Positions 1-56,093 of a stretch of DNA of 56,093 nucleotides are shown one piece after another; the first letter of the stretch is position 1; each line of letters begins with the position of its first letter. The notes beneath the pieces are model-generated. The model ran no database searches. It saw only the letters and a list, made by a program, of their open reading frames with translations, and was not told the origin of the DNA. The position numbers were made by a program, and so were the translations under genes. Source of the stretch: a virus; the IMG/VR virus record IMGVR_UViG_3300021962_000005, positions 1 through 56,093 of that record; one strand, 5' to 3'.

Positions 1-127
1 CCAACTGCCCGATCGTCATGTCGACCTTGTCGTAGTCGAGCACAGCCAAGTGGCGGACGGCGACGTTACCCTTGCGGCCCTTGGACGGGTCAGTCAGCGG
101 CCCCCCAATGAACGAGGCGCGTTTGGC
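1..127. repeat. Terminal direct repeat (circular contig overlap), left copy
   Basis: This stretch is identical to 55967-56093. It lies inside a single open reading frame that continues in frame across the junction, so the two ends join into one circle of 55,966 bp. An exact 127-base overlap is the usual signature of assembly with k=127, so I infer an assembly overlap on a circular or circularly permuted genome rather than a biological terminal repeat. Confidence 0.95.
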
Positions 128-262
128 TGACTCCTCCTTGCTGTCGAACTCCACCGACTTGGCGAAGCCCTTCACAAGCTGTTCCCAGCTCAGGTGCATG
201 ACTTCCGCAGAGTTGAAGTCCCTGCAGTAGGTGACGGTGAATTTTGCTTTTTGTTCGGTCAT
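1..262 (-). CDS. Primase-helicase (AEP primase + SF3 helicase), N-terminal part
   Basis: This is the first part of a gene that continues at the right end of the window (53742-56093); joined across the circular junction it encodes 828 residues. The start is the ATG read from 262 leftward, preceded by an AGGGGG ribosome binding site about 6 bases upstream. A TTG further in (position 49, equal to 56015) would be chosen only if the window were treated as linear. The N-terminal 70 residues plus the LDYD motif (D76, D78 of the joined protein) look like the beginning of an archaeo-eukaryotic primase domain. The gene follows the small HTH gene at 292-498 by 29 bases and is probably cotranscribed with it. 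Confidence 0.85.
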   Translation of the reverse strand, partial: MTEQKAKFTVTYCRDFNSAEVMHLSWEQLVKGFAKSVEFDSKEESAKRASFIGGPLTDPSKGRKGNVAVRHLAVLDYDKVDMTIGQL

Positions 263-280
263 CTGAACCCCCTCGAAAGC

Positions 281-289
281 TGTGGATAA
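281..289 (-). promoter_or_regulatory. Perfect DnaA box
   Basis: The plus strand reads TGTGGATAA, the exact complement of the DnaA box TTATCCACA. It sits in the 29-bp gap between the HTH gene and the primase start and runs into an AT-rich stretch (282-315). The phage encodes a DnaA domain IV protein (8877-9338), so either host DnaA or that protein could bind here. Binding is inferred. Confidence 0.6.
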
Positions 290-291
290 TT

Positions 292-498
292 TTATTTACG
301 TTCAATTTTGTTTCTGCGCATTTCCAGCAGCTCAAGCGGCGTCGGCTCCAGAACCCGGCGGACGTCTTCAAAGTAAAACCTGTAATGCCCCGACGGCAGA
401 CGCAGGAATGGTATCTCCCCCTCCTTCGCCAGTCGCAGAACGGTGACCTTAGACACGCCCAGAAGGGCGGCCAGTTTCGATGATGTTAGCGGCTTCAA
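292..498 (-). CDS. Small MerR/excisionase-like HTH DNA-binding protein
   Basis: A 68-residue protein that is almost entirely one winged helix-turn-helix of the MerR/excisionase (HTH_17) type: residues 5-30 read SSKLAALLGVSKVTVLRLAK, followed by a basic wing with the LPSGHYRF pattern. The start is TTG at 498, with GGGAG placed 7 bases upstream; no ATG is available in a sensible position. It heads the leftward transcript that continues into the primase-helicase and lies back to back with the rightward replication operon. That position suggests it regulates one or both divergent promoters, though this is inference. It is too small to be an integrase, and no integrase partner was seen, so a recombination directionality role is unlikely. 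Confidence 0.75.
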   Translation of the reverse strand: MKPLTSSKLAALLGVSKVTVLRLAKEGEIPFLRLPSGHYRFYFEDVRRVLEPTPLELLEMRRNKIERK

Positions 499-578
499 AA
501 TTTTTCTCCCACTGGAATTGACACAAATCGTTTCATATCGTAATCAATCACTCTCTACAAGAGCAGAGAGAGGACAAA
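499..578. promoter_or_regulatory. Divergent promoter region between HTH/primase and replication operons
   Basis: Rightward: TTGACA at 518-523 is a perfect -35, with a weak -10 (TAATCA) 17 bases later at 541. Leftward: TTGTAG and TATGAA, each a 4/6 match, are also 17 bases apart on the minus strand over the same bases. An inverted repeat CTCTCT/AGAGAG (551-556 and 565-570) overlaps the ribosome binding site of the 579 gene and could mask it in the mRNA. Confidence 0.5.
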
Positions 579-1004
579 ATGATGGAACAAGAATTTGGAA
601 AGTTGATCGAGGCGGTCGAACGCATGGCCGCCGCGGTCGAGGAGTTAGCGGCAAAAGGGGCGGCAGCGTCAACACCTGTTGTGGATACGCCTGTGGACAA
701 GAAGTCTGAAGCCGCTCCAAAGCCCAAGAAAAAAAGTGGTGAGAACCGTGTAACAGCTCCGGCAGAAGAGACGGCAGCGGAAGACCAGTCTTTGCCGGAT
801 CAAGGCATCACCTATGACGAGATGTACAAGGTCATGTTTGAGATTGCGCAGGCAACCAACGGGGGTAAGAATATCGTCCCGCCAATCCTGAAAGAATACG
901 GCTACAACCACGTCCAGAACGTCAAGCCAGAACACTACGCCGAAATCCACGGCAGGCTTCTTAGCATCGCAACACGCATCGCAAAAGGAGAGAAGTATGA
1001 CTGA
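579..1004 (+). CDS. Conserved phage protein of unknown function, first gene of the replication operon
   Basis: A 141-residue protein in three parts: a short predicted coiled coil (residues 1-28, rich in E, A and V with a heptad look), a charged K/P/A-rich linker (about 40-75), and a compact C-terminal region (about 78-141) with aromatic and acidic residues. ATG at 579 or the adjacent ATG at 582 could be the start; the purine-rich AGAGAGAGGA serves both. Its stop overlaps the next start by 8 bases, so translation is coupled. Two near-consensus DnaA-box-like 9-mers (680-688 and 692-700) fall in the linker. I do not recognise a family. Being first in the operon, before the DUF2800 nuclease, an accessory replication or recombination role is possible but unproven. 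Confidence 0.7.
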   Translation: MMEQEFGKLIEAVERMAAAVEELAAKGAAASTPVVDTPVDKKSEAAPKPKKKSGENRVTAPAEETAAEDQSLPDQGITYDEMYKVMFEIAQATNGGKNIVPPILKEYGYNHVQNVKPEHYAEIHGRLLSIATRIAKGEKYD

Positions 1005-1269
1005 CAAAAATGAAAAAGATACCGACAACGTTTCTGAAGACAGGATCTTCAGCGCGTGGCGCGTGATGGACGCAATGTTCTCAGAGATGAATTTCAGCGT
1101 CCTTGAAGTTGTGACGTCTCTTGTGTCTTCTCTCGGCACGACCATCGCTAGATCTCTCCCGCCAGAGAAGCAGGAAGAGGCCATCGATGTAATCATGGTT
1201 GAGGTTCGCGCAATGATCGTGTCGGTAGTTGCAGAAGAGAAAGACGAAAAAAAGAAAGGGCTCAACTGA
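997..1269 (+). CDS. Small acidic/charged protein of unknown function
   Basis: A 90-residue protein with a strong ribosome binding site (AAAGGAGA, 5 bases before the ATG). It overlaps the previous gene by 8 bases and shares one base (TGATG) with the following DUF2800 gene, so the three genes are translationally coupled. Residues 20-75 are predicted to be amphipathic helix with many V, I and M. The ends are highly charged, with a lysine-rich tail. No catalytic motif or membrane segment is evident and I cannot name the family. Confidence 0.7.
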   Translation: MTDKNEKDTDNVSEDRIFSAWRVMDAMFSEMNFSVLEVVTSLVSSLGTTIARSLPPEKQEEAIDVIMVEVRAMIVSVVAEEKDEKKKGLN

Positions 1270-2396
1270 TGGCTCACGCTAAGTTGAGCGCGTCCGGGGC
1301 ACATCGCTGGTCGGCGTGCCCCGGCTCAGTCGCCGCAGAGGAAGGTATCCCTGATCGTTCGTCATCGTTCGCCGAGGAAGGCACGCGAGCGCACGACATC
1401 ATGGAGAAGGTTCTTAACCGCCAAGGGAAGCCGGAAGACTACACGAAGGATCAGGAGATGATTGACGGCGTGCATATGTACGTCGACTACGTCATGAACC
1501 TGTATCCGGAACGCAAGGTGAAGGCGCTCTTTGTTGAACGCCGCGTCAGCTTCGCCGACTGGGTGACGGACGGTTTCGGCACGGCGGACACGATCCTGAT
1601 CACTGACGACGTGCTGCACGTCGTAGATCTAAAGTACGGCAAAGGGGTTCAAGTGTTTGCGGATAATAACCCGCAGGCTCTCCTGTATGCTCTTGGGGCC
1701 TACTCTGAGTTCGAGTGGCTGTGGCGTCCAAAGACCGTCAAGGTGAGTATTGTCCAGCCACGACTAGATCACATCAGCGAGTTCGAGATTTCGGTCTCCG
1801 ACTTGATGAAGTTTGGCGAAACCATGCGGCAGGCTGCTGAGGCGACGCAGGAGCCCGACGCGCCTCGCGTGCCGGGAGAGAAGCAGTGCCGCTTCTGCAA
1901 GGCAAAGGCGACGTGCCCGGCGCTGATGAAGATGACTGCCGAGACCATCCTTGCAGACTTTGATGACCTTGAACCGTCGAAGCCAGCAAACAGTCTCACG
2001 CAAAGGCAGTTGTCCATGGTCATGCTGCGCAAGCCCATGATCGAGGCGTGGCTCTCGGCTGTCGAGAAGACCGTCAAAGAAAAGCTCGTCGCAGGCGAAG
2101 GCTTTGAGGGGTTCAAACTGGTCGAGGGTCGTAGCCTGCGGAAGTGGCAGAGTGAGAGTGATGCGGAAGAGTTTCTGTCTGAGTATTACGACGACAATCA
2201 GATTTTCAGCCGGAAACTGATTTCGCCGTCGCAGGCTGAGAAACTAATTGGCAAAAAGCACGCCGACAGAATTTCTCACCTGATCGTAAAGCCGCAGGGC
2301 GCGCCGACCATCGCGCCGGAGCATGACCCCCGGCCAGCAATAAAGTCTGTGGTTGATATGTTTGATGTTGTTGACCCAGACGATTTTGAAGACTAA
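1269..2396 (+). CDS. DUF2800 family Cas4/RecB-like PD-(D/E)XK nuclease
   Basis: A 375-residue protein matching the DUF2800 family, found in phage replication cassettes beside DUF2815, polymerase, VRR-NUC and SNF2 genes. Visible features: N-terminal HRWSACPGS motif (cysteine 17), the nuclease core with D107 and D120-x-K122, a conserved QALLYALGAY helix (about 136-145), and a cysteine cluster CRFC...C at 207, 210 and 216. Together with C17 this would form the iron-sulfur cluster site typical of Cas4/AddB-type nucleases. It probably resects DNA ends during recombination-dependent replication. The start is fixed by the TGATG overlap with the preceding gene. Confidence 0.88.
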   Translation: MAHAKLSASGAHRWSACPGSVAAEEGIPDRSSSFAEEGTRAHDIMEKVLNRQGKPEDYTKDQEMIDGVHMYVDYVMNLYPERKVKALFVERRVSFADWVTDGFGTADTILITDDVLHVVDLKYGKGVQVFADNNPQALLYALGAYSEFEWLWRPKTVKVSIVQPRLDHISEFEISVSDLMKFGETMRQAAEATQEPDAPRVPGEKQCRFCKAKATCPALMKMTAETILADFDDLEPSKPANSLTQRQLSMVMLRKPMIEAWLSAVEKTVKEKLVAGEGFEGFKLVEGRSLRKWQSESDAEEFLSEYYDDNQIFSRKLISPSQAEKLIGKKHADRISHLIVKPQGAPTIAPEHDPRPAIKSVVDMFDVVDPDDFED

Positions 2397-2403
2397 TCCG
2401 AAA

Positions 2404-2421
2404 GAGACGCTTCGGCGTTTC
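2404..2421 (+). other. Intercistronic hairpin with UUCG tetraloop
   Basis: GAGACGC, TTCG, GCGTTTC form a 7-bp stem (one G-U pair) closed by a cUUCGg tetraloop, an exceptionally stable RNA loop. It lies just after the DUF2800 stop and before the DUF2815 ribosome binding site and has no T-tract. A role in mRNA stability or processing is more likely than termination. Confidence 0.55.
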
Positions 2422-2444
2422 AACTAAAACTGAAAGGTAAAACT

Positions 2445-2969
2445 ATGAAAATCAAGCTGAACAATGTCCGTCTCTCCTTCCCGAGCATTTTCCATAAGGC
2501 CGTGTTCAACGGCAAGGAGACCAAGTTTGAGGCCACCTTCCTTCTCGACAAGGATAAGCACGCCGACAAGATCGAAGAGATCAACGAGGCGATTAAGTCC
2601 ATGATTAAGACCGGTTTGAAGGGTGCGAAACTCGGTTCGGACAAAGTCTGTATGAAGGACGGGGACGAGATTGGCTACGACGGCTACGACAATACTATGT
2701 CGTTCAAGGCCAGTAGCCAGAAGCGGCCCATGGCGGTCGACCGCGACAAGAGCGCACTGACAGAGAATGACAACCGTCTCTATGCCGGGTGCTACGTCAA
2801 TGCGACGGTCGAACTGTGGGCACAGAACAACGAATATGGAAAGCGGATTAACGCGAACCTCCTCGGAGTTCAGTTCTTCAAGGACGGGAAACCGTTCTCT
2901 GATGGCGTGAGTGCGAGTTTGGATGACTTCGACGCATTCGACGATGACGAAGACGTTGACTTCATGTAA
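2445..2969 (+). CDS. DUF2815 family protein (probable single-strand DNA-binding protein)
   Basis: A 174-residue protein resembling the DUF2815 family, which sits next to DUF2800 in many phage cassettes and is often treated as the phage single-strand DNA-binding protein. It starts MKIKLNNVRLSFP, the characteristic beta-strand opening (V-R-L-S-F/Y-P). The middle is an OB-fold-like run of beta-rich blocks ending in VNATVELWAQNN. The last 20 residues are strongly acidic (DDFDAFDDDEDVDFM), like the acidic tails that SSBs use to recruit partners. The DNA-binding role is inferred from family and context. Confidence 0.82.
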   Translation: MKIKLNNVRLSFPSIFHKAVFNGKETKFEATFLLDKDKHADKIEEINEAIKSMIKTGLKGAKLGSDKVCMKDGDEIGYDGYDNTMSFKASSQKRPMAVDRDKSALTENDNRLYAGCYVNATVELWAQNNEYGKRINANLLGVQFFKDGKPFSDGVSASLDDFDAFDDDEDVDFM

Positions 2970-3044
2970 TGCGTAATTGCGGACGGTTTCTCCATGGCCG
3001 TCGGCAAGTCTGGTGGACTTCCTGCTTGTTGGCCAACCAGACAG

Positions 3045-3084
3045 CCCCGACAAGTGTACCAGCCCTTGTCGGGGCAACTTTTAG
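3045..3084 (+). terminator. Perfect 10-bp hairpin, probable attenuator or partial terminator
   Basis: CCCCGACAAG (3045-3054) pairs perfectly with CTTGTCGGGG (3065-3074) around a 10-base loop, followed by CAACTTTT. The T-tract is short, so partial termination between DUF2815 and the next small gene is likelier than a full stop. The remaining bases of the 150-bp gap show nothing else clear. Confidence 0.6.
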
Positions 3085-3120
3085 AATCAGAAACTGAAAC
3101 CAATCGAAAGGAAGATAAAA

Positions 3121-3378
3121 ATGAAAACAGATTACAACGAAGCTGTCGCACGCCTCCGCACACTGAAGCCCGGCGAGACGTTCGTCTATTTCACCGGCGA
3201 ACTGTCCAGACAAGCAGAGCCAAGCGTGTTTAAGGGCGCGAAGCGAAAAGCCCAAGCCTTTACGGTTCGAGAAGTTTCCGACACCGCCTACGCCCAATAC
3301 GAGATGGGGAGAGTTCATCTGCTCCAGCGGCGCGTGAGTAAGAAAAAGTTTGACTACATAGCGGTCGCAAAGAAATAG
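3121..3378 (+). CDS. Small basic protein of unknown function
   Basis: An 85-residue, strongly basic protein (many K and R, especially residues 28-45 and 70-85). The ATG at 3121 has GAAAGGAAGATAAAA upstream, giving a good ribosome binding site. It lies between two terminator-like hairpins, so it may form its own short transcription unit within the replication operon. It begins with an amphipathic helix (YNEAVARLRTLK) followed by beta-like segments and has no known motif. Nucleic-acid binding is plausible from charge only. Confidence 0.65.
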   Translation: MKTDYNEAVARLRTLKPGETFVYFTGELSRQAEPSVFKGAKRKAQAFTVREVSDTAYAQYEMGRVHLLQRRVSKKKFDYIAVAKK

Positions 3379-3395
3379 TTGCTCCAAAGTACGAT

Positions 3396-3426
3396 CCCCG
3401 GATAATACTTCCGGGGAGTATTTTTT
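3396..3426 (+). terminator. Rho-independent terminator-like hairpin
   Basis: CCCCGG and CCGGGG form a 6-bp stem around a 9-base AT-rich loop, followed by AGTATTTTTT. It lies 18 bases after the 85-residue gene and immediately before the ribosome binding site of the HNH gene. Confidence 0.7.
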
Positions 3427-3435
3427 GGAGGCAAC

Positions 3436-3906
3436 ATGGCCAAAAGAAAACACAGGCACTTGCCGCAGCCAATACCAGAGATGACTGAAAAGGATGTCGA
3501 ACGGTTCTGGGCGAAGGTAGATGTGCGTGAACATGATGAGTGTTGGGACTGGAAATCAACCGCCGTAGCCGCCGGATACGGTCGCATAAAAATATCCCAG
3601 AAGCTCTATTCTGCTCACCGCGTAGCGTTCTTCTTGGCCAATCCAGACGTAGACATCACCGGCAAGAAAGACGTTGTGATGCACTATTGCGACAACCGTC
3701 GCTGTTGTAATCCGGCCCATCTGCGTTTAGGTACTCTGCGAGACAATTTCATGGACATGCTCCAGAAGGGTCGCGGCGGAGCAATAATTGTCAAACTTAA
3801 AAAGAAAGAGGCTACTCCTCATGCTTATCTTGGACTGCGAAGTTTATCGGAATTACTTTTTGCTTATGTTCAAAAAATTAGAAGTTGGAAAATACGCAAC
3901 GATTGA
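3436..3906 (+). CDS. HNH endonuclease (homing-type, overlapping the polymerase start)
   Basis: A 156-residue HNH nuclease. Residues 30-115 carry the phage HNH pattern: CWDWKS, GYGRI, AHRVAF, MHYCDNRRCCNPAHL and the closing LGTLRDN. The cysteines and histidines of the MHYCDNRRCCNPAH block supply the zinc knuckle and metal site. TTTTGGAGG gives a strong ribosome binding site 5 bases before the ATG. The last 86 bases overlap the polymerase gene in another frame, so the tail after KGRGG (residue 115 on) is probably adventitious. Free-standing HNH genes next to polymerase genes are usually homing endonucleases. Nicking or packaging-linked roles are alternatives. Confidence 0.85.
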   Translation: MAKRKHRHLPQPIPEMTEKDVERFWAKVDVREHDECWDWKSTAVAAGYGRIKISQKLYSAHRVAFFLANPDVDITGKKDVVMHYCDNRRCCNPAHLRLGTLRDNFMDMLQKGRGGAIIVKLKKKEATPHAYLGLRSLSELLFAYVQKIRSWKIRND

Positions 3907-5599
3907 AATGTTCGAGGGCCAATCAGTCGATCCTCGCAGAATAAATCGCCTACTGGCGTCAGACACGACAATCAGCTTCAACGGAAATTCCTACGATCTC
4001 TATATCATTGCCGCCGCCCTCGCCGGGTGGAAATGCTCGCAGATAAAAGAGCTGTCGGATGACTTGATCAAGTCGAAGTTACCGGCTTGGAAGATCGCAC
4101 AGCAGTATGATCTGCAGTTGCCGCAGTGGGACCACGTCGATCTCTTCGAGGTAGCGCCCGGAAAGGCCAGCCTGAAGATTTACGGGGGAAGGCTGAACGC
4201 TCCGCGCATGCAGGATCTCCCCAGCGAGCCTGACGCCATGATTACCGCCGATCAGGCGGCAGAGATGCGGAAATACTGCGCGAACGATCTCGACACTACC
4301 GAGCGCCTCTACCGGGCTATGGAGAGCCAGATACGCCTGCGGGAGGAGATGGGTCAGCAGTATGGCGGCATCGACCTGCGCAGCAAGAGCGACGCCCAGA
4401 TCGCCGAGGCGGTTATCAAGCATGAGCTGACAGAGCTGACCGGCAAGTCCTACAAGCCGCGCAAGGCTGAGATTGGGTCTCTGCTGAAGTACGAAGACCC
4501 CGGCTTCGTTGAGTTCCAGTCGCCGCACCTGCAGGAAGTGTTCCGCATGGTTCTGAATAGCGACTTCCCCGTCGGACTGAACGGCTCTGTGCAGCTCCCA
4601 AAAGAGCTGCAGAACAAGAAAATCGTGATCGGTGACACCGAGTACAAGATGGGCATTGGCGGCCTGCACAGTTGCGAGAAGTCCCGCACCGTCGAGGCAA
4701 CATCCGAGCAGATCCTTGCCGACTTCGACGTCGCCAGCTACTACCCTAATATCATCCTGAAGCAGCGGCTGTCGCCGAAGTCCATGGGGGCAGACTTCCT
4801 GACAGTCTACAAGGACATTGTCACGCGGCGGCTGAAGGCGAAGGCGGCGGGCGACAAGGTGACGGCAGACACCCTGAAGATCGTCGTGAACGGGTCGTTT
4901 GGGAAGCTGGGCAGCATGTACTCCAGTCTGTACGCGCCGGAGCTGATGATCCAGACCACGGTCACCGGCCAGCTCTGTCTGCTAATGCTGATCGAGATGC
5001 TGGAGGATGCCGGAGCGAAGGTTGTCAGCGCCAACACCGACGGCGTCGTCGTCCTGTTTGACAAGGCACTCGAAGACACGATCATGGGGCTGACGTTTGA
5101 GTGGTCGATGCAGACCAGCTTTGAGCTTGAGCGGTCAGACTACCGCTCGCTGCACAGCCGGGACGTGAATAACTACATTGCGGTTAAGTTGGACGGCAAG
5201 ACCAAGCGGAAGGGTGTCTACGCCGAGCCGCTGCTGAACAAGAACGCCGACTTCCAGATTGTCAGTGACGCCGTCGCCAATTATCTGAGCAAAGGGACGC
5301 CTCTACGCAACACGATAGTGCCGAGCAACGACGTGTGGCGGTTTGTACATATACGGACAGTGACGGGCGGCGCAGTGTGGCGGGGGCAGTTCCTCGGCAA
5401 GGCTGTGCGGTTTTACTACTCGGCAGAGGCGATGCAGGGGGAGGCCATTCACTACGCGAGGAACTCCAACCGCGTGCCTCGGTCCGAGGGCGCAAAACCC
5501 ATGATGGAGCTGCCGGAGAAGATGCCGTGCGACATGGACTACGCCAGATACCTTATATTGGCGCAGGAGGCGCTGAAAGACGTGGGGGTTGAAGTATGA
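3821..5599 (+). CDS. DNA polymerase, family B, with 3'-5' exonuclease
   Basis: A 592-residue replicative polymerase. The N-terminal proofreading exonuclease shows Exo I DCE (D5, E7), Exo II NGNSYD (N54-D59) and Exo III YCAND (Y152-D156). The polymerase core has motif A FDVASYYP (D303), motif B K353-IVVNGSFG and motif C NTDG (D407). Motif C normally reads DTDS, so the first aspartate is replaced by asparagine, while the essential second one is kept. At under 600 residues it is short for a family B enzyme (phage examples are commonly 700-900), close to protein-primed polymerases, but I cannot point to clear TPR insertions. The ATG at 3821 (AGAGG upstream) is chosen over an upstream TTG at 3788 because the exonuclease begins right after it. 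Confidence 0.9.
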   Translation: MLILDCEVYRNYFLLMFKKLEVGKYATIEMFEGQSVDPRRINRLLASDTTISFNGNSYDLYIIAAALAGWKCSQIKELSDDLIKSKLPAWKIAQQYDLQLPQWDHVDLFEVAPGKASLKIYGGRLNAPRMQDLPSEPDAMITADQAAEMRKYCANDLDTTERLYRAMESQIRLREEMGQQYGGIDLRSKSDAQIAEAVIKHELTELTGKSYKPRKAEIGSLLKYEDPGFVEFQSPHLQEVFRMVLNSDFPVGLNGSVQLPKELQNKKIVIGDTEYKMGIGGLHSCEKSRTVEATSEQILADFDVASYYPNIILKQRLSPKSMGADFLTVYKDIVTRRLKAKAAGDKVTADTLKIVVNGSFGKLGSMYSSLYAPELMIQTTVTGQLCLLMLIEMLEDAGAKVVSANTDGVVVLFDKALEDTIMGLTFEWSMQTSFELERSDYRSLHSRDVNNYIAVKLDGKTKRKGVYAEPLLNKNADFQIVSDAVANYLSKGTPLRNTIVPSNDVWRFVHIRTVTGGAVWRGQFLGKAVRFYYSAEAMQGEAIHYARNSNRVPRSEGAKPMMELPEKMPCDMDYARYLILAQEALKDVGVEV

Positions 5600-5730
5600 T
5601 AAGATACTTCTTCTACGCCCGCCTGAACGACGTCAATACTGTTTGGACGAGCGGATGCACGATAACGCCCATGCAGGCCCCCCACGGCCACTACAGCGTC
5701 ATCGCCGAGCTGGTGTGCTGCGAGAGGTAA
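5596..5730 (+). CDS. 44-residue small ORF coupled to the polymerase
   Basis: The ATG overlaps the polymerase stop (ATGA at 5596-5599), the classic arrangement for translational coupling, and the frame runs 44 codons to TAA at 5728. The next gene starts 2 bases later, with its ribosome binding site (GAGAGG) inside the end of this frame. The product starts MIRYFFYARLND and has a cysteine pair near the end (LVCCER). No family is recognised. The tight packing favours a real gene; the short length limits confidence. Confidence 0.5.
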   Translation: MIRYFFYARLNDVNTVWTSGCTITPMQAPHGHYSVIAELVCCER

Positions 5731-5732
5731 CG

Positions 5733-6176
5733 ATGCCGCGACCCATGTACGAGACCGCGACAGACCGCAAGAACGAGCGGGTGATCGCCGAGATGCTGGA
5801 AAGGCGCTGGGACTGCGATGCAGACAAGTTGAAGATCGCGTGCGAGGTTGACTATTCTCTGACCCGCGAGGGCCGGATCGTTGCGGTGATGGAGATTAAA
5901 TGCCGAAACTACGACTACGATACGTTGGACGGGTTGGGCGGCCTGATCCTGAGCGCACACAAGTGGCAGGCTGGACGACGCTGGAAAGAGACGCACAATA
6001 TAGCGTTCATTCTGGTTCTTGGCCTGACCGACGGTGTTTTTGTGTACAGGTTAAAAGCCGAAGATCCTTGGCCAGAAATGAAACTGAAGACGGCTGGAAG
6101 ACGTGATCGGGGCGACGCTCAGGACATCGAGCCGTGCGTCATCATCCCGATGCAAAAATTTCAGAAACTTGATTGA
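5733..6176 (+). CDS. Probable PD-(D/E)XK nuclease
   Basis: A 147-residue protein. The ATG at 5733, with GAGAGG upstream, is preferred to an upstream in-frame ATG at 5589 that would overlap the 44-residue gene. Residues 13-60 fit a PD-(D/E)XK fold: helix with E15, then CEVDYSL (D40), a strand, and VMEIKC (E54-x-K56), followed by a tyrosine-rich stretch and a long helix. This is the arrangement of small RecB-like or Holliday-junction-type nucleases. It sits between the polymerase and the VRR-NUC gene, so a role in processing replication or recombination intermediates is likely. The assignment rests on motif spacing alone. Confidence 0.65.
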   Translation: MPRPMYETATDRKNERVIAEMLERRWDCDADKLKIACEVDYSLTREGRIVAVMEIKCRNYDYDTLDGLGGLILSAHKWQAGRRWKETHNIAFILVLGLTDGVFVYRLKAEDPWPEMKLKTAGRRDRGDAQDIEPCVIIPMQKFQKLD

Positions 6177-6192
6177 CGAATAAGGTTCGCTG

Positions 6193-6459
6193 ATGCTAGA
6201 GAAGCTAATAGAGCGAGCACTTGTACGTCGAGTGAAAGACCTTGGAGGGTTATGCGAAAAATTTGTCTCCCCCGGACGCCGGAGCGTGCCAGACCGTATT
6301 GTCACGCTCCCGGGTGGCAGGATCATATTTGTAGAATGTAAAGCCCCCGGAAAAAAGCCTACGCCGCTGCAGGAGCGCGACCACGAAAAGCGACGGTCGC
6401 TTGGCTGCACGGTGTTAGTAATCTCAAAACTGGAAGATGTAAGCCAAATCAAATGCTAG
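6193..6459 (+). CDS. VRR-NUC domain nuclease
   Basis: An 88-residue single-domain VRR-NUC (PD-(D/E)XK superfamily) protein. The signature is complete: SVPDRIV (D34), FVECKAPG (E48, K50) and PLQERDH (Q60), as in stand-alone phage VRR-NUC proteins, which cut branched DNA such as Holliday junctions. It overlaps the following SNF2 helicase by 7 bases. In related cassettes these two genes are adjacent, which suggests a helicase-nuclease pair acting on recombination intermediates. Confidence 0.9.
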   Translation: MLEKLIERALVRRVKDLGGLCEKFVSPGRRSVPDRIVTLPGGRIIFVECKAPGKKPTPLQERDHEKRRSLGCTVLVISKLEDVSQIKC

Positions 6460-7796
6460 ACCGTAACAATCTACATGCTTACCAAAACCGCGCCGTGTCC
6501 TTCATCAAAGACCGCAAGCGGTGCGGCCTCTTCCTCGACATGGGTCTGGGCAAGACGACGTCCACACTGACGGCGGTCAGCGACCTGATCGACGACTTCC
6601 AGATACGCAAGACGCTCGTTATCGCGCCCCTTCGCGTCGCCAACAGCGTTTGGAAGCAGGAGGTCTACAAGTGGGCGCACCTCGATCACATGCGCGTCTC
6701 GGTCTGCACAGGATCGGCAAAGCAGCGTCTGGAGGGGCTGATGACCTCGGCAGACGTCTACGTCATCAATCGCGAGAATGTTGACTGGCTCGTTAAGCAC
6801 TACGGCCCCAAGTGGCCGTTCGACATGGTGATCATTGACGAGAGCAGCAGCTTCAAGAACCCATCGACGAAGCGGTTCAGGTCACTGCGGCGCATTCTTC
6901 CGATGACGGAATACATGGTCCTGCTGACCGGCACGCCGTCACCCAACAGCCTGCTGGACCTGTGGCCCCAGATGTTCCTGATCGACTTCGGAGAGGCCCT
7001 TGGCCGCACTGTAACCGGCTACAAGCAGCGGTTCTTCGAGAGCGACTACATGGGCTACAAGTGGAACATCAGGGAAGGTGCTGCCGACAAAATCCACAGT
7101 CTGATCCAGCCCCGCGTCCTGCACATGAGCGCGGATGATTATCTCGACGTACCGCCGCGCATAGACTTGGTTGAAAATGTCGAGCTGCCCTCCGAGGCGC
7201 TGGCGATATACAAGGACTTCGAGAAGACGCTACTGGCGGAGCTGGAGGACGGCGAAGAGGTCGAGGCGGCGACAGCGGCAGTCCTCGCCAACAAGCTCCT
7301 GCAGTTCGCCAATGGGGCAATCTACACCGACGACAAGCATAACTGGTCAGAGACGCACAAGGCCAAACTGGACGCCTTGGAGGAAATCGTCGAGGACAAT
7401 CCAAACGAGACGCTGCTGGTTGCATACAACTACAAGTCGGATCTTGCCCGGCTGCAGGCCCGTTTCCCCGACGCAGTTGTCCTCGACAAAAAACAAACAA
7501 CCATTGACAGGTGGAACGCCGGTGAGATTAAAATGCTTCTCGCCCACCCGGCGTCTGCTGGGCACGGGCTCAACCTGCAGAATGGCGGCAGCCTGATTGT
7601 CTGGTTCGGCCTGACATGGTCCTTGGAGTATTACCAGCAATTCAATGCGCGACTGCACCGGCAGGGTCAAGAAAAGCCTGTCCGCATTCTGCATGTGATC
7701 GGTAGGGGAACTATCGACGAGAGAGTTATGGGCGTCCTTGCGCATAAGGACATGACGCAACGCTCATTGTTGGCGGCACTGAAGCCGTCTAAATAG
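6453..7796 (+). CDS. SNF2/DEAD-like superfamily 2 helicase
   Basis: A 447-residue SF2 helicase of the SNF2 type found in phage replication modules. Motif I is MGLGKTTS (G31-T36). Motif II is IIDESS (D129, E130). Motif III is LLTGTPSPN (about 157-165). The second RecA-like domain ends with GLNLQNGG and the motif VI region NARLHRQGQ (arginines near 410-415). Both lobes are compact, with no long insert, and at 447 residues the protein matches phage relatives. It probably remodels or branch-migrates DNA at forks or recombination junctions together with the preceding VRR-NUC. Translation is coupled to that gene by a 7-base overlap. Confidence 0.9.
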   Translation: MLDRNNLHAYQNRAVSFIKDRKRCGLFLDMGLGKTTSTLTAVSDLIDDFQIRKTLVIAPLRVANSVWKQEVYKWAHLDHMRVSVCTGSAKQRLEGLMTSADVYVINRENVDWLVKHYGPKWPFDMVIIDESSSFKNPSTKRFRSLRRILPMTEYMVLLTGTPSPNSLLDLWPQMFLIDFGEALGRTVTGYKQRFFESDYMGYKWNIREGAADKIHSLIQPRVLHMSADDYLDVPPRIDLVENVELPSEALAIYKDFEKTLLAELEDGEEVEAATAAVLANKLLQFANGAIYTDDKHNWSETHKAKLDALEEIVEDNPNETLLVAYNYKSDLARLQARFPDAVVLDKKQTTIDRWNAGEIKMLLAHPASAGHGLNLQNGGSLIVWFGLTWSLEYYQQFNARLHRQGQEKPVRILHVIGRGTIDERVMGVLAHKDMTQRSLLAALKPSK

Positions 7797-7807
7797 AAGA
7801 GGGAAAA

Positions 7808-8146
7808 ATGAAAAACGTAAACGAGATATTGAACGAAAGAGAAAAAGTCAGCGGCAATTACGGCGACGTTGCTCGCATGATCCAAGACACCGTGCGCCTG
7901 TGGGCTACGGGGCCAAATTGGAGCAAAGGCAAGTTGACTGATCCGCAAGTGACCAGTCTTGAAATGATTGCGTTGAAAGTCACCCGCATATTGCAGGGCG
8001 ACAACAATCACGTTGACAGTTGGCGCGACATCGCGGGATACGCGGAACTTGCCGCAATCGAAATCGAAGAGGCCGAAAGGGCTTTGGAGAAGAGCTTGCA
8101 AATTATTGATGGGGCATTTAGCAAAATACCAAAGAAGGAGAAGTAA
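7808..8146 (+). CDS. DUF6378 domain protein
   Basis: A 112-residue protein matching the phage family DUF6378, recognised by ILNEREK near the N-terminus, a GPNW segment, LEMIALKVTRILQGD and the strongly conserved DSWRDIAGYAELA (about 78-90). The family is common next to replication or nucleotide-metabolism genes in phages. Its all-helical, acidic character recalls MazG-like folds, but no nucleotide hydrolase motif is complete here, so no activity is claimed. The ribosome binding site is AGAGGGAAAA, 5-6 bases from the ATG. Confidence 0.8.
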   Translation: MKNVNEILNEREKVSGNYGDVARMIQDTVRLWATGPNWSKGKLTDPQVTSLEMIALKVTRILQGDNNHVDSWRDIAGYAELAAIEIEEAERALEKSLQIIDGAFSKIPKKEK

Positions 8147-8147
8147 A

Positions 8148-8735
8148 ATGAAATTGGCCCTCACACTCGCAGCAGTGATTGCATTCGCTGGCCCAGTGGG
8201 TGCGCAAGAGAACGATGCGGCAGACTTTTTCCGCAAGGACAAAAACTATTGGAGCCGCGGGCTAAAAGCCCCCGCTATCATCGCATACGACGAGGACATC
8301 AGACATGTCCGTAGCGTATCAAAGCGCAAGCGGATCGTGCGCCGCATGGTTGCCCATCAGGCTAGAAAGAAGCTGGGCAGCCGATGGGTAAAGTCAGCAG
8401 TAAAGATAGCCTACGTCGAGAGCAGGTTTAATCCGAAGGCTGTCGGGCCGCGCACGCGCCACGGCAAGGCGAGGGGCGTCATGCAGGTGATGCCAAAGTC
8501 TGCCCGCGCCATGGGGTTTAACCCACGCCGCCTGAACGAGGCAGAGTATGGGATTGCGGCTGGCATTGCGCACATGCGTCTGTGCATCCAGAGCGGCGTG
8601 CGCACCGACGCCGAGATGTCAGCATGCCATGTTGCTGGGGCACGCGGCTGGGCAATCCGACTGCGTAAGCATGCGCAGCGGTACAAGAGAATTTACGTCG
8701 CCATGGTGCGCAGGGCACCCGGCTATTGGGACTAG
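8148..8735 (+). CDS. Secreted lytic transglycosylase (SLT family)
   Basis: A 195-residue protein. The ATG at 8148 (AAGGAGAAGTAAA upstream) starts a typical Sec signal peptide, MKLALTLAAVIAFAGPVGAQ, with a likely cut after AQ at residue 20; longer upstream frames would lose this. The mature part is a C-type lysozyme-like transglycosylase: YVESRFNP with catalytic E91, GVMQVMP (about 112-118), and GIAHM/GAR motifs further on. It would cleave peptidoglycan glycan strands in the periplasm. It sits in the early replication operon, far from the late lysis cassette, so a role in superinfection exclusion, entry or auxiliary lysis is possible. The next gene encodes a tiny membrane protein. Confidence 0.85.
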   Translation: MKLALTLAAVIAFAGPVGAQENDAADFFRKDKNYWSRGLKAPAIIAYDEDIRHVRSVSKRKRIVRRMVAHQARKKLGSRWVKSAVKIAYVESRFNPKAVGPRTRHGKARGVMQVMPKSARAMGFNPRRLNEAEYGIAAGIAHMRLCIQSGVRTDAEMSACHVAGARGWAIRLRKHAQRYKRIYVAMVRRAPGYWD

Positions 8736-8743
8736 GGGGAAAG

Positions 8744-8875
8744 ATGTCTTACCTGTTTGGTTTGGGTATTATTAGCGCCACCGCAATTGCCGTCCTAACT
8801 GTTGTCGGTTGCGGCTTCTTCACGTTGGTGATGGTCTTGGCCATCGAAGAAAAAATTCAAGAATGGAGAAAGTAA
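8744..8875 (+). CDS. 43-residue single-pass membrane protein
   Basis: Short ORF preceded by GGGGGAAAG, 8 bases after the transglycosylase stop and 1 base before the next start. Residues 4-34 are almost wholly hydrophobic with small residues, forming one membrane segment, and the C-terminus (EEKIQEWRK) is charged. Pairing with the secreted transglycosylase suggests a membrane partner or holin-like role, but sequence alone does not prove this. Confidence 0.65.
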   Translation: MSYLFGLGIISATAIAVLTVVGCGFFTLVMVLAIEEKIQEWRK

Positions 8876-8876
8876 A

Positions 8877-9338
8877 ATGGAATTTAACACGCCGGAAGCT
8901 CTCTATCAGCACTACAAGAATGTCCGCCAACGCATTGAAACGGCCTCCAAAGAGGCGGCAATAAAGAATGGCGTCATCGTACTCCCAATCAAAAAATTGC
9001 CGCCGCCTGAGCAGAAAAGAGCGGCAGAGACAGAGCAAAGCGAAGAAACTCCGGTCATAGAGATGGAGCCACCAAAACACCTCAACGACACGCAAAGGAT
9101 CATGTACGAGATTGCCCTCAAGCACGGCATTCTTGTGTCAGATATGCGCGGACCTTTGCGCCTGAAGAAGTTTGTACTTGCGCGTCAAGAAGCAATGTGG
9201 GAGATTAAACGTCAGAGGCCAGACTTGTCCCTGCCACAGCTTGGGCGCATGTTTGGCGGGCGAGATCATTCGACAATAATTCACGGGATCCGGACGCACC
9301 AACAGCGTCTAGATTCTGGTAAAGAATTGTGCGTCTAA
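8877..9338 (+). CDS. Phage protein with C-terminal DnaA domain IV
   Basis: A 153-residue protein whose last 60 residues match the DNA-binding domain IV of DnaA: ARQEAMWEI (about 102-110), SLPQLGRMFGG and the hallmark GGRDHSTI (127-134), which in DnaA contacts the TTATCCACA box. There is no AAA+ ATPase domain. Residues 1-65 form a charged helix and a proline- and glutamate-rich linker. It could direct the replisome to DnaA boxes or compete with host DnaA; perfect boxes occur at 281-289 and 54739-54747. It is the last gene of the rightward operon, just before a strong terminator. Confidence 0.85.
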   Translation: MEFNTPEALYQHYKNVRQRIETASKEAAIKNGVIVLPIKKLPPPEQKRAAETEQSEETPVIEMEPPKHLNDTQRIMYEIALKHGILVSDMRGPLRLKKFVLARQEAMWEIKRQRPDLSLPQLGRMFGGRDHSTIIHGIRTHQQRLDSGKELCV

Positions 9339-9448
9339 TCGAACGCGCACAATACTCGTCAGAAATGGTTCTGGCGGGTGGACATTGGGCCAACGTTAAG
9401 TTCCTTCCAAGGTCCTTGTCTCTGTTTGATGACTCCGAAACTGACTTG

Positions 9449-9474
9449 CCCCCGGCTTTGGTCGGGGGTTTTTT
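9449..9474. terminator. Terminator between convergent replication and late operons
   Basis: CCCCCG (9449-9454) and CGGGGG (9463-9468) form a stem around an 8-base loop and are followed by TTTTTT on the plus strand. The stop codon of the convergent minus-strand gene lies within the T-tract. The remaining bases from 9339 on hold no gene that I can support. Confidence 0.85.
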
Positions 9475-10102
9475 ATGACCACGTTATTGTTACGCGACCA
9501 GCTCCGCCGATGGCTAGAGGAACACCCGCAGCGCCTGTACCTCCGGCACCAACAACAATATTTATCGAAGAGCCTACGTTATCGGTAGTTGTATAAGACG
9601 CATAGCCGCCGCCACCTCCGCCAGAGACGGAACGATAATTTCCTCCGGGTGAAAGAGTGGCGTATCCCGCACCGCCGCCACCGGGGGGAGTGCCCGCACC
9701 CCCTGCTGTGGTATAGTAACCCCCCGCGCCACCATTACCGCCACTACCGCCAGTTGGGTATGGGTATGCTTGCAAGCTATCTCCACCAGAAACAGTTGTT
9801 GTTCCTGTAGGGCCAGACCCAGTTCCGCCAACACTGGTTACACTCCAAACAAGACCCGCCTGACCGCCATTACCAATCAAGGTTCCTTGCGCAATTACGG
9901 CAGTCGAGTTGCCTCCACTACCTCCCGGACCATACGACCCGCTATTGTACCACGCTCCACCGCCGCCTCCACCCCATACTTGAATTGTTATGGTGTTGTA
10001 AAAAGGTACTGTGAACACGTATGCCCCGGCAGTCGTATAAGACGTACTGCCGGGGGTTACTGGTTTGGCTGCGGTAGTGGCTAACAGCAGAAATGACGAC
10101 AT
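9473..10102 (-). CDS. Glycine-rich tail-tip or fibre protein
   Basis: A 209-residue protein. The start at 10102 is fixed by a TGATG overlap with the upstream fibre gene; an upstream in-frame start would run far into that gene. After a short hydrophobic opening and a beta-rich segment ending ITIQVWGGGGGG, the rest is glycine-, serine- and threonine-rich with many GGxGG runs and ends in VTITWS. Proteins of this kind occur as phage adhesins, where polyglycine helices carry the receptor contacts. It is the last gene of the 39-kb late operon. The receptor-binding role is inferred. Confidence 0.75.
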   Translation of the reverse strand: MSSFLLLATTAAKPVTPGSTSYTTAGAYVFTVPFYNTITIQVWGGGGGGAWYNSGSYGPGGSGGNSTAVIAQGTLIGNGGQAGLVWSVTSVGGTGSGPTGTTTVSGGDSLQAYPYPTGGSGGNGGAGGYYTTAGGAGTPPGGGGAGYATLSPGGNYRSVSGGGGGGYASYTTTDNVGSSINIVVGAGGTGAAGVPLAIGGAGRVTITWS

Positions 10103-10965
10103 CAGGTGAGCCCTGTACCCATAACAACAAAGATGTTTGTGCCCACGCAGAGAACAGAACATAGGCCGTATGATGGAAGTGTTCTGTTGCCAGTGCTGGT
10201 CGTACCAGCCCAACGAAGAGTTACACTGGTTCCCTGCGTAATGGTCTGAGAAGAGCCGCTATTGTTATATATTCCAACAACTTGGCCAACAGAGAATACA
10301 CCTGTGGGGACAGTGACGCCGCCCGTAGTGATGCTGATATATTTGCCCGCGTCTGCAGCAACAAGAGAGTAGCTACCGCTCTGTGCGTTTGCCGGAATGT
10401 CGCGCACGTCACCCAGAGCGTCGTTGATTACTGCGCCCGTTAGGTCTCCCGACGCAGTAACTGCCCCCGTAACGTCGAGTATAGACCCATCCCACGTCAG
10501 GTCTGCCGACCCGGTGAGGGCGTTGCCCGAGTTAAAAATGACTTGCGTGTTAGATCCAGCAACAGTCGTCGTGGCGCGAATGTTTGTCCCGTCCGAAAAG
10601 ATTACGACGTTCTGGTCTCTTGTTATGGTGGCAGAAAAACCACCCCCACCCGATGCAATTGTTACAGACCAAGGGCCGCCAAAGGCGTCCGTAGTCGTGT
10701 TACGAACAATCCATACACCTCCAACACCGGACGGGATCGTGTAAATCACACTTGCCGAGATAGACCCTGAAATCTGAAAGATTAGGTTCTGATAGTCGCT
10801 GGTGGAAAGCGTGGCGGATCCGCTAGTCGCGTTCAGGTTGAGTACACCGCCCAGAGCCTTGTCGAGAATATCTAGGTCGCCGTTCACCGGCACGTTCCAA
10901 GTGTCGACGTAGTCGCCGTTGGCAGGCTTTTCGAGAGACTTGTTCGTTGTGTACGACGATGCCAT
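10102..10965 (-). CDS. Tail fibre-like protein
   Basis: A 287-residue protein with a conserved N-terminal attachment-like region (KPANGDYVDTWNVPVN, a pattern common at the start of phage tail fibre genes), then repeated beta-strand segments rich in T, S and G, including DLTWDGSILDVTGAVTASGD, typical of trimeric fibre shafts. The C-terminal 80 residues form a separate beta-rich unit. It is coupled by one base to the downstream glycine-rich protein, which could be its tip or adhesin. No enzymatic motif is present. Confidence 0.75.
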   Translation of the reverse strand: MASSYTTNKSLEKPANGDYVDTWNVPVNGDLDILDKALGGVLNLNATSGSATLSTSDYQNLIFQISGSISASVIYTIPSGVGGVWIVRNTTTDAFGGPWSVTIASGGGGFSATITRDQNVVIFSDGTNIRATTTVAGSNTQVIFNSGNALTGSADLTWDGSILDVTGAVTASGDLTGAVINDALGDVRDIPANAQSGSYSLVAADAGKYISITTGGVTVPTGVFSVGQVVGIYNNSGSSQTITQGTSVTLRWAGTTSTGNRTLPSYGLCSVLCVGTNIFVVMGTGLT

Positions 10966-10975
10966 TGGGGTGACC

Positions 10976-13519
10976 TCAAATGTGCTGGTTTGCTACTTCA
11001 AGGGCTTTCGCGACCTGATCGTCGCTCTCCTTGAGAAAATCCTCAGTGCTCTGACAAACCTGCTTCCGCGCCGCATTCGCCAGTGCCCGCAAGTTTACCG
11101 CACCCTTAACCGATCCGCCAGTGGCGCGGCCCTCCCGGTCTGGGCGGATGGTTAGTGGACGCGGTTCTTCTTTCCGCATCTCCTGAAGCGCAGCAGGCTG
11201 CCCGGCAATGGCTATACCCCGCAAAACTTTCCCCAGAGCTTCTGCCGTGGTCTTGTCCGGCTTTTGAAGAAGAGCCCGCATAACTACCGGGTCTCTCACC
11301 GCTTCTTGCAATTTTGCAATTGCCTGCTCTCTTGTTCCCGAAAAAACTATATCGTTGAAGAAGTTGGTAATCCTGTTTGTTGCTCGGCCCGTTACCCCCG
11401 AAACACCCGCAGCGCCAGCGGCAAGTTCCGCCCCAGCCAAACTTGTATTAAATGCTTTTTGGGCAATGTTCGTCAAAGCAGCCAAGGCAGCCCCTTCGCT
11501 CAATGCGCCTGCTGCTCGGCCATACAATATTGTAAAGATGTTGTTGTCTGCCAGCCTGTCTATTGTTTTCGTTGTAACAGGCTGCATAGGCTTTCCAGTT
11601 GCCTGCAAAACTTTAGCAGACCGCTGCACTGCATCAAAAAACCGTGCGTTCTGCGGGTCAATGGCTTTCATCGAAGACCCGTTTGCAGACAGAAAATCGT
11701 AAATCGCTTTCGGATTTCCGTTGTCTATCAGGCTATTGAAACGGTCCGACAATGACCTTGCTGCCGCAGCAACTTCGCTTTCGCCAGCCCGCCTAGTGAT
11801 CTGGCCTATGCGGTTTCTGAGATTTGGTATCTGATCCACCAACGAAGCATATTTTGGATTGGCCAAAAACTTCTGAACATCCGCCTGCGATACGACCTTG
11901 CTGCCGTTTTTTGTCAATTCTCCAACGAGCCAGTCAGACACATGCCGGTCAATATTTATGCCGGGTATCTGTCTGGCGAGTCTCAGGTTTTCAGGGGCGT
12001 TCACCCCTGAAAACAATTTCTGAAGAGACGCCTCCGGAGCGCCGGACCTCAACTGTGCGATGGCTTTTGGGTCAAAAAGGTCGTGTATCTGAGCGGTCAG
12101 TTTTCGAGCTTCGTTCCATGTAGAACGAGCAGCCCCTGTCGTATCGCCAAAAACTATATTCTTTTCATTGTTCAGTATTTCAGCAAGTTTTCTTGACAAC
12201 AGACTATGGGCGTACCCAGCCGGGTCATTGTTGTTCTTGTAGAATGCGCGAGACATACCGCTAATTGTAGATCGCAGAGCTTGCAACTCTTGGAAAGGTA
12301 TTTGCGGCCCGGAAATGTTTTTTATTTCGGTAATCATCTTCTGTATCTCAGGAGACAACATGGCTCTCTGAGCGACAGGCATTGAATTAACGATGCCCTG
12401 TAATTGGTCTATAGATTTATTTTTGTACACGCGGGCGCGAACAAGCTCCGGCGTATTCCAGAGAGCCTTGGCAGCAGTCTCTATTCTCTCGGCGGCGTCG
12501 TCTATAACACTGTACACGTTTCCGGCGGCAGATGATTGGGGGTTTGCCCCCATAAGTCCGTAAGATCCCGGCACGTCCACCGGAGGAACAGAAGTTTTAG
12601 CGCCCTGAATTTGAGACCCAAAGGCTTCTCTGGATGCTTCCTTCTGCGCTCTGAGAGCCGCCTCCCCCTCCGTCATTCCAGCTTTACTAGCCGCAGCAGA
12701 CACACGTCCTTCGAGCCCGGCTGCTTCTTTTCCGCCAAGAACCTGCGCCGTTGTTGGCTCTACCCCTCTAACATATTCTCCCGGCCTAGCTTGCCCAAGT
12801 TTCTGGGCGACATCGCTTGGATCCGTAAACGCTTCTTTAGCTGATTTTACCGCAATGTCTTCGGCGCGGGTCGCGACATTTGCCGCCCTTCGCGAGGATA
12901 AAGCGCCAAGGGTTCCAGCAGTGCCGATACCTCCAGCCAAAGCGCCAGCCGCCCGTAACAACGGCTCTGCCCTGCTGCCCGCAAAGACTTGGCCAGCTCC
13001 TTCGGAGCCAACGCCAGCGCCAACACCCGTAGCAAGTTTCATTGCCATGCCACCCGGCCCAATAAATGACCCCGGCATAAACTCACCGACTGTTTTTGCA
13101 TATTTTTCAGCAGTCGTTTTTGGTTCATAGGATTTACCGAAACGATCTTCATATGCTTTTTGAAGAGCGGGAGTGCTGATGTAATCAGAAAGATTAAACG
13201 GTTTTGGCGCGTCTTTTGGCAGTTCTGGCCGAGGTAGAACCAAATCAAATAACCTGTTGGCTCCTTCTCGCGCATAACCAACAAGATCAGTTGGTAACCC
13301 AGCGACACCGATTGCACCTTTAACCAGACCGCTCCCAGCAGCGCGAGCAATCCCCTCCGCCGTGTCTGTCCAAGTCTTTGGTTCCTCTACAGCGGCGGGT
13401 GGTGTTGGGTCGGATTTTCTATACCAGACAGGTGGCTCGCCAGACGCCTGCGGAGGTACGCTTTTTTCAGGCGTTGATGGAGTATCTTCTTTTTCATACC
13501 AAATAGGTCTGTCAGTCAT
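10976..13519 (-). CDS. Large internal virion protein (candidate DNA-ejection protein)
   Basis: An 847-residue protein. The N-terminus repeats a short WYEK/WYRK motif (residues 7-10 and 32-35). About 60-90 is a glycine-rich amphipathic segment, the centre is long alanine-rich helices, and 660-720 holds a run of hydrophobic small residues that could enter a membrane. It overlaps the upstream 1581-residue transglycosylase gene by 8 bases. Size, composition and neighbour match the internal proteins podoviruses eject ahead of their DNA (like T7 gp15/gp16 or P22 gp16/gp20), though homology to a named protein cannot be shown. A GGxV motif (RATGGSV) occurs about 70 residues from the C-terminus. Confidence 0.65.
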   Translation of the reverse strand: MTDRPIWYEKEDTPSTPEKSVPPQASGEPPVWYRKSDPTPPAAVEEPKTWTDTAEGIARAAGSGLVKGAIGVAGLPTDLVGYAREGANRLFDLVLPRPELPKDAPKPFNLSDYISTPALQKAYEDRFGKSYEPKTTAEKYAKTVGEFMPGSFIGPGGMAMKLATGVGAGVGSEGAGQVFAGSRAEPLLRAAGALAGGIGTAGTLGALSSRRAANVATRAEDIAVKSAKEAFTDPSDVAQKLGQARPGEYVRGVEPTTAQVLGGKEAAGLEGRVSAAASKAGMTEGEAALRAQKEASREAFGSQIQGAKTSVPPVDVPGSYGLMGANPQSSAAGNVYSVIDDAAERIETAAKALWNTPELVRARVYKNKSIDQLQGIVNSMPVAQRAMLSPEIQKMITEIKNISGPQIPFQELQALRSTISGMSRAFYKNNNDPAGYAHSLLSRKLAEILNNEKNIVFGDTTGAARSTWNEARKLTAQIHDLFDPKAIAQLRSGAPEASLQKLFSGVNAPENLRLARQIPGINIDRHVSDWLVGELTKNGSKVVSQADVQKFLANPKYASLVDQIPNLRNRIGQITRRAGESEVAAAARSLSDRFNSLIDNGNPKAIYDFLSANGSSMKAIDPQNARFFDAVQRSAKVLQATGKPMQPVTTKTIDRLADNNIFTILYGRAAGALSEGAALAALTNIAQKAFNTSLAGAELAAGAAGVSGVTGRATNRITNFFNDIVFSGTREQAIAKLQEAVRDPVVMRALLQKPDKTTAEALGKVLRGIAIAGQPAALQEMRKEEPRPLTIRPDREGRATGGSVKGAVNLRALANAARKQVCQSTEDFLKESDDQVAKALEVANQHI

Positions 13520-16500
13520 AAGAAGTTACTCCGAAATAACGGCTAATTCGACCAACACCGGAATACTGCTCACTCTTTGCTTTGTCATAGGCTTTAGCGT
13601 ACTCTTGTGGGTTAGTCGATAACTCTTTAAGCGCAGCGGCGGTACTTTTTCTTTTAAGAGTTTCAATCCAGAACTTCTTTTCTGCTTCATACTTTGATTG
13701 AGGCGAAGCCCTCTTAAAGGCTTCTTCAAAGTTTGCTGCAAAACCACCGCTATCCTTCTTGTATCTTTGCCAAAAAGCATTTCGGTCAATTGCTTTTTGA
13801 TTTTCAACAATCATAGAAGCAGTCAGAGTAGCTATGGTATCTGAAGTCATATTCGCATTTGGAAAAGCGGCAGCAAGTTGATTAAGGGCTTCGTAACTTT
13901 TCTGCCCAGCAGTCCCGACTCGCGAAAGAGCACTTAAAGACCGTGCTTTTCTCAATACTTCATCGGAACTTCCAACATCTGATATGGTTTTGCCAAAAAA
14001 CGCATCCCCCTTCCCGGCCATCTTGGCAATTGTATTCATGGCTCGCAACATAGCAATTCTCTTTTCGCCCCCGGTGCCAGAGGCTGCTACACCTTCTGCC
14101 GTCGCAATTACGTTGGCGTCTTTTGCAACTTGTAGAATATTTGACCTATCGTTGGTGGAGGCAGAAGCCTGAGCGTTTATTTCTTTTATTTTATCTTTTG
14201 AGCTTTCAAGAGCGAGGTTTCTTTCAGCTTGGTTGCTAATGTTACCAGAAACTTTTTTCTCATTTTCCGCCATGGACTTGATAGCTGGCGTGTAAGTATA
14301 ACCAAACGTCACCTTTCCGGCTTCGGGCTTTCCGGCTTCGGGCTTTCCGGCTTCAGGCTTTCCAGCGCCTACCTTTGCAGGCTCTGCGGGAGTGCGCGTG
14401 CGTTTTATTTCTTCGTTAATTTGTTTGAGCCTTTCGGGGGGAACATCCGCCGCGCCTACCTGCTTAAACTCTGCACCACTCTTTCTAAGGTTCTCAAACT
14501 CATCTTGGGTGACTGCTCTTATACGTCCGTTCTGTTCAACAAGATAGAAAGTTCCAAATCCCGGTATTGCATACAGACCAAGCCGCTGTGTCTCTGCCGC
14601 CGTCTTACGCGCCGTCTCTGCCTGAACTGCCGCCGGACCCTTAGCCTTCTCTTCTTCCGTCTCCTGCTTACGCAGGGCGGTGTAGGCGCTCGTGCCGCCA
14701 ACAAGGCCCTCGCCGATTGCTCCACCAAGCGTCGGGCGCGTCGAGGCCAGCATCGAGCCGATACCCGCAAGAGCGGGAACGACAAAGTTCTCTGACGTCA
14801 GGGCCTCTGCAGTATCAGGGCTGACGCCCATGCTACCGAGCAGGCTTTTGCCGCCGGTGCGCCACGGGGCCGAACGCGGAGCATCCTTCACAAACTGGCC
14901 GGGCTCTTTGCTGAAACGATAACGAGAGTCCGCCGGACGAATGACGTCTTTTGCAGTCTCAATTGCTCCTGCGGCAGGCATATCGGCGTACTTGGCGTCG
15001 ATTGCCGGGTCGTAGCGGCCAGCCTTGGACATGACGTTGCGGGAGTATTTTTCTTTTGCTGAACCGGCATTGTACGCCATCAGTGCCTCGGGGCTTGATG
15101 GATCAAGGCCGAGAGCCCGCGCCTTATTGGCCAGATAGTTTGCGCCGAACAAGATATTGGCCTGCGGGTCGCGAAGGCTCTCGGGGTCAACACCCTTCAT
15201 ACCGTAGCCCGGATCCCGAGCGGTGCTGGGTTTAATCTGCGTCAGACCAATTTCACCAACACTGCCGGTAGCGTCCTTACGGAAACCACTTTCCTGCGCA
15301 ATCTTTGCCGCAATGATTGACGCCGGAATGCCTGTCTCAGCCGACGCCTTGGCAATCAGCGGCTGCAGTTCGCGTGGAACATTGAGTGCCGTCTCTACAG
15401 CGCCCTCTGCAGGCATGTCGGGATCGACGTACAGACCGCCGGTCTGAGCAGCCTGACGGGGAGCTAACCCCGTGGCGACGTCCGTCGCCCGCTTATAGTC
15501 AAGCATCTCCAGACCGCCGATGTTATGGACGGCGCTGCGGTCGCTCTCGGTCGTCATCAGGCCCATGCGGGTCCGGTTGTCGCCGTTGTTGTACTTGAAG
15601 GTATGGACCGGCTGCCCGTTGAACAGGTGGCCAACAACCCCGTCATCGTGCTTAACGCGAGGATCAGAGAAACCAAGGCTTCCTATTTTCGCGGCTATTG
15701 CAGCAGGCCCTAGCGCCTCCGCTGCTGCAACAGGAGCCGCCGCAGCGGCAGCACCCAATGCTTCAGCGCCGAGTGCGCCAGCCGCACCCGCGCCAGCGGC
15801 TTCAGCGCCCAATGCGCCGAGACCTGCACCTGCGGCTTCGGCGGCACCGAGACCTGCGCCTGCAGCTTCGGCAGCCCCCGCGGCCCCGGCAGCTTCAGCG
15901 CCACCGAGGATATTACCAAGACCCGAGGCGGCCTTGGATCCGGCGTCGTACAGAGACTTGCCAGTCTTTAGAAGATTGGTCAGTCCCGCAACCCCGCTGT
16001 CGCCACCCTGCGGACGATTGCTAGGCGGCTGCGCCGGGTTAGCCTTTGGCTGACTGGCTCCGGACTTTATCGTCTCACCCAAGAGTTCAGTAAAATCACC
16101 GGACCCAGCATTTACAGGCTTAATGGCTTCGTCTTTAGAGAAAAATTCTGCCGAGCTTTCATCGTCATTGGCGTATGGCGTCTCGTTGTCGACAAATCCT
16201 TTAGTCTGATACCCAGTACGTCCGCCGCGGGCGAGGAACTCGAAGGCGTCTTCCGGGAAGGGGGCCAGCTCAATAGCACGGGCGAAGTCGCCAAGATCAA
16301 TTGGCGTATCGCTCGCAGGAGCAGCGTACATGTCTTCGAGAGAAGAGCGTGCGGCGCTCGCCGGCGCAGTCGTCGTGACGGACTTTCCGCCGCCGGTCCA
16401 CTCGTCCCTTTGAGGATTAAAGCCTGCGGTTCCCAGATTGGCGGATCCTCCGCCCGGCACGACGGACATTTTATTTCTGGCCCAATCGTAGGCTCCAGAA

Positions 16501-18257
16501 CCAGCCCTCATCAGTGAGGCCAACTGTTGCCCAGTGGCGGCAGCTTGCGCAAGTCCGCTGGGGCGAGCAGAGGGCGGGCGGCCTGCTGTCGCCAGCTTCG
16601 CGACGGCAACCGGGTTCTTAGCCATCGAGGCGTAGCCGCCACCAGAGCCGGGCGTGCCGCTTGCGCCAGCGGGAGACTTGCCGCCGTACATTCCAAGCGC
16701 GGCCTGCTGCGCCCTAATAATATTGGCCCAATCCATATCAGTCATGCCGCCGCGAGCACGCTCGGGACGACCACCTGCGCCGTAGTAACCGGGCCGATCC
16801 ACATAACCACCGCGTGCCAAATTGTCAGACCAGACGGGTCCTTCAATCATCCGCTGCGAGCGGATGCCCGCCAGTTTGTCCATTAACTGCTGCCGACGCT
16901 GCTGCCCATAAGCTTCGCCGCTTTCGAGAGGGCGGCCACTATACAGAGACGCCAACTCTGCTTCCCACCCTTCGCGCGTGCCGAGAGACAATCCTTCAGC
17001 CTGCGGAGCGCGATTAATTGGGCCAGCAAACGGCTGGATCGGAATGACGCCGCCAGCAATATTTGGTTGCGGGGACACAAAAGACAAACCAGTTGGGCGA
17101 GCTTCGATTGGAGCAGGGGCAACAGCGGTAATCTGGTGCGGCTGGAAAGCCATCAATCCCGCTTTTGGCGCAATAGGTTTATCTTCAAGTGGACCACCTT
17201 CAGCTTTTTTGGCTGCGTCGGCTGTCGCTTTCTTGTAGTCGACCGTGAGAGCCTTCGCGCCGCCAAGCCCCGGAACCTCAGCTTTTCCAACGGCTTCTGG
17301 ATGCTTCTCGGCAACTTCCTGCGCGGACAACCCAATCTGTGTGCGTTTGTCGCCCTTGTAATTGAAGCTGTAGATGGTTTGACCGTCTTTGGTCTTACCA
17401 ACCGGACGCATGTTCTCCTTGAGACGCTCGTCAGAGAAAAATCCTGCAGGCTGCGTCGTCGTGGTCGTGGATCCGGACAGCGAGCCGGTCCCCATAGCGA
17501 TGTTAGCAAGGAACTGCGCAATTTGGAACGGATAGGCGCGTTCCTGTTGAAACTGATTGTAGAGCGCCTGCAGGCCAGCCTGCTGCGTCTGCTGCTCCGT
17601 AGTGCCCGCAGAAATCTGCGCCTGAGAGCCACCAAGAAGAGCTTGTTGTGCGCCACTCCCCAGACCAGCAAGCTGTTGGCCCGCAGCTAGTTGCCGCTGC
17701 AGATCTTGAGCGACGACCCCCTGCTGACCAGCGGCTGTTTGAATAGCGTTTTGGTACGCCTGCTGATAGATGGGATTGATAGCCTGCGCCATACCAAGAC
17801 CCTGCTGACGGGCCAGATTGGCCATCTGAATGCCTGCGCGGTCTCCACCAAAGGCTCCCGAGCGAATAGCATTGCCTATCGCGCCCTGCGTCTGTTCGGC
17901 CTGCTGCTGCTGCAGCGCGGCAACGGTGGGGGCCACTACAGCTTGAGTATATGGGTTTTGATAGTATTGTATCTGTTCGGGGCTGAGAGCCCCCACATTC
18001 TGCGCACCGCCCATAGTCATACCGGAGGCAGCCTGATAATAGGGCTGCGCCATGCCAGCGGCCTGATTTACGTTAGATAATCCAGCCTGCTGCGTCGCCG
18101 TCATAGGAGCGACGAAGGCGTTCGGGTCTCCGGAATACTGTTGGAAGGGCTGTTTGGCGACGGTATCGGCGCGAGCATTTACTGCGTTGTATCGAGCAAG
18201 TACCTCGGGGGGTATCTGTACCTGCTGCGTAGTAGTTTGCGACTTGCCACCGCCCAT
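13512..18257 (-). CDS. Giant virion protein with two S74-like segments and a lytic transglycosylase domain
   Basis: A 1581-residue protein. Residues 1-250 are glutamine- and alanine-rich helices (QQQQAEQTQ, SGAFGGDRAG). Residues 272-350 look like a Peptidase_S74 intramolecular chaperone: SDERLKEN (S275, K280), YSFNY, GLSAQEV, VDYKKA. A second divergent copy starts at S864 (SDPRVKHDD) with HTFKYN and LDYKRAT. Between them lie GG-rich linkers, and 780-850 is a low-complexity A/G/E stretch. A transglycosylase domain follows at about 970-1090, with AQESGFR (E989), GLTQIKP and YNAGS. The rest is helical, with three GKPEA repeats. It probably digests the cell wall during DNA entry. S74 domains are normally C-terminal, so an internal pair is odd. 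Confidence 0.8.
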   Translation of the reverse strand: MGGGKSQTTTQQVQIPPEVLARYNAVNARADTVAKQPFQQYSGDPNAFVAPMTATQQAGLSNVNQAAGMAQPYYQAASGMTMGGAQNVGALSPEQIQYYQNPYTQAVVAPTVAALQQQQAEQTQGAIGNAIRSGAFGGDRAGIQMANLARQQGLGMAQAINPIYQQAYQNAIQTAAGQQGVVAQDLQRQLAAGQQLAGLGSGAQQALLGGSQAQISAGTTEQQTQQAGLQALYNQFQQERAYPFQIAQFLANIAMGTGSLSGSTTTTTQPAGFFSDERLKENMRPVGKTKDGQTIYSFNYKGDKRTQIGLSAQEVAEKHPEAVGKAEVPGLGGAKALTVDYKKATADAAKKAEGGPLEDKPIAPKAGLMAFQPHQITAVAPAPIEARPTGLSFVSPQPNIAGGVIPIQPFAGPINRAPQAEGLSLGTREGWEAELASLYSGRPLESGEAYGQQRRQQLMDKLAGIRSQRMIEGPVWSDNLARGGYVDRPGYYGAGGRPERARGGMTDMDWANIIRAQQAALGMYGGKSPAGASGTPGSGGGYASMAKNPVAVAKLATAGRPPSARPSGLAQAAATGQQLASLMRAGSGAYDWARNKMSVVPGGGSANLGTAGFNPQRDEWTGGGKSVTTTAPASAARSSLEDMYAAPASDTPIDLGDFARAIELAPFPEDAFEFLARGGRTGYQTKGFVDNETPYANDDESSAEFFSKDEAIKPVNAGSGDFTELLGETIKSGASQPKANPAQPPSNRPQGGDSGVAGLTNLLKTGKSLYDAGSKAASGLGNILGGAEAAGAAGAAEAAGAGLGAAEAAGAGLGALGAEAAGAGAAGALGAEALGAAAAAAPVAAAEALGPAAIAAKIGSLGFSDPRVKHDDGVVGHLFNGQPVHTFKYNNGDNRTRMGLMTTESDRSAVHNIGGLEMLDYKRATDVATGLAPRQAAQTGGLYVDPDMPAEGAVETALNVPRELQPLIAKASAETGIPASIIAAKIAQESGFRKDATGSVGEIGLTQIKPSTARDPGYGMKGVDPESLRDPQANILFGANYLANKARALGLDPSSPEALMAYNAGSAKEKYSRNVMSKAGRYDPAIDAKYADMPAAGAIETAKDVIRPADSRYRFSKEPGQFVKDAPRSAPWRTGGKSLLGSMGVSPDTAEALTSENFVVPALAGIGSMLASTRPTLGGAIGEGLVGGTSAYTALRKQETEEEKAKGPAAVQAETARKTAAETQRLGLYAIPGFGTFYLVEQNGRIRAVTQDEFENLRKSGAEFKQVGAADVPPERLKQINEEIKRTRTPAEPAKVGAGKPEAGKPEAGKPEAGKVTFGYTYTPAIKSMAENEKKVSGNISNQAERNLALESSKDKIKEINAQASASTNDRSNILQVAKDANVIATAEGVAASGTGGEKRIAMLRAMNTIAKMAGKGDAFFGKTISDVGSSDEVLRKARSLSALSRVGTAGQKSYEALNQLAAAFPNANMTSDTIATLTASMIVENQKAIDRNAFWQRYKKDSGGFAANFEEAFKRASPQSKYEAEKKFWIETLKRKSTAAALKELSTNPQEYAKAYDKAKSEQYSGVGRISRYFGVTSYD

Positions 18258-18300
18258 ACCATTTCTCCGTTTTCCGGCCCCAGCCGGTCAGCAGGGGACG

Positions 18301-18813
18301 CTATTCAGCCGCCGGCTTCCATTCTCCGGTCTTCTTCCCATAAAGAAAAAAAGCGCCGGACGGTTCGCCAAAAATTCTGCGGTACATTCTGACCTTTCCC
18401 TCAGTCCTTTGATTGGATAGGACACCAATCGTGAGGGGCATGCCAAGCTCGTCCGAGACTCTTTTAGCAAAATCGCATAACTTTCGAGCCCTCCCGCCGC
18501 TTGCCGCCCTGAAGTCGGGATGGATGAACACGGCGCGTTCTTCGAGAATTTGGTGATCACTATACCATATATTCCCAATTCTCAAAAGGATCGCCCCTTC
18601 CGCAGAACCTCCCGGCTCGCTGATTATGCCGATAATGCCTTTATCGCGGTTCAGAGCTGGCCAAATCTCGTACAGCAGCTTCTCCGGGTTTGGAGAAACG
18701 AAGCCGTTTTCTTCGCAGGCGGCCATCGCGAGAGCCATAATTTCGTCCAGATCGTCCGGAGTTGCTACGCGGACAACAAGATTATTTCGCTTTTCACCCT
18801 TTTTCTCAGCCAA
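18301..18813 (-). CDS. GNAT-family acetyltransferase
   Basis: A 170-residue protein with a GNAT layout: VRVATPDDLDEIMALA opening, a central strand followed by HPDFRAASGGRARKL (the acetyl-CoA loop R-x-x-G region) leading into helix 3, and a C-terminal RMYRRIFG. Related acetyltransferases occur among structural genes of several podoviruses. The substrate cannot be predicted. Protein N-acetylation of host or virion components is the usual suggestion. Confidence 0.78.
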   Translation of the reverse strand: MAEKKGEKRNNLVVRVATPDDLDEIMALAMAACEENGFVSPNPEKLLYEIWPALNRDKGIIGIISEPGGSAEGAILLRIGNIWYSDHQILEERAVFIHPDFRAASGGRARKLCDFAKRVSDELGMPLTIGVLSNQRTEGKVRMYRRIFGEPSGAFFLYGKKTGEWKPAAE

Positions 18814-18826
18814 GTGACCCTCTCCT

Positions 18827-19522
18827 CTAGTCTTTCTTGGGTCCGGGCAGCTTCTGAAGCGTCTTTATTGTTTCAGAACGGGTACCCTTTACCCACTCAT
18901 CCAGAGCCGCGTGGCCCCGGTCGATGTCGCCGTTACCAGCCCACATGACTTCTTCGGGAGACAGGACGTATTCGCCGCCAGCGGCGACAATAGCAACCGG
19001 ATCCCCCTCCTGTTCAGCGCCAGTTATTGCAGCGCCTCCCGCGTTCTTAAACATAATTTTGACTGCGCGAAAGCCAGCCATGGTGTTACCCTCACCCAGA
19101 GATGAAACAATGTCCGCCGGGATGACATACGCGCCACTTGGGACGTGCATCGGCAAGTGGTCTGTGCGCCCAGCCACGGGACTGTGAATAGGCCCGACGT
19201 GCAGCTTTTCCGGAGCACCGGTCGGAAGGGGCGCTTTTGTTGGTCCGCCTGTCTTTTTCTTTTCCGGGTCGTCAATCCAGAACATCTTGTCGACGTTCAG
19301 TGAATTGACGTGCGGCAAGCCTTTCGGAGCCGGAGCCAAGTCGCGAAGTTCTTTCGGTACGTCATTGACGTTTGGCATTTTTGCCTTTCCGCCAGCCTGC
19401 CGCGCCTTCCGCGCAGTTTCAAGTGCCGCCGCAACAGCCTGCTTCTGCGGGTGACCGGCCTTCACCATCTCCGAAATATTGGAGCTGATTGTCTTCTGAG
19501 AGGAACCGTGTTTCAAAGGCAT
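18827..19522 (-). CDS. Virion-associated protein of unknown function
   Basis: A 231-residue protein. The N-terminal 40 residues (MPLKHGSSQKTISSNI, then KAGHPQKQAVAAAL) form a helical motif seen at the start of many phage hypothetical proteins. A proline- and lysine-rich linker follows, then a compact C-terminal region with repeated beta-turn segments (VPSGAYVIPADIV, AAGGEYVLSPEEV), which look like two copies of one GxYVIPxD/EE unit. It lies between the GNAT enzyme and a structural protein with spacings under 15 bases, so a virion or assembly role is inferred. Confidence 0.65.
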   Translation of the reverse strand: MPLKHGSSQKTISSNISEMVKAGHPQKQAVAAALETARKARQAGGKAKMPNVNDVPKELRDLAPAPKGLPHVNSLNVDKMFWIDDPEKKKTGGPTKAPLPTGAPEKLHVGPIHSPVAGRTDHLPMHVPSGAYVIPADIVSSLGEGNTMAGFRAVKIMFKNAGGAAITGAEQEGDPVAIVAAGGEYVLSPEEVMWAGNGDIDRGHAALDEWVKGTRSETIKTLQKLPGPKKD

Positions 19523-19524
19523 GA

Positions 19525-20817
19525 TTACACCGTCAGATTGTAGAACGATAAAGCGCCCGTCGCCGCGCCAACGGGGCTGTTGTTTAAGCCCCTAGCCGCA
19601 AGAGTGTAGGTGTCGCTTGCGCCAAACCCATTGCCAGACAAAGCCGCTGTGTAGCCAAGCTGCAAATCAAAGTTGTAGCCCGTGTGCACATCGGTGCTGA
19701 AGGTGGACTGAGACGAGTCGGCGGCGTAGGAGGTCTGGACAATGTTGTTGGCTGTTGCTGTTGCAGAAGTCGCAGAGAAGTCAACGTCTACTTGGCCATT
19801 GGCAAGAGCCGACCCGCCCCACGTTGCCCCCGTCAGTGTGGCGTTTTTTATAAGGGCGACTTCATACCCCGTCGCGCCGCTGGATGTTGGATAAAGCTGA
19901 ATGCCTTCTGGCAGCACAACCGCTCCATAATAGGAGGAATTGACCCGGATTGACAGAAGGGGAGTAAACGTCAAGCCCGTATTGTTGGCGATTGTTATAC
20001 CATTGGCGTCTCGTCTGGCAACAAATCTCTGCGAAGTCTGTTGATAGCCAGCTTCGGAAATTACCGTGGAACAGATCATCTGTAGCGTCGCTGCCGCTGC
20101 GGTTGTGTCGGTTGTCACTATTTCATAGCGAAGCGGCAAAATAGCTGTTTGCATATAAACATCAGTGCCAATATTGGAGTTCTCAAACGTATGGCAAACA
20201 ACATACTGGCCATTGATAACAAAACCGCAGCGAACATTACCTACGCCCAGCCACTCGAAATCAAACCACAAAATCTGTGTTTTTGTGAGATCTAGCGTGA
20301 CGCCAGAAGGCCCAGAGCCGTCGAGCTTGTCGCCATTCCAACTTGCCTGCGCGACGTAGCGGCTGTCGTCAACGGATCCGCCAGTGTATGTGCGAATAAC
20401 AAACGTGACACCGTTTGCGCCCTGCTCAAGGTAGACGCCGTTGTACGCGCCAAAGTACCCAACCCGCTGGCGTAAATTTGTAGCAGCCCCCGCCATACTG
20501 AATGTTTGCAGAGTCAATAAGCTCTTGCCCGGCTGATACGGGAATACCCGCTTCGACTGCGCCATAGATGTCGAGCCAGACGTTGTTGTGACAGACAAAT
20601 TAACCGATGATTTATTCGTATTATATGTGTTTGTCCCACCATTTGCTGTGACGTAACTATACTGCGGGTCTGCCCCAAAACGCGACTGGCTATCAAAAAT
20701 AGTATATGGTTGAGAGATGCGAAGACGGCCAAATGCGTCTACCGTCCCGCCGCCAAACTGAGTGTAGGTGGCGTTGTTTACAGATGAACCATACGGAGGG
20801 TAAACCGTTATTGTCAT
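19525..20817 (-). CDS. Virion structural protein (beta-rich; marine-phage type)
   Basis: A 430-residue beta-rich protein with the opening DAFGRLRISQPYTIFDSQSR, a motif I recall from structural proteins of aquatic phages. The middle alternates V/T strands with G/N turns and includes WFDFEWLGVGNVRCGFVINGQ, resembling a jelly-roll carbohydrate-binding or fibre fold. It overlaps the upstream 139-residue gene by 4 bases (ATGA-type). Tail fibre, fibre base or capsid decoration are all possible; the family attribution is from memory of sequence patterns. Confidence 0.65.
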   Translation of the reverse strand: MTITVYPPYGSSVNNATYTQFGGGTVDAFGRLRISQPYTIFDSQSRFGADPQYSYVTANGGTNTYNTNKSSVNLSVTTTSGSTSMAQSKRVFPYQPGKSLLTLQTFSMAGAATNLRQRVGYFGAYNGVYLEQGANGVTFVIRTYTGGSVDDSRYVAQASWNGDKLDGSGPSGVTLDLTKTQILWFDFEWLGVGNVRCGFVINGQYVVCHTFENSNIGTDVYMQTAILPLRYEIVTTDTTAAAATLQMICSTVISEAGYQQTSQRFVARRDANGITIANNTGLTFTPLLSIRVNSSYYGAVVLPEGIQLYPTSSGATGYEVALIKNATLTGATWGGSALANGQVDVDFSATSATATANNIVQTSYAADSSQSTFSTDVHTGYNFDLQLGYTAALSGNGFGASDTYTLAARGLNNSPVGAATGALSFYNLTV

Positions 20818-21233
20818 TGGCCCGGCCCCCCTCCAACCTTAATGGTTACCGTAGACGCCGACGCTTGCGCCTGAACGCTACCGCCAGCAGATAACACCTG
20901 TTGGCCCGTCCACTGAACTGTCGTATTGCCGGGTATCGGGGCATTGTAAAATACGGCGTTTGCGGCTCCAGCACTTTCACCAGACGGCACAAGACACACT
21001 GTAAATGTCGCCGACGCTCCAGACGTATTGCAAATTTCTATATCGACAATGGCCGTCTGCCTGCCAGACGGGACAGCATATAAAGTTCCAAACGATCCGG
21101 TTGTTGCGGCACCGGAGCTTAATGGAGTGCCGCGAGAGTAATTCCACAATCCCGTAGCGGCGATGCCGATGTTGTTTATCGCAACGACGCCGTTCTTTTG
21201 AGTTGTTAGAATGTCATCGAGTGACGCGGCCAT
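20814..21233 (-). CDS. Small beta-rich virion protein
   Basis: A 139-residue protein, mostly beta strands with S/T/G/A turns, and a central IVDIEICNTSGASATFTVCLV strand pair typical of small jelly-roll or Ig-like virion components. It shares one base with the upstream 697-residue nozzle-like gene and overlaps the downstream structural gene by 4 bases, so all three are translated together. It is probably an accessory tail protein. No enzymatic motif was found. Confidence 0.65.
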   Translation of the reverse strand: MAASLDDILTTQKNGVVAINNIGIAATGLWNYSRGTPLSSGAATTGSFGTLYAVPSGRQTAIVDIEICNTSGASATFTVCLVPSGESAGAANAVFYNAPIPGNTTVQWTGQQVLSAGGSVQAQASASTVTIKVGGGPGQ

Positions 21234-23326
21234 CAGTATTTCCCATCAACCTGCGAACGGTAGCGAATATTTCCAAGTCGCCAGAAAGTGTCAATGTCTG
21301 TGCTCTCCAGCTTGACAGACAACAACCGAGCACGAATACGGGGCGTGATAAACTTCGTACCGGCGGTCATGATGTAGGGACCATACTCTATAGGCGTGTC
21401 GCCGGGGTAGTCTGCCCCGTAGAATGTAATGTTGACGTTTGCGCCCTGCGTGCCGCCGAAATAGCCCCACTTCATGTCAGGCCAGACCTGATCAATGAAC
21501 ATCTTCACGTCGGCCTCGTTGACTGCGAAGTAGCCAGTTTGGAATGATGATACCATAGGTCTTGTGTCAGCGTTCTGAGAAGTCTCATGCTGATAGATGT
21601 GCTGATCAAGCGCTGCCCCGATAGGGGGACCAAGGACGCTCTCGTTGATCCAAGCGGTGCGAGAAACATATGGATTGTCGTCCGTATTGAAACCGTAGTC
21701 CCACTGATCAATCAACGTGTTATATTTGAGATAGCCGTAATTCTCACCGCCATTACTCGTGGTTGGGAAGAACCACATGATTTCGCCAAAGCGACTGTTT
21801 GCAGCGAAACGTATTTTATCAAGATTGTTTGTGTCCAGTTCCTGAAAGACAACATCCCAGACGGGACAACGGATCGGCTCAACTCCGCCGCCAGCTAGGC
21901 GATAGAATTGACTTGGCCCCATCCAGTAGACCGCGCCGCCCACAGAGCCTGCGGCCTTTGCGCCGATTAGGCCGCATCCATTGCCGATCTCGTTGAACTG
22001 ATAGACGTATGGTGGCCCAGAATACTGCATGGCCCAGACGCCAATGTCTGTCCAAATGAGACCCTGCTGCGGCCCCTGAATACATTGGACGATGCGGGAA
22101 CCCTTCGGAATGCGGTAGGATCCCGCCTGATTGGTGACAAGCGCAATCCACGAATTGTAGTTGTCGACGTCGCACCAGCGAATAAGAAGCGGATCCTTGA
22201 TGCCTGTGAACGTAGAGCCCCACGCAACAATCTGACGCTGCGGCATTGCGACAAACATACCGTCGTTGACCGGAGGAGCGTTCGGTATCACTAGGGCCAC
22301 AGGGTCGCCACTTGGCGGGCTCCACTGATAAATTGGGCCGTTGTTGGGACACGAGATCAGCGTGTCACCCCAATTGTCGAGGGTCCAGTCGGTAGCATTT
22401 ATAGGCGTCCCAATTCCTGCAATTGGCGGAATACCAGACCCATACGCGCCCCCACCATACGGGCCAGTGCCGAACCCAGTGCCAGCCGGGATAGGGCCAA
22501 TCCCGTTGTAGAATATCGCGTATAGGTTTCCCCCGTTTTCAGACACGCTCGCAGTTGCCGTGGCTTCGGTGCTGCCAGCAATAGTGAATTGCGAGGAACT
22601 GATAACTCCGCGGACGATGTAATTTCCGTAAAGCGTAATGCCGCCGACAAGCGTCGCGATCAGCACGGGGAAATTTCCCCCCGCAACCAGCCCGTGATCG
22701 GCGAGCGTAACAGTAACGGTATTGGATCCGCTCGTTGTGGCGTAGACGGCTGTCGCTCCGCCACCACTTACCGTAGACGTGGCGTATTGCGGGTCGCCAA
22801 GAGCGTCCTTGGCATAGATTTCATACTGATTTGCAGACGCGCCTGAGTTATAGACCTGATACTGACCAAAAAGAACAAGCCCCCCGACGCTAATCTCCGT
22901 TCTAATGTCGATGGCGTCATACGGGTCAGCCTGTCGGCCAGTGTCCGTTATGATGACTTCGTTGCTGCCGGCGACTGTCGAAAAGGCAACAGCGATGTCG
23001 ACAACCGTTGTCTGTGGCGTGATGTCGTTTTGAGCCCCGGAGACAATAACACTAAGGGCCTGCCCGCCCCCCGCAGCAATGCCTTCCGCGCCAACGCCAA
23101 GATATGAATTGGCATTTATATCTTCCCACGCCCAAAGGTTTCGGATGATAGACCCGATTGTGTTCGGAAAATATTTTGTCCAGCCCCCGAGCTTCTGGAT
23201 GATTGCCCCTAGCGAACGGTCCGGAACAAAGCGAACAAGCTGGCTTTCCGATATGGCCGCCTCATTGAGGGCGGGCGTCTTATTCTGATCGACGCCGGGA
23301 ATGAGCTTTAGCGATGAGTGGGGCAT
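21233..23326 (-). CDS. Tail nozzle / packaged-DNA stabilisation-like protein
   Basis: A 697-residue protein with an opening (LIPGVDQNKTP, then LVRFVPDRSLGAIIQKLGGW) typical of the large tail protein that follows the adaptor in many podoviruses (T7 gp12 or P22 gp10 position). The body is beta-rich with aromatic motifs (WTLDNWGDTLISCPNNGPIY, VAWGSTFTG) spaced like propeller blades, followed by a C-terminal beta region. It is encoded 3 bases downstream of the adaptor-like gene, which supports a tail-tube role. Assignment to the nozzle is by position and pattern. Confidence 0.65.
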   Translation of the reverse strand: MPHSSLKLIPGVDQNKTPALNEAAISESQLVRFVPDRSLGAIIQKLGGWTKYFPNTIGSIIRNLWAWEDINANSYLGVGAEGIAAGGGQALSVIVSGAQNDITPQTTVVDIAVAFSTVAGSNEVIITDTGRQADPYDAIDIRTEISVGGLVLFGQYQVYNSGASANQYEIYAKDALGDPQYATSTVSGGGATAVYATTSGSNTVTVTLADHGLVAGGNFPVLIATLVGGITLYGNYIVRGVISSSQFTIAGSTEATATASVSENGGNLYAIFYNGIGPIPAGTGFGTGPYGGGAYGSGIPPIAGIGTPINATDWTLDNWGDTLISCPNNGPIYQWSPPSGDPVALVIPNAPPVNDGMFVAMPQRQIVAWGSTFTGIKDPLLIRWCDVDNYNSWIALVTNQAGSYRIPKGSRIVQCIQGPQQGLIWTDIGVWAMQYSGPPYVYQFNEIGNGCGLIGAKAAGSVGGAVYWMGPSQFYRLAGGGVEPIRCPVWDVVFQELDTNNLDKIRFAANSRFGEIMWFFPTTSNGGENYGYLKYNTLIDQWDYGFNTDDNPYVSRTAWINESVLGPPIGAALDQHIYQHETSQNADTRPMVSSFQTGYFAVNEADVKMFIDQVWPDMKWGYFGGTQGANVNITFYGADYPGDTPIEYGPYIMTAGTKFITPRIRARLLSVKLESTDIDTFWRLGNIRYRSQVDGKY

Positions 23327-23329
23327 TCA

Positions 23330-24043
23330 TCACCTCGTCGGCGTGGCAAGTGGCGACGGGGACTGAGACGACCACGCGGACGCCTCAAACTTCTTCCGGA
23401 CCTCTTCAGACAGAGCCCCCTTCAGCAAGGTCTGATACTGACCCTCATAGCTCTGCGCCATGGCAGGATCGTCGGACTGTCTGCCAAAGTTTCGCTGGTA
23501 TGCCGAAATATAAACCATGCTGGCCATGATGAAGAGGTCTGGCAAGTAGTCCGAGATGAATGTCGTCGTATTGGAGTTAGACAAGCTCGCCGGGCGCTGC
23601 GTGCCAACGATCTCTACATAATAGGTGTCATCGGAAAACGGGCCGACGTAGAACAAGTTGTCATTGAACGGCGCAAAATATTTCGGAAATCCTGTGGCCG
23701 AGGAGGATCCGTAAACATTATCGAGAAACTCTTTTGTCGCCGGCAGTAACGCGTTTCTGACACCAGCGTCAGGGTCAGACGTCCCGGAGGGAGTAATGAC
23801 ATTGATCTGCTCAGATACCACCAGAGTGCCGGCGGGGACAGTTATCGTGCGCGTTCCACTTGCTAACTGATAACCCGTCACTGCGGTCGATGTTTGGAGC
23901 AGGTCAAGGTCGCGGTAAATCCGGTTTTCAGCGTAGGTTATGGCCTGCGGCAGGACAATCAGAAAATCGGCGTTCGTCTCCTCGACCACGGCCATCGTCG
24001 CGATCTGGGTCTTGTAGGTCGAGTAAGTCAGGCCGGTAGTCAT
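23330..24043 (-). CDS. Head-tail adaptor-like protein (SU10 adaptor type)
   Basis: A 237-residue protein with the pattern of podovirus adaptor proteins: TYKTQIATMAVVEE, then an AITYAENRIYRDLDLL helix, a beta region with PSGTSDPDAG, and a C-terminal helical half (LPDLFIMASMVYISAYQRNFG) followed by repeated Q/E helices. Such proteins form a dodecameric ring under the portal and link to the nozzle. It precedes the nozzle-like gene by 3 bases. A second adaptor-like gene is at 30809-31501, so the two probably occupy different rings. Confidence 0.7.
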   Translation of the reverse strand: MTTGLTYSTYKTQIATMAVVEETNADFLIVLPQAITYAENRIYRDLDLLQTSTAVTGYQLASGTRTITVPAGTLVVSEQINVITPSGTSDPDAGVRNALLPATKEFLDNVYGSSSATGFPKYFAPFNDNLFYVGPFSDDTYYVEIVGTQRPASLSNSNTTTFISDYLPDLFIMASMVYISAYQRNFGRQSDDPAMAQSYEGQYQTLLKGALSEEVRKKFEASAWSSQSPSPLATPTR

Positions 24044-24074
24044 GAAATTCTCCGATAATGGCGCATAATATCAC

Positions 24075-24299
24075 TTATTTACCGGCTTTGCACCACCCCT
24101 GACGCCGAGCGTTATTCACCTTAACCTCGACAATAGTCTGGTCAGTATCCTTTGACGACCAGCCAACTGGCTTCCAGACTTCGCAGACTGCCGAATTAGT
24201 CGCGACGATGCCCGTCATTTTCGCGCAACCGCTCAGGGTCACGGCTGACAGCATCGCCAGCGGCAATAGCATTTTGCGTGCGATTGAGAACATCCGCAT
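24075..24299 (-). CDS. Outer-membrane spanin (Rz1-like lipoprotein)
   Basis: A 74-residue lipoprotein. The ATG at 24299 (or 24293) opens a lipoprotein signal MRMFSIARKMLLPLAMLSAV with lipobox LSGC; the cysteine would be lipidated and anchored in the outer membrane. The first half is embedded in another frame inside the Rz-like gene (24196-24429), the standard Rz/Rz1 arrangement. The short periplasmic tail carries VEVKVNNAR. Spanins fuse the inner and outer membranes in the last step of lysis. A longer in-frame ORF to 24377 lacks a signal at its start and is not preferred. Confidence 0.8.
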   Translation of the reverse strand: MRMFSIARKMLLPLAMLSAVTLSGCAKMTGIVATNSAVCEVWKPVGWSSKDTDQTIVEVKVNNARRQGWCKAGK

Positions 24300-24429
24300 T
24301 GTTTTCAGCCTCAATTTTCTGTTTAGCGTCCCTGCGCCCCTTGCCGTAGATCGTAAGGATCGCCGCCAAAAGACCAATAACAGCCGCAGCCCAACGCATA
24401 ATCGGGCTTACAAACCAGTTCATTAGCAT
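24196..24429 (-). CDS. Inner-membrane spanin (Rz-like)
   Basis: A 77-residue protein with an N-terminal membrane segment (MRWAAAVIGLLAAILTIYG, about 9-28) and a periplasmic charged coiled coil (RRDAKQKIEAENNADVLN), ending in DPERLRENDGHRRD, the C-terminus commonly seen in Rz-type spanins. The start may be ATG 24429 or ATG 24423; the latter overlaps the stop of the 31-residue ORF as TAATG. Rz1 is encoded in the +1 frame across its 3' half. With Rz1 it completes host lysis. Confidence 0.85.
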   Translation of the reverse strand: MLMNWFVSPIMRWAAAVIGLLAAILTIYGKGRRDAKQKIEAENNADVLNRTQNAIAAGDAVSRDPERLRENDGHRRD

Positions 24430-24518
24430 TTTTTACCCCAAATCAGAAGGGCAATGACACACAAGGTTAGCGCAATGCTGATGGCATCACCCATAGATAC
24501 AACAATACCTGTATTCAT
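24423..24518 (-). CDS. 31-residue hydrophobic peptide in the lysis cassette
   Basis: The ATG at 24518 overlaps the endolysin stop (TGATG) and the stop overlaps the spanin ATG (TAATG), so the frame is coupled at both ends. The product is MNTGIVVSMGD followed by a single hydrophobic helix (AISIALTLCVIALLIW) and GKKC. A holin or holin-regulator is a reasonable guess from position. It is very short, but the double overlap is hard to explain otherwise. Confidence 0.6.
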   Translation of the reverse strand: MNTGIVVSMGDAISIALTLCVIALLIWGKKC

Positions 24519-25246
24519 CACGAAGCCTCTTCATCCAGACGCTGCTTGCGCCAATACCAGATGCCAGCGGCGGCAACGGCGATGACAATGAACGCAATCA
24601 CCGCTGGCTTACCGAGAGCCTCAGAAAGGCCGGAAACGAACCCATTAGCCTGCTGAAGAACCGGGATGACCTCCTGCGCCGCAGCAACCGCGCCAGCGCC
24701 GCCAGCGACAACCGCCGCATTGGCCTCCTTGGACTTGGTGATCTTCTTGCTGGCTTCAGGCGTATCAGGAGACATACGACCCTCTTCCGCGTCGGCAGGA
24801 GCTTCCAAAGATCGCCACATTTCGCATTCAGCGCGGCGGCGTCGCACAAGCCCCGGAAGTACCTTTCCACCGCCCTTGGTCCACTTCATCAGCTCAGCGG
24901 GAACGTCATCAAAGCGCCCGGCATTTACACGCTTCAGAAGGGTAGACTTTCCTAGTGCCCCCAGACCGCAGTTAAAAGCAAAACTGACCACAACATCAAA
25001 CTGGTTCTGAGAAAGCTCAACCTTGACGAGCCCATTTACGCCTTGCTCAAAAACCGCAAGGTCAGATTTCAAGATTTCGGTCGCATTGGCGCGGGTGATC
25101 TTCATGCCGGGAGTAACCGTGGGCGCTCCTGCGGCAGACGTGTGACCGTAGCCAATAGTCCAAACTTTAGCCGGGCAGAGGTACGCCGTCAGACGCATAC
25201 CTTCAAATTCTTGGATCAGGGCAACGCCCGCATCAGAAGTTTTCAT
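24518..25246 (-). CDS. Endolysin, GH24 lysozyme with C-terminal membrane segment
   Basis: A 242-residue muramidase. The catalytic pattern of T4-type lysozymes is present as E15, C24 (in the aspartate position, as in many proteobacterial phage enzymes) and T30 (FEGMRLTAYLCP, WTIGYGHT). The lysozyme fold continues to about residue 150 (FDVVVSFAFNCG, GLVRRRRAECEMW). After a charged linker and an alanine/glycine-rich stretch, residues about 212-234 (VIAFIVIAVAAAGIWYW) form a membrane segment followed by basic residues. There is no N-terminal signal-anchor, so the C-terminal tail anchor may hold the enzyme at the membrane until the holin acts. Confidence 0.88.
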   Translation of the reverse strand: MKTSDAGVALIQEFEGMRLTAYLCPAKVWTIGYGHTSAAGAPTVTPGMKITRANATEILKSDLAVFEQGVNGLVKVELSQNQFDVVVSFAFNCGLGALGKSTLLKRVNAGRFDDVPAELMKWTKGGGKVLPGLVRRRRAECEMWRSLEAPADAEEGRMSPDTPEASKKITKSKEANAAVVAGGAGAVAAAQEVIPVLQQANGFVSGLSEALGKPAVIAFIVIAVAAAGIWYWRKQRLDEEAS

Positions 25247-25248
25247 AG

Positions 25249-25716
25249 TTACTCTACCATAAACGTAAGATTGGGGTGCCGAGGGTAATTAACGGTAATT
25301 TCCCCTTCTGGGCATTTATACCGAATATGAGCAAGTAGTGTGGCCCTACCCTTAGCTACTTTTTTAGGGTTCTTTATTTTAATAGAATACGCGAACTTGT
25401 CTATGCCATCGCCAGCAGGACCAGAGAATTTGGCTATGCTTGGCTCGGCTTTGTGAACAAAAAGAGCCGAATCGCGGACTTCAAGCAAAAACCCCTCAAC
25501 CGAACAATCGTCTCGGAACTTTTTACGCGCAGCAACCACCTTAAAAGAACCATTCGCAGAACCGTTGCTGATAGAAAAGTGAGTAGGAGCCCACTCAAGA
25601 ATACGTTTGTCGGGAGGAAGAACCTTATCCCATAGGCTGTAACCGCCTGTAACAGCAGCGAAAAAAGCTGTGACAACGCCGATAACTTTTTTCCAATTTT
25701 CAGCGTCAGCCCACAT
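25249..25716 (-). CDS. Membrane-anchored protein of unknown function in the lysis region
   Basis: A 155-residue protein. ATG 25716 is chosen because it falls 1 base after the stop of the preceding gene with a GGACAAG leader; a longer frame would overlap that gene. Residues 10-30 (VIGVVTAFFAAVTGGYSLW) form one membrane helix. The rest is a globular beta-rich domain with a cysteine pair (C57 and C141 by rough count) that could form a disulfide in the periplasm. It lies directly upstream of the endolysin, so a lysis-timing or exclusion role is possible. Confidence 0.65.
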   Translation of the reverse strand: MWADAENWKKVIGVVTAFFAAVTGGYSLWDKVLPPDKRILEWAPTHFSISNGSANGSFKVVAARKKFRDDCSVEGFLLEVRDSALFVHKAEPSIAKFSGPAGDGIDKFAYSIKIKNPKKVAKGRATLLAHIRYKCPEGEITVNYPRHPNLTFMVE

Positions 25717-25717
25717 A

Positions 25718-25963
25718 TTACTTGTCCATTTTTCCGTCAAGTTTATCAAAAATCTTCTGAACAATCCCCTCTATGCGCGACATTGTGTCGTGAAATTCGT
25801 CTTTGGAAACATAAGATTTTGGCAAATCAATTTCAATTTCGTGAACATCGTCTTTGAGTTTCTGGAGACTGTCCCAGACAACCCTCCCCCACCAGCCAAT
25901 TCCGGCCAAAATGATCCCGAGACTGAGGTTTATAAGGGTTTGCGCGTCAACTATCACTTTCAT
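25718..25963 (-). CDS. Holin-like membrane/coiled-coil protein
   Basis: An 81-residue protein: one N-terminal hydrophobic helix (LINLSLGIILAGIGWWG, about 10-27), then WDSLQKLKDDVHEIEID, LPKSYVSKDEF and a C-terminal coiled coil (MSRIEGIVQKIFDKLDGK). Single-pass proteins with this layout are frequent beside phage endolysins and are often called holins or holin partners. It overlaps the glycosyltransferase gene by 17 bases and is followed by the membrane protein at 25249-25716. The holin assignment is from position and topology. Confidence 0.6.
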   Translation of the reverse strand: MKVIVDAQTLINLSLGIILAGIGWWGRVVWDSLQKLKDDVHEIEIDLPKSYVSKDEFHDTMSRIEGIVQKIFDKLDGKMDK

Positions 25964-27035
25964 TCTCCAAGGCGGCGGTGTAATGGTCCAAATTGGCTTT
26001 CAAGCGATCATCGTCCAGTGACAATTCGACGGCGAGTGTACCATGTTTTACCGCCAAACGGTATAGCCCGATCTTAAACGCTGAAATCGCAGCCAGATCG
26101 TGTGGCCAATGGCCCCACACGGTCGGATCGCATGTGTAAACGAGCGTCTTGTCTGTAATTTTCAGCGCACGCAGGCTCATGGCCAAGCACTCCTCCCACC
26201 GCTGCTGCTGATACATCAGGAGGGCCAGCTCGCACCAAGGCTCGCGGGTATTGGGAGCCTCTCCGCAGGCGGCAAGAAGCCACTTTTCGGCTTCTGTTGG
26301 ATTTCCCGTCTCGGAATAACACTTGGCCATAAGACGCTGGGCGTAGCACCGCTCATTCTGGTTGCTGGCGGCGTCCATGCTCAGATACGTCTTGAGCGCG
26401 CCTTTAGCATCCTCCCAGCGCCGGTAGAACGTGAGTTCCCGGCTGTAATAGAAATAGTGCGTCGGGTCTCGGTCATCCTCCTTAACCGCAACTTCCAGAA
26501 TTTCCATGTATTGCCCACGGCTCTTGGTCGGGTCTGGGTGATGGCTAACCAGTAGCTTGTCTGTTCTGGCACAGACTTCTGTTATTCTGGCGTCTATTCG
26601 GATGTCCTCATGGCACGGATGGTGCCAATGATACCCATGGCGTGAGTGGATTTTGTGATACGGGAAGCGAATGCCGCAGCCCCAGTCAAAGAGATACCAG
26701 AGGTTTGTGGTTTTACCGGGCTCCCAGACCCGTTCAATCTCCTCCCGCCATCCGGGTTCCATGACCTCATCAAGGTCTAGCGAAATACATATATCAATAT
26801 CACTATGAACAAGGGCGAGAGCAGCATTGCGAGCAAGGTCAAACCGCCAAGGGCTGATATGAATAGAATGAACGGACGCGCCGCATTCCCGAGCTTTTTC
26901 AACAGTGCCATCGGTACTCCCGGTGTCAGCTATTAGGACAAGATCAGCATCTTTGCATGACTTGCAAAAGCGTTCAACAAATTGCTCTTCGTTCTTGCTG
27001 ATCGCGTAGACAGCGATTTTGAGTCTTTCGGGCAT
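25947..27035 (-). CDS. Family 2-like glycosyltransferase with TPR-like tail
   Basis: A 362-residue protein. The N-terminal GT-A fold has ISKNEEQFVERF, IADTGSTDGT (D37) and the metal-binding LDLDE motif (D87-D89), as in GT2 enzymes. After about residue 200 the sequence turns into repeated helix pairs with A/W/Y/L spacing (YSRELTFYRRWEDAKGALKTYL, AEKWLLAACGEAPN) resembling TPRs, as in several phage and bacterial GT2-TPR fusions. It sits between fibre genes and the lysis cassette. It may glycosylate a virion protein or host surface sugar; the target is unknown. Confidence 0.82.
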   Translation of the reverse strand: MPERLKIAVYAISKNEEQFVERFCKSCKDADLVLIADTGSTDGTVEKARECGASVHSIHISPWRFDLARNAALALVHSDIDICISLDLDEVMEPGWREEIERVWEPGKTTNLWYLFDWGCGIRFPYHKIHSRHGYHWHHPCHEDIRIDARITEVCARTDKLLVSHHPDPTKSRGQYMEILEVAVKEDDRDPTHYFYYSRELTFYRRWEDAKGALKTYLSMDAASNQNERCYAQRLMAKCYSETGNPTEAEKWLLAACGEAPNTREPWCELALLMYQQQRWEECLAMSLRALKITDKTLVYTCDPTVWGHWPHDLAAISAFKIGLYRLAVKHGTLAVELSLDDDRLKANLDHYTAALENESDS

Positions 27036-27093
27036 TCCCCTCTCCTAGAAAAAACAGCCTCAAAGGGTAGTCTGCTTTTGTGTACCTCCCAGA

Positions 27094-27377
27094 TTATGTA
27101 ATAAACGCAGGAGAACTAAGTGTACGCGCAGTGACAAGCGTATCCCCCGGCTCAATCCCACTGGATGCAGCAGTTGCCTGCGTTGTACCGTCGGGGAACT
27201 TAAAGCCTCCGGTTGGTCCAGTGGGGCCAATCGGTCCAGTCGGACCTGTCGACCCCGGAGCCAATCCCGCAATCTGCGAGGTTGTTACTCGTACAGAGAC
27301 GCCACCCTGAACAGCCTCAAGCTGCTCTTCGCCGTTCAAGCTAATTGCAACAGGCAGGTTGGGTATCTGTTTGCCAT
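27094..27377 (-). pseudogene. Frameshifted short collagen-like tail protein
   Basis: The region repeats the N-terminal module of the genes at 28650-30002 and 30006-30284 (IPNLPVAISLNGEEQLEAVQ, SVRVTT, GLAPG) and a short GPTGP collagen-like run, then a unique tail ending SSPAFIT. In the intact copy the start reads ATG GCC AAC GTA CAG ATA; here four bases (GTAC) are missing after ATG GCA AAC, so the frame from ATG 27377 stops after 13 codons. The good frame is only reachable from TTG 27339 without a ribosome binding site. It may be a decaying paralogue or a phase-variable fibre gene. Confidence 0.55.
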
Positions 27378-27410
27378 TCTATGCGCTTTCTCACCGAGCC
27401 AATTTAGATA

Positions 27411-27785
27411 TTATGGTTGAACTTCAATCCACGCAAGGGAAGCCTCATCCCAGCTATACAGTTTCTCATCTTCAGGATAAGGCACTGGGGCCATCCATTG
27501 ATAACTGTCTGTTAGAACCCAAGATGGGTAAGGCTTCTCCGGGATAAACGCGCCATTTGGCGCTGCCGTAGCGTCAAACGTGTAGCCAACCCCCGCATAA
27601 TTATAGCGGAAGTTGGCGTTGTAAGAGGTCTGCGCCCAGCGCGTGTCCGGGCCGAGCAGAGACTGGCAGAACGCGATACCGACAGGTTCGCTCTCTGGAA
27701 ACGGAAGGTTGTTGATCGAATCGTTCCCGACGACGATCACTTGAAGGACGGTGTTGTCCTGAGCCAATTCTGCGAAGTGTGCCAT
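27411..27785 (-). CDS. Conserved aquatic-phage virion or fibre-associated protein
   Basis: A 124-residue protein starting MAHFAELAQDNTVLQVIVV and containing RWAQTSYNANFRYNYAGVGYTFD and PYPSWVL. This pattern is widely repeated in cyanophages and other aquatic phages, often next to tail fibre genes (from memory). It looks like a small compact beta-sheet domain and may be a fibre cap or receptor-binding accessory. It follows the glycine-rich fibre gene by 9 bases. The function has not been established as far as I know. Confidence 0.75.
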   Translation of the reverse strand: MAHFAELAQDNTVLQVIVVGNDSINNLPFPESEPVGIAFCQSLLGPDTRWAQTSYNANFRYNYAGVGYTFDATAAPNGAFIPEKPYPSWVLTDSYQWMAPVPYPEDEKLYSWDEASLAWIEVQP

Positions 27786-27794
27786 GGTTTACTC

Positions 27795-28640
27795 TTAGAA
27801 AGTGATGCTGCCTGAACCGGTCCACCGGTAAATCCTGAAGCCGCCCGCAACCGTGATCGTCGGTGAGCCCGTGGTGGATGCCGCCGCCGCAAACGCTTCC
27901 GGATAACGAATAATGACGACGCCGGAGCCGCCTGAGCCACCATTGGCATTATTACCGCCACCGCCGCCTCCGCCTGTGTTTGCTGAACCTGATGTTCCAC
28001 CAGCGCCAAAGCTGGCTCCACCTGCGCCACCGCCGCCTGAGCCGCCCGACGTATTGGTAACCGCACCATAGCCACCGCCGCCACCGCCGCCAGCATAGGT
28101 AACAGAAGACCCAGAAATGGACGACGCGCTGCCATTACCACCCGTTCCCGCAGTGCTCCCAGAAGCAGTCCCGCCAACTGCACTCGCACCACCACCGCCG
28201 CCGCCACCATAGTTTGGAGACTGATTGCTCCCGCCGCCGTTGTTTCCTTCTGCCGGGCTATATCCGCCTTGGTTTCCCGTACCTGCCGCGCCGCCATAAC
28301 GAGAGCCAGCGCCAGAGCCGCCCGCACCACCGGCTTGCGCACCGCCGCCGGCAGGGGGTGCTCCTGCGCCGCCGCCTGTAGATGAAATAGAGCCGAACGT
28401 GCTGTTACTACCCTTTGCGGCTGGGCCGCCACCAGCGCCCACCGTAACGCTAACAGTTGACCCCGGTGTAACGGCAAATTCTGCGGCCGTCCTATAGCCG
28501 CCAGCGCCGCCGCCGCCACCATAATATCCACCACCACCCCCGCCAGCAACGACCAAATACGTCACCGAGGTCGCGCTTATAGACGAAAACTCGCCAAACC
28601 CACGAGATGAAAGCGAACCAAGGGTCGAGATGACGGGCAT
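27795..28640 (-). CDS. Glycine-rich fibre/adhesin protein
   Basis: A 281-residue protein. A short N-terminal segment ending ATSVTYLVVAGG leads into a long glycine-rich domain (about 40-245) of GGGG, GAGG and GGxGG runs with S, N, Y and T. It closes with GSGVVIIRYPE and a C-terminal YRWTGSGSITF. The VTYLVVAGGGGGG...VVIIRYP frame is a common phage glycine-rich domain, probably forming polyglycine helices at the fibre tip. It is clearly related in style to the protein at 9473-10102, so the phage may carry two alternative adhesins. Confidence 0.8.
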   Translation of the reverse strand: MPVISTLGSLSSRGFGEFSSISATSVTYLVVAGGGGGGYYGGGGGAGGYRTAAEFAVTPGSTVSVTVGAGGGPAAKGSNSTFGSISSTGGGAGAPPAGGGAQAGGAGGSGAGSRYGGAAGTGNQGGYSPAEGNNGGGSNQSPNYGGGGGGGASAVGGTASGSTAGTGGNGSASSISGSSVTYAGGGGGGGYGAVTNTSGGSGGGGAGGASFGAGGTSGSANTGGGGGGGNNANGGSGGSGVVIIRYPEAFAAAASTTGSPTITVAGGFRIYRWTGSGSITF

Positions 28641-28649
28641 TGATTAGCC

Positions 28650-30002
<1,353 letters not shown>

Positions 30003-30005
30003 CTA

Positions 30006-30284
30006 TCACACCGAAGTTATCGTTTCCCTCGCACTGCCGTTATAGACGCACAGTTTACCGAGAGTTGTATCAAACACAAGAGCGCCGCGGCTTACAGACA
30101 GCGCATCTTTCTGCGCGGTTGTTACCGTCGGCGCGGAGCTAATCGTGGCAGCCAAATTGGCAATCTGCTGCGAAGTTATCCGTACCGAATTTCCTGCCTG
30201 AACAGCCTCAAGCTGCTCTTCGCCGTTCAAGCTAATTCCAACGGGCAGGTTGGGTATCTGTATATTACTGGCGTATCTAGGCAT
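30006..30284 (-). CDS. Short fibre-type protein with shared attachment module
   Basis: A 92-residue protein. The first 55 residues match the N-terminus of the collagen-like fibre ([32 protein letters not shown]), but the collagen part is absent and the C-terminal 35 residues (TTAQKDALSVSRGALVFDTTLGKLCVYNGS) are a small beta unit often found in phage fibres. It lies 3 bases upstream of the collagen-like gene and shares one base with the gene before it. It may be a short fibre or a competitor for the same docking site. Confidence 0.75.
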   Translation of the reverse strand: MPRYASNIQIPNLPVGISLNGEEQLEAVQAGNSVRITSQQIANLAATISSAPTVTTAQKDALSVSRGALVFDTTLGKLCVYNGSARETITSV

Positions 30285-30799
30285 TAGAGCGGACCTGTCT
30301 CTGGAACTTCATCAAACCCATACGGCAAGCCCGGATCGTCGTTGCCGGGGGCATTGGCATCCGTACCCGGCTGCTGATTTGTTCCACCCGGCGCTTCGCC
30401 AGTCTGCTGTGTGACGCGGGTCTTATCGGCTACATCCGTGTCGATTGTCGTTACGCGAGTGTCACCCTGCGGCACAGGAATGCCTGTCTGAGTGTCCTGC
30501 GTATTATACCCGGAAACCTGACGCCGATCTATGCTGTTCCATGCATAGGGCTCCACGCGGGGATTGCGGATCGGCACAGGATCCGCCGGAACAACAATAG
30601 CCCGCAACTGCGGCTGCGGCTCGTCATAACAGCTATTGCAGACAAGAAGTCGCGTATTCTGGATTGTCGCCCCTCGCCAATCAAACTGCCAACGAAGGTC
30701 GACGTGATTGTAGCGAAAAGCGCAGCGGTCACATATCGCATGCGCCTGCGGATTTGTCGCGGATGTTCTAGCTCTGCCGGATTTGGAGGCGTATCCCAT
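30284..30799 (-). CDS. Virion protein with a zinc-ribbon-like motif
   Basis: A 171-residue protein. The N-terminal 60 residues hold two CxxC pairs (ICDRC near 22-26 and VCNSC near 53-57), separated by RYNHVDLRWQFDWRG, a likely zinc ribbon. The C-terminal 100 residues are proline-, asparagine- and threonine-rich and look disordered. I recall similar proteins between adaptor and fibre genes of aquatic phages, where their role is undefined. Zinc could stabilise a tail-attachment domain. A regulator is less likely given the structural operon. Confidence 0.7.
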   Translation of the reverse strand: MGYASKSGRARTSATNPQAHAICDRCAFRYNHVDLRWQFDWRGATIQNTRLLVCNSCYDEPQPQLRAIVVPADPVPIRNPRVEPYAWNSIDRRQVSGYNTQDTQTGIPVPQGDTRVTTIDTDVADKTRVTQQTGEAPGGTNQQPGTDANAPGNDDPGLPYGFDEVPETGPL

Positions 30800-30808
30800 T
30801 TACCCCTC

Positions 30809-31501
30809 CTATCTGTAATATCCAGAAATCAGCGGAGAGATGTACTGCTGCGCCTGCTCAACGTTCTGGAGTGCCGCGATGTCGTAGCTCTCATCAGCCA
30901 TGGCTTTCAGGCCCGGAAACATCTGCGGAGCCCACTGCTGCGCAAGGCGCGATGCAAGGCCATACGCAAACGCTTCAAGCCACAGGTAAGGTATTTCCAC
31001 CTGCTGCCCGCCGGTCATGTTGGCGTCCTGAAGCTGTCGCACGCGATAATATTCCAGCGTCTGTGGGCCGTTGTCGGTGTTTGGGACAGGCCACAGCGTA
31101 ATCGTCGGAGAGACAAGGCGGTCAAACCAGTAAACCGTCGGGTATCCCTGCTGCTCCTTGTTCGGGTAGCTGGCGTATTCTGTGCGGCTAACCGGCATGA
31201 TGATGCGGTCGATGTTCGCCCCGCTGTCGTCGTTCCGGACATATGCGTCCAAGATCATGACAGTATTTGCGTCGACATTGTAGACCGACTGATCAGTCAC
31301 CAGAGGCGTCGACACAAGATCCACAGCCCACAGGTTTACGCCCTGATTAGCCCAGCGGGCGAGCATCAGGTTGGTGCCCATGCGGGCACTTTCCATATGC
31401 TCCTGCAGAATTGACGTGTTACGCAGCCCGCAAAGGTTAAACGCATACAGCGTCAATTCACCCAGTGATGGGTTGAAAGTGTAGGTGCCGCTTGTAGCCA
31501 T
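30809..31501 (-). CDS. Head-tail adaptor / tail tube A-like protein
   Basis: A 230-residue protein with LGELTLYAFNLCGL, a helix EHMESARMGTNLMLARWANQG, then a WAVDLVSTPLVTDQSVYNVD beta region with a PTVYWFDR strand and a C-terminal helical half (PYLWLEAFAYGLASRLAQQ). This is the layout of adaptor (P22 gp4 / T7 gp11-like) proteins that dock under the portal. A second adaptor-like gene (23330-24043) lies downstream. It is the first tail gene after the capsid block, consistent with binding the portal directly. Named homology is not proven. Confidence 0.72.
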   Translation of the reverse strand: MATSGTYTFNPSLGELTLYAFNLCGLRNTSILQEHMESARMGTNLMLARWANQGVNLWAVDLVSTPLVTDQSVYNVDANTVMILDAYVRNDDSGANIDRIIMPVSRTEYASYPNKEQQGYPTVYWFDRLVSPTITLWPVPNTDNGPQTLEYYRVRQLQDANMTGGQQVEIPYLWLEAFAYGLASRLAQQWAPQMFPGLKAMADESYDIAALQNVEQAQQYISPLISGYYR

Positions 31502-31512
31502 CAGGTAAACCC

Positions 31513-31839
31513 CTAGATTGGGCCAGCCTGCACAACATTAAGTTCAACTGTGCCCGTCTGTGCTGGAGCCATGTAAATAGATATAGCACGGCAAGGAATA
31601 GCGAGGCCAGCGGACGAATTGGCTGAAACGCCCGAAAGACCCGTGACGCTGAACCAAGTTGCCGATGCGGCGCTGTATCCTTCAGCATCTGGATCATCCA
31701 GAGAATATTGAATGCTGAATGTCGGAGTTCCAGCCGTTATTTTCGCGGCAAGACCAATGTTGAAGGCGGGCTGGAAGTCGTCCACTACGATAATGGCGCT
31801 GCGGCCCGCGTCGGTTAGGCTGATTGTCCTGTACTGCAT
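31513..31839 (-). CDS. Small beta-sandwich virion protein
   Basis: A 108-residue protein, almost all beta strands and turns: MQYRTISLTDAGRSAIIVVDD, FSIQYSLDDPDAEGY, then ISIYMAPAQTGTVELNVVQ. The pattern resembles small head-completion or decoration proteins of about 100 residues. It lies between the 55-residue gene and the adaptor-like gene, at the capsid-tail transition. No other clue is available. Confidence 0.65.
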   Translation of the reverse strand: MQYRTISLTDAGRSAIIVVDDFQPAFNIGLAAKITAGTPTFSIQYSLDDPDAEGYSAASATWFSVTGLSGVSANSSAGLAIPCRAISIYMAPAQTGTVELNVVQAGPI

Positions 31840-31844
31840 CTCAT

Positions 31845-32012
31845 CTACCTCTTAGCGCCGGTTCTGGCGGCAGAAACGTTGTCTACAAGATTGGGATATG
31901 GCCTGCCGGCAGCGCGGGCTTTGGCCTTGGCAGACTGAACCTGCTTACGGCTCAAGTTCTTTTCCTTGGCGTCCTTCGGGGCGTCTTTTTCCCAAAAAGG
32001 TTTGTCGGCCAT
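31845..32012 (-). CDS. 55-residue basic protein
   Basis: A short ORF between well-packed genes: its ATG (32012) is 1 base after the stop of the DUF6321 gene and its TAG lies 5 bases before the next start. The product starts MADKPFWEKDAPK and is rich in K, R and A (KNLSRKQVQSAKAKARAAGR), with a conserved-looking PYPNLVDNVSAAR end. This is similar to tiny Lys/Arg-rich proteins common in aquatic phage capsid operons. Nucleic-acid or capsid binding is a guess from charge. Confidence 0.65.
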   Translation of the reverse strand: MADKPFWEKDAPKDAKEKNLSRKQVQSAKAKARAAGRPYPNLVDNVSAARTGAKR

Positions 32013-32013
32013 G

Positions 32014-32253
32014 TCAGCAATCCCACTTCCTGAGCGACTTGTTGATCCGGCTATTCGGATCTGCGGCTTTTGCAGAACCAGTCAGCTTTCGTTTCATGCC
32101 AGTCATTCTAGCACAGAAGCTGTCCTTGCGCGAGCCGCCTTCCGGCTGCGGACGCTTAATGTCGTGACCCTGCGCCTTCAACGAGGCGCGGCCCTTTTCG
32201 TTCAACCCACCTTCGGGGTTCTTGCCTTCTTTCCTAGTCCACGCGCCGGGCAT
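32014..32253 (-). CDS. DUF6321 family protein
   Basis: A 79-residue protein recognised as DUF6321: MPGAWTRKEGKNPEGGLNEKGR, then SRKDSFCARMTGMKRKL and the C-terminal DPNSRINKSLRKWDC. The start is at 32253, where GGAGAG precedes the ATG; an upstream in-frame ATG at 32283 is weaker and falls in a hairpin. The family is widespread in phage structural operons with no known function. The basic, cysteine-containing sequence suggests contact with DNA or with a virion protein. Confidence 0.85.
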   Translation of the reverse strand: MPGAWTRKEGKNPEGGLNEKGRASLKAQGHDIKRPQPEGGSRKDSFCARMTGMKRKLTGSAKAADPNSRINKSLRKWDC

Positions 32254-32272
32254 GTTACTCTCCAAAGAAAAG

Positions 32273-32336
32273 ACGGGGGGCACAAAGACCCCCCGTTACA
32301 TTACTGACCAGTGGGAGGGGAGCGAGATCAGTAATG
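32273..32336 (-). terminator. Nested hairpins, leftward partial terminator
   Basis: ACGGGGGG (32273-32280) pairs with CCCCCCGT (32289-32296) and, read leftward, is followed by CTTTTCTTT, a weak rho-independent terminator. A second perfect inverted repeat, CATTACTGA/TCAGTAATG (32299-32307 and 32328-32336), flanks the ribosome-binding region and overlaps the stop of the 75-residue gene. Together they may step down transcription after the capsid genes. Confidence 0.6.
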
Positions 32337-32555
32337 ACTTGCGCTGCCACGCGGAGAACCGCCATGAGCAGAAGAAAAAACACCGCCGCCAGACTTGCGG
32401 GGCTTACGACCAGCGTGAGCTGCAGACATTACGCCTTCAGCCTTCATGCCGACCTTGCCGCCCTTCTTGAAGCCGTCTTTGGTGCTCATAGCAGTGTCCA
32501 TGACGACCTTCTTGCCGACCTTGGAACGCTCGGGGGAAATACGCTTACCTTTCAT
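32328..32555 (-). CDS. Small lysine/glycine-rich protein
   Basis: A 75-residue basic protein (MKGKRISPERSKVGKKV...) with FKKGGKVGMKAEGVMSAAHAGRKPRKSGGG, the same KKGGK style as the 498-residue protein at 37080-38576. A good GGAGGTTCCC leader precedes its ATG. The high charge and glycine content suggest an unstructured, DNA-associated virion component. The stop sits within the inverted repeat described at 32273-32336. Confidence 0.65.
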   Translation of the reverse strand: MKGKRISPERSKVGKKVVMDTAMSTKDGFKKGGKVGMKAEGVMSAAHAGRKPRKSGGGVFSSAHGGSPRGSASHY

Positions 32556-32576
32556 GGGAACCTCCTATTGGTCCGA

Positions 32577-33029
32577 TTAGATGTTGCCGATAGCCTGAAT
32601 ATACTGAACCGTCAGCCATCCGACACCCGCGCCAGTGTTGGTCGAAGTAACGGTGACCTTCACGTCAGTGTCGCCGACATCCACCCAGTTGCCTGCGCGA
32701 GTTGCGTCAGCGCCGGGAGCAGCAGCAACAATGCCAATTGTTCCGCCATCAACAGCAGCCGCAGCAGTAAACTTTGTGGCGGAAGCCGTAGTACCAACGC
32801 CCAAGGTGCTGGCAACGCCATCCCATGCGGTGAAAACATTCAGATCAATGGAGAGAATCTGACTGGCCGCCGGGACCACAATGGTGGTGGCAGAGCTGGC
32901 CTGTGACACAGCAGAAGTCTGCGCCATGACAACATAGCCGACGTTGGCAACGTCCGTACCAACAGTAGAGCCGGAAGTATTGAGGATGTCACCAGCCTTG
33001 ATGGGACCAGTGAAAGTAGTCGTTCCCAT
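32577..33029 (-). CDS. Capsid decoration-like or head fibre-like protein
   Basis: A 150-residue protein. The ATG at 33029 has a textbook AGGAGGTTCCT leader; an upstream frame to 33044 is not needed. The sequence opens MGTTTFTGPIKAGDIL, typical of small virion proteins with a fibrous N-terminus, followed by a beta-rich domain of alternating V/T strands with A/G/S turns (QASSATTIVVPAAS, VKVTVTSTNTGAGV). It is located just downstream of the major capsid gene, where decoration proteins are usually encoded. The role is inferred. Confidence 0.7.
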   Translation of the reverse strand: MGTTTFTGPIKAGDILNTSGSTVGTDVANVGYVVMAQTSAVSQASSATTIVVPAASQILSIDLNVFTAWDGVASTLGVGTTASATKFTAAAAVDGGTIGIVAAAPGADATRAGNWVDVGDTDVKVTVTSTNTGAGVGWLTVQYIQAIGNI

Positions 33030-33099
33030 AGGAACCTCCTGCACGATACGATCACACAGTCTGTGCAGCGTCCGCTAGGCCGGTCTGCGTGATCTATGA

Positions 33100-33134
33100 C
33101 ACCTAGAATAAAGAGGCGGGACCGAAGCCCCGCC
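33100..33134 (-). terminator. Leftward terminator after the major capsid gene
   Basis: On the minus strand GGCGGG (33134-33129), an 8-base TTCG-containing loop and CCCGCC (33120-33115) form a hairpin followed by TCTTTATTCT. It lies 11 bases after the capsid stop. Partial termination here would keep capsid protein transcripts more abundant than downstream ones. Confidence 0.7.
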
Positions 33135-33145
33135 CCGTTGACCGA

Positions 33146-34051
33146 TTAGGTCGGGATCGCGCCGTAGATGGCACGCCAGTTGTAGTAGCCGAACGAGTAA
33201 CGCTCGTAGCCCTTCACTAGCAAATTGTCTGTAGTGAAGTCGACTTGCATGTCTGTTTCAAACTTGATGCGCTCCATGTAGGAGAGACCATCAATGTTCG
33301 TCAGCAGGAACCATGCGCGAGCGTTGGTCAGATAGTCGTTGACCATATAACCTTCCGGCAGGCCACCCGCAGTCGACATGATCGCGTTGACGTCGTTGTC
33401 GGCAGTACCCGGACGCAACTCAGTCTTCGTCAGGCGGATTGCAACCGGCTCAAGAGCCGGCGGAACAACCAGACGACGACCACGAGCGAACACCTTCAGG
33501 CCGGCCTGATCGCGGAAGTTAGTACGAATGGCAATCATGCCGTTCAGCAGCGTAGCTTCGTTCAGGTCGTTGGTGGTGTAGTTCGACACCGAACCACCAT
33601 CAATCGGGTGATCTGCAGCAACCAGAGCCTTGCCGTCACCGCCGATAGACGCATTGTACGTCGTGGAGGTGTTCAGCACGTTTGAGCCGTAGATTTCCTT
33701 GGTCTGCTGGAAGGACTCCATCAGGCCGAGGTTCGACGGAGCGAACTGGCTCTTGTACAGGTTGTCGTCAATGGCCTTGCGAGTGATCGCGTAGCCCAGA
33801 CCGATCTCGACGTGCTCCTGATTGTAGATGAAACGCTCGCCAGCGCCGTTATCAAACGACGTCTGACCGCCTTCAGTCTTCAACTGAGCGTAGCCAAGGA
33901 AGCGCATTTCAGCGGTGCGTTCCAGAGCCATCTTCGAGTCGTGCTTCGTGAAGATCTTGTCGTACTGCGACGGGATCTGCTCGTACTTGCCTTCAATGCC
34001 ACGGAGACCGGGCAGGAGAAGGTCTTTAATGGAACTGAGATTTACAGCCAT
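33146..34051 (-). CDS. Major capsid protein (Mu gpT-like)
   Basis: A 301-residue protein matching the Mu-like major head subunit pattern: an N-terminal region with FTKHDSKMALERTAEM, the E-loop-like segment with SFDNGAGERFIYNQEHVEIGLGYAITRKAIDDNLY, a central HPIDGG motif, an RGRRLVVPPALEPVA strand and a C-terminal WRAIYGAIPT. There is no delta domain for scaffolding at the N-terminus, fitting the separate scaffold-like gene at 35415-36344. The ribosome binding site is AAAAGGAG. Terminators flank this gene and the preceding one, consistent with abundant expression. Confidence 0.88.
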   Translation of the reverse strand: MAVNLSSIKDLLLPGLRGIEGKYEQIPSQYDKIFTKHDSKMALERTAEMRFLGYAQLKTEGGQTSFDNGAGERFIYNQEHVEIGLGYAITRKAIDDNLYKSQFAPSNLGLMESFQQTKEIYGSNVLNTSTTYNASIGGDGKALVAADHPIDGGSVSNYTTNDLNEATLLNGMIAIRTNFRDQAGLKVFARGRRLVVPPALEPVAIRLTKTELRPGTADNDVNAIMSTAGGLPEGYMVNDYLTNARAWFLLTNIDGLSYMERIKFETDMQVDFTTDNLLVKGYERYSFGYYNWRAIYGAIPT

Positions 34052-34066
34052 TGGTCCTTACTCCTT

Positions 34067-34648
34067 TTAGCCGACACTAAGCAGTTGCTTAGTAGAGACG
34101 TTGTTGAAGGCTACAACAACACGATTGTACGCGCCTGCCTCGGTCCCCGGAGCACCCGGAGGGGCCGTGACGAGATCGACGATACGGAAAGGCAGCGTGT
34201 TGGTCGTGGCTTTGGTGCTCATGTCGATATAAGCGCCAGAGAGGCCGTTAGCCGTCGTGCCAATGCCGATTGCAAAACCAACGTTGCTGTTGATGTCGCC
34301 AAAGGCAGCGCCGGTTGCGTCGGTCTGGACAACGAACTTGGCGTTCGGATCGTTTACGACGTAAGCGGTGACGTCCGCAGAGGCGTCGGCACCGGGCCAG
34401 TAGTTGGACCATACGGTGCGCTTCTGAGCGACAGAAAGATACTTACAACCGACAAAAATTCCTGCAACCTGCACAGAGTTCGACGCCGCCTGTGCGATGT
34501 AACCGGTATTCAGCGGAACGACGGGGTCACCGCTGAACACAGCGTTCGTGTCGTCCTTGTCAATGACCATCGACACCTGCTCGAAAGTGGGAGCAGAGCC
34601 GGTGCCACTGGCTTGGCTAAAACCGAAGGGCGTATTGCTATTCGCCAT
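34067..34648 (-). CDS. Capsid-associated (decoration/stabilisation) protein
   Basis: A 193-residue protein. ATG 34648, with GGAGATACCGTA upstream, is preferred to a farther start at 34690. It reads MANSNTPFGFSQASGTGSAPTFEQ, a pattern frequent just upstream of capsid genes in podoviruses, then beta segments including VCKYLSVAQKRTVWSNYWPG-like VAGIFVGCKYLSV and YVVNDPNAKFVVQTD. It lies between a terminator and the major capsid gene, so the pair is probably co-expressed as the most abundant virion proteins. A role as capsid decoration is inferred. Confidence 0.72.
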   Translation of the reverse strand: MANSNTPFGFSQASGTGSAPTFEQVSMVIDKDDTNAVFSGDPVVPLNTGYIAQAASNSVQVAGIFVGCKYLSVAQKRTVWSNYWPGADASADVTAYVVNDPNAKFVVQTDATGAAFGDINSNVGFAIGIGTTANGLSGAYIDMSTKATTNTLPFRIVDLVTAPPGAPGTEAGAYNRVVVAFNNVSTKQLLSVG

Positions 34649-34791
34649 TACGGTATCTCCTATTGAAGGATTGCCTCGATCATCGCGCACCGGGGCGACT
34701 AGCGGCTATTTTCAAGATTAACTCTCCACACCGGGGGAGAGCGGGTCATAGACCTTGTTAACAAGATATTGGTTAATAATGTAAAAGTAAA

Positions 34792-34817
34792 GGGCCGCGT
34801 ATTTGCGGCCCTTTTTT
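34792..34817. terminator. Bidirectional terminator-like hairpin upstream of capsid genes
   Basis: GGGCCGC and GCGGCCC form a perfect 7-bp stem around a 6-base loop. T6 follows on the plus strand, and TTTACTTTT follows on the minus strand, where the late operon runs. It separates the scaffold/packaging genes from the capsid genes. The 140-bp gap between 34690 and 34834 may also hold a capsid promoter, but no convincing -35/-10 pair was found. Confidence 0.75.
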
Positions 34818-34834
34818 GTTGTAATTCCAAAGAT

Positions 34835-35404
34835 TTACAGGTCTTCTGGAATTGGCATGTCAAAGCTCTTTTTGATTTTCGGAGCAACACGCGGATCATC
34901 TCGCGACAATGTGCCTTCCGGCGTCCCTGCGAGCTGGGCCTCTTTGACCCGTACCTGCTGGCGTGCGCGGCGCAATTCAATGGACCTGATCTCTTCGGAA
35001 ATCTCCGTTGGACGCTCCATCAGCACCATACCCTTGCGCTCGATAGTGTTGCCGGCCCAGCCCTTTGGCATCATCGCCATGTGATCCCTGTCGCGGTCGA
35101 GCGGCACTGCCTCCCAGCCTTCGCGTGCAAGCTGCGTGATGTAGGCAGGATCCTCTTCGTTCCACACCTTGTGGCGCTTCCACTCGTAGGTCCAACCATC
35201 CGGCACCAGACTGGCGGGGACATAAAACTCGTCAGTCCCCTCGTCCAGATCACCCAGATGCTGCTTTAGTTCTGCGGCACGGGCCGCTGCGCGGGCGCGG
35301 GGGTCCATGTCCTTTGCCGCCGGACGAGCCGGTTCTTCACGCTCTACTACGGGTGCTGATGCCGCCCGCTGCTCTTCGATTGCTTTTTGAAACTTGCTAA
35401 CCAT
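34835..35404 (-). CDS. Conserved structural-operon protein of unknown function
   Basis: A 189-residue protein. An N-terminal charged helical segment (residues 1-55, E/R/A-rich) precedes a compact region with the motif VPASLVPDGWTYEWKRHKVWNEEDPAYITQLAREGWEAVP, then a helical arginine-rich stretch (ELRRARQQVRVKEAQLAG) and an acidic tail. The GWTYEWKR...WEAVP block is, from memory, common in phages just before capsid genes. The preceding gene is the scaffold-like protein, so an assembly factor is plausible. Confidence 0.7.
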   Translation of the reverse strand: MVSKFQKAIEEQRAASAPVVEREEPARPAAKDMDPRARAAARAAELKQHLGDLDEGTDEFYVPASLVPDGWTYEWKRHKVWNEEDPAYITQLAREGWEAVPLDRDRDHMAMMPKGWAGNTIERKGMVLMERPTEISEEIRSIELRRARQQVRVKEAQLAGTPEGTLSRDDPRVAPKIKKSFDMPIPEDL

Positions 35405-35414
35405 AACCCTCTCC

Positions 35415-36344
35415 TCAGTTCAGGCGACCTTCTTTGCGAAGCAACATTTTGTTCTTCGCGTACTCTTGTTCTGTCATGCCAAGGTCTCTGGCCGTCTCGG
35501 CCTCCTCCCGGCTCAGACGCACGACATTGGGCCGAGACCCGCCGCCACTACCAGACCTGCTGACAGGCGCTGCAGGGGGCGCAGAACGCCTCTGCGTGGG
35601 CTTTGCTGCCGCCGACATTGGCTCGTCATCGTCTTCTTGGACAGTAATCCGCTTGCCGAGACCCATTGTGTCTTCGATCTTGTGGAAATAGTCGTCCGTG
35701 TCGGGCGAATAGCCGTCGGCGACCGCCAGATTGTGTGCGGCGACCATTTTCTGAAAGAGACGCGGGTCTTCGGCACACTGCGGGTTCTTACGCACCCATT
35801 CGGCGCTTCGCGGCGACAACTGCGACGCGAGACTTTCGACCGGATCCATGGGCGGCTCATACTGCTGCCGAGGAGCGTTTTCCATAGCCTGCCGTCCGCG
35901 TTCCAGCTCCATAAGTCGGTTTGCATTGACAGACATGCCCTCCTGTATCTCAGCAGCCTTCTCGTAGTCGCCAACAGCCATCGCTTCACTGTAGCCGTGT
36001 CGCAGGATTTCGCTGTTTCGCTTTACAGTCTCAATCGCATTGACAACCAAGTGGTAGTTGGTGTCCTGCGTTTCGTTTGCTGCGTTTACAGCGTACTGCT
36101 GGGCGATTCTGGCCTGCTTTTCCGCCTCAAATCGAGCCTGACGCTCGGCCTCAAGGCGGCTTTTAAGCTCCTGAATGCCGTCTTCAGGGGCAATTATGTC
36201 GCTTTCGTCGTCATCTTTAACGACTTCAACGTCATCCTTGCTTGACCGTGCTACTTTTTCGTCCTTTTCGTCGGCGACAACCTCCAACGGAGCGTTTTTT
36301 TCGTCGTCCAACGGCACGTCGACGTGTTCATCTTTATTAGCCAT
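35415..36344 (-). CDS. Probable scaffolding protein
   Basis: A 309-residue protein. ATG 36344 is chosen because GTGAGGGAG gives a good leader; a farther start at 36419 would overlap the GroES-like gene. Residues 1-70 are strongly acidic (DVPLDDEKN, VVKDDDESDI), 70-170 form a long charged coiled coil (KSRLEAERQARFEAEKQARIAQQY), and the C-terminal region is proline/serine-rich, then basic (RLSREEAETARDLGM). Acidic, helical, low-complexity proteins of this size next to capsid genes are typically scaffolds that are lost or degraded during maturation. No prohead protease was found. Confidence 0.7.
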   Translation of the reverse strand: MANKDEHVDVPLDDEKNAPLEVVADEKDEKVARSSKDDVEVVKDDDESDIIAPEDGIQELKSRLEAERQARFEAEKQARIAQQYAVNAANETQDTNYHLVVNAIETVKRNSEILRHGYSEAMAVGDYEKAAEIQEGMSVNANRLMELERGRQAMENAPRQQYEPPMDPVESLASQLSPRSAEWVRKNPQCAEDPRLFQKMVAAHNLAVADGYSPDTDDYFHKIEDTMGLGKRITVQEDDDEPMSAAAKPTQRRSAPPAAPVSRSGSGGGSRPNVVRLSREEAETARDLGMTEQEYAKNKMLLRKEGRLN

Positions 36345-36355
36345 CTGTTTCTCCC

Positions 36356-36739
36356 TCACCAAACCTGATCCGGGTGCGCAATGCGACCGCGGAACGAAAT
36401 ATCGTCCAAAATTCGGCACAAAACCCCATTGATGGTGATGTTCCAGCCGTCAGACGGGCGGAAAAACAGCCAATCGCCGACGTTTATCTCTTTCCCGTCA
36501 AACCATTTACCGTCACTCTCTTCAAAGGCGCTGTGCCCCTTGGCCAAAACAAGGCCGACCTTCGACTGAAAGCGGTCTTCCTTGGTATCGAGCAGGATGC
36601 CGCCGCGTGTTTTCTCTGGGCGGATGTAGACGCCAACCAAAACCTGCGTGTTGAACATCTCGATTTTGCTTATGTCGCCGATTTCCCTGCGCAAGGCGTC
36701 GGCGGGATCGGCTTCATGAAGCATTGCTATCTTCGACAT
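36356..36739 (-). CDS. GroES-like co-chaperonin
   Basis: A 127-residue protein with a GroES beta-barrel pattern: VLVGVYIRPEKTRGGILLD, where the KTRGGI segment matches the mobile loop that ends GGIVL in GroES, followed by SKVGLVLAKG, VGDWLFFRPSDGW and VLCRILDD. The W/F-rich segment replaces the conserved bacterial roof loop. The protein is slightly longer than GroES (97 residues). Phage-encoded co-chaperonins such as T4 gp31 help host GroEL fold the capsid protein, and its position beside the scaffold and capsid genes fits this. Confidence 0.82.
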   Translation of the reverse strand: MSKIAMLHEADPADALRREIGDISKIEMFNTQVLVGVYIRPEKTRGGILLDTKEDRFQSKVGLVLAKGHSAFEESDGKWFDGKEINVGDWLFFRPSDGWNITINGVLCRILDDISFRGRIAHPDQVW

Positions 36740-36751
36740 ACTCGTCCTCTC

Positions 36752-36964
36752 TTATCCGGTACGCTCTTTCTGCTCACACACACGGTTCGCCTCGTCGCAC
36801 AACTCCAGAGCGAGCCTGAGACCCGCTACAACCCCAACTTGGTTGCGATATGCAGCGAAATCAACAGTACCGTTGCCGAGCGCAAGATTTTCCTTGCGGG
36901 CTTCAACGGCCTCTTGGATGAGCTTTTTAAGCTCATGCTCAAAAAAGGACTGGTATGTAAACAA
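36752..36964 (-). CDS. Small conserved helical protein
   Basis: A 70-residue protein. The start is TTG at 36964, with AGAGGGGG placed just upstream; the frame extends farther upstream but only through the end of the 498-residue gene. It is helical and acidic (FEHELKKLIQEAVEARKENL), with VGVVAGLRLALELCDEANRV near the C-terminus, a pattern common in small phage proteins near the portal. It precedes the GroES-like gene by 12 bases. No specific function can be assigned. Confidence 0.6.
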   Translation of the reverse strand: MFTYQSFFEHELKKLIQEAVEARKENLALGNGTVDFAAYRNQVGVVAGLRLALELCDEANRVCEQKERTG

Positions 36965-37079
36965 AGAGAGCCCCCTCTTTACGCCCCCTCGGTAGAGTGA
37001 GACGGCCAGCGCGAGAGGGCGAACGCCGACCGTCTCTTGTCTGCCGGAGAGCCATGTCCTATCTCTCCGGGCAAACGCC

Positions 37080-38576
37080 TTACCGCTTTGCCTTCTGCAG
37101 TGCGGTCTTCTGTAGACGTCCTTCACCCGAACCAGCGCCCGCAGTCAAATCAGCGGCGGACTTAACCACAGTCCGGCCACCGCGCTTGCGGCCCATTGCA
37201 GCCATGAGGCCCGGGGGAAGAGCACCAGCGCCCGGAAGCGGAGGTGGCGGAGCACCAGCGCCCGGAGGTATGCCCATGCCCGGCGGAAGGCCAGCACCAG
37301 CGCCCGGAGGAGGCATTACTGGCGACGGCTGACCGCCCGGCTCGCCCGGAGGCGGCTGCATGTCCGCGCCCCGCGGCGGTGCGGTGTTGATGATGACGTT
37401 GACGTTGGTCTTACCCTTCTTGGTACGGCCACCGGACTTCCGCATCATTGCGCCGGGGTTCTGCATGCCGCGGAGCGGGCCTGCGGGATTCTGCAGGGCA
37501 CGCATGATCGCCGCAACGTCCTGCTGGCCATTCATAGACGGCGTGGCCGGCATTGCGCCACCCATGCCGAGGCCGCCACCATAGAACTTGCCGGGGCGCT
37601 CTGCCTTGCCGCCCTTCTTCAAGCCCTTCATGCTCTCCTGCTTGTCATGCTTCTTGTCCATGTCGGATGCTTCCCAATCCTTCATCGACATCTTGTGCTT
37701 CTTGGCGAGCTTCTTGTCCTGCGCCTCGTCCTTTTTGGAGCCTTCAAACTTCTCGGCCTTGCCGCCTTTTTTGTATGGACTGCCCGAAGAGCCAACGCCA
37801 AAGTTCATCATCTTGTCAGACACCATGCCAAGACGCGGATCCATAACCAGCTGGCCCATCGGTCCGCCGTTCATCTTCTTTCTGCGTCCACCCTTTTTCA
37901 TGCCGGTCTGGGCGCTCTCCAACTCCTGCCGGTATTCTTTGGATGTCATCTCATTAAGAAGATCGGGACCGACAGTGCGAGACTGCGACGGCGTCACACT
38001 CTCGCTGCGGCGCACTGTGGTTTTTGGAGCTGCGGCAGCAGCGGCTGCGGCTGCGGCTTTATCTATAGCGTCGCGTTCTTTTGCGGTATAACGGATACCA
38101 GCATCGCCAGTGAATGTGCTCTTTGGCCCTGTTCCCAACTTGGCATCAATTCGTTCCCGAGCCGTCATGGGCGGAACGGCGCTCCCGCCATCTTCCTTCT
38201 TTGCGCGGCCACCCTTCTTCATGCCGCCGACGTGCTTGACGCCTTCGCGCTCTTCGTTAGCTTTCTTCTTATTGCTGTTAGCAGTAGCGATGGCGAAGTC
38301 CTTGGCCTCTTTCTTCTCCTCATTGACGAGGCGGCCGCCAGCCTTGCGAGCCTTGCGGCCAGCGTGCTTGACGCCTTCCGCACCCTTGGCCTTCAGGCCG
38401 GACTTCTTGACAGCCGGATCCTTCGACAGGGGCCGCATGCCGGCCTTCACGCCAGCGTTCAGCGGGCTGGCGGGGGACCAGTTCTGGCTGCCGGGGTTTT
38501 CGTCGCCGCCACCGGCCATGCGCCGGGCTTTGGACTTGAGGGCCTCTCGGGCCTTCTTTGCAATATCATAATACAT
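37080..38576 (-). CDS. Lysine/glycine-rich virion protein with KKGG repeats
   Basis: A 498-residue, mostly low-complexity protein. The N-terminus (MYYDIAKKAREALKSKARRMAGGG) is basic. Throughout are KKGGK/R motifs (for example MKKGGRAKK, YKKGGKAEK, LKKGGKAER), an alanine run, GVKH-AGRK repeats, and from about residue 400 a proline/glycine-rich stretch (PPPGAGAGLPPGMGIPPG). The high positive charge suggests DNA binding inside the capsid, and the repeats resemble those in other proteins of the same operon. No enzyme motif was found. The reading frame is uninterrupted, and its neighbours are packed on both sides. Confidence 0.7.
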   Translation of the reverse strand: MYYDIAKKAREALKSKARRMAGGGDENPGSQNWSPASPLNAGVKAGMRPLSKDPAVKKSGLKAKGAEGVKHAGRKARKAGGRLVNEEKKEAKDFAIATANSNKKKANEEREGVKHVGGMKKGGRAKKEDGGSAVPPMTARERIDAKLGTGPKSTFTGDAGIRYTAKERDAIDKAAAAAAAAAAPKTTVRRSESVTPSQSRTVGPDLLNEMTSKEYRQELESAQTGMKKGGRRKKMNGGPMGQLVMDPRLGMVSDKMMNFGVGSSGSPYKKGGKAEKFEGSKKDEAQDKKLAKKHKMSMKDWEASDMDKKHDKQESMKGLKKGGKAERPGKFYGGGLGMGGAMPATPSMNGQQDVAAIMRALQNPAGPLRGMQNPGAMMRKSGGRTKKGKTNVNVIINTAPPRGADMQPPPGEPGGQPSPVMPPPGAGAGLPPGMGIPPGAGAPPPPLPGAGALPPGLMAAMGRKRGGRTVVKSAADLTAGAGSGEGRLQKTALQKAKR

Positions 38577-38621
38577 CGCGTGTTTCTCCTTGGAGTGTTG
38601 CCGGGCGTCCCCGGTCGCTGC

Positions 38622-41600
38622 CTAATCCTTGCTTGGCTCCGGCAGCGGAGAACCAATTTCTGAAGAACCTTGATCCGACGAAAGCACTGCGCCTGCACCC
38701 AAAGCCGCGGGTAAAAGACTGCGGATCGTCAGCATATCATATACCGGATGCTCTTTACCTTTTGAGTATATCCTTCCAACCTCGTTGCCGGGGTACACAT
38801 TGCCTTGCGTTGTTGGTTTAAGCCGTGGCTCGCTTTTCTGATTGGGATATTTTTCAAGATCAACGCCTTTAGGAAAATCTGCTCCAAGGGCGAAGTAGTG
38901 TTTTTGTCTATTTTCTGCGCTAACTAGGGTGGACACGTTCTCATATCCCTTCGGAACGTCTATCCACTTCCATCCGGTACTTTTCCTGTAAAGATTTGTT
39001 TTTGTTTTTGCGCTCCCCTTACCGGGAGAACCCGTAACTTCTGCCTGAACCGGATCCACCATAAATATAGGTTTTCCATCTGGAGTTACGCCAATGACAG
39101 CGCGAGACGGCTTCATACCAGTCAATATTTCTCCAGTGGCAGGATCAATATATTCTCCTCCCGGCGGCCTTGCTCCTTCAGGAAACATTCTTTCGGGTTT
39201 AGGGAATACTTTTTTCCCGCCTCTAACAAGATTGAGTGCCGCTTCCAGTGCGTCAGAGACAACCTTGCCCCTGCCCGCATAGCCTTCGCGCTCCTCTACC
39301 GGTCCGCCGTGGGCGTAACCGAGCATTGCATCAATTATGTCTTTATGTGTTGTCTTCTCACCAGCGGTCTTATCCCAAATCTCATGATGCGTGAGATGTT
39401 GGCGAAGTGGCTCATACTCCGAAGGCAAACCCAAGTTCATCGCCTTTTGCCGAGCAGCAAGGCGATCTACACCCTCCAATGCCCCAAAAGATTTTTGCCC
39501 CTGAAAAGACCTACCTAAAATTTTTTTAGAGGCTTCTGTCGGCATGCCAGTATGTAAAATGATTTGACGAGCATCTAATGTAGGAAGATCGCCACGACCG
39601 AGCGTTGCTGCATAGAAGCCGGATTTAGCAGGGCCGATGCCGCGCAAATCAGAAGTAAACGCTCTCCATTCGTCTGGAGACGACGCGCCCTGACCGCCAC
39701 GGTAAATCAAATCGTTAGCTTTTTCTGCTCGTCCGGGTAAGTTCCTGACGGCAAAATCCATAGCTTCTGCCTGTCGGTTTTGAAGACCGAACCCACGAAT
39801 TAGATTCATTGCCTGATCAACAGTGTCTTGAGACAGATTACCTTTTACCCCTTCATCAAGAAACTTTTGCCCCGCAGCAGACTTTAGCCATTCTGCCCAC
39901 GCCCCTTCTGGACGAATTTTTGCTTCTGCGTCAGCAAGAGGCAGGCCAGACAGAGAACGGATCTTATTTGTGTCAGAGGCACGGCGCTGGATGCTGGCCA
40001 TTGTAGTCGTATAAGCCTTGAGCAAATCCCGATCTGTTATGTCGCCCTTTCGACCTTTCTCGATCATCTCGCGCATAAAGTCGCCATATTTTAGAACGTG
40101 CGGAGATATTTCAGTAGAACCAACATCTTTTGCGACATCAGAAACCGGACGCCATTGCCAATCCTTGATCTTTGTAGACTCCGGATCTTTGAACGTCTTC
40201 AGGTTATCTAAAATCTTACGCAACGCCTTCGACACGACTGCGCTACCGCCCGCATAGCCGTCGCGCTCTTCTACCGGTCCGCCGTGGGCGAAGCCGTATT
40301 TTTTTATCCGTTCTACAGCATTACCAACGCTGTTTATGAACTCTTCATTTATCGGTTGTGCTTGTTTCTGTTCGGTGAACATTTTTCTTGAGGAACTCCG
40401 ACCACGCGAATCCGGAGACATTGGGTGCATGATCTCGCCAGATTTTGTTCTTCGACCCAGTAGATCAAGCGTCGGTGTCGGCGCTACGTCCTGTGTTGGT
40501 AGTAGGGGAACATCCATAGTGTATCTTCCAGCAGATACACTGGGATAAGTTGGATGTTCAAAAACAAGAGACGGCTTCACTTTACCGGCAGTGTCGAACT
40601 CAACTATTCTTCCTCCAAGAACATTTTGCGGAGATACTTTAAATTCAGGGTCACTTACTGCAGCGCGAGTCACACCTACGTTTGGAAAACCAAGTTTTTG
40701 CCACTCAGTCTTTTCCATTAACTTCATAAGGTCTGCCCTATGAGTAGCGCTCGTAAAAATATTTGCGGCTTTAAGAGCATCTTCTTCTGTTTTTATGTTT
40801 AATATGCCCGGCCAATTTTCTTTCATCAGATTGGCTACTCTTTCTCTATCTTCTACTTTTTGAACGAATGTTCCTTTCTTTACAGCAGCATCAAAAGCCT
40901 TTGCAGCTTTCTTTGTTATTTTAGACCCCGGTATCTGAGACATCATAGCATTAAAAAAATCGACGGAGCTATCGACCGCCGTTGGACCCATCGGGGAATA
41001 CACACCAAAAACTGGCCCTCGTTCACTAAGAGCCGCTATTTTGTTTTCAAACGAAGTCGTGTGACTGGGGGCGTTTGCCCACACTGCTCCGGGGTTACCC
41101 TCCAACATATATTTTGGGCCACCATGTAATTTAACCGCCCACGCGGTTGGCTGCCCATTTATAGAAGTTAAAACTCCCTGATTTAAACGGTCACCGCCAA
41201 CATTTAGAAATGATCCGCCTTTACCAACGTTGTAGAAATCTTCCCAGCTACCTTGTTTTGGACGATGAGGTACTATGCCGGGAAGAGGAGATATGTCTGC
41301 AGTCACATCTGAAACAGCCATTGGAGGCTTTGTCTTAAAGTATGTTCCACTGCCAAACTCAGAACCGCTTGGCACCTTGTAAGTTTCTAAGATACGAAGA
41401 GCCTCTTTTACAATTTCTGGGTCAGAGGATAACGGGCTTAGAAGTTTATTCCGAGCAGATATTTGGGCAGCAACTTTTGCAAGATCCGCTTCTGACGGAG
41501 CGACGGCATTATAGGTCTGAGACCCCAACCCACTATTGTGCCCTATAACCGCAGAAGCTATCTTTTTCGCTATATCTAATTTTCCTGCTTCAGCATCATC

Positions 41601-43052
41601 GGGAGACATCACTGCTGCGCCCGTTGCGCCAGCGGCGGCGGCCTTCCCTGCAGGTGACGCAAGCACGTCGCGTGCTGTACGAAGGGCCGCGCCAATTGGT
41701 TTGCGAGCAGCCGCGGCAAAAGGAATGCCAAGGGTCGCGGCGTTAATAGCGGCCTCCCCTGTATTACCCTTGCGATATGCTTGTGCAGCGTCAATCACTG
41801 TAGGAAGAGCGAGAACGTCTGTAAGGCCAACACCATACGTCGGGCCAAATAGAGCTTCACCGGCACGCCTACGAAGCTCTGATCCGTAAGACGGGCCGCC
41901 TTCGCCCGCAATGACCGCCGCGGCTTTTGCCCTCCAATCATCTCTTGGACGAACAGTCGCCTCGCCCGGACGCACCGGGAAGTTGCGATAGTTCTGCAGC
42001 GCCCGCTGCCAGCCCTCGCCGTCAGCCTTAACCTCTTCGCCTTCACGCGGCTGGATGCTTGCTACGGACTGCCGCATTCTGGCGCGGTCACTCATTCCGC
42101 CATCGGCCATGACCTGACGGCCAACCTCCGGCATATACTCTGTCGGGTATTCGTCCTGCAGCAGGACAGGGCCGCCGTCTGCAAAGCCGTCGAGATCCTC
42201 GACCAGCTCCGGCTCGACGTAGTCGTACTCGTCGTCGTAGATCATCTCCGGCTCGATGTAATCGTACTCGCCTTCGACTTCTCCGCCGCCCGCAAAGCCG
42301 GGGTTCACGAAGTCTGCAACCTCGTTCAGCAGGCCACTGACAATGCCGCCATTGGAGTAGCCCTCATCTGCGGGCTCCGGCGGCGTCTCAGGCTCAACGT
42401 AGGGGCGCAGCTCCTGCAGCGCCTTGTCGGCACGGAAAAAATCTGCGGCGTTGTCCGGGTCGCCCCAGTTGATGACGCCGTTCTGGACAACAGGCTCGCC
42501 TGAAGACTGGTAGTCTTCTCCGCTCAGGACAGCGTTGGCGATGGCCTTGGCGGTCGCCGCTGGGCTTGTAACGGCCTTGTAGACCTGCTGCGGAATGCCT
42601 TTGGCGGTGGCAATGGCGCGATCTACAACGTTCTGCGGGGTATTGGGCTCAAGCCTGTCTGCGTATGCAAAAGACGGAAGCGTCGGGCTATTCTTGTCGC
42701 CAATGTTGAATGGCGCGACCGCCAATCCTCTGTTGGCAACCCACGAAGGCAATTGCGCCCGGGGCCGAGTGTTTCCCATTTCGGGAACTGGTTTGTAAAT
42801 ATTTCCAGCCCGCAGAGTGCTTTTTACTTTCGGCCCGTACTCTTCGTCCACGACCGGCTCATACGAGGGCCTCACCGTCAGTGGACGAGCCTCTGCGGCA
42901 ATCTCTGCCGCTCGGCGCACCGCCTGCTCCTGCGCACGCTGCATCTGGCGAATGCGCATCGCACCCTGCTCAAAGCGGCCACCGCTTTCAGGAGCGTAAG
43001 ACTGGCCATATGGGACGAGACGGCGGCGGCTGAAGAGGGTGTAATCGTCCAT
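38622..43052 (-). CDS. Giant multi-domain internal virion protein
   Basis: A 1476-residue protein directly downstream of the portal. About 1-420 is Q/A/R-rich, then acidic with repeated Y/F-x-x-GG-x-V units: YSNGGIV (~231), GFAGGGEV (~251), GFADGGPV (~287). About 430-500 is hydrophobic and alanine-rich, and 500-900 looks globular. Two GG-x-V units (GFAHGGPVEERDGYAGG ~918, GYAHGGPVEEREGYAG ~1243) each start a repeated helical module. Between them (about 1060-1175), LRGIGPAKSGFYAATLGRGD resembles a helix-hairpin-helix DNA-binding domain (DUF7178-like). The C-terminal 150 residues (GVTPDGKPIFMVDP, YFALGADFP) form another globular unit. It may be processed and ejected with the genome. Confidence 0.68.
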   Translation of the reverse strand: MDDYTLFSRRRLVPYGQSYAPESGGRFEQGAMRIRQMQRAQEQAVRRAAEIAAEARPLTVRPSYEPVVDEEYGPKVKSTLRAGNIYKPVPEMGNTRPRAQLPSWVANRGLAVAPFNIGDKNSPTLPSFAYADRLEPNTPQNVVDRAIATAKGIPQQVYKAVTSPAATAKAIANAVLSGEDYQSSGEPVVQNGVINWGDPDNAADFFRADKALQELRPYVEPETPPEPADEGYSNGGIVSGLLNEVADFVNPGFAGGGEVEGEYDYIEPEMIYDDEYDYVEPELVEDLDGFADGGPVLLQDEYPTEYMPEVGRQVMADGGMSDRARMRQSVASIQPREGEEVKADGEGWQRALQNYRNFPVRPGEATVRPRDDWRAKAAAVIAGEGGPSYGSELRRRAGEALFGPTYGVGLTDVLALPTVIDAAQAYRKGNTGEAAINAATLGIPFAAAARKPIGAALRTARDVLASPAGKAAAAGATGAAVMSPDDAEAGKLDIAKKIASAVIGHNSGLGSQTYNAVAPSEADLAKVAAQISARNKLLSPLSSDPEIVKEALRILETYKVPSGSEFGSGTYFKTKPPMAVSDVTADISPLPGIVPHRPKQGSWEDFYNVGKGGSFLNVGGDRLNQGVLTSINGQPTAWAVKLHGGPKYMLEGNPGAVWANAPSHTTSFENKIAALSERGPVFGVYSPMGPTAVDSSVDFFNAMMSQIPGSKITKKAAKAFDAAVKKGTFVQKVEDRERVANLMKENWPGILNIKTEEDALKAANIFTSATHRADLMKLMEKTEWQKLGFPNVGVTRAAVSDPEFKVSPQNVLGGRIVEFDTAGKVKPSLVFEHPTYPSVSAGRYTMDVPLLPTQDVAPTPTLDLLGRRTKSGEIMHPMSPDSRGRSSSRKMFTEQKQAQPINEEFINSVGNAVERIKKYGFAHGGPVEERDGYAGGSAVVSKALRKILDNLKTFKDPESTKIKDWQWRPVSDVAKDVGSTEISPHVLKYGDFMREMIEKGRKGDITDRDLLKAYTTTMASIQRRASDTNKIRSLSGLPLADAEAKIRPEGAWAEWLKSAAGQKFLDEGVKGNLSQDTVDQAMNLIRGFGLQNRQAEAMDFAVRNLPGRAEKANDLIYRGGQGASSPDEWRAFTSDLRGIGPAKSGFYAATLGRGDLPTLDARQIILHTGMPTEASKKILGRSFQGQKSFGALEGVDRLAARQKAMNLGLPSEYEPLRQHLTHHEIWDKTAGEKTTHKDIIDAMLGYAHGGPVEEREGYAGRGKVVSDALEAALNLVRGGKKVFPKPERMFPEGARPPGGEYIDPATGEILTGMKPSRAVIGVTPDGKPIFMVDPVQAEVTGSPGKGSAKTKTNLYRKSTGWKWIDVPKGYENVSTLVSAENRQKHYFALGADFPKGVDLEKYPNQKSEPRLKPTTQGNVYPGNEVGRIYSKGKEHPVYDMLTIRSLLPAALGAGAVLSSDQGSSEIGSPLPEPSKD

Positions 43053-43055
43053 TCC

Positions 43056-45500
43056 CTACTGCTCCTGTTCAGGTGGCAGCAGCGGTCCAAGACCCTCCTG
43101 CACCTGTGGCACTTCCCCCTCCCCGGTTAGTGGCGCTTCGTTTGCTTCGAGCCGCTGGATCATGCCCGGCTCCAAGACGCTTTCGATCACCGGCATGCCC
43201 GCCGGGTTCTTGGCGATGTCCTCCGCCAGCCTGACGGCGGCGAGGCGCTCGCGGCTTTCGCGGTCGCGCTTGCGGTTGATGGCGTCGAGCTGCATGTCCT
43301 GCTGCTTGATGTCCATCTCCTGCTGACGGAGCTGCATGTCCATCATCTTCAGCGGGTCCATCTCCTGCCCCGGCTGCTGCGCACCGAGCTGGGCGGCCTC
43401 GGCCCCCGTCTTCTGCGCCTGAGCCTGAATGTTGGCAATCTCGGCCTGCGTCTTTGCAGCCTCCAACTGCTGCATCATCGGATCCTGCGGCTGGCCCTGA
43501 CCCTTCTGCGCGGCATTGGCCTGCGCCGTGAGCATTTTGGCGTCGGCTTCCTTCTGCTTGATCTCCAGCATCTTCTGGATCGCCTGCTGCTCCGGCGGCG
43601 GCTTGGCGGCCAGTGCGCCCGGAGGCACCATGAACTGCTGCGGATTGCTCCAGCCCATCGCCTGCAGGGCGGCAGTGTCGATGGCAATCGGATCATACAG
43701 GCTCGGATTAGCAGCCTGAAGCTGCTTCAGGCCCATGATCTTCATCATGCGCTGCGCGTGGCTGGCCGTGTTCGGATCCGCCTGCGGGACCAGATCGCAG
43801 TCGTCCAGCGCCTTCAAGAACGTCTGCTCGTCCCACTGGTTCGTCATGGCGTCCTGCTTCTGCCAGAAGCTCTCGGGATTTTCCTTGAACGTCCGGACCA
43901 GCAGGGAGAACTCCTCGGCCTGCGCCGTGTGCATGCGCTTGTGGACGCTGTTCAAGACCTTAGTGGCCTGATCAATCATCGCCAGCGTTGTGCCGACCGG
44001 GGCGTCTGCACGGCCCTCTCCGACCTGCTGCTCGCTCGTTCCGCCGATGCGCATGCCGGTCTCGGCCATGTTGTTGACCAAGTTCATCAGCGCAGCGCCG
44101 GGCTCCTTGTAGGGTAGCGGCATGACAGCCTGATTGATCGGCATGCCGCCGGTCTTGATCAGAGCGCCACCGCCGGGCGGCACGCGGAAGATGTTTGTGT
44201 TCTGCCGTGCGCCGGTGTCGGCGTACAGGAAGCCGGGGAAGTTGGCGTACATACCCGCGTCCAGCATCTCACGCCAAGCAGCAGTAATGGCATTGGTCGT
44301 GTTGCCGAGGATATGCAGCAGCCCGATGTCGTAAAACCCAAGGCCGGGGACAAACGTGTACTTGACGAAGTTTTGCCTCGCCTCCGGCAGTTCGGCCTCG
44401 TCCATGTCGTAATTGCGAACAATCGACAAAATCTCGCGGGTCGAGACGTCAATGGTGACGCGATACGGAACCTCTAAGCCACTGATCTTGCCCTTGTATT
44501 TGTGCTCGAAGCCGAGGATGTCCAGCTCGCAGTAACACTCATATATTTCCCGGTCGCGGTCTTCTGGGCGGAACACGCCCTCAGATATTCCTTCTACCGA
44601 GCGCTTTTCCCGCTGCGCGGCATCGAGCTGCGCCTCCTTCGGAGCCGACAGATCAGTGTCGCGGTAGACGCCGAGAATTTGCAGGCGGCGGACGGTCGAT
44701 GAACGCATCATTACGCGATGCGTAATTCTCTTGGCGTTCCGCAGGTCGGTCGCAGCGTTGTTGACGATCAGGTCTTCAGCATCGACGCTCTCGCTGACCG
44801 GGCGGCCACGCAGGGGGCAGAAGTAGACCTTCTTGAAGGCCGTCCCGCCGAAGCCGAGCATCAGCAGCATGCGGTCGGTGTCGGGGTAGTATTCGGCCGC
44901 GGTGCTGGTCAGGTAGTGGTTCAGATCGCGTTCCAGCGCATTGGCGAGCTGGTCTTCCTGCAGCGTCGGTGTATTGTCGTCGTTGCGGATCTTGACCGGC
45001 CCGTCGGTCGGCAGCAGCTCGCTGCGGGCATTGGCCTGAAAACGCAGCACGGCCTCCAGCAGCAGCGGGTGGCGGACTTGGCTCATGCCCTCGACCGGTG
45101 CGCCCTCAGACGCGCCCTGCAGGTTCGGCACCTCCAGCTTCAGGCCGAGCAGCTTGATGCCGGTCGCCCGGTTCTCGACCCACTCTTTGCGGCTGTCGAT
45201 GTCATCGTCAATGCCTCGCAGCAGATCGTCGGCAATGCGGCCCAGTTCGGTCTGCGGGATGTCTTCCACCAGATTATCGAACCACTGCTCCTGCCGCCGC
45301 TCTTTGCGGTCAATGGGCTGTCCGTCAAGCGAGACAGTCACCGAACCGTCGTCGTGCTCGATGCGGAGGATCTCGCCATCAGAATTGATCTCAGGAACGT
45401 CTTCGCCGGCCTCGATGATCACGTCAGGCATGTCGGCCATATTCGGCTCGGGGAGCCCCGGCAGGCGAATGGACGGGTTTACGAGGCCCGGTGTCGGCAT
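43056..45500 (-). CDS. Portal protein
   Basis: An 814-residue podovirus-type portal. The opening is proline/glycine-rich, followed by an acidic stretch. The conserved core includes RRQEQWFDNLVEDIPQTELG, SQVRHPLLLEAVLRFQANARSELLPTDGPV, YYPDTDRMLLMLGFGGTAFKKVY, DLIVNNAATDLRNAKRITHRV and a central VPGLGFYDIGLLHILGN helix. From about residue 620 a long Q/A/M-rich coiled coil runs to 770, as in P22/SU10-type portals whose C-terminus forms the barrel. It is encoded after TerL and one small gene. It forms the ring through which DNA is packaged and ejected. Confidence 0.9.
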   Translation of the reverse strand: MPTPGLVNPSIRLPGLPEPNMADMPDVIIEAGEDVPEINSDGEILRIEHDDGSVTVSLDGQPIDRKERRQEQWFDNLVEDIPQTELGRIADDLLRGIDDDIDSRKEWVENRATGIKLLGLKLEVPNLQGASEGAPVEGMSQVRHPLLLEAVLRFQANARSELLPTDGPVKIRNDDNTPTLQEDQLANALERDLNHYLTSTAAEYYPDTDRMLLMLGFGGTAFKKVYFCPLRGRPVSESVDAEDLIVNNAATDLRNAKRITHRVMMRSSTVRRLQILGVYRDTDLSAPKEAQLDAAQREKRSVEGISEGVFRPEDRDREIYECYCELDILGFEHKYKGKISGLEVPYRVTIDVSTREILSIVRNYDMDEAELPEARQNFVKYTFVPGLGFYDIGLLHILGNTTNAITAAWREMLDAGMYANFPGFLYADTGARQNTNIFRVPPGGGALIKTGGMPINQAVMPLPYKEPGAALMNLVNNMAETGMRIGGTSEQQVGEGRADAPVGTTLAMIDQATKVLNSVHKRMHTAQAEEFSLLVRTFKENPESFWQKQDAMTNQWDEQTFLKALDDCDLVPQADPNTASHAQRMMKIMGLKQLQAANPSLYDPIAIDTAALQAMGWSNPQQFMVPPGALAAKPPPEQQAIQKMLEIKQKEADAKMLTAQANAAQKGQGQPQDPMMQQLEAAKTQAEIANIQAQAQKTGAEAAQLGAQQPGQEMDPLKMMDMQLRQQEMDIKQQDMQLDAINRKRDRESRERLAAVRLAEDIAKNPAGMPVIESVLEPGMIQRLEANEAPLTGEGEVPQVQEGLGPLLPPEQEQ

Positions 45501-45502
45501 AA

Positions 45503-45727
45503 TCAGTTCCCTGCGTTCTGCTCGGCCAGCATGGCCCCAATCTCTTTAACAAAGCGTTGTATGCCCTGCTGTGCGGCGATTGTATCATTCTTGGCCGAGA
45601 TTTCATAGATGCGGACATAGTCGTGCGGCTGGCGGCCCCAGACCTCCACTTTGAAGGCCCCGAGCGTCCGCGGAGTGGCGGGGCGAATAACGTCTACGAC
45701 GGCGCTTGCGCCAATAAACTCAGTCAT
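45503..45727 (-). CDS. Small protein between TerL and portal
   Basis: A 74-residue protein (MTEFIGASAVVDVIRPATPRT...) with a compact alpha/beta pattern, including FKVEVWGRQPHDYVRIYEISAKNDTIAAQQGIQRFVKEIG, where a beta hairpin is followed by a long helix. It is packed 2 bases before the portal and 8 bases after TerL, which supports a real gene. Functions such as a packaging accessory are possible, but nothing in the sequence is diagnostic. Confidence 0.65.
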   Translation of the reverse strand: MTEFIGASAVVDVIRPATPRTLGAFKVEVWGRQPHDYVRIYEISAKNDTIAAQQGIQRFVKEIGAMLAEQNAGN

Positions 45728-45735
45728 TTCAAACC

Positions 45736-47451
45736 TCAGACAGGATAAAGCGGCGCGGGTGCCTTGCCGCGCTGGCGTCGGCCAGCGTCAATCTCAGCTA
45801 TACGCTCGGGAGCCCTGACGAGCAAGCCTGTCTCGCGCATATGGCGCAGAGCCTGACTGACCGTATCGACCAAGTCGTCGTGCTTACCTTTCGGAAAGAC
45901 CTCGCACTGGCGGATGACCATGTCGGCCCAGCTCCGGTCCGGCGCGTGGATCATGCCCTCAGAGAACAAATGCTGAACGCTGTACAGGCGGGCGAGCTTG
46001 TCGATGCTGCCCGGATTGATGAGCTGCACGGCCCAGTCCTCGTGCCCGTAGAGGCGGCGCAACTCCTGCGCGACGCTCAGGCCCGACGCCTTCCCTTCGA
46101 CCAGCAGCTTGTCGACCTTCATGGCCCGGCAGGTCTTGGCAATCTTTGCCACAAGATCGGCCAGCTCCAGCCTCTCCTGCCACGCCTGCATCAGCATGAC
46201 GCGAGGCGTCGACTGTGGATCGTCCGGCAGCAGATGTTTGATCCGCAAGCCCTCGTCGAAGCGGCTGGCCTCGCGCATACGGCTGCGCCGGTTGCCGTCT
46301 CGGTCCGACCAATTGTCGGCTGTGGCGCTGTCGAGATCCCCGGAGAAGACGCCCCAGACGGTCATTGCGCTGTAGTCGTTCTCGGTCTTGGTCGTGTAGG
46401 CTGTGTCGATGCTGGCCACGACGTAGTCCATCGGCGGGTATGCGTCGCGGGGCCAGAGCGACCACCAGTCGGCCTTGATCACGCCGCCGCCGCGAGGCGC
46501 AGGCTCCTGCTGGAACTGCCCAGCGGTCGCGTATGGCCCCATCACGCGCTTGTCGCGCTCGACGACGTCCGCTGGGAACCTCTGCGGGAACAGCAGCTCT
46601 CCGTCGGTCTGCCGAGGATCCTCCAGCCCGAGGCGCGTAGGCATTGCCCGGCGCGGGTCGTACTCCATTGGCAGCATGACGTGATCGTAGCCGAGCTGAC
46701 GGTCGAGGATCACGCCGCTGACGTCGTCCTCGTGCAGCCTCTGCATGACGATGACGATGGCGCTGCGGTCAGGGTTGTTGAGGCGGGTTGGCACAGCCTC
46801 CTGAAACCAGAGCGTTGCGCTCTCGCGCTGCTGGTCGCTGTTCGCGCCGTCGACGCTGTGCGGGTCGTCGATGATAACCCGGTCGCCGCGGGAGCCGGTG
46901 ATCGAGCCTGCGGCAGCCGCCTGCCGAAAGCCGGTTGCGCTGTTTTCAAACTTGGTCTTCTGGTTCTGGTCGCCGGTCAACTCGACGCGGTCGCCCCAAC
47001 GCTCATGATACCACTCAGACGTGATCAGGCGGCGCATGCGCAGCCCGTCGCGGATGGCGAGGTCGAGGCTATGCGAGGCGCAGACGTAGCGCATGTGCGC
47101 CATGTCCTTCGGCCCCCACTCCCAAGCCGGCCAGAACACGCCGACAAGCAGCGACTTCATGGTGCCGGGCGGCACGTTGATCAGCAGGCGGTTGTACGCC
47201 GTGCCGTCGTCCAGCTCGATGCCGTCGGTGATCGCCTCCAGATGAGCGCACAGAAAGTCAATGTGCCAGCCGTGGACGTATGGCTGGCCCGGCTCGATGA
47301 TGTGCCACGCCTGCCGCACGAAAGTGGCGAGATCCTCCTCGCATTCGGCTCTGCTGATCGCTCGCAGCGTTCCGGCAACGTCGACTCGCTGCGAGCCTAT
47401 GATTGCGACATTTTGCACTTCCGGCCCCAGTCCCTGCGCAGTTTGCCCCAC
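45736..47451 (-). CDS. terL: Terminase large subunit (TerL)
   Basis: A 571-residue DNA-packaging motor. The ATPase part has a Walker A-like NVPPGTMKS (92-100), a conserved SLDLAIRDGLRMRRLITSEWY region and Walker B VIIDDPHSV (192-200), with ASIDTAYTTK (D349) as the first acidic residue of the RNase H-like nuclease and DDLVDTVSQAL near residue 530 as another. The protein is of the size seen in Mu- and SU10-like phages. The chosen start is GTG at 47451, with no strong leader, in a 55-base overlap with the gene before it. It cuts concatemers and powers packaging through the portal. Confidence 0.92.
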   Translation of the reverse strand: MGQTAQGLGPEVQNVAIIGSQRVDVAGTLRAISRAECEEDLATFVRQAWHIIEPGQPYVHGWHIDFLCAHLEAITDGIELDDGTAYNRLLINVPPGTMKSLLVGVFWPAWEWGPKDMAHMRYVCASHSLDLAIRDGLRMRRLITSEWYHERWGDRVELTGDQNQKTKFENSATGFRQAAAAGSITGSRGDRVIIDDPHSVDGANSDQQRESATLWFQEAVPTRLNNPDRSAIVIVMQRLHEDDVSGVILDRQLGYDHVMLPMEYDPRRAMPTRLGLEDPRQTDGELLFPQRFPADVVERDKRVMGPYATAGQFQQEPAPRGGGVIKADWWSLWPRDAYPPMDYVVASIDTAYTTKTENDYSAMTVWGVFSGDLDSATADNWSDRDGNRRSRMREASRFDEGLRIKHLLPDDPQSTPRVMLMQAWQERLELADLVAKIAKTCRAMKVDKLLVEGKASGLSVAQELRRLYGHEDWAVQLINPGSIDKLARLYSVQHLFSEGMIHAPDRSWADMVIRQCEVFPKGKHDDLVDTVSQALRHMRETGLLVRAPERIAEIDAGRRQRGKAPAPLYPV

Positions 47452-47672
47452 GGAGCCGTCGTCTCAGCCAGCCGCAGATATTCCTCGTCCGCTACAGGAT
47501 CATACCACTTTTCCAGCGACATAGCGATTGCGTGCTCGTCACTGGTCGAATAGATCAGGTCGCCGTCCGGGTGCTCATAACAGTACCCCAGCTCTTCCTC
47601 GTCCAGCTCAGACCGCCGCAGCCAACCGAACTGCCAGTGCCAGCCCCGGTCGCGATATTCGTGTTTTGTCAT
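47397..47672 (-). CDS. Small protein between TerS and TerL
   Basis: A 91-residue protein: acidic in the first half (SELDEEELGYCYEHPDGDLIY), then W-, Y- and E-rich, and basic at the end (KLRRDWGRKCKMSQS). It overlaps TerL by 55 bases and shares ATGA with the gene before it, so the three are tightly coupled. No family is recognised. The aromatic-rich pattern (YRDRGWHWQFGW) hints at a compact domain. A packaging accessory is possible. Confidence 0.62.
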   Translation of the reverse strand: MTKHEYRDRGWHWQFGWLRRSELDEEELGYCYEHPDGDLIYSTSDEHAIAMSLEKWYDPVADEEYLRLAETTAPWGKLRRDWGRKCKMSQS

Positions 47673-47932
47673 GACCAGCGGCCTCCTGAATAGAGCAGAT
47701 CAAGTCCGTGCATCAAGCACTCGTGCTTGCGTATCTCAGCACGGGATATGTTTTCCTTTCGGATCGGATCCCTGTGCGCAATGTAAATATGGATGAGAGC
47801 CGTCTTCACGTCCAGCTCTAACTCATCGGCGACCTTTTTCAGCGTGCTAGGCCCTTGATATTTGCGCATTAACGTGTCGCGCTGGTCACTCGTTATCGTC
47901 GGTATCTTGAGGTAGTGCAGCATATGTTCCAT
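47669..47932 (-). CDS. Small HTH-like protein in the packaging operon
   Basis: An 87-residue protein with a probable helix-turn-helix: GPSTLKKVADELELDVKTALIHIY (about 27-50), a pattern found in sigma-like or small regulatory DNA-binding proteins. ATG 47932 or 47923 could start it; the latter has AGGATGG at a better distance. It overlaps TerS by 38-47 bases and the following gene by 4. A packaging-site binder or a late regulator would both suit the position; neither is proven. Confidence 0.6.
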   Translation of the reverse strand: MEHMLHYLKIPTITSDQRDTLMRKYQGPSTLKKVADELELDVKTALIHIYIAHRDPIRKENISRAEIRKHECLMHGLDLLYSGGRWS

Positions 47933-48416
47933 CCTGCTGCTGCGTCATCAGCAGTACTCTCTTTAGTGCGTCACGGTCTTCGACCGCCAATTGATCGACG
48001 TCAATCGTGACCGGCTTCAGCTCAATCGGCCCGCCGCCCGGCCCGCTGACTTCATGGCGAGACACGTCGCCATAAATTCGCGGCGCGATTTTCATCACGC
48101 GCCACTGATAATGGTTCAACTTAACCCGAGTTGAGTTAACATTGTCCTCGGTGCAGGCATCTGCGAGCCTTTTAAGCTCGTGCATTTCATGATCCGCCAG
48201 CGCCTCGCGTGCGCGTGCGCATTGAAAATCAAATTCCGGATGCGCCAATCGCCAACGATAAATGCTTGAATACGAAGGCATATCAGCATCACTGCAGACA
48301 TCATTCAGGTCTCTGCCAGTTATCACGCGCTCGCAGAACTCAGCCGCAACGTCCGGCGAATACTTTGTCGGACGCCCAGCAGGCTTGTGAGGTACTCCGG
48401 GTTTAACCCGTGGCAT
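47886..48416 (-). CDS. terS: Terminase small subunit-like protein (Sf6 gp1-type)
   Basis: A 176-residue protein. The N-terminal DNA-binding helix-turn-helix reads GRPTKYSPDVAAEFCERVITGR and continues with DMPSYSSIYRWRLAHPEFDFQCARAREALADHEMHEL, the typical Sf6 small-terminase pattern. The central helices contain NHYQWRVMKIAPRIYGD, and the C-terminal 40 residues are acidic. It recognises phage DNA and feeds it to TerL. It overlaps the GapR-like gene by 14 bases and precedes TerL by two small genes. Confidence 0.85.
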   Translation of the reverse strand: MPRVKPGVPHKPAGRPTKYSPDVAAEFCERVITGRDLNDVCSDADMPSYSSIYRWRLAHPEFDFQCARAREALADHEMHELKRLADACTEDNVNSTRVKLNHYQWRVMKIAPRIYGDVSRHEVSGPGGGPIELKPVTIDVDQLAVEDRDALKRVLLMTQQQDGTYAALPQDTDDNE

Positions 48417-48687
48417 TGGCTTTCTCGCGCTCTATAGCCGCCATCCCAAGTGGCGTATCTGCAAGCATTCCAAGGGCTTGCATGTATGTCTCGATCAGCG
48501 CCTGCTCGGTCTCTCGTGCGTGCTGATCCTGCTTACGCATCGAGACGATCTTGCGCAGGATTTTGACGTCGAAGCCGTTTGATTTGGCCTCAGCGTAGAC
48601 GTCCTTGATGTCTGCGCCAAGCACAGCCTTTTCGTCTTCCAGCCGCTCGATGCGTTGTACCAAACTCTCTAACATATTGTTATTCAT
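48403..48687 (-). CDS. GapR-like DNA-binding protein (DUF2312)
   Basis: A 94-residue protein strongly resembling GapR, a nucleoid-associated protein of Alphaproteobacteria: IERLEDEKAVLGADIKDVYAEAKSNGFDVK, then ILRKIVSMRKQD, keep nearly all conserved positions (the family reads VYAEAKGNGFDVK and RKQD). GapR binds overtwisted AT-rich DNA ahead of replication and transcription forks and stimulates topoisomerases. Here it is the first gene of the late packaging operon, overlapping TerS by 14 bases. It may compact DNA for packaging, relieve supercoiling during phage replication, or manipulate host chromatin. It is the main host indicator. Confidence 0.9.
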   Translation of the reverse strand: MNNNMLESLVQRIERLEDEKAVLGADIKDVYAEAKSNGFDVKILRKIVSMRKQDQHARETEQALIETYMQALGMLADTPLGMAAIEREKANATG

Positions 48688-48858
48688 AGCTTTACCCTCT
48701 CGTTAAGCAACATAAGAATACGCGCACCGAGGCAAAAAGTCCATACACGCTGTGGATAGCTGCATGGCGCATATTATTTTTTTTGAGAGAATATCCGCCA
48801 TAAGGAAAAAACAAACAATAACAATTATTTAGCAAAATTGGCGTAAACCCGTTAACAG
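48688..48858. promoter_or_regulatory. Intergenic region between late (leftward) and early (rightward) operons
   Basis: An AT-rich gap holding the late-operon start on the minus strand and the first early cassette on the plus strand. A near-perfect DnaA box (TGTGGATAG, 8/9) lies at 48751-48759. For the leftward direction, only weak -10-like elements (TATTCT, TATGTT) are visible, with no consensus -35, which suggests an activator-dependent late promoter. Runs of T and A occur at 48773-48835. No further gene is supported here. Confidence 0.45.
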
Positions 48859-48920
48859 TTGACACACGAATTTTATTCGCGTATAGGTATCTCACGGTCG
48901 CTGGTGACCGCTACATGGAG
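48859..48920 (+). promoter_or_regulatory. Early promoter/operator/leader-hairpin cassette, copy 1
   Basis: TTGACA (48859-48864), an exact 17-base spacer and TATAGG (48882-48887) form a strong sigma70-type promoter. The spacer holds the inverted repeat CGAATTTTATTCG, a probable operator lying between -35 and -10. Downstream, CGGTC/GACCG (48895-48899 and 48906-48910) form a 5-bp leader hairpin, followed by the GGAG ribosome binding site. The whole block is repeated at 49450, 50331 and 51263. Confidence 0.85.
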
Positions 48921-48927
48921 ACCCACA

Positions 48928-49434
48928 ATGAACATGGAACAAGCCATCGAAGCCCTCATCCCGATCATCGCAGACCGCGTTGCCGCGCAATGGGGTCGCC
49001 AATTTGACCGTCTGGTTGAGCAGTTCGGCACGACCCTCACCGGCGTGTACAATTCTGGAAGCGCCAATGTTTGGGGTGAGACCATACGACCACTGTGTAG
49101 TGCAGTTGAGGTCAGCCACAACCGCTACGAGTACAAGCTCAACGACGCCAAAGTCGCCGCCGCCGCGCAAGCATATGCAGAAGCAGCCGCAAACGAGTGG
49201 CGCGAGAAGATCACCGGCAAGCTGGCTGATGTTGAGTACCGCGAGTTCAAACTGTTCGGCGGCTGCAATTTCCTCGTCCACGCTACCCGCGACGGACACG
49301 ACATCCGGTTGGATCAGCAGATCATCCTGAAGAGCAGCCCGAAAGGCAAGCTGTTCAATCAGTTTCCTGCTCGCATCTACGTCGACGGCAAGCTCGTCAG
49401 TGAGAAGAAATACAAAGAAATGTGGGTGGCGTGA
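48928..49434 (+). CDS. Early protein of unknown function (cassette 1)
   Basis: A 168-residue protein starting at the ATG 7 bases after the GGAG of cassette 1; the frame extends upstream into the promoter but is not translated there. Features: an amphipathic helix (MNMEQAIEALIPIIADRVAAQW), an alanine-rich helix (AKVAAAAQAYAEAAANEW) and a C-terminal beta region (ATRDGHDIRLDQQIILKSS, PARIYVDGKLVSEKKYKE). No enzymatic motif is evident. As an early, strongly promoted gene it is probably expressed on entry and may act on the host. Confidence 0.7.
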   Translation: MNMEQAIEALIPIIADRVAAQWGRQFDRLVEQFGTTLTGVYNSGSANVWGETIRPLCSAVEVSHNRYEYKLNDAKVAAAAQAYAEAAANEWREKITGKLADVEYREFKLFGGCNFLVHATRDGHDIRLDQQIILKSSPKGKLFNQFPARIYVDGKLVSEKKYKEMWVA

Positions 49435-49449
49435 GCCATCCATACCCTG

Positions 49450-49511
49450 TTGACACACGAATTTTATTCACATATAGGTATCTCACGGTCGCTGGTGACC
49501 GCTACATGGAG
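49450..49511 (+). promoter_or_regulatory. Early promoter/operator/leader-hairpin cassette, copy 2
   Basis: TTGACA (49450-49455), 17-base spacer, TATAGG (49473-49478), the leader hairpin and CTACATGGAG are all as in copy 1. The operator arms are slightly degenerate: GAATTTTATTC remains, with an outer mismatch (ATTCAC instead of ATTCGC). Confidence 0.85.
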
Positions 49512-49518
49512 AAACATT

Positions 49519-49815
49519 ATGGCTAACATCGTTCACGGCAACGTCGAAGTCCCGGTCGAGCAGTTTGAGTTCAACGGCGGCCTGTACTACGGCTGCATCT
49601 GCGCCAATTACCTGCGACACTCAGACCGCAGCACGATCACTCACGAGGCCCACCTGATCCGCCTAGTTGACCTCAACCTCGATGAGGACGTGGACTGGGA
49701 GGATGACGACAACCTGCACACAATCCCGCTAGGCAGTGACCTCGCAAAGGCTCTGCTGGACAAGTATGATGACTTTGTCGAGGACGAGTGCCGCGACGAC
49801 TGCCGCTTTGACTGA
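49519..49815 (+). CDS. Small acidic early protein (cassette 2)
   Basis: A 98-residue protein starting at the ATG downstream of cassette 2. It is acidic at the C-terminus (LDKYDDFVEDECRDDCRFD), with two cysteines in CRDDC spacing, and has a beta-rich middle (VPVEQFEFNGGLYYGCICANYL). Acidic small early proteins often mimic DNA or inhibit host enzymes, but here that is only a possibility. It is followed 9 bases later by a small gene without its own cassette, so the two are cotranscribed. Confidence 0.68.
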   Translation: MANIVHGNVEVPVEQFEFNGGLYYGCICANYLRHSDRSTITHEAHLIRLVDLNLDEDVDWEDDDNLHTIPLGSDLAKALLDKYDDFVEDECRDDCRFD

Positions 49816-49824
49816 GAGGGGAAT

Positions 49825-50064
49825 ATGGACACGATTACAATCATCACAGAGATCAGGCTCAACCCCGCGCTGGGCCTGTACACCATCGCCCGGAACGGCA
49901 GCGACATCGGCCAGTTCTGGCAGAGCAAGAAAAACCCGCTGGTCTGGCTCACCAACGCAGGCGACCAGTTCACATGCTACGGAGAATGCGTCGAGGCGCT
50001 TATGCGGGATCCAAAGCCGATCAATTTCGACATCGAAGCGTGGACCGAACAGCAGGTCTTCTGA
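49825..50064 (+). CDS. Small early protein
   Basis: A 79-residue protein with a GAGAGGGGAAT leader before the ATG. It reads as a compact alpha/beta unit (LNPALGLYTIARNGSDIGQFWQSKKNPLVWL, then GDQFTCYGECVEALMRD), with a C-x-x-x-C pair. It is the last gene of the second early transcript and is followed by a terminator at 50071-50099. No family is recognised. Confidence 0.65.
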   Translation: MDTITIITEIRLNPALGLYTIARNGSDIGQFWQSKKNPLVWLTNAGDQFTCYGECVEALMRDPKPINFDIEAWTEQQVF

Positions 50065-50070
50065 AAACAA

Positions 50071-50099
50071 ATCGCCGCAAATCGCGGCGATTTTTTTTT
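50071..50099 (+). terminator. Rho-independent terminator before the iteron array
   Basis: ATCGCCGC (50071-50078) and GCGGCGAT (50084-50091) form a perfect 8-bp stem around a 5-base loop, followed directly by eight Ts. It closes the transcript of the 49519-50064 genes and marks the left edge of the repeat region. Confidence 0.88.
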
Positions 50100-50272
50100 G
50101 GCGGTTTATTGGCGGTTTATTGGCGGTTTATTGGCGGTTTATTGGCGGTTTAATTTGTTAATAAATACAAAAGGTTGCGGCGGTTTATTGGCGGTTTATT
50201 GGCGGTTTATTGGCGGTTTATTGGCGGTTTATTGGCGGTTTATTGGCGGTTTATTGGCGGTTTAATTTGTTA
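50100..50272. repeat. 11-bp iteron arrays (two blocks)
   Basis: Block A (50100-50154) has four perfect copies of GGCGGTTTATT plus a truncated fifth; block B (50179-50264) has seven perfect copies plus a truncated eighth. Both blocks end in the same TTTAATTTGTTAATAAATACAA stretch (only one base differs), then AGGTTGC, so a longer unit has been duplicated as well. Eleven bp is about one helical turn, so all copies face the same side of the DNA. No open frame of interest crosses the array. It is a candidate replication origin or protein-loading site; CRISPR is excluded because there are no spacers. Confidence 0.8.
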
Positions 50273-50286
50273 ATAAATACAACAGG

Positions 50287-50320
50287 TTGCGGCGAGATAA
50301 TTCGCCGCAATTTTTTTTTT
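50287..50320 (+). terminator. Rho-independent terminator after the iteron array
   Basis: TTGCGGCGA (50287-50295) pairs perfectly with TCGCCGCAA (50302-50310) around GATAAT, followed by ten Ts. Together with the terminator at 50071-50099 it encloses the iterons, insulating them from transcription. The next promoter cassette starts 10 bases further on. A truncated copy of its 3' half recurs at about 51236-51252. Confidence 0.88.
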
Positions 50321-50330
50321 GCAAACCCTG

Positions 50331-50391
50331 TTGACATGCGAATTTTATTCGCGTATGGGTATCTCACGGTCGCTGGTGACCTGACATGGAG
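50331..50391 (+). promoter_or_regulatory. Early promoter/operator/leader-hairpin cassette, copy 3
   Basis: TTGACA (50331-50336), 17-base spacer with the full inverted repeat GCGAATTTTATTCGC, and TATGGG at -10 (50354-50359). The leader keeps GGTCGCTGGTGACC but diverges afterwards (CTGACATGGAG). The upstream bases CAAACCCTG are shared with copy 4. Confidence 0.85.
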
Positions 50392-50398
50392 ATTTGAG

Positions 50399-51211
50399 AT
50401 GACTGCATACATGATCGAAGGCAACAACGCTCACCGCATCGAAGAGACTTACGTCGAAAAATGCGCCAAGTGCGCAGGCACCGGCAATTTCCGCTCGTAC
50501 ATGGGCCGCGTCGTCGGCCAGTGCTTCGCCTGCAAAGGCGTCGGCCACAAGACCTACAAGACAGACAGCCAGACCCGCGCAGCCAATCGCGCCAAGAGCG
50601 CCGACCGCAAGGTCCGCAACCGTCAGGATAATCTGGACACGTTCCGCCAGTTTCAGCCTGCCGCCGCTGCGTGGATCGAGGCGGCTGCTGCCCGCGGATT
50701 TGAGTTCGCTCAGAGCCTCGCAGAAGCTGTTGCGAAGTACGGCGACCTGACCGAGGGCCAGTTGGCTGCGGTGGAACGCTGCATCGCCAAGGACGCCGAG
50801 CGCGAAGCGCAGCGTGCCTCCAAGGCCGAGCAGGCACCTACCGTCGACGCATCCAAGCTGCACGCAGCCTTTGACGCAGCCGCTGCTGCCGGCCTGAAGT
50901 TCCCGAAGATGCGCTTCGAGGGTTTTTCGATCAGCCCCGCCCCGGCCCATGGCCACAACGCAGGTGCGCTGTACGTCAAGGACGGCCACGACTATCTCGG
51001 CAAGATCAGCAGCGGTCGTTTCTTCGCCTCTCGCGACTGCGACGCAGAACGCGCTCAGAGCGTCGCTGACGTCGTTTCTGACCCAACTGCTGCTGCTGTA
51101 GCCTTCGGCAAGAAAACCGGCTCATGCTGCTGCTGTGGCCGCGAACTGACCGATCCGGCCAGCGTCGCAGCGGGCATCGGTCCCATCTGCGCGGAGAACT
51201 GGGGGCTCTGA
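50399..51211 (+). CDS. DnaJ-type zinc finger and DUF6011-like protein (cassette 3)
   Basis: A 270-residue protein. N-terminal CAKCAGTGN (C22, C25) and CFACKGVGH (C42, C45) form a DnaJ-like CxxCxGxG zinc-finger pair without a J domain. The central region is alanine-rich and helical (about 80-180). The last 45 residues contain GSCCCCGRELTDPASVAAGIGPICAENWG, the DUF6011 zinc-binding pattern seen in many phage and actinobacterial proteins. Two zinc modules at opposite ends suggest a nucleic-acid or protein-binding adaptor. It starts at the ATG after cassette 3. The stop codon lies in the loop of a GC-rich hairpin. Confidence 0.8.
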   Translation: MTAYMIEGNNAHRIEETYVEKCAKCAGTGNFRSYMGRVVGQCFACKGVGHKTYKTDSQTRAANRAKSADRKVRNRQDNLDTFRQFQPAAAAWIEAAAARGFEFAQSLAEAVAKYGDLTEGQLAAVERCIAKDAEREAQRASKAEQAPTVDASKLHAAFDAAAAAGLKFPKMRFEGFSISPAPAHGHNAGALYVKDGHDYLGKISSGRFFASRDCDAERAQSVADVVSDPTAAAVAFGKKTGSCCCCGRELTDPASVAAGIGPICAENWGL

Positions 51212-51217
51212 GCCCCC
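51201..51217 (+). other. Stop-codon GC hairpin
   Basis: GGGGGC and GCCCCC form a 6-bp stem whose five-base loop contains the stop TGA of the preceding gene. There is no T-tract. Similar hairpins follow the next two genes (51626-51643 and 51909-51922), suggesting a shared 3' mRNA-protecting element. Confidence 0.6.
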
Positions 51218-51262
51218 ACACAGCTACAATGAAATAATTCGCCGCAATTTTTACAAACCCTG

Positions 51263-51326
51263 TTGACATGCGAATTTTATTCGCGTATGGGTATCTCACG
51301 GTCGCTGGTGACCGCAACACATGGAG
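51263..51326 (+). promoter_or_regulatory. Early promoter/operator/leader-hairpin cassette, copy 4
   Basis: TTGACA (51263-51268), 17-base spacer with GCGAATTTTATTCGC, and TATGGG (51286-51291) are as in copy 3. The leader is GGTCGCTGGTGACCGCAACACATGGAG. Upstream lies a remnant (51236-51252) of the 3' half of the terminator at 50287-50320, so the cassette was duplicated together with its upstream flank. Confidence 0.85.
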
Positions 51327-51333
51327 ACTAAGT

Positions 51334-51621
51334 ATGACCAACATCGCAACCCTCGCCGACCGCTACGCAGACCTCGACGCCGAGATCAAGGGCCTTCAGC
51401 GCCTGCAGGCTGAACTGAAGGCCGAGATCAAGTCCCTCGGTCGCGAGGAGATCGTCGGCGAACGCGCAATCGTATCGCTGGGCCTGTCCGAGCGTTCAAC
51501 CCTCGACACCAAGCTCGTCCGCGAGCTGCTGACAGAGGAGCAGGTCGAAGCCTGCACCAAGGTCTCGTTGATCGAGACCATCCGCGTGAAGCCGTCAAAG
51601 GCCCCCGTGACCATCGCCTAA
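51334..51621 (+). CDS. Coiled-coil early protein (cassette 4)
   Basis: A 95-residue protein. Residues 5-40 form a coiled coil (LADRYADLDAEIKGLQRLQAELKAEIKSLG), followed by a short strand (ERAIVSLGLSER), a helix (TKLVRELLTEEQVEAC) and a closing strand. This recalls small phage proteins that bind nucleases or host factors (such as Siphovirus Gp157-like proteins), but the match is only in style. It is the first gene of a transcript that runs through several small genes up to 52903. Confidence 0.68.
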   Translation: MTNIATLADRYADLDAEIKGLQRLQAELKAEIKSLGREEIVGERAIVSLGLSERSTLDTKLVRELLTEEQVEACTKVSLIETIRVKPSKAPVTIA

Positions 51622-51625
51622 CAAT

Positions 51626-51643
51626 CGGGGGCTTCGTCCCCCG
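51626..51643 (+). other. Post-stop GC hairpin
   Basis: CGGGGG and CCCCCG around CTTCGT form a 6-bp stem starting 5 bases after the stop. There is no T-tract. It is similar to the hairpins at 51201 and 51909. Confidence 0.6.
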
Positions 51644-51671
51644 CCCCATCCCAAAACTCAGGAGCTAAAAC

Positions 51672-51908
51672 ATGAAACTCACCACTGCATACATCCGCAC
51701 CATCGCAAAACGTGATCCGCGTATCGACGAAATCGAAATCTGCCCGGATCATCAGGTCACCGTTTGGCTCGATCCAAAATGGACATGGAACGCTTTGGAC
51801 GGCAACATCACCTGCATGACCTACAACGTCGAACACGCAGAGGATTGGTATCGCGACGATGTAGCCACCTTTCTGGGCCATGTAAAAAACATAGAATTGG
51901 CAAAGTGA
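51672..51908 (+). CDS. Small early protein of unknown function
   Basis: A 78-residue protein with a CAGGAGCTAAAAC leader before the ATG. It has a compact alpha/beta pattern: a helix (TTAYIRTIAKRD), a beta hairpin (EIEICPDHQVTVWLDPKW), then an acidic helical end (EHAEDWYRDDVATFLGHV). It lies between two GC-rich hairpins in the fourth early transcript. No family is recognised. Confidence 0.65.
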   Translation: MKLTTAYIRTIAKRDPRIDEIEICPDHQVTVWLDPKWTWNALDGNITCMTYNVEHAEDWYRDDVATFLGHVKNIELAK

Positions 51909-51922
51909 GGGGCTCCGGCCCC
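51909..51922 (+). other. Post-stop GC hairpin
   Basis: GGGGC, TCCG, GCCCC form a 5-bp stem with a tetraloop directly after the TGA. There is no T-tract. It belongs to the series at 51201 and 51626. Confidence 0.55.
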
Positions 51923-51948
51923 CGCCAACCTTACAATGGAGAACGGCA

Positions 51949-52479
51949 ATGAACACCATCATCAAAGCGACCCAAGAGGAAGTTTTCTTTGAAGTAATAT
52001 TGGCCGCAGACACGCTTGCAAAAGCCTATCTGAGTTATATCCCCGTGCCAAAACCTAAAAAGTCAAGAAAGACCAAAAAACCCGAGGCGTTAGAAGAACC
52101 CGAGGCGTTAGAAGAACCCGAGGCGTTAGAAGAGGCCGGCGAAGGCTCTAAGGTTAAAAAGAAAAAGAAAAAGAAGAAAAAATCCGAAGAATCAGAAAAA
52201 CAGAACGAAGAGGTCAGGACATACGAAAAAAGAAAAACAATGCTCTTGGACGCTATCAAATCCAACAAAGAGGATTTCAGTGACGCCAAGGACATTGTAT
52301 CAAATCTGTCAGCTACCATGGACCAGATAACCTACGAAATGACGACCGACGTAACAAAATTTGTGGACGTCAATAGGAAGGTCAAAGAGCTTAACTCTAT
52401 CCTACACATCGGCAGGTCATACCCAAACGACGCAATTAAGCGCACCAAAAAAATTATAGGAATGTGGAGGGGATACTGA
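51949..52479 (+). CDS. Charged repeat protein (EALEEP and poly-lysine)
   Basis: A 176-residue protein. Residues 1-30 form an amphipathic helix. Next comes a lysine/proline-rich stretch, three EALEEP repeats encoded by 18-bp DNA repeats (52081-52134), and a poly-lysine run (KKKKKKKKKSEESEK). The C-terminal 100 residues form a coiled coil (KTMLLDAIKSNKEDF, ATMDQITYEMTTDVTKFVD). The base composition differs from its neighbours (more A), so it may be a recent acquisition. Its alternating acidic and basic tracts suggest binding to nucleic acid or histone-like host proteins, but the function is unknown. Confidence 0.68.
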   Translation: MNTIIKATQEEVFFEVILAADTLAKAYLSYIPVPKPKKSRKTKKPEALEEPEALEEPEALEEAGEGSKVKKKKKKKKKSEESEKQNEEVRTYEKRKTMLLDAIKSNKEDFSDAKDIVSNLSATMDQITYEMTTDVTKFVDVNRKVKELNSILHIGRSYPNDAIKRTKKIIGMWRGY

Positions 52480-52688
52480 TGGACAAGCCGAGCGCAATTC
52501 AATGGTCTGACAAAAAGCCTGACGGCACCCGTGAGCTGACCTATCTAAGCAACGTAGTCGGCTGGGCCTGCAAGGCCAAGCACTACCGCGAAATGGGCGA
52601 CTGGATCGCCCTGAGCGTCCACGGCAACGTCCGCCACACCTACTCCCTGAAGGCCGCCAAAGTGGCCCTGATGGAGATGTACTCCTGA
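52479..52688 (+). CDS. Small early protein
   Basis: A 69-residue protein. ATG 52479 overlaps the preceding stop (TGATG), with GGAGGGG as the leader; the frame extends upstream but is not needed. It has a tryptophan- and lysine-rich pattern (SAIQWSDKKPDGTRELTYL, VVGWACKAKHYREMGDWIALSVHG). It is coupled on its other side to the HTH gene (TGATG at 52686). No family is recognised. Confidence 0.65.
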   Translation: MDKPSAIQWSDKKPDGTRELTYLSNVVGWACKAKHYREMGDWIALSVHGNVRHTYSLKAAKVALMEMYS

Positions 52689-52903
52689 TGACCAAAGAGC
52701 AATTCAAAGCGTACATGGACGAATTGAAGATGTCGTCCTCAGACATTGCCTTACTGACAGGCAACACACCCCGCGCCGTGCAGCTATGGCTGAGTGGCAC
52801 TAACCCGGTCCCGCAATCAGCCGCCCTGCTGCTGCTGGCCTACAGGGACGGCAGGATAGACGACGACTGGATCGTCGAAATGGTCGCCACCTTCAGGAAC
52901 TAA
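52688..52903 (+). CDS. Small Cro/CI-like HTH protein
   Basis: A 71-residue DNA-binding protein with a Cro-like helix-turn-helix: MSSSDIALLTGNTPRAVQLWLSG (about 15-37), followed by a short helix (AALLLLAYRDGR). It is the last gene of the fourth early transcript and ends just before a strong terminator. A small regulator in this position is the obvious candidate to bind the palindromic operator of the early cassettes, but that pairing has not been shown. The MerR-like protein at 292-498 is the alternative. Confidence 0.75.
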   Translation: MTKEQFKAYMDELKMSSSDIALLTGNTPRAVQLWLSGTNPVPQSAALLLLAYRDGRIDDDWIVEMVATFRN

Positions 52904-52904
52904 A

Positions 52905-53087
52905 TCAAGGCCCCTGAGCAGGGGCCTTTTTTACGAGACGCCAGAAGTCTGTTTCCTCGGGATGCGGGATCAACTCCCAGCCTGTCGGCGCAGACCACTT
53001 GAACGTCCAGATCACGATGCCGGGGATCCAGAGGCCCATCAGCAGGCGTTTACGCCACCGGCGCTTCGATACGAGCTTCTTCCGCAT
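52905..53087 (-). CDS. Small membrane protein
   Basis: A 60-residue protein. ATG 53087 has GGAGAGGGT upstream; an extra in-frame start at 53108 is weaker. An N-terminal basic stretch (MRKKLVSKRRWRKR) is followed by one membrane segment (LLMGLWIPGIVIWTF), and the C-terminal half is polar. Its coding end overlaps the terminator stem at 52907, so it is convergent with the early operon. It starts from the AT-rich control region. A superinfection-exclusion or anti-host role is possible. Confidence 0.6.
   Translation of the reverse strand: MRKKLVSKRRWRKRLLMGLWIPGIVIWTFKWSAPTGWELIPHPEETDFWRLVKKAPAQGP
52907..52932 (+). terminator. Strong rho-independent terminator of the early operon
   Basis: AAGGCCCCTG (52907-52916) and CAGGGGCCTT (52919-52928) form a 10-bp stem around a 2-base turn, followed by TTTT. 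The 3' codons of a minus-strand gene (52905-53087) are encoded by the same stem. Confidence 0.85.
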
Positions 53088-53475
53088 ACCCTCTCCATTT
53101 ATGAGCATAACGCAAAACTTTACGCATACGGTTAAACCACTGTTTGCAAATCGTAAACGGCAATTTTGCAGGTCGATATGCTCAATATGCGCGAAATTTT
53201 CTATTCTATTTATATATAGAAATGAAATTTCCCCCTTCCCCCTAAAAAATTTGTTTCTCGCGTGTATAGAGATTTACAATATTTTGCGCATTTGCGCATA
53301 TTTCATATGAAATATTCCTTAAAAAATAATAATTTCAAATAGTTACGAAATATGCTCAAAGTATATGCGCAAAGTTTCTTTTGCTCATATTTGGGCTCTT
53401 TGCGCATATTGCCTCCCCCGCTTCCAGACGTCAGGCATTGGTGATACCATCCGCGCGACAACCGAAGAGGCCGCC
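53088..53475. promoter_or_regulatory. AT-rich intergenic control region with eight 11-bp motif copies
   Basis: No gene is supported in this 388-bp gap. It contains eight copies of TTTGCGCATAT or close variants in both orientations, at 53176, 53185, 53283, 53291, 53350, 53363, 53380 and 53399, and a perfect 14-bp palindrome ATTTCATATGAAAT (53300-53313). Flanking A/T runs (53210-53345) would melt easily. Divergent genes lie on either side. A replication origin or multi-site operator is the best interpretation. Confidence 0.7.
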
Positions 53476-53760
53476 ATGCCACCCCGCCGAGTACCTATCG
53501 TAGAGAAGAAACTTGGACGTGACAACGTTCACGGCTGGGCCTACGCCAAGCCGCCCAAGATCGAAATTGATGAAAGATTGCGTGGGCGTTTCCAGCAGGA
53601 AGTGCTCCTCCACGAGCTGCTGCACGTCGCACTTCCCCAGCTCGAAGAAGAGTGCGTCACCAAGACAGCGGAGTTCCTGAGCCACCATACATGGCGGTTT
53701 GGGCTGCGGAGGATCCAGCCCCCCGCGCTCCGCCAGAAGCGTCAGAAGGGGACGTCGTGA
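53476..53760 (+). CDS. Small zincin-like metallopeptidase domain protein
   Basis: A 94-residue protein. The ATG at 53476 is chosen because the upstream part of the frame lies in the AT-rich control region. It contains the zincin motif HELLH (H46, E47, H50) in LLHELLHVALPQLEEE, where a downstream glutamate could be the third ligand; the N-terminal half is a beta strand plus helix. Small phage HExxH proteins of this type occur near replication or lysis genes and may be inactive structural variants or proteases. It overlaps the primase-helicase by 19 bases on the opposite strand. Confidence 0.75.
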   Translation: MPPRRVPIVEKKLGRDNVHGWAYAKPPKIEIDERLRGRFQQEVLLHELLHVALPQLEEECVTKTAEFLSHHTWRFGLRRIQPPALRQKRQKGTS

Positions 53761-56093
53761 AACTCGTCCTTGCCTGCGTGGAAGTCACGCACAGCCTGCA
53801 CAGCCTCGTCTGATGTCATCTTGCCGGCCCGGTACCAGACGTAGTGGCAAGCAGCCTTCGCGCCAGCCTCTGTAATCATCGCCCGCCGCTTGTCTATCGG
53901 CTGATAGCCCATATCCCCGAGGACGTGCCCGAGCGCCCGAGATCTTAGCGCGTCGCCACCGTCCAACACGATCAGACGATTGAAGTACGTCACGTCGATT
54001 AGGTCCGGCCCCACAATCTCGCAGGCATGTTGGTCGAGCGCCACTTCGACCATATCCCTGTCGTCGCTGACGTTCAGGTCACGCATGCGCATGAGGCCCA
54101 TCGTCATCGGAGCGCGGCCTCGCGGTGAAAAGTCCCCGGACACCTCCCAGTCCTCCAGCATCCGCGCCAGAGCGTCTGGGCGCTTTTCCAAAGTGTCGAA
54201 CAGCTCCGCGAAGTACCGCTCCGTCCCCTTCTCGCCGCCGTGGGCCTCCCACAGCTCCTCCTTGCGCGTGAAGGCCGTCGAGATCACGCAGTAGCGCCGG
54301 TCGTTGTCCGACACGGGGATGGCGTCGGCGTGGTTCGTCATCATCATGTACGAGGTGAAGTTCGGGATATGCTTCTCGTCCTTGCCCTTGTGGATAACAG
54401 TGATTGCATCGTTGCTGATGAGCGGCTTCATTTTGTCAAGTATTGCGTACTTGTTCGTCCCAGCGATGCGAATCTCCTCGACGTTGATCAGGACAGAGCC
54501 CTCGGCCCATCCGGTGAACTCACTATTGATCGCCGTAGTCGAGACCACCTTGGCGGCGGATCCCAGCAGATACTGCATAACTGTAAAGAAATACGTCTTC
54601 CCGTTCCCCTCGATGCCGTGCATCAGCAGCGCCCACTGCACGCGCTTGCCGGGGTTCTGGTAGACGTAGGCCATGAAGTCCATGACGATGCGCCGCTCGC
54701 GCTCGTCGGGCACTGTGCGCCGCAGATGGCCCTGAAACTTATCCACAGCCCGCCGCGCCTCGTCGTCGCCCTCCAGCGTCGCGCAGGGCTCCACGCCGTC
54801 GTCGACGTAAGTGTTGAGCCGGTCTAGTCCGTCCTCGGTTTGGAAGATCGTCCCGCCCCCGGGCCAGTACATCTTGGAGGCGACGGTCGGCAGGTTGCAG
54901 TACTTCGTGACGTAGCTGATCGCGTCCGTCTCGGCGGCGACGCACTCCGGCATGCGGTCGTAGGTCGTCCTGAACGACTGCGCGACGACGGAGTGCCGGA
55001 CGGAGACCCTATCGAAGGTCGCGTCCTTTTGATCATAGACCCAGTCCTGCGCCCACGCCGGAACGTCTTGGGTAATAGGCAACGCCAGTTGATTACCCTT
55101 CTTACCTTTTCCCCTGACCAAGTCCTTCTTGACCTCTGAGAGCGTCATGCCGACGCCCTTGCCGTAATGCTCGTGCAGGATCTTGCAGACCTCCGAACGC
55201 ATGGCTGCAGGCAGGGCGACGTCGCTCAGTCCGAGCACGGCTTCGCGTACTGCTGCGTACTCGGCCTGTGAGGTGACCGTGCGGGCTCGCTCGCGCAGGT
55301 CTTCGACGACGGGGCTGTCTGGGCGCAGGCCGAGGGCCTTGTCGCGGCCGCCGGCCCGCTTGATGACCGTCGCAAGGGTGACGGGGCGCTTGCTGCCGCC
55401 GAAGGAGCGCCACTTGACCGGCATGTGGCGGGGGTCATGCTTGCCGGACTTCGACGACCATGCGAGCCAACGCTGGTAGCCCTCATCGGCCCCCCGGTGC
55501 TGGTGCCAGAGCGCCATGCCGACCGTCAGCCACTCGTCGTAGTCCAGCGGCTCGGCCTCGTAATTGTCCAGCAACGTGTCAATGTCGGCCTCTTCGATGT
55601 CGAGGGGCTGCTCGGCGAGGAGCTGGTCAATGTCGTCGAAGTCGTCGTCCTGCAGATCGTTGAACTGTTCGACCGTGGCCAAGTCGTCGGGCACCGTCCA
55701 CCAATCGTTGCCAATGGCCATAAAGAACGGCTCCGCGCCGGGCTGGTGCGACGGCATGAACATGAGCTGGTTCATGACGTAGGAGCACTTGTCGGGCGTA
55801 CCCAGCCGCAGCTCCGCCGCCAGCCTATCCACGACCGCCGGGTACTCGTCGGCCAGCACGGGGCGCGAGAGGGGCACAACCACCCGCAGGCGGGGCTCCT
55901 CGGGCGTGTGGCGGTAGGTGGAGTAAATGGCCGCGTAGAACAGCGGCCCGGCAATATCAAGGATCCCCAACTGCCCGATCGTCATGTCGACCTTGTCGTA
56001 GTCGAGCACAGCCAAGTGGCGGACGGCGACGTTACCCTTGCGGCCCTTGGACGGGTCAGTCAGCGGCCCCCCAATGAACGAGGCGCGTTTGGC
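53742..56093 (-). CDS. Primase-helicase (AEP primase + SF3 helicase), main part
   Basis: Continuation of the gene starting at 262 on the other side of the circular junction (828 residues in all). Seen in order: an AEP-like primase region with the LDYD acidic pair near residue 76 and a YSTYRHTPEEPR stretch; a PriCT-like region at about 215-295 (DYDEW, WLAWS, KWRSF); and an SF3/DUF5906-type helicase with Walker A GIEGNGKT near residues 538-545 and Walker B VLINVEE near 580. Such proteins synthesise primers and unwind DNA at phage and plasmid replication forks. The gene is convergent with, and overlaps by 19 bases, the metallopeptidase-like gene ending at 53760. An internal perfect DnaA box lies at 54739-54747. 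Confidence 0.88.
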   Translation of the reverse strand, partial: AKRASFIGGPLTDPSKGRKGNVAVRHLAVLDYDKVDMTIGQLGILDIAGPLFYAAIYSTYRHTPEEPRLRVVVPLSRPVLADEYPAVVDRLAAELRLGTPDKCSYVMNQLMFMPSHQPGAEPFFMAIGNDWWTVPDDLATVEQFNDLQDDDFDDIDQLLAEQPLDIEEADIDTLLDNYEAEPLDYDEWLTVGMALWHQHRGADEGYQRWLAWSSKSGKHDPRHMPVKWRSFGGSKRPVTLATVIKRAGGRDKALGLRPDSPVVEDLRERARTVTSQAEYAAVREAVLGLSDVALPAAMRSEVCKILHEHYGKGVGMTLSEVKKDLVRGKGKKGNQLALPITQDVPAWAQDWVYDQKDATFDRVSVRHSVVAQSFRTTYDRMPECVAAETDAISYVTKYCNLPTVASKMYWPGGGTIFQTEDGLDRLNTYVDDGVEPCATLEGDDEARRAVDKFQGHLRRTVPDERERRIVMDFMAYVYQNPGKRVQWALLMHGIEGNGKTYFFTVMQYLLGSAAKVVSTTAINSEFTGWAEGSVLINVEEIRIAGTNKYAILDKMKPLISNDAITVIHKGKDEKHIPNFTSYMMMTNHADAIPVSDNDRRYCVISTAFTRKEELWEAHGGEKGTERYFAELFDTLEKRPDALARMLEDWEVSGDFSPRGRAPMTMGLMRMRDLNVSDDRDMVEVALDQHACEIVGPDLIDVTYFNRLIVLDGGDALRSRALGHVLGDMGYQPIDKRRAMITEAGAKAACHYVWYRAGKMTSDEAVQAVRDFHAGKDEFHDVPF
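54739..54747 (+). promoter_or_regulatory. Perfect DnaA box inside the primase gene
   Basis: The plus strand reads TTATCCACA, an exact DnaA box, within the primase-helicase coding sequence. One 9-mer could arise by chance. It is listed because the other perfect copy (281-289) adjoins the same gene. Confidence 0.4.
55967..56093. repeat. Terminal direct repeat (circular contig overlap), right copy
   Basis: Exact copy of bases 1-127. Read on the minus strand it carries the primase-helicase frame uninterrupted into the left end of the window. It should be counted once when the genome is treated as a circle. Confidence 0.95.

Follow-up and report, generated by a model that had tools for sequence, protein, structure and literature searches.

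In this virus genome, four near-identical promoter cassettes precede unrelated genes, and we put at roughly 0.83 the probability that they form an early regulon shut off by the small helix-turn-helix (HTH) protein encoded at 52688, bound in the promoter spacers, with the leader hairpin being a separate RNA element. According to the proposed circuit, the cassettes would be host-polymerase promoters of an early phage regulon, and the HTH protein, made from the last gene of the cassette 4 operon, would accumulate. Its dimer would bind the palindrome (core GAA-N5-TTC) between the -35 and -10 elements and would keep RNA polymerase off the four promoters, among them the one that drives its own gene, so that the early genes would be switched off. 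These genes are presumed to be early solely from their position and architecture.

Promoter cassettes and their genome context

The window, i.e. the whole stretch of DNA that was analysed (56,093 nucleotides), is the entire virus record. Its first and last 127 bases are identical, so it was assembled circularly and is probably a complete genome. The portal, terminase and lysozyme genes run leftwards. The small genes headed by the cassettes form a rightward block, which begins divergently from a GapR-like gene. The pattern TTGACA-N17-TATRGG has exactly four matches in the window, at the cassette starts given in Table 1, while none is expected from 100 shuffles. In each cassette TTGACA and TATRGG flank a 17-bp spacer that holds a palindrome; a leader hairpin and ATGGAG come next, and the genes that follow the four copies are unrelated. 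Over the 51 bases between the start of the -35 and the end of the leader hairpin, 46-51 are identical between copies, and copies 3 and 4 agree at all 51. In copies 3 and 4 the palindrome reads GCGAATTTTATTCGC; copy 1 has a single mismatch in the outer part, and copy 2 has two. No fifth cassette or further strict operator copy was found in the complete 56-kb genome. The -10 hexamers (TATAGG and TATGGG) are weak matches without the conserved final T, and a standard sigma-70 scan missed all four cassette promoters.

Table 1 Positions of the cassettes, the terminators and the HTH gene in the window
Feature	Position	Strand	Parts or description	Gene(s) driven	Basis
Cassette 1	48859..48920	+	-35 48859-48864; operator 48866-48880; -10 48882-48887; hairpin 48895-48910; RBS 48915-48920	48928-49434	exact pattern match; covariance model (CM) 77.8 bits
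Cassette 2	49450..49511	+	operator 49457-49471 (two outer mismatches); -10 49473-49478; hairpin 49486-49501	49519-49815 (and 49825-50064)	pattern match; CM
Terminator after gene 49825-50064	50069..50099	+	upstream of iteron-like array		terminator scan
Complete terminator	50284..50320	+	directly upstream of cassette 3		sequence; terminator scan
Cassette 3	50331..50391	+	perfect operator 50338-50352; -10 50354-50359; 4-bp hairpin	50399-51211 (DUF6011, E=1.7e-15)	pattern match; CM
3' half of cassette 3 terminator with flank	51231..51252	+	second copy, ahead of cassette 4		direct repeat D10, 95% over 22 nt
Cassette 4	51263..51326	+	perfect operator 51270-51284; -10 51286-51291; hairpin 51299-51314	operon 51334-52903, last gene the HTH gene	sequence; pattern match; CM
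71-aa HTH protein	52688..52903	+	XRE/HTH_3 fold with recognition helix at 28-36; candidate regulator of all four cassettes and of the operon it belongs to
Intrinsic terminator	52907..52934	+	directly 3' of HTH gene; GGCCCCTGAGCAGGGGCC then T run		read from sequence; scan gave the same stem on the - strand

The first-pass annotation had described four such cassettes, with an inverted repeat inside an exact 17-bp spacer, degenerate in copies 1 and 2, and with unrelated coding regions downstream. All of this was borne out; the cassette-driven genes match DUF6011 or no family. Its CGGTC/GACCG leader hairpin holds generally, but in copy 3 there are only four pairs (GGTC/GACC, then T instead of G). 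The annotation would have been contradicted by the block lying inside coding sequence in relatives. The frame that is open relative to the gene is one in copies 1 and 2 and another in copies 3 and 4, and the leader length varies among relatives; the block is therefore not coding, and a reading of the cassette as an N-terminal coding repeat was rejected.

As had been claimed, copies 3 and 4 share an upstream flank with a broken terminator half (22 nt, 95% identical, repeat family D10), the terminator being complete at copy 3, where it spans 50284-50313, and represented by its 3' half at copy 4. At position 17, A is found in all four window copies and G in all copies of two relatives, L006 and L012; at position 6, both L012 copies have G. 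Since lineage-specific bases are common to the copies of one genome, the copies tend to change together, as judged from a small sample. The shared flank and the joint change would fit duplication or conversion between copies. The duplication part of the proposed "mobile promoter module" thus stands, whereas mobility as such found no support.

Several other features of the genome were noticed. The GapR-like DNA-binding protein (48403-48687; PF10073, E=2.1e-30), divergent from cassette 1, is kept in most cassette-bearing relatives, and its gene was the only match when the DNA of the region was searched against a phage collection. The DUF6011 protein (phrog_4046) also occurs in PB1-like Pseudomonas phages and in Rhizobium and Caulobacter phages at ~44% identity. 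At 50094-50264, between two terminators and upstream of cassette 3, an 11-bp direct repeat, TTTATTGGCGG, occurs ~15 times, forming two arrays with AT-rich interruptions, TTAATTTGTTAATAAATACAA; the copies look like iterons of a replication origin. A protein with DnaA domain IV (8877-9338; Bac_DnaA_C, E=1.1e-15) could act on an origin such as this array. An ORF at 28650-30002 with collagen-like repeats at 29192-29463 is probably a tail fibre.

Operators and their regulator in related phages

Relatives were sought through the portal protein, since the HTH alignment, being too diverse, did not lend itself to a pattern search. The related contigs are not independent, several being fragments of the same population. 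The exact cassette block had no match in viral contigs or in Rfam. Three methods, namely a Hamming scan, a regular expression and a covariance model, recovered the same architecture in many portal relatives. It begins with a -35 close to TTGACA and a palindrome whose centre lies ~15 bases from the first T of that -35, and continues with a -10, a leader, ATGGAG or a similar ribosome-binding site (RBS) and a start codon.

At the centre of the promoter spacer the relatives have a nearly invariant operator core, GAA-N5-TTC, whose flanks vary between phages symmetrically, as CGAA..TTCG, GGAA..TTCC or TGAA..TTCA. In the first 19 cassettes 90.9% of the named pairs form, the covariation score is 0.232 compared with 0.101 in shuffles, and every slid register collapses. 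The promoter-operator pattern gave 115 forward and 8 reversed-control matches in 4.0 Mb, with overlapping loci counted repeatedly; its strict form was present in 15 of 27 related records and the reversed control gave none.

Variants were also seen. The operator overlaps the -10 rather than the spacer in L135 and L138. Altered operator cores are of two types, that of L078 and that of the L417 group. The early regions of L417, L420 and L311 carry repeated cassettes with the core GTGCAG-AAC-CTGCAC and the leader TTTGTAAGGTTGATT, which is a sister regulon. Upstream of the cassettes in L166, L168 and L202 there are tandem operators, the first ahead of the -35 and the second within the spacer, an arrangement that suggests paired binding in this subgroup. 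More distant portal relatives have other repeated promoter-leader cassettes without GAA-N5-TTC (L025 ~3493-4861, L032 583-1978), and L069 contains at 1-915 a noncoding-looking array of GGCAAGGCAGGCGAGG units spaced by 39-49 bases. In the cultured portal relatives HTVC027P, DSL-LC04, CRP-902, GB2A and MW202675, which were checked in part, no HTH-family match and no comparable cassette were found; the "transcriptional repressor" of GB2A does not belong to the family of the HTH protein at 52688. A genome scan returned one portal relative, in a Methylococcales MAG contig, with neither the HTH gene nor operators.

The first-pass annotation had named the HTH proteins at 52688 and 292 as possible regulators. 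An AF2 model of the 71-aa protein at 52688 (pLDDT 90.8) has helices at 3-13, 17-24, 28-36, 43-53 and 59-70, i.e. a five-helix XRE fold with an HTH. Profile and fold matches include Aca2, HigA2 and the 434 and P22 repressors; the fold matches have a probability of 1.0 but E-values of 0.03-0.2, and Pfam HTH_3 falls below the cut-off. BURRH matches in the PDB profile search, which arise from many sub-threshold repeat matches, were ignored. The HTH protein was found at E<1e-20 in all 15 records with the strict operator-promoter pattern and was absent or weak in 9 of the 12 others (Fisher p=5e-5 over 27 records, kinship uncorrected), the remaining three having variant operators. Wherever a locus with operators was checked, the HTH gene was encoded on the strand of the cassettes, 0.4-4.8 kb downstream of them. 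No operator was seen in L142, L413 and L059, loci with an HTH homologue. In the window no terminator with a T run was found between cassette 4 and the HTH gene, which is the last gene before a terminator; the protein is therefore probably under its own control.

To compare protein with operator, every alignment column was scanned against the base flanking the core, using 28 HTH proteins less than 85% identical. Residue Q32, in the recognition helix, was the best predictor (z=7.5, next column 3.8), and its lead persisted when divergence over the rest of the protein was controlled for (partial Mantel r=0.53, next 0.19). The flanking base is C with Q, E or D at residue 32, G with R, T with F, I, M or Y, mostly A with H, and G or A with N or T; for T, N and H the rules are loose. 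Two further residues of this helix, 33 and 30, go with the base that comes after the core. The rule for residue 32 was written down before the last scan, in which one fresh case was testable by the strict criterion, and it fitted (L397, R32 and G). The altered-core operators, seen afterwards, carry the expected T in L078 (I32) and in L417, L420 and L311 (Y32). The predicted GG flanks are present in L135, L138, L166, L168 and L202, where the search was guided by the expectation and the bases were read directly. Taken from these sequence comparisons, the regulator of the cassettes is very probably the protein at 52688 and not that at 292: co-occurrence and covariation favour the former, and the latter occurs in only 2 of the 27 related records. 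The relatives and the amino acid-base covariation also lend strong support to the earlier proposal that the cassettes form a coordinated phage regulon and carry their operator within the promoter.

The leader hairpin

The leader stem begins ~8 bases after the -10, which places the predicted mRNA start at or just before it; the hairpin thus stands at the predicted 5' end of the mRNA and adjoins the RBS. A universal leader hairpin was rejected, as it is absent from many cassettes in relatives, and since other subgroups lack it, it is an accessory. Leaders of the GGTC type form a subgroup in which the stem is under selection: pairing is 90.4%, compared with 14-42% in slid registers, and compensatory changes occur at three of five pairs (C-G to U-A, U-A to G-C, C-G to U-A).

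An inverted repeat adjoining a promoter could also be a second DNA operator. This is unlikely, as the loop varies in length from 3 to 8 among relatives while the stem is kept, three pairs show compensatory changes and G-U pairs occur, which fits an RNA hairpin and not a DNA site of fixed spacing. Stems at the 5' end slow mRNA decay, and it seems most likely that the hairpin is a separate RNA element which would protect the short early messages. Aca2 is reported to shut off its targets at both DNA and RNA; by analogy, there is a slim chance that the early mRNAs are targeted through their leader hairpin as well, by the HTH protein or by a partner, which would give a double shut-off.

Alternative regulators and comparison with known systems

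An activating role, a host regulator and a MerR-type activator are each less likely than repression by the protein at 52688. The sequence gives the position of the operator and not the direction of its effect, and on this ground the protein could be an activator or anti-repressor of the cassettes. We regard this as quite improbable because the operator lies inside a core promoter with the optimal 17-bp spacer and overlaps the -10 in L135 and L138, which suits occlusion, and because repression was found for all ten of the Aca families with such sites that were tested (PMC9410906).

It is very unlikely that a host regulator reads the palindrome and lets the cassettes sense the state of the host. 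The promoters look host-type, and regulators common to phage and host exist, such as TgrL and its Caulobacter homologues (PMC10688885), but the operator flanks change together with one residue of a phage-encoded protein, which is not predicted for a shared host regulator. It is just as improbable that the phage is temperate and the protein the immunity repressor of its prophage. The protein shares the XRE fold with lambdoid repressors, but at only 71 aa it has no CI-type C-terminal domain, its gene is the last of an early operon and not a divergent repressor gene, and the phage integrase domain (PF00589) was absent from this genome and eight relatives (0 of 9 records; 14 of 14 control genomes positive). 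Because no integrase was found, lytic shut-off is likelier than lysogeny.

MerR-type activator sites lie in promoter spacers, and the MerR/excisionase-like protein at 292 (HTH_17, E=4.6e-11) might bind the palindrome in that manner; this is hardly credible, as it occurs in 2 of 27 related records while operators occur in at least 15, the spacer is 17 bp and not the 19-20 bp corrected by MerR-type activation, and the operator covaries with the HTH protein at 52688.

The proposed circuit, the most likely one, resembles Cro in logic and the Aca proteins in anatomy. The Aca proteins (Aca1-10) are anti-CRISPR-associated HTH autorepressors with an inverted repeat within the core promoter (PMC9410906). 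As there, a small phage HTH protein is encoded last in its operon and the repeat lies within the core promoter; the best matches in sequence and fold include Aca2. Here, however, a single protein seems to act at as many as four separate promoters, and the operator keeps a fixed place in the spacer; the genes are not known anti-CRISPRs, and the protein is at most a candidate member of an Aca family. With Cro and the 434 and P22 repressors the protein shares the XRE fold and the logic of an early lytic repressor; unlike in the lambdoid Cro/CI system, there is no lysogeny module, tripartite operator or divergent repressor gene, and the operators are single, multiple and dispersed. For Cro proteins, recognition-helix residues are described as correlating with operator half-sites (Hall, Lefevre and Cordes 2005, as cited in PMC4997575).

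The SAS/ESAS elements of cluster K mycobacteriophages also recur before the start codons of unrelated genes, some of them preceded by inverted repeats. They are thought to act in translation, and a cognate regulator was not identified there (PMC3203893); SAS is a 13-bp GGGATAGGAGCCC repeat at start codons, and all four cassette blocks are unrelated to it in sequence. TgrL of the virulent Caulobacter phage phiCbK is likewise an XRE protein, expressed early and mostly repressing its direct targets (PMC10688885), but its reported targets are host genes shared with host paralogues, whereas here they would be the phage's own early promoters.

Each element taken singly is of an already known kind. 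What is new is the predicted pairing of regulator and operator throughout an uncharacterised phage group, the putative multi-promoter arrangement in which the operator has a fixed place in the spacer, and the residue-base series. In an incomplete literature search, no published account of such a regulon was found. The analysis provides a predicted DNA target and function for a small unannotated protein family in a large, mostly uncultured phage group, and a set of naturally occurring repressor-operator pairs in which a single residue seems to determine a single base. Two questions thereby become open to direct test: how a phage shifts the specificity of its repressor when this calls for joint change of several operators, and whether phages that are related keep separate early-gene circuits in one cell.

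Follow-up and report, generated by a model that had tools for sequence, protein, structure and literature searches.

What is an array of short repeats doing in the AT-rich gap close to the primase-helicase gene of a phage? The window analyzed here, the 56,093 nucleotides of the viral record IMGVR_UViG_3300021962_000005, contains such an array, and the initial annotation of this DNA proposed that it could be the true origin of replication or a multi-site operator. Only a minority of lytic tailed phages have, to our knowledge, an origin that has been identified. Our analysis indicates that the candidate region, 53100-53409, is very probably a phage replication origin of the iteron type, served by the phage's own primase-helicase.

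We have found all of the eight copies of the 11-mer TTTGCGCATAT that had been claimed, in both orientations and within 240 bp. They extend over 234 bp (53176-53409), four on each strand, three of them exact, four with one mismatch and one with two (Table 1). The initial annotation had named shuffling as the way to see if so many copies would appear by chance, and the excess was far above that level. Over 2,000 dinucleotide shuffles of 53089-53475 the exact sites (3 observed) had a mean of 0.0025 and a maximum of 1, those with 0-1 mismatch (7 observed) a mean of 0.05 and a maximum of 2, and those with 0-2 mismatches (10 observed, one of which overlaps another on the opposite strand) a mean of 0.53 and a maximum of 5. 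In the whole record all the sites with 0-1 mismatch are confined to the array, and the reversed pattern, used as a control, gave no sites with 0-1 mismatch anywhere in the record. Read on the primase strand, and calling R the copies opposite to this strand and L those on it, the repeats form four boxes of two copies each: two R copies 19 bp apart in box I, two L copies 13 bp apart in box II, two R copies 8 bp apart in box III and two L copies 9 bp apart in box IV. Two weaker R copies come after them.

Table 1. Coordinates of the repeat array and of the genes and elements associated with it in the window.
Feature	Position	Strand	Remarks
Primase-helicase gene, C-terminal part; proposed initiator	53742..56093	-	PriCT_2, DUF5906, phrog_1156 primase
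Primase-helicase gene, N-terminal part across the circular junction	1..262	-	ATG at 262
C-terminal winged-helix domain, proposed iteron reader	53742..54098	-	AlphaFold2 pLDDT 85, pTM 0.78
94-aa small protein gene with HELLH motif	53476..53760	+	Only in this phage and L013/L033
Box I iteron TTTGCGCATAT (R)	53399..53409	+	Exact; kept in L013
Box I iteron TTTGCTCATAT	53380..53390	+	1 mismatch; consensus base in L013
Box II iteron TTTGCGCATAT (L), first of 13-bp pair	53363..53373	-	Exact; 12-14 bp pair family-wide
Box II iteron TTTGAGCATAT, second of pair	53350..53360	-	1 mismatch
AT-rich element beside box II, family consensus TAAnnCtTTntTTTtntTat	53316..53349	-	Alignment of 35 loci with different iterons
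Box III iteron TTTGCGCATAT	53291..53301	+	Exact
Box III iteron TTTGCGCATTT, 8 bp from partner	53283..53293	+	1 mismatch
AT-rich DNA separating boxes III and IV; candidate unwinding element	53196..53282		Second least stable 60-mer, from 53196
Box IV iteron TTCGCGCATAT	53185..53195	-	1 mismatch; TTTGCGCATAT in L013
Box IV iteron ATTGAGCATAT, 9 bp from partner	53176..53186	-	2 mismatches; conserved in L013
Outer weak iteron TTTACGCATAC	53119..53129	+	Counterpart in L013 is TTTGCGCATAG
Outer weak iteron TATGAGCATAA	53100..53110	+	Counterpart in L013 is TATGCGCATAA
71-aa gene, weakly HTH-regulator-like; rival motif reader	52688..52903	+	phrog_14076, E 4e-4

The gap that holds the array has 30-40% GC and lies between two divergent small genes, as had been described. 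It is not directly at the end of the primase gene, however: the HELLH gene at its right, which runs into the primase-helicase 3' end, sits between, so that in this phage the array is found ~330 bp from the primase gene. The two ends of the record overlap exactly by 127 bp (1-127 is the same as 55967-56093), indicating a circular or circularly permuted record with a unit of 55,966 bp. The primase-helicase gene crosses this junction, from the ATG at 262 on the minus strand to the stop at 53742, and codes for 828 aa; for this reason the ORF lists of the linear record shorten it to 757 aa. Beyond the start of the gene, across the junction, come an exonuclease (1269-2396), a DNA polymerase (3788-5599, phrog_1252) and a helicase (6453-7796), which places the array at the edge of the replication module. 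Since terminase, virion, tail and DNA polymerase genes were all found in the record, this phage is not a PICI. The analysis of GC skew proposed in the initial annotation gave a cumulative minimum at 55194, less than 2 kb from the array (the maximum was at 9389), but skew tracks gene direction and the switch of gene strand, so this lends the origin only weak support and is not decisive.

The A/T runs had been considered easily melted. By nearest-neighbour energies no 60-mer in the 56 kb is less stable than two located inside the array: the least stable of all starts at 53298, between boxes II and III, and the second at 53196, between boxes III and IV. Boxes I-II and III-IV flank AT-rich DNA on either side. 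The T-rich element that follows box II is common to loci with quite different iterons, and in this phage it is likely the start of the melting region. A perfect 14-bp palindrome, ATTTCATATGAAAT, is present at 53300-53313 as the initial annotation had indicated, and by reading extends to 18 bp (53298-53315). It is absent from L013 in the alignment with this closest relative and is therefore probably incidental; we have rejected it as a functional element.

The primase of L013/L033 is 93% identical to that of our phage over the part available. When compared with the window, L013 retains the eight sites at nearly identical spacing together with the weak copies at 53119 and 53100 on the plus strand, so that both the number of motifs and the gaps among them, the conservation that had been suggested as a check, are kept. 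At several positions where a site of the window departs from the consensus, L013 has the consensus base (GAGCA to GCGCA). A pattern scan of a viral contig collection for two stretches of the array matched only the contig of this known relative, and megablast of the region against named phages gave no match.

To look at a wider range we gathered ~80 loci with related primase-helicases by an alignment-based search. In most of them an AT-rich stretch flanked by repeats is found just 3' of the primase stop, and the sequence of the repeat is phage-specific. Relatives with primases 28-55% identical have in this place the iterons GCGCCCC, GCACCCC, CTGGTCCCC, CTGTTCCCC, CTGAGCACC, TTGCGACC, CGGACCT and TTGGAACC, with the order of orientations and the spacings of the window. 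The origin-like region is directly 3' of the initiator gene in most relatives, the intervening 94-aa gene being the case of this phage. The shared layout consists of one or two R copies, two (sometimes three) L copies 12-14 bp apart, the AT element, one or two R copies ~45-80 bp on and 7-9 bp apart, and finally two or three L copies ~150-190 bp on, often 7-9 bp apart, with ~100 bp of AT-rich DNA separating the second R group from the last L group. When aligned by eye, the iterons have in common the loose scaffold NYTGNNCNYN (TTTGCGCATA, ATTGCGCCCC, ATTGCACCCC, ACTGGTCCCC, ACTGTTCCCC, ACTGAGCACC, ACTGGGCACC, TTTGCGCACC, ATTGCGACCC, ACCGATACCC and others), in a hand-chosen list in which not every iteron fits every position.

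The array was also found in cultured phages, Burkholderia AH2 (ATTCGGACCT, 14 copies) and Curvibacter PCA1 (CTTGGAACCT), and the seven copies of ATTGCGTAGG in Serratia JS26 probably follow the family layout as well. No such array was seen at that place in the cultured phages SAP012, AhaSv and R22L, which have distant primases, and this speaks against the origin reading. The records of JS26, AhaSv, SAP012 and AH2 are classed as Casjensviridae. When the motif was chosen de novo for each stretch, the layout was recovered in 17 of 38 downstream regions, against 2 of 2,824 control windows (from the same loci, both strands) and none of 380 shuffles; the 38 loci are related, not independent, and both the window and its near twin are among them. 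Of the 21 failures, many had copies of box III or IV beyond the limit of two mismatches. In 21 of 28 loci no other part of the fetched DNA was as rich in repeats as the downstream stretch, and the exceptions include tandem arrays located elsewhere.

Some of these loci have peculiarities of their own. L035 carries at 7537-8050, 1.3-1.8 kb downstream of the primase gene, long tandem arrays of 7-8 bp units (GGGCCTCT, ~29 copies, and GGCGCTA, ~17). In L057 (6226-6530) the box III repeats, GATATCGGTTATCAG, are unlike the box II repeats of the same phage, CGCGCCCC, hinting that one iteron set was replaced or that this may be an origin with two specificities. Its relatives L064 and L066 have CGATACCC in box II.

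The comparison of relatives bears directly on the alternative of the initial annotation, a multi-site operator through which a phage regulator, for instance the 71-aa HTH-like protein, would control the two divergent small genes. The gap is indeed a divergent intergenic region with an HTH-like gene nearby, and contains four weak sigma-70-like sites where 0.8 are expected. Nevertheless, the layout is kept in many loci that have other neighbours and no HTH71 homologue in the fetched flank, and it remains tied to the primase 3' end. The HELLH gene had no homologue in relatives other than L013/L033, those of the 71-aa gene appear only in relatives with at least 47% primase identity, and the genes adjoining the array differ between relatives. 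Besides, an operator would not usually have sites on both strands that surround AT-rich DNA and extend across >230 bp, and the least stable DNA lies within the array. Since regulators and neighbouring genes change and the layout does not, we consider an operator improbable as the main role; the array may have a secondary autoregulatory one. The HTH71 protein was rejected as general reader of the motif because it is missing from most relatives. By the same reasoning the true origin that had been proposed is favoured: over more than 35 related loci neither the layout nor its position downstream of the primase-helicase gene varies, but iterons, neighbouring genes and nearby HTH genes do.

Packaging, partition and recombination sites of phages can also carry repeat arrays, and one of these, located beside the primase gene by chance, is a further alternative. 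The terminase small-subunit gene is ~5 kb away (47886-48416), in all the relatives the link is with the primase-helicase gene, and the AT-rich centre fits melting, so that we regard a site of this kind as very unlikely indeed.

Which protein would read the iterons of the putative origin? The primase-helicase has PriCT_2 and DUF5906 (an SF3-type helicase), and its PHROGs match is to phage primases. The best PDB match of the helicase region was the C-terminal region of the NrS-1 polymerase (E 1e-18 by fold and 2.5e-22 by profile), which was also the only match when the PDB was searched by profile with the primase-helicase. The match to the P4-family primase model TIGR01613 (primase_Cterm) was weak, with an E of 1.6e-6 that is far below the curated cut-off. 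The C-terminal 118 residues are predicted by AlphaFold2 as a winged helix. VIA-align matched this domain to winged-helix proteins with Z of 4-6 (best 5.9), which may only reflect the common fold; Foldseek gave no confident single match (best E 0.16), and SaPI Rep was absent among the structural matches listed for the domain.

We have also compared the distances between iterons with those between proteins. For the C-terminal domain the Mantel r was 0.45, and 0.20 (p 0.018) in the partial test with the other domains removed; the tests favoured this domain over the helicase and PriCT. For the first 110 residues of the aligned part, at the N-terminus, the result was as good (partial 0.25, p 0.009), and both partial tests were borderline when only a subset of closer loci was used. 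The mutual information of individual residues with the iterons had no concentration in any domain. Covariation supports a link of the iterons with the primase-helicase, a correlation part of which could come from shared ancestry. As the N-terminal part does as well in these tests as the C-terminal domain, the assignment of the reading domain by this means was rejected.

The N-terminal signal is compatible with another use of the repeats, as template sites read single-stranded by the primase domain. The NrS-1 primase-polymerase, the best match of our helicase region in both fold and sequence, needs an 8-nt template sequence, 5'-TTTGGTTA-3'. Its genome has only two such sites (PMC7102993), and grouped, opposed copies with fixed spacing around AT-rich DNA better fit cooperative binding to duplex DNA. 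In SaPI Rep and SCCmec Cch2, moreover, it is the C-terminal domain that reads the iterons located directly downstream of the helicase gene (PMC7581432). Template sites are thus hardly probable, and even so the array would remain an origin, used in another way.

For the preferred reading, an iteron origin, we infer that replication initiates at the array, that the primase-helicase is the reader of the iterons and that its C-terminal domain does the reading. The protein (N-terminal primase, PriCT_2, DUF5906/SF3 helicase and C-terminal winged helix) would bind the 11-bp iterons as double-stranded DNA, in two groups of oppositely oriented copies with the least stable DNA of the genome between them. 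Helicase rings assembled on these groups would melt the AT-rich DNA at the spacer between boxes II and III, at that between III and IV, or at both. Their assembly would also load the helicase, synthesis would be started by the fused primase, and the phage polymerase (3788-5599) would continue it.

Other repeats were observed in the window. At 50094-50264 there is a second and stronger array, whose presence speaks against the origin reading of the first, close to a DUF6011/phrog_4046 reading frame, with an 11-bp unit, GGCGGTTTATT, in two head-to-tail blocks that each end in TTAATTTGTTAATAAATACAAMAGGTTGCGGCG. None was seen at the matching place in L013, and an operator, a packaging site or a second initiator site are candidate roles. 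Inside a 176-aa ORF (51949-52479) the 18-bp unit AACCCGAGGCGTTAGAAG occurs in three perfect copies, with an AAAAAG run after them (52079-52133). The tandem repeats of 18, 36 and 72 bp at 29192-29523 are coding, collagen-like G-x-y on the minus strand by their appearance, and the product of this gene is probably a virion or tail protein.

The origin described here can be recognised by eye from its layout, which transfers to dozens of contigs and to the cultured AH2, Curvibacter PCA1 and probably Serratia JS26, and for this reason the proposal is testable at once. The many natural pairs of iteron and initiator on one scaffold would be well suited to the study of DNA choice by winged-helix initiators. 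As a tentative idea, for which we see a real but less than even chance, Casjensviridae and their uncultured relatives may share one fixed PICI-like layout in which every lineage exchanges its iteron 'password' and its initiator jointly, and a phage can thus start no DNA other than its own. If so, we would be dealing with a phage replication-incompatibility system, possibly the source of satellite origins or a counterpart to them. No earlier description of such phage origins and no paper on a Casjensviridae origin were found in the open-access literature, which is an incomplete body, and in a word search of the AH2 genome paper neither repeats nor an origin were mentioned.

There are several known systems with similar features. 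Like in our case, the pRN1 replicon has a required origin region downstream of the gene of its primase-polymerase/helicase, ORF904, although a stem-loop is required there and the authors found no iterons (PMC4234260). The SCCmec Cch2 protein, a helicase of the D5/primase_Cterm type, uses its C-terminal domain to bind repeats that come directly after its own gene (PMC7581432), but its primase is separate and the AAGTG repeats are only three. The NrS-1 primase-polymerase resembles our protein in the helicase region and differs in having two 8-nt primase sites in its genome and no described iteron origin. The alpha protein of P4 is primase, helicase and origin binder in one, and the P4-family primase-helicases, to which the weak TIGR01613 match leads, are comparable in being multifunctional; our phage differs in a primase part of the AEP type with PriCT_2 and in a candidate origin that is located next to the gene's 3' end.

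The closest parallel is the pri-rep-ori organisation of PICIs (SaPI1, SaPIbov1, SaPI5, EcCICFT073). In these satellites plasmid tests have placed the origin in the segment that follows rep, where AT-rich DNA lies between two iteron sets (PMC6092414). Here as there, the origin, a candidate one in our phage, is 3' of the initiator gene (immediately so in the satellites), the iterons flank an AT-rich region and have an element-specific sequence, and the protein proposed or known as initiator is a helicase that in many cases also contains a primase (PMC6092414, PMC7581432). The candidate origin would work in kind like that of the satellites; in the comparison of initiator sequences the sub-threshold hit to the P4-family primase_Cterm model was the only match of this kind. 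The differences are that we deal with full-size tailed phages (~56-60 kb), with their own polymerase and virion genes, that the boxes, in a set order and at fixed spacing, are at least four and a T-rich element is maintained across iteron classes, and that the proposed initiator is a DUF5906/PriCT_2 helicase-primase. What appears to be new, judging from the open-access literature, is the presence of such an organisation in full-size tailed phages, which share a fixed layout of four boxes and a common T-rich element over many different iteron sequences.
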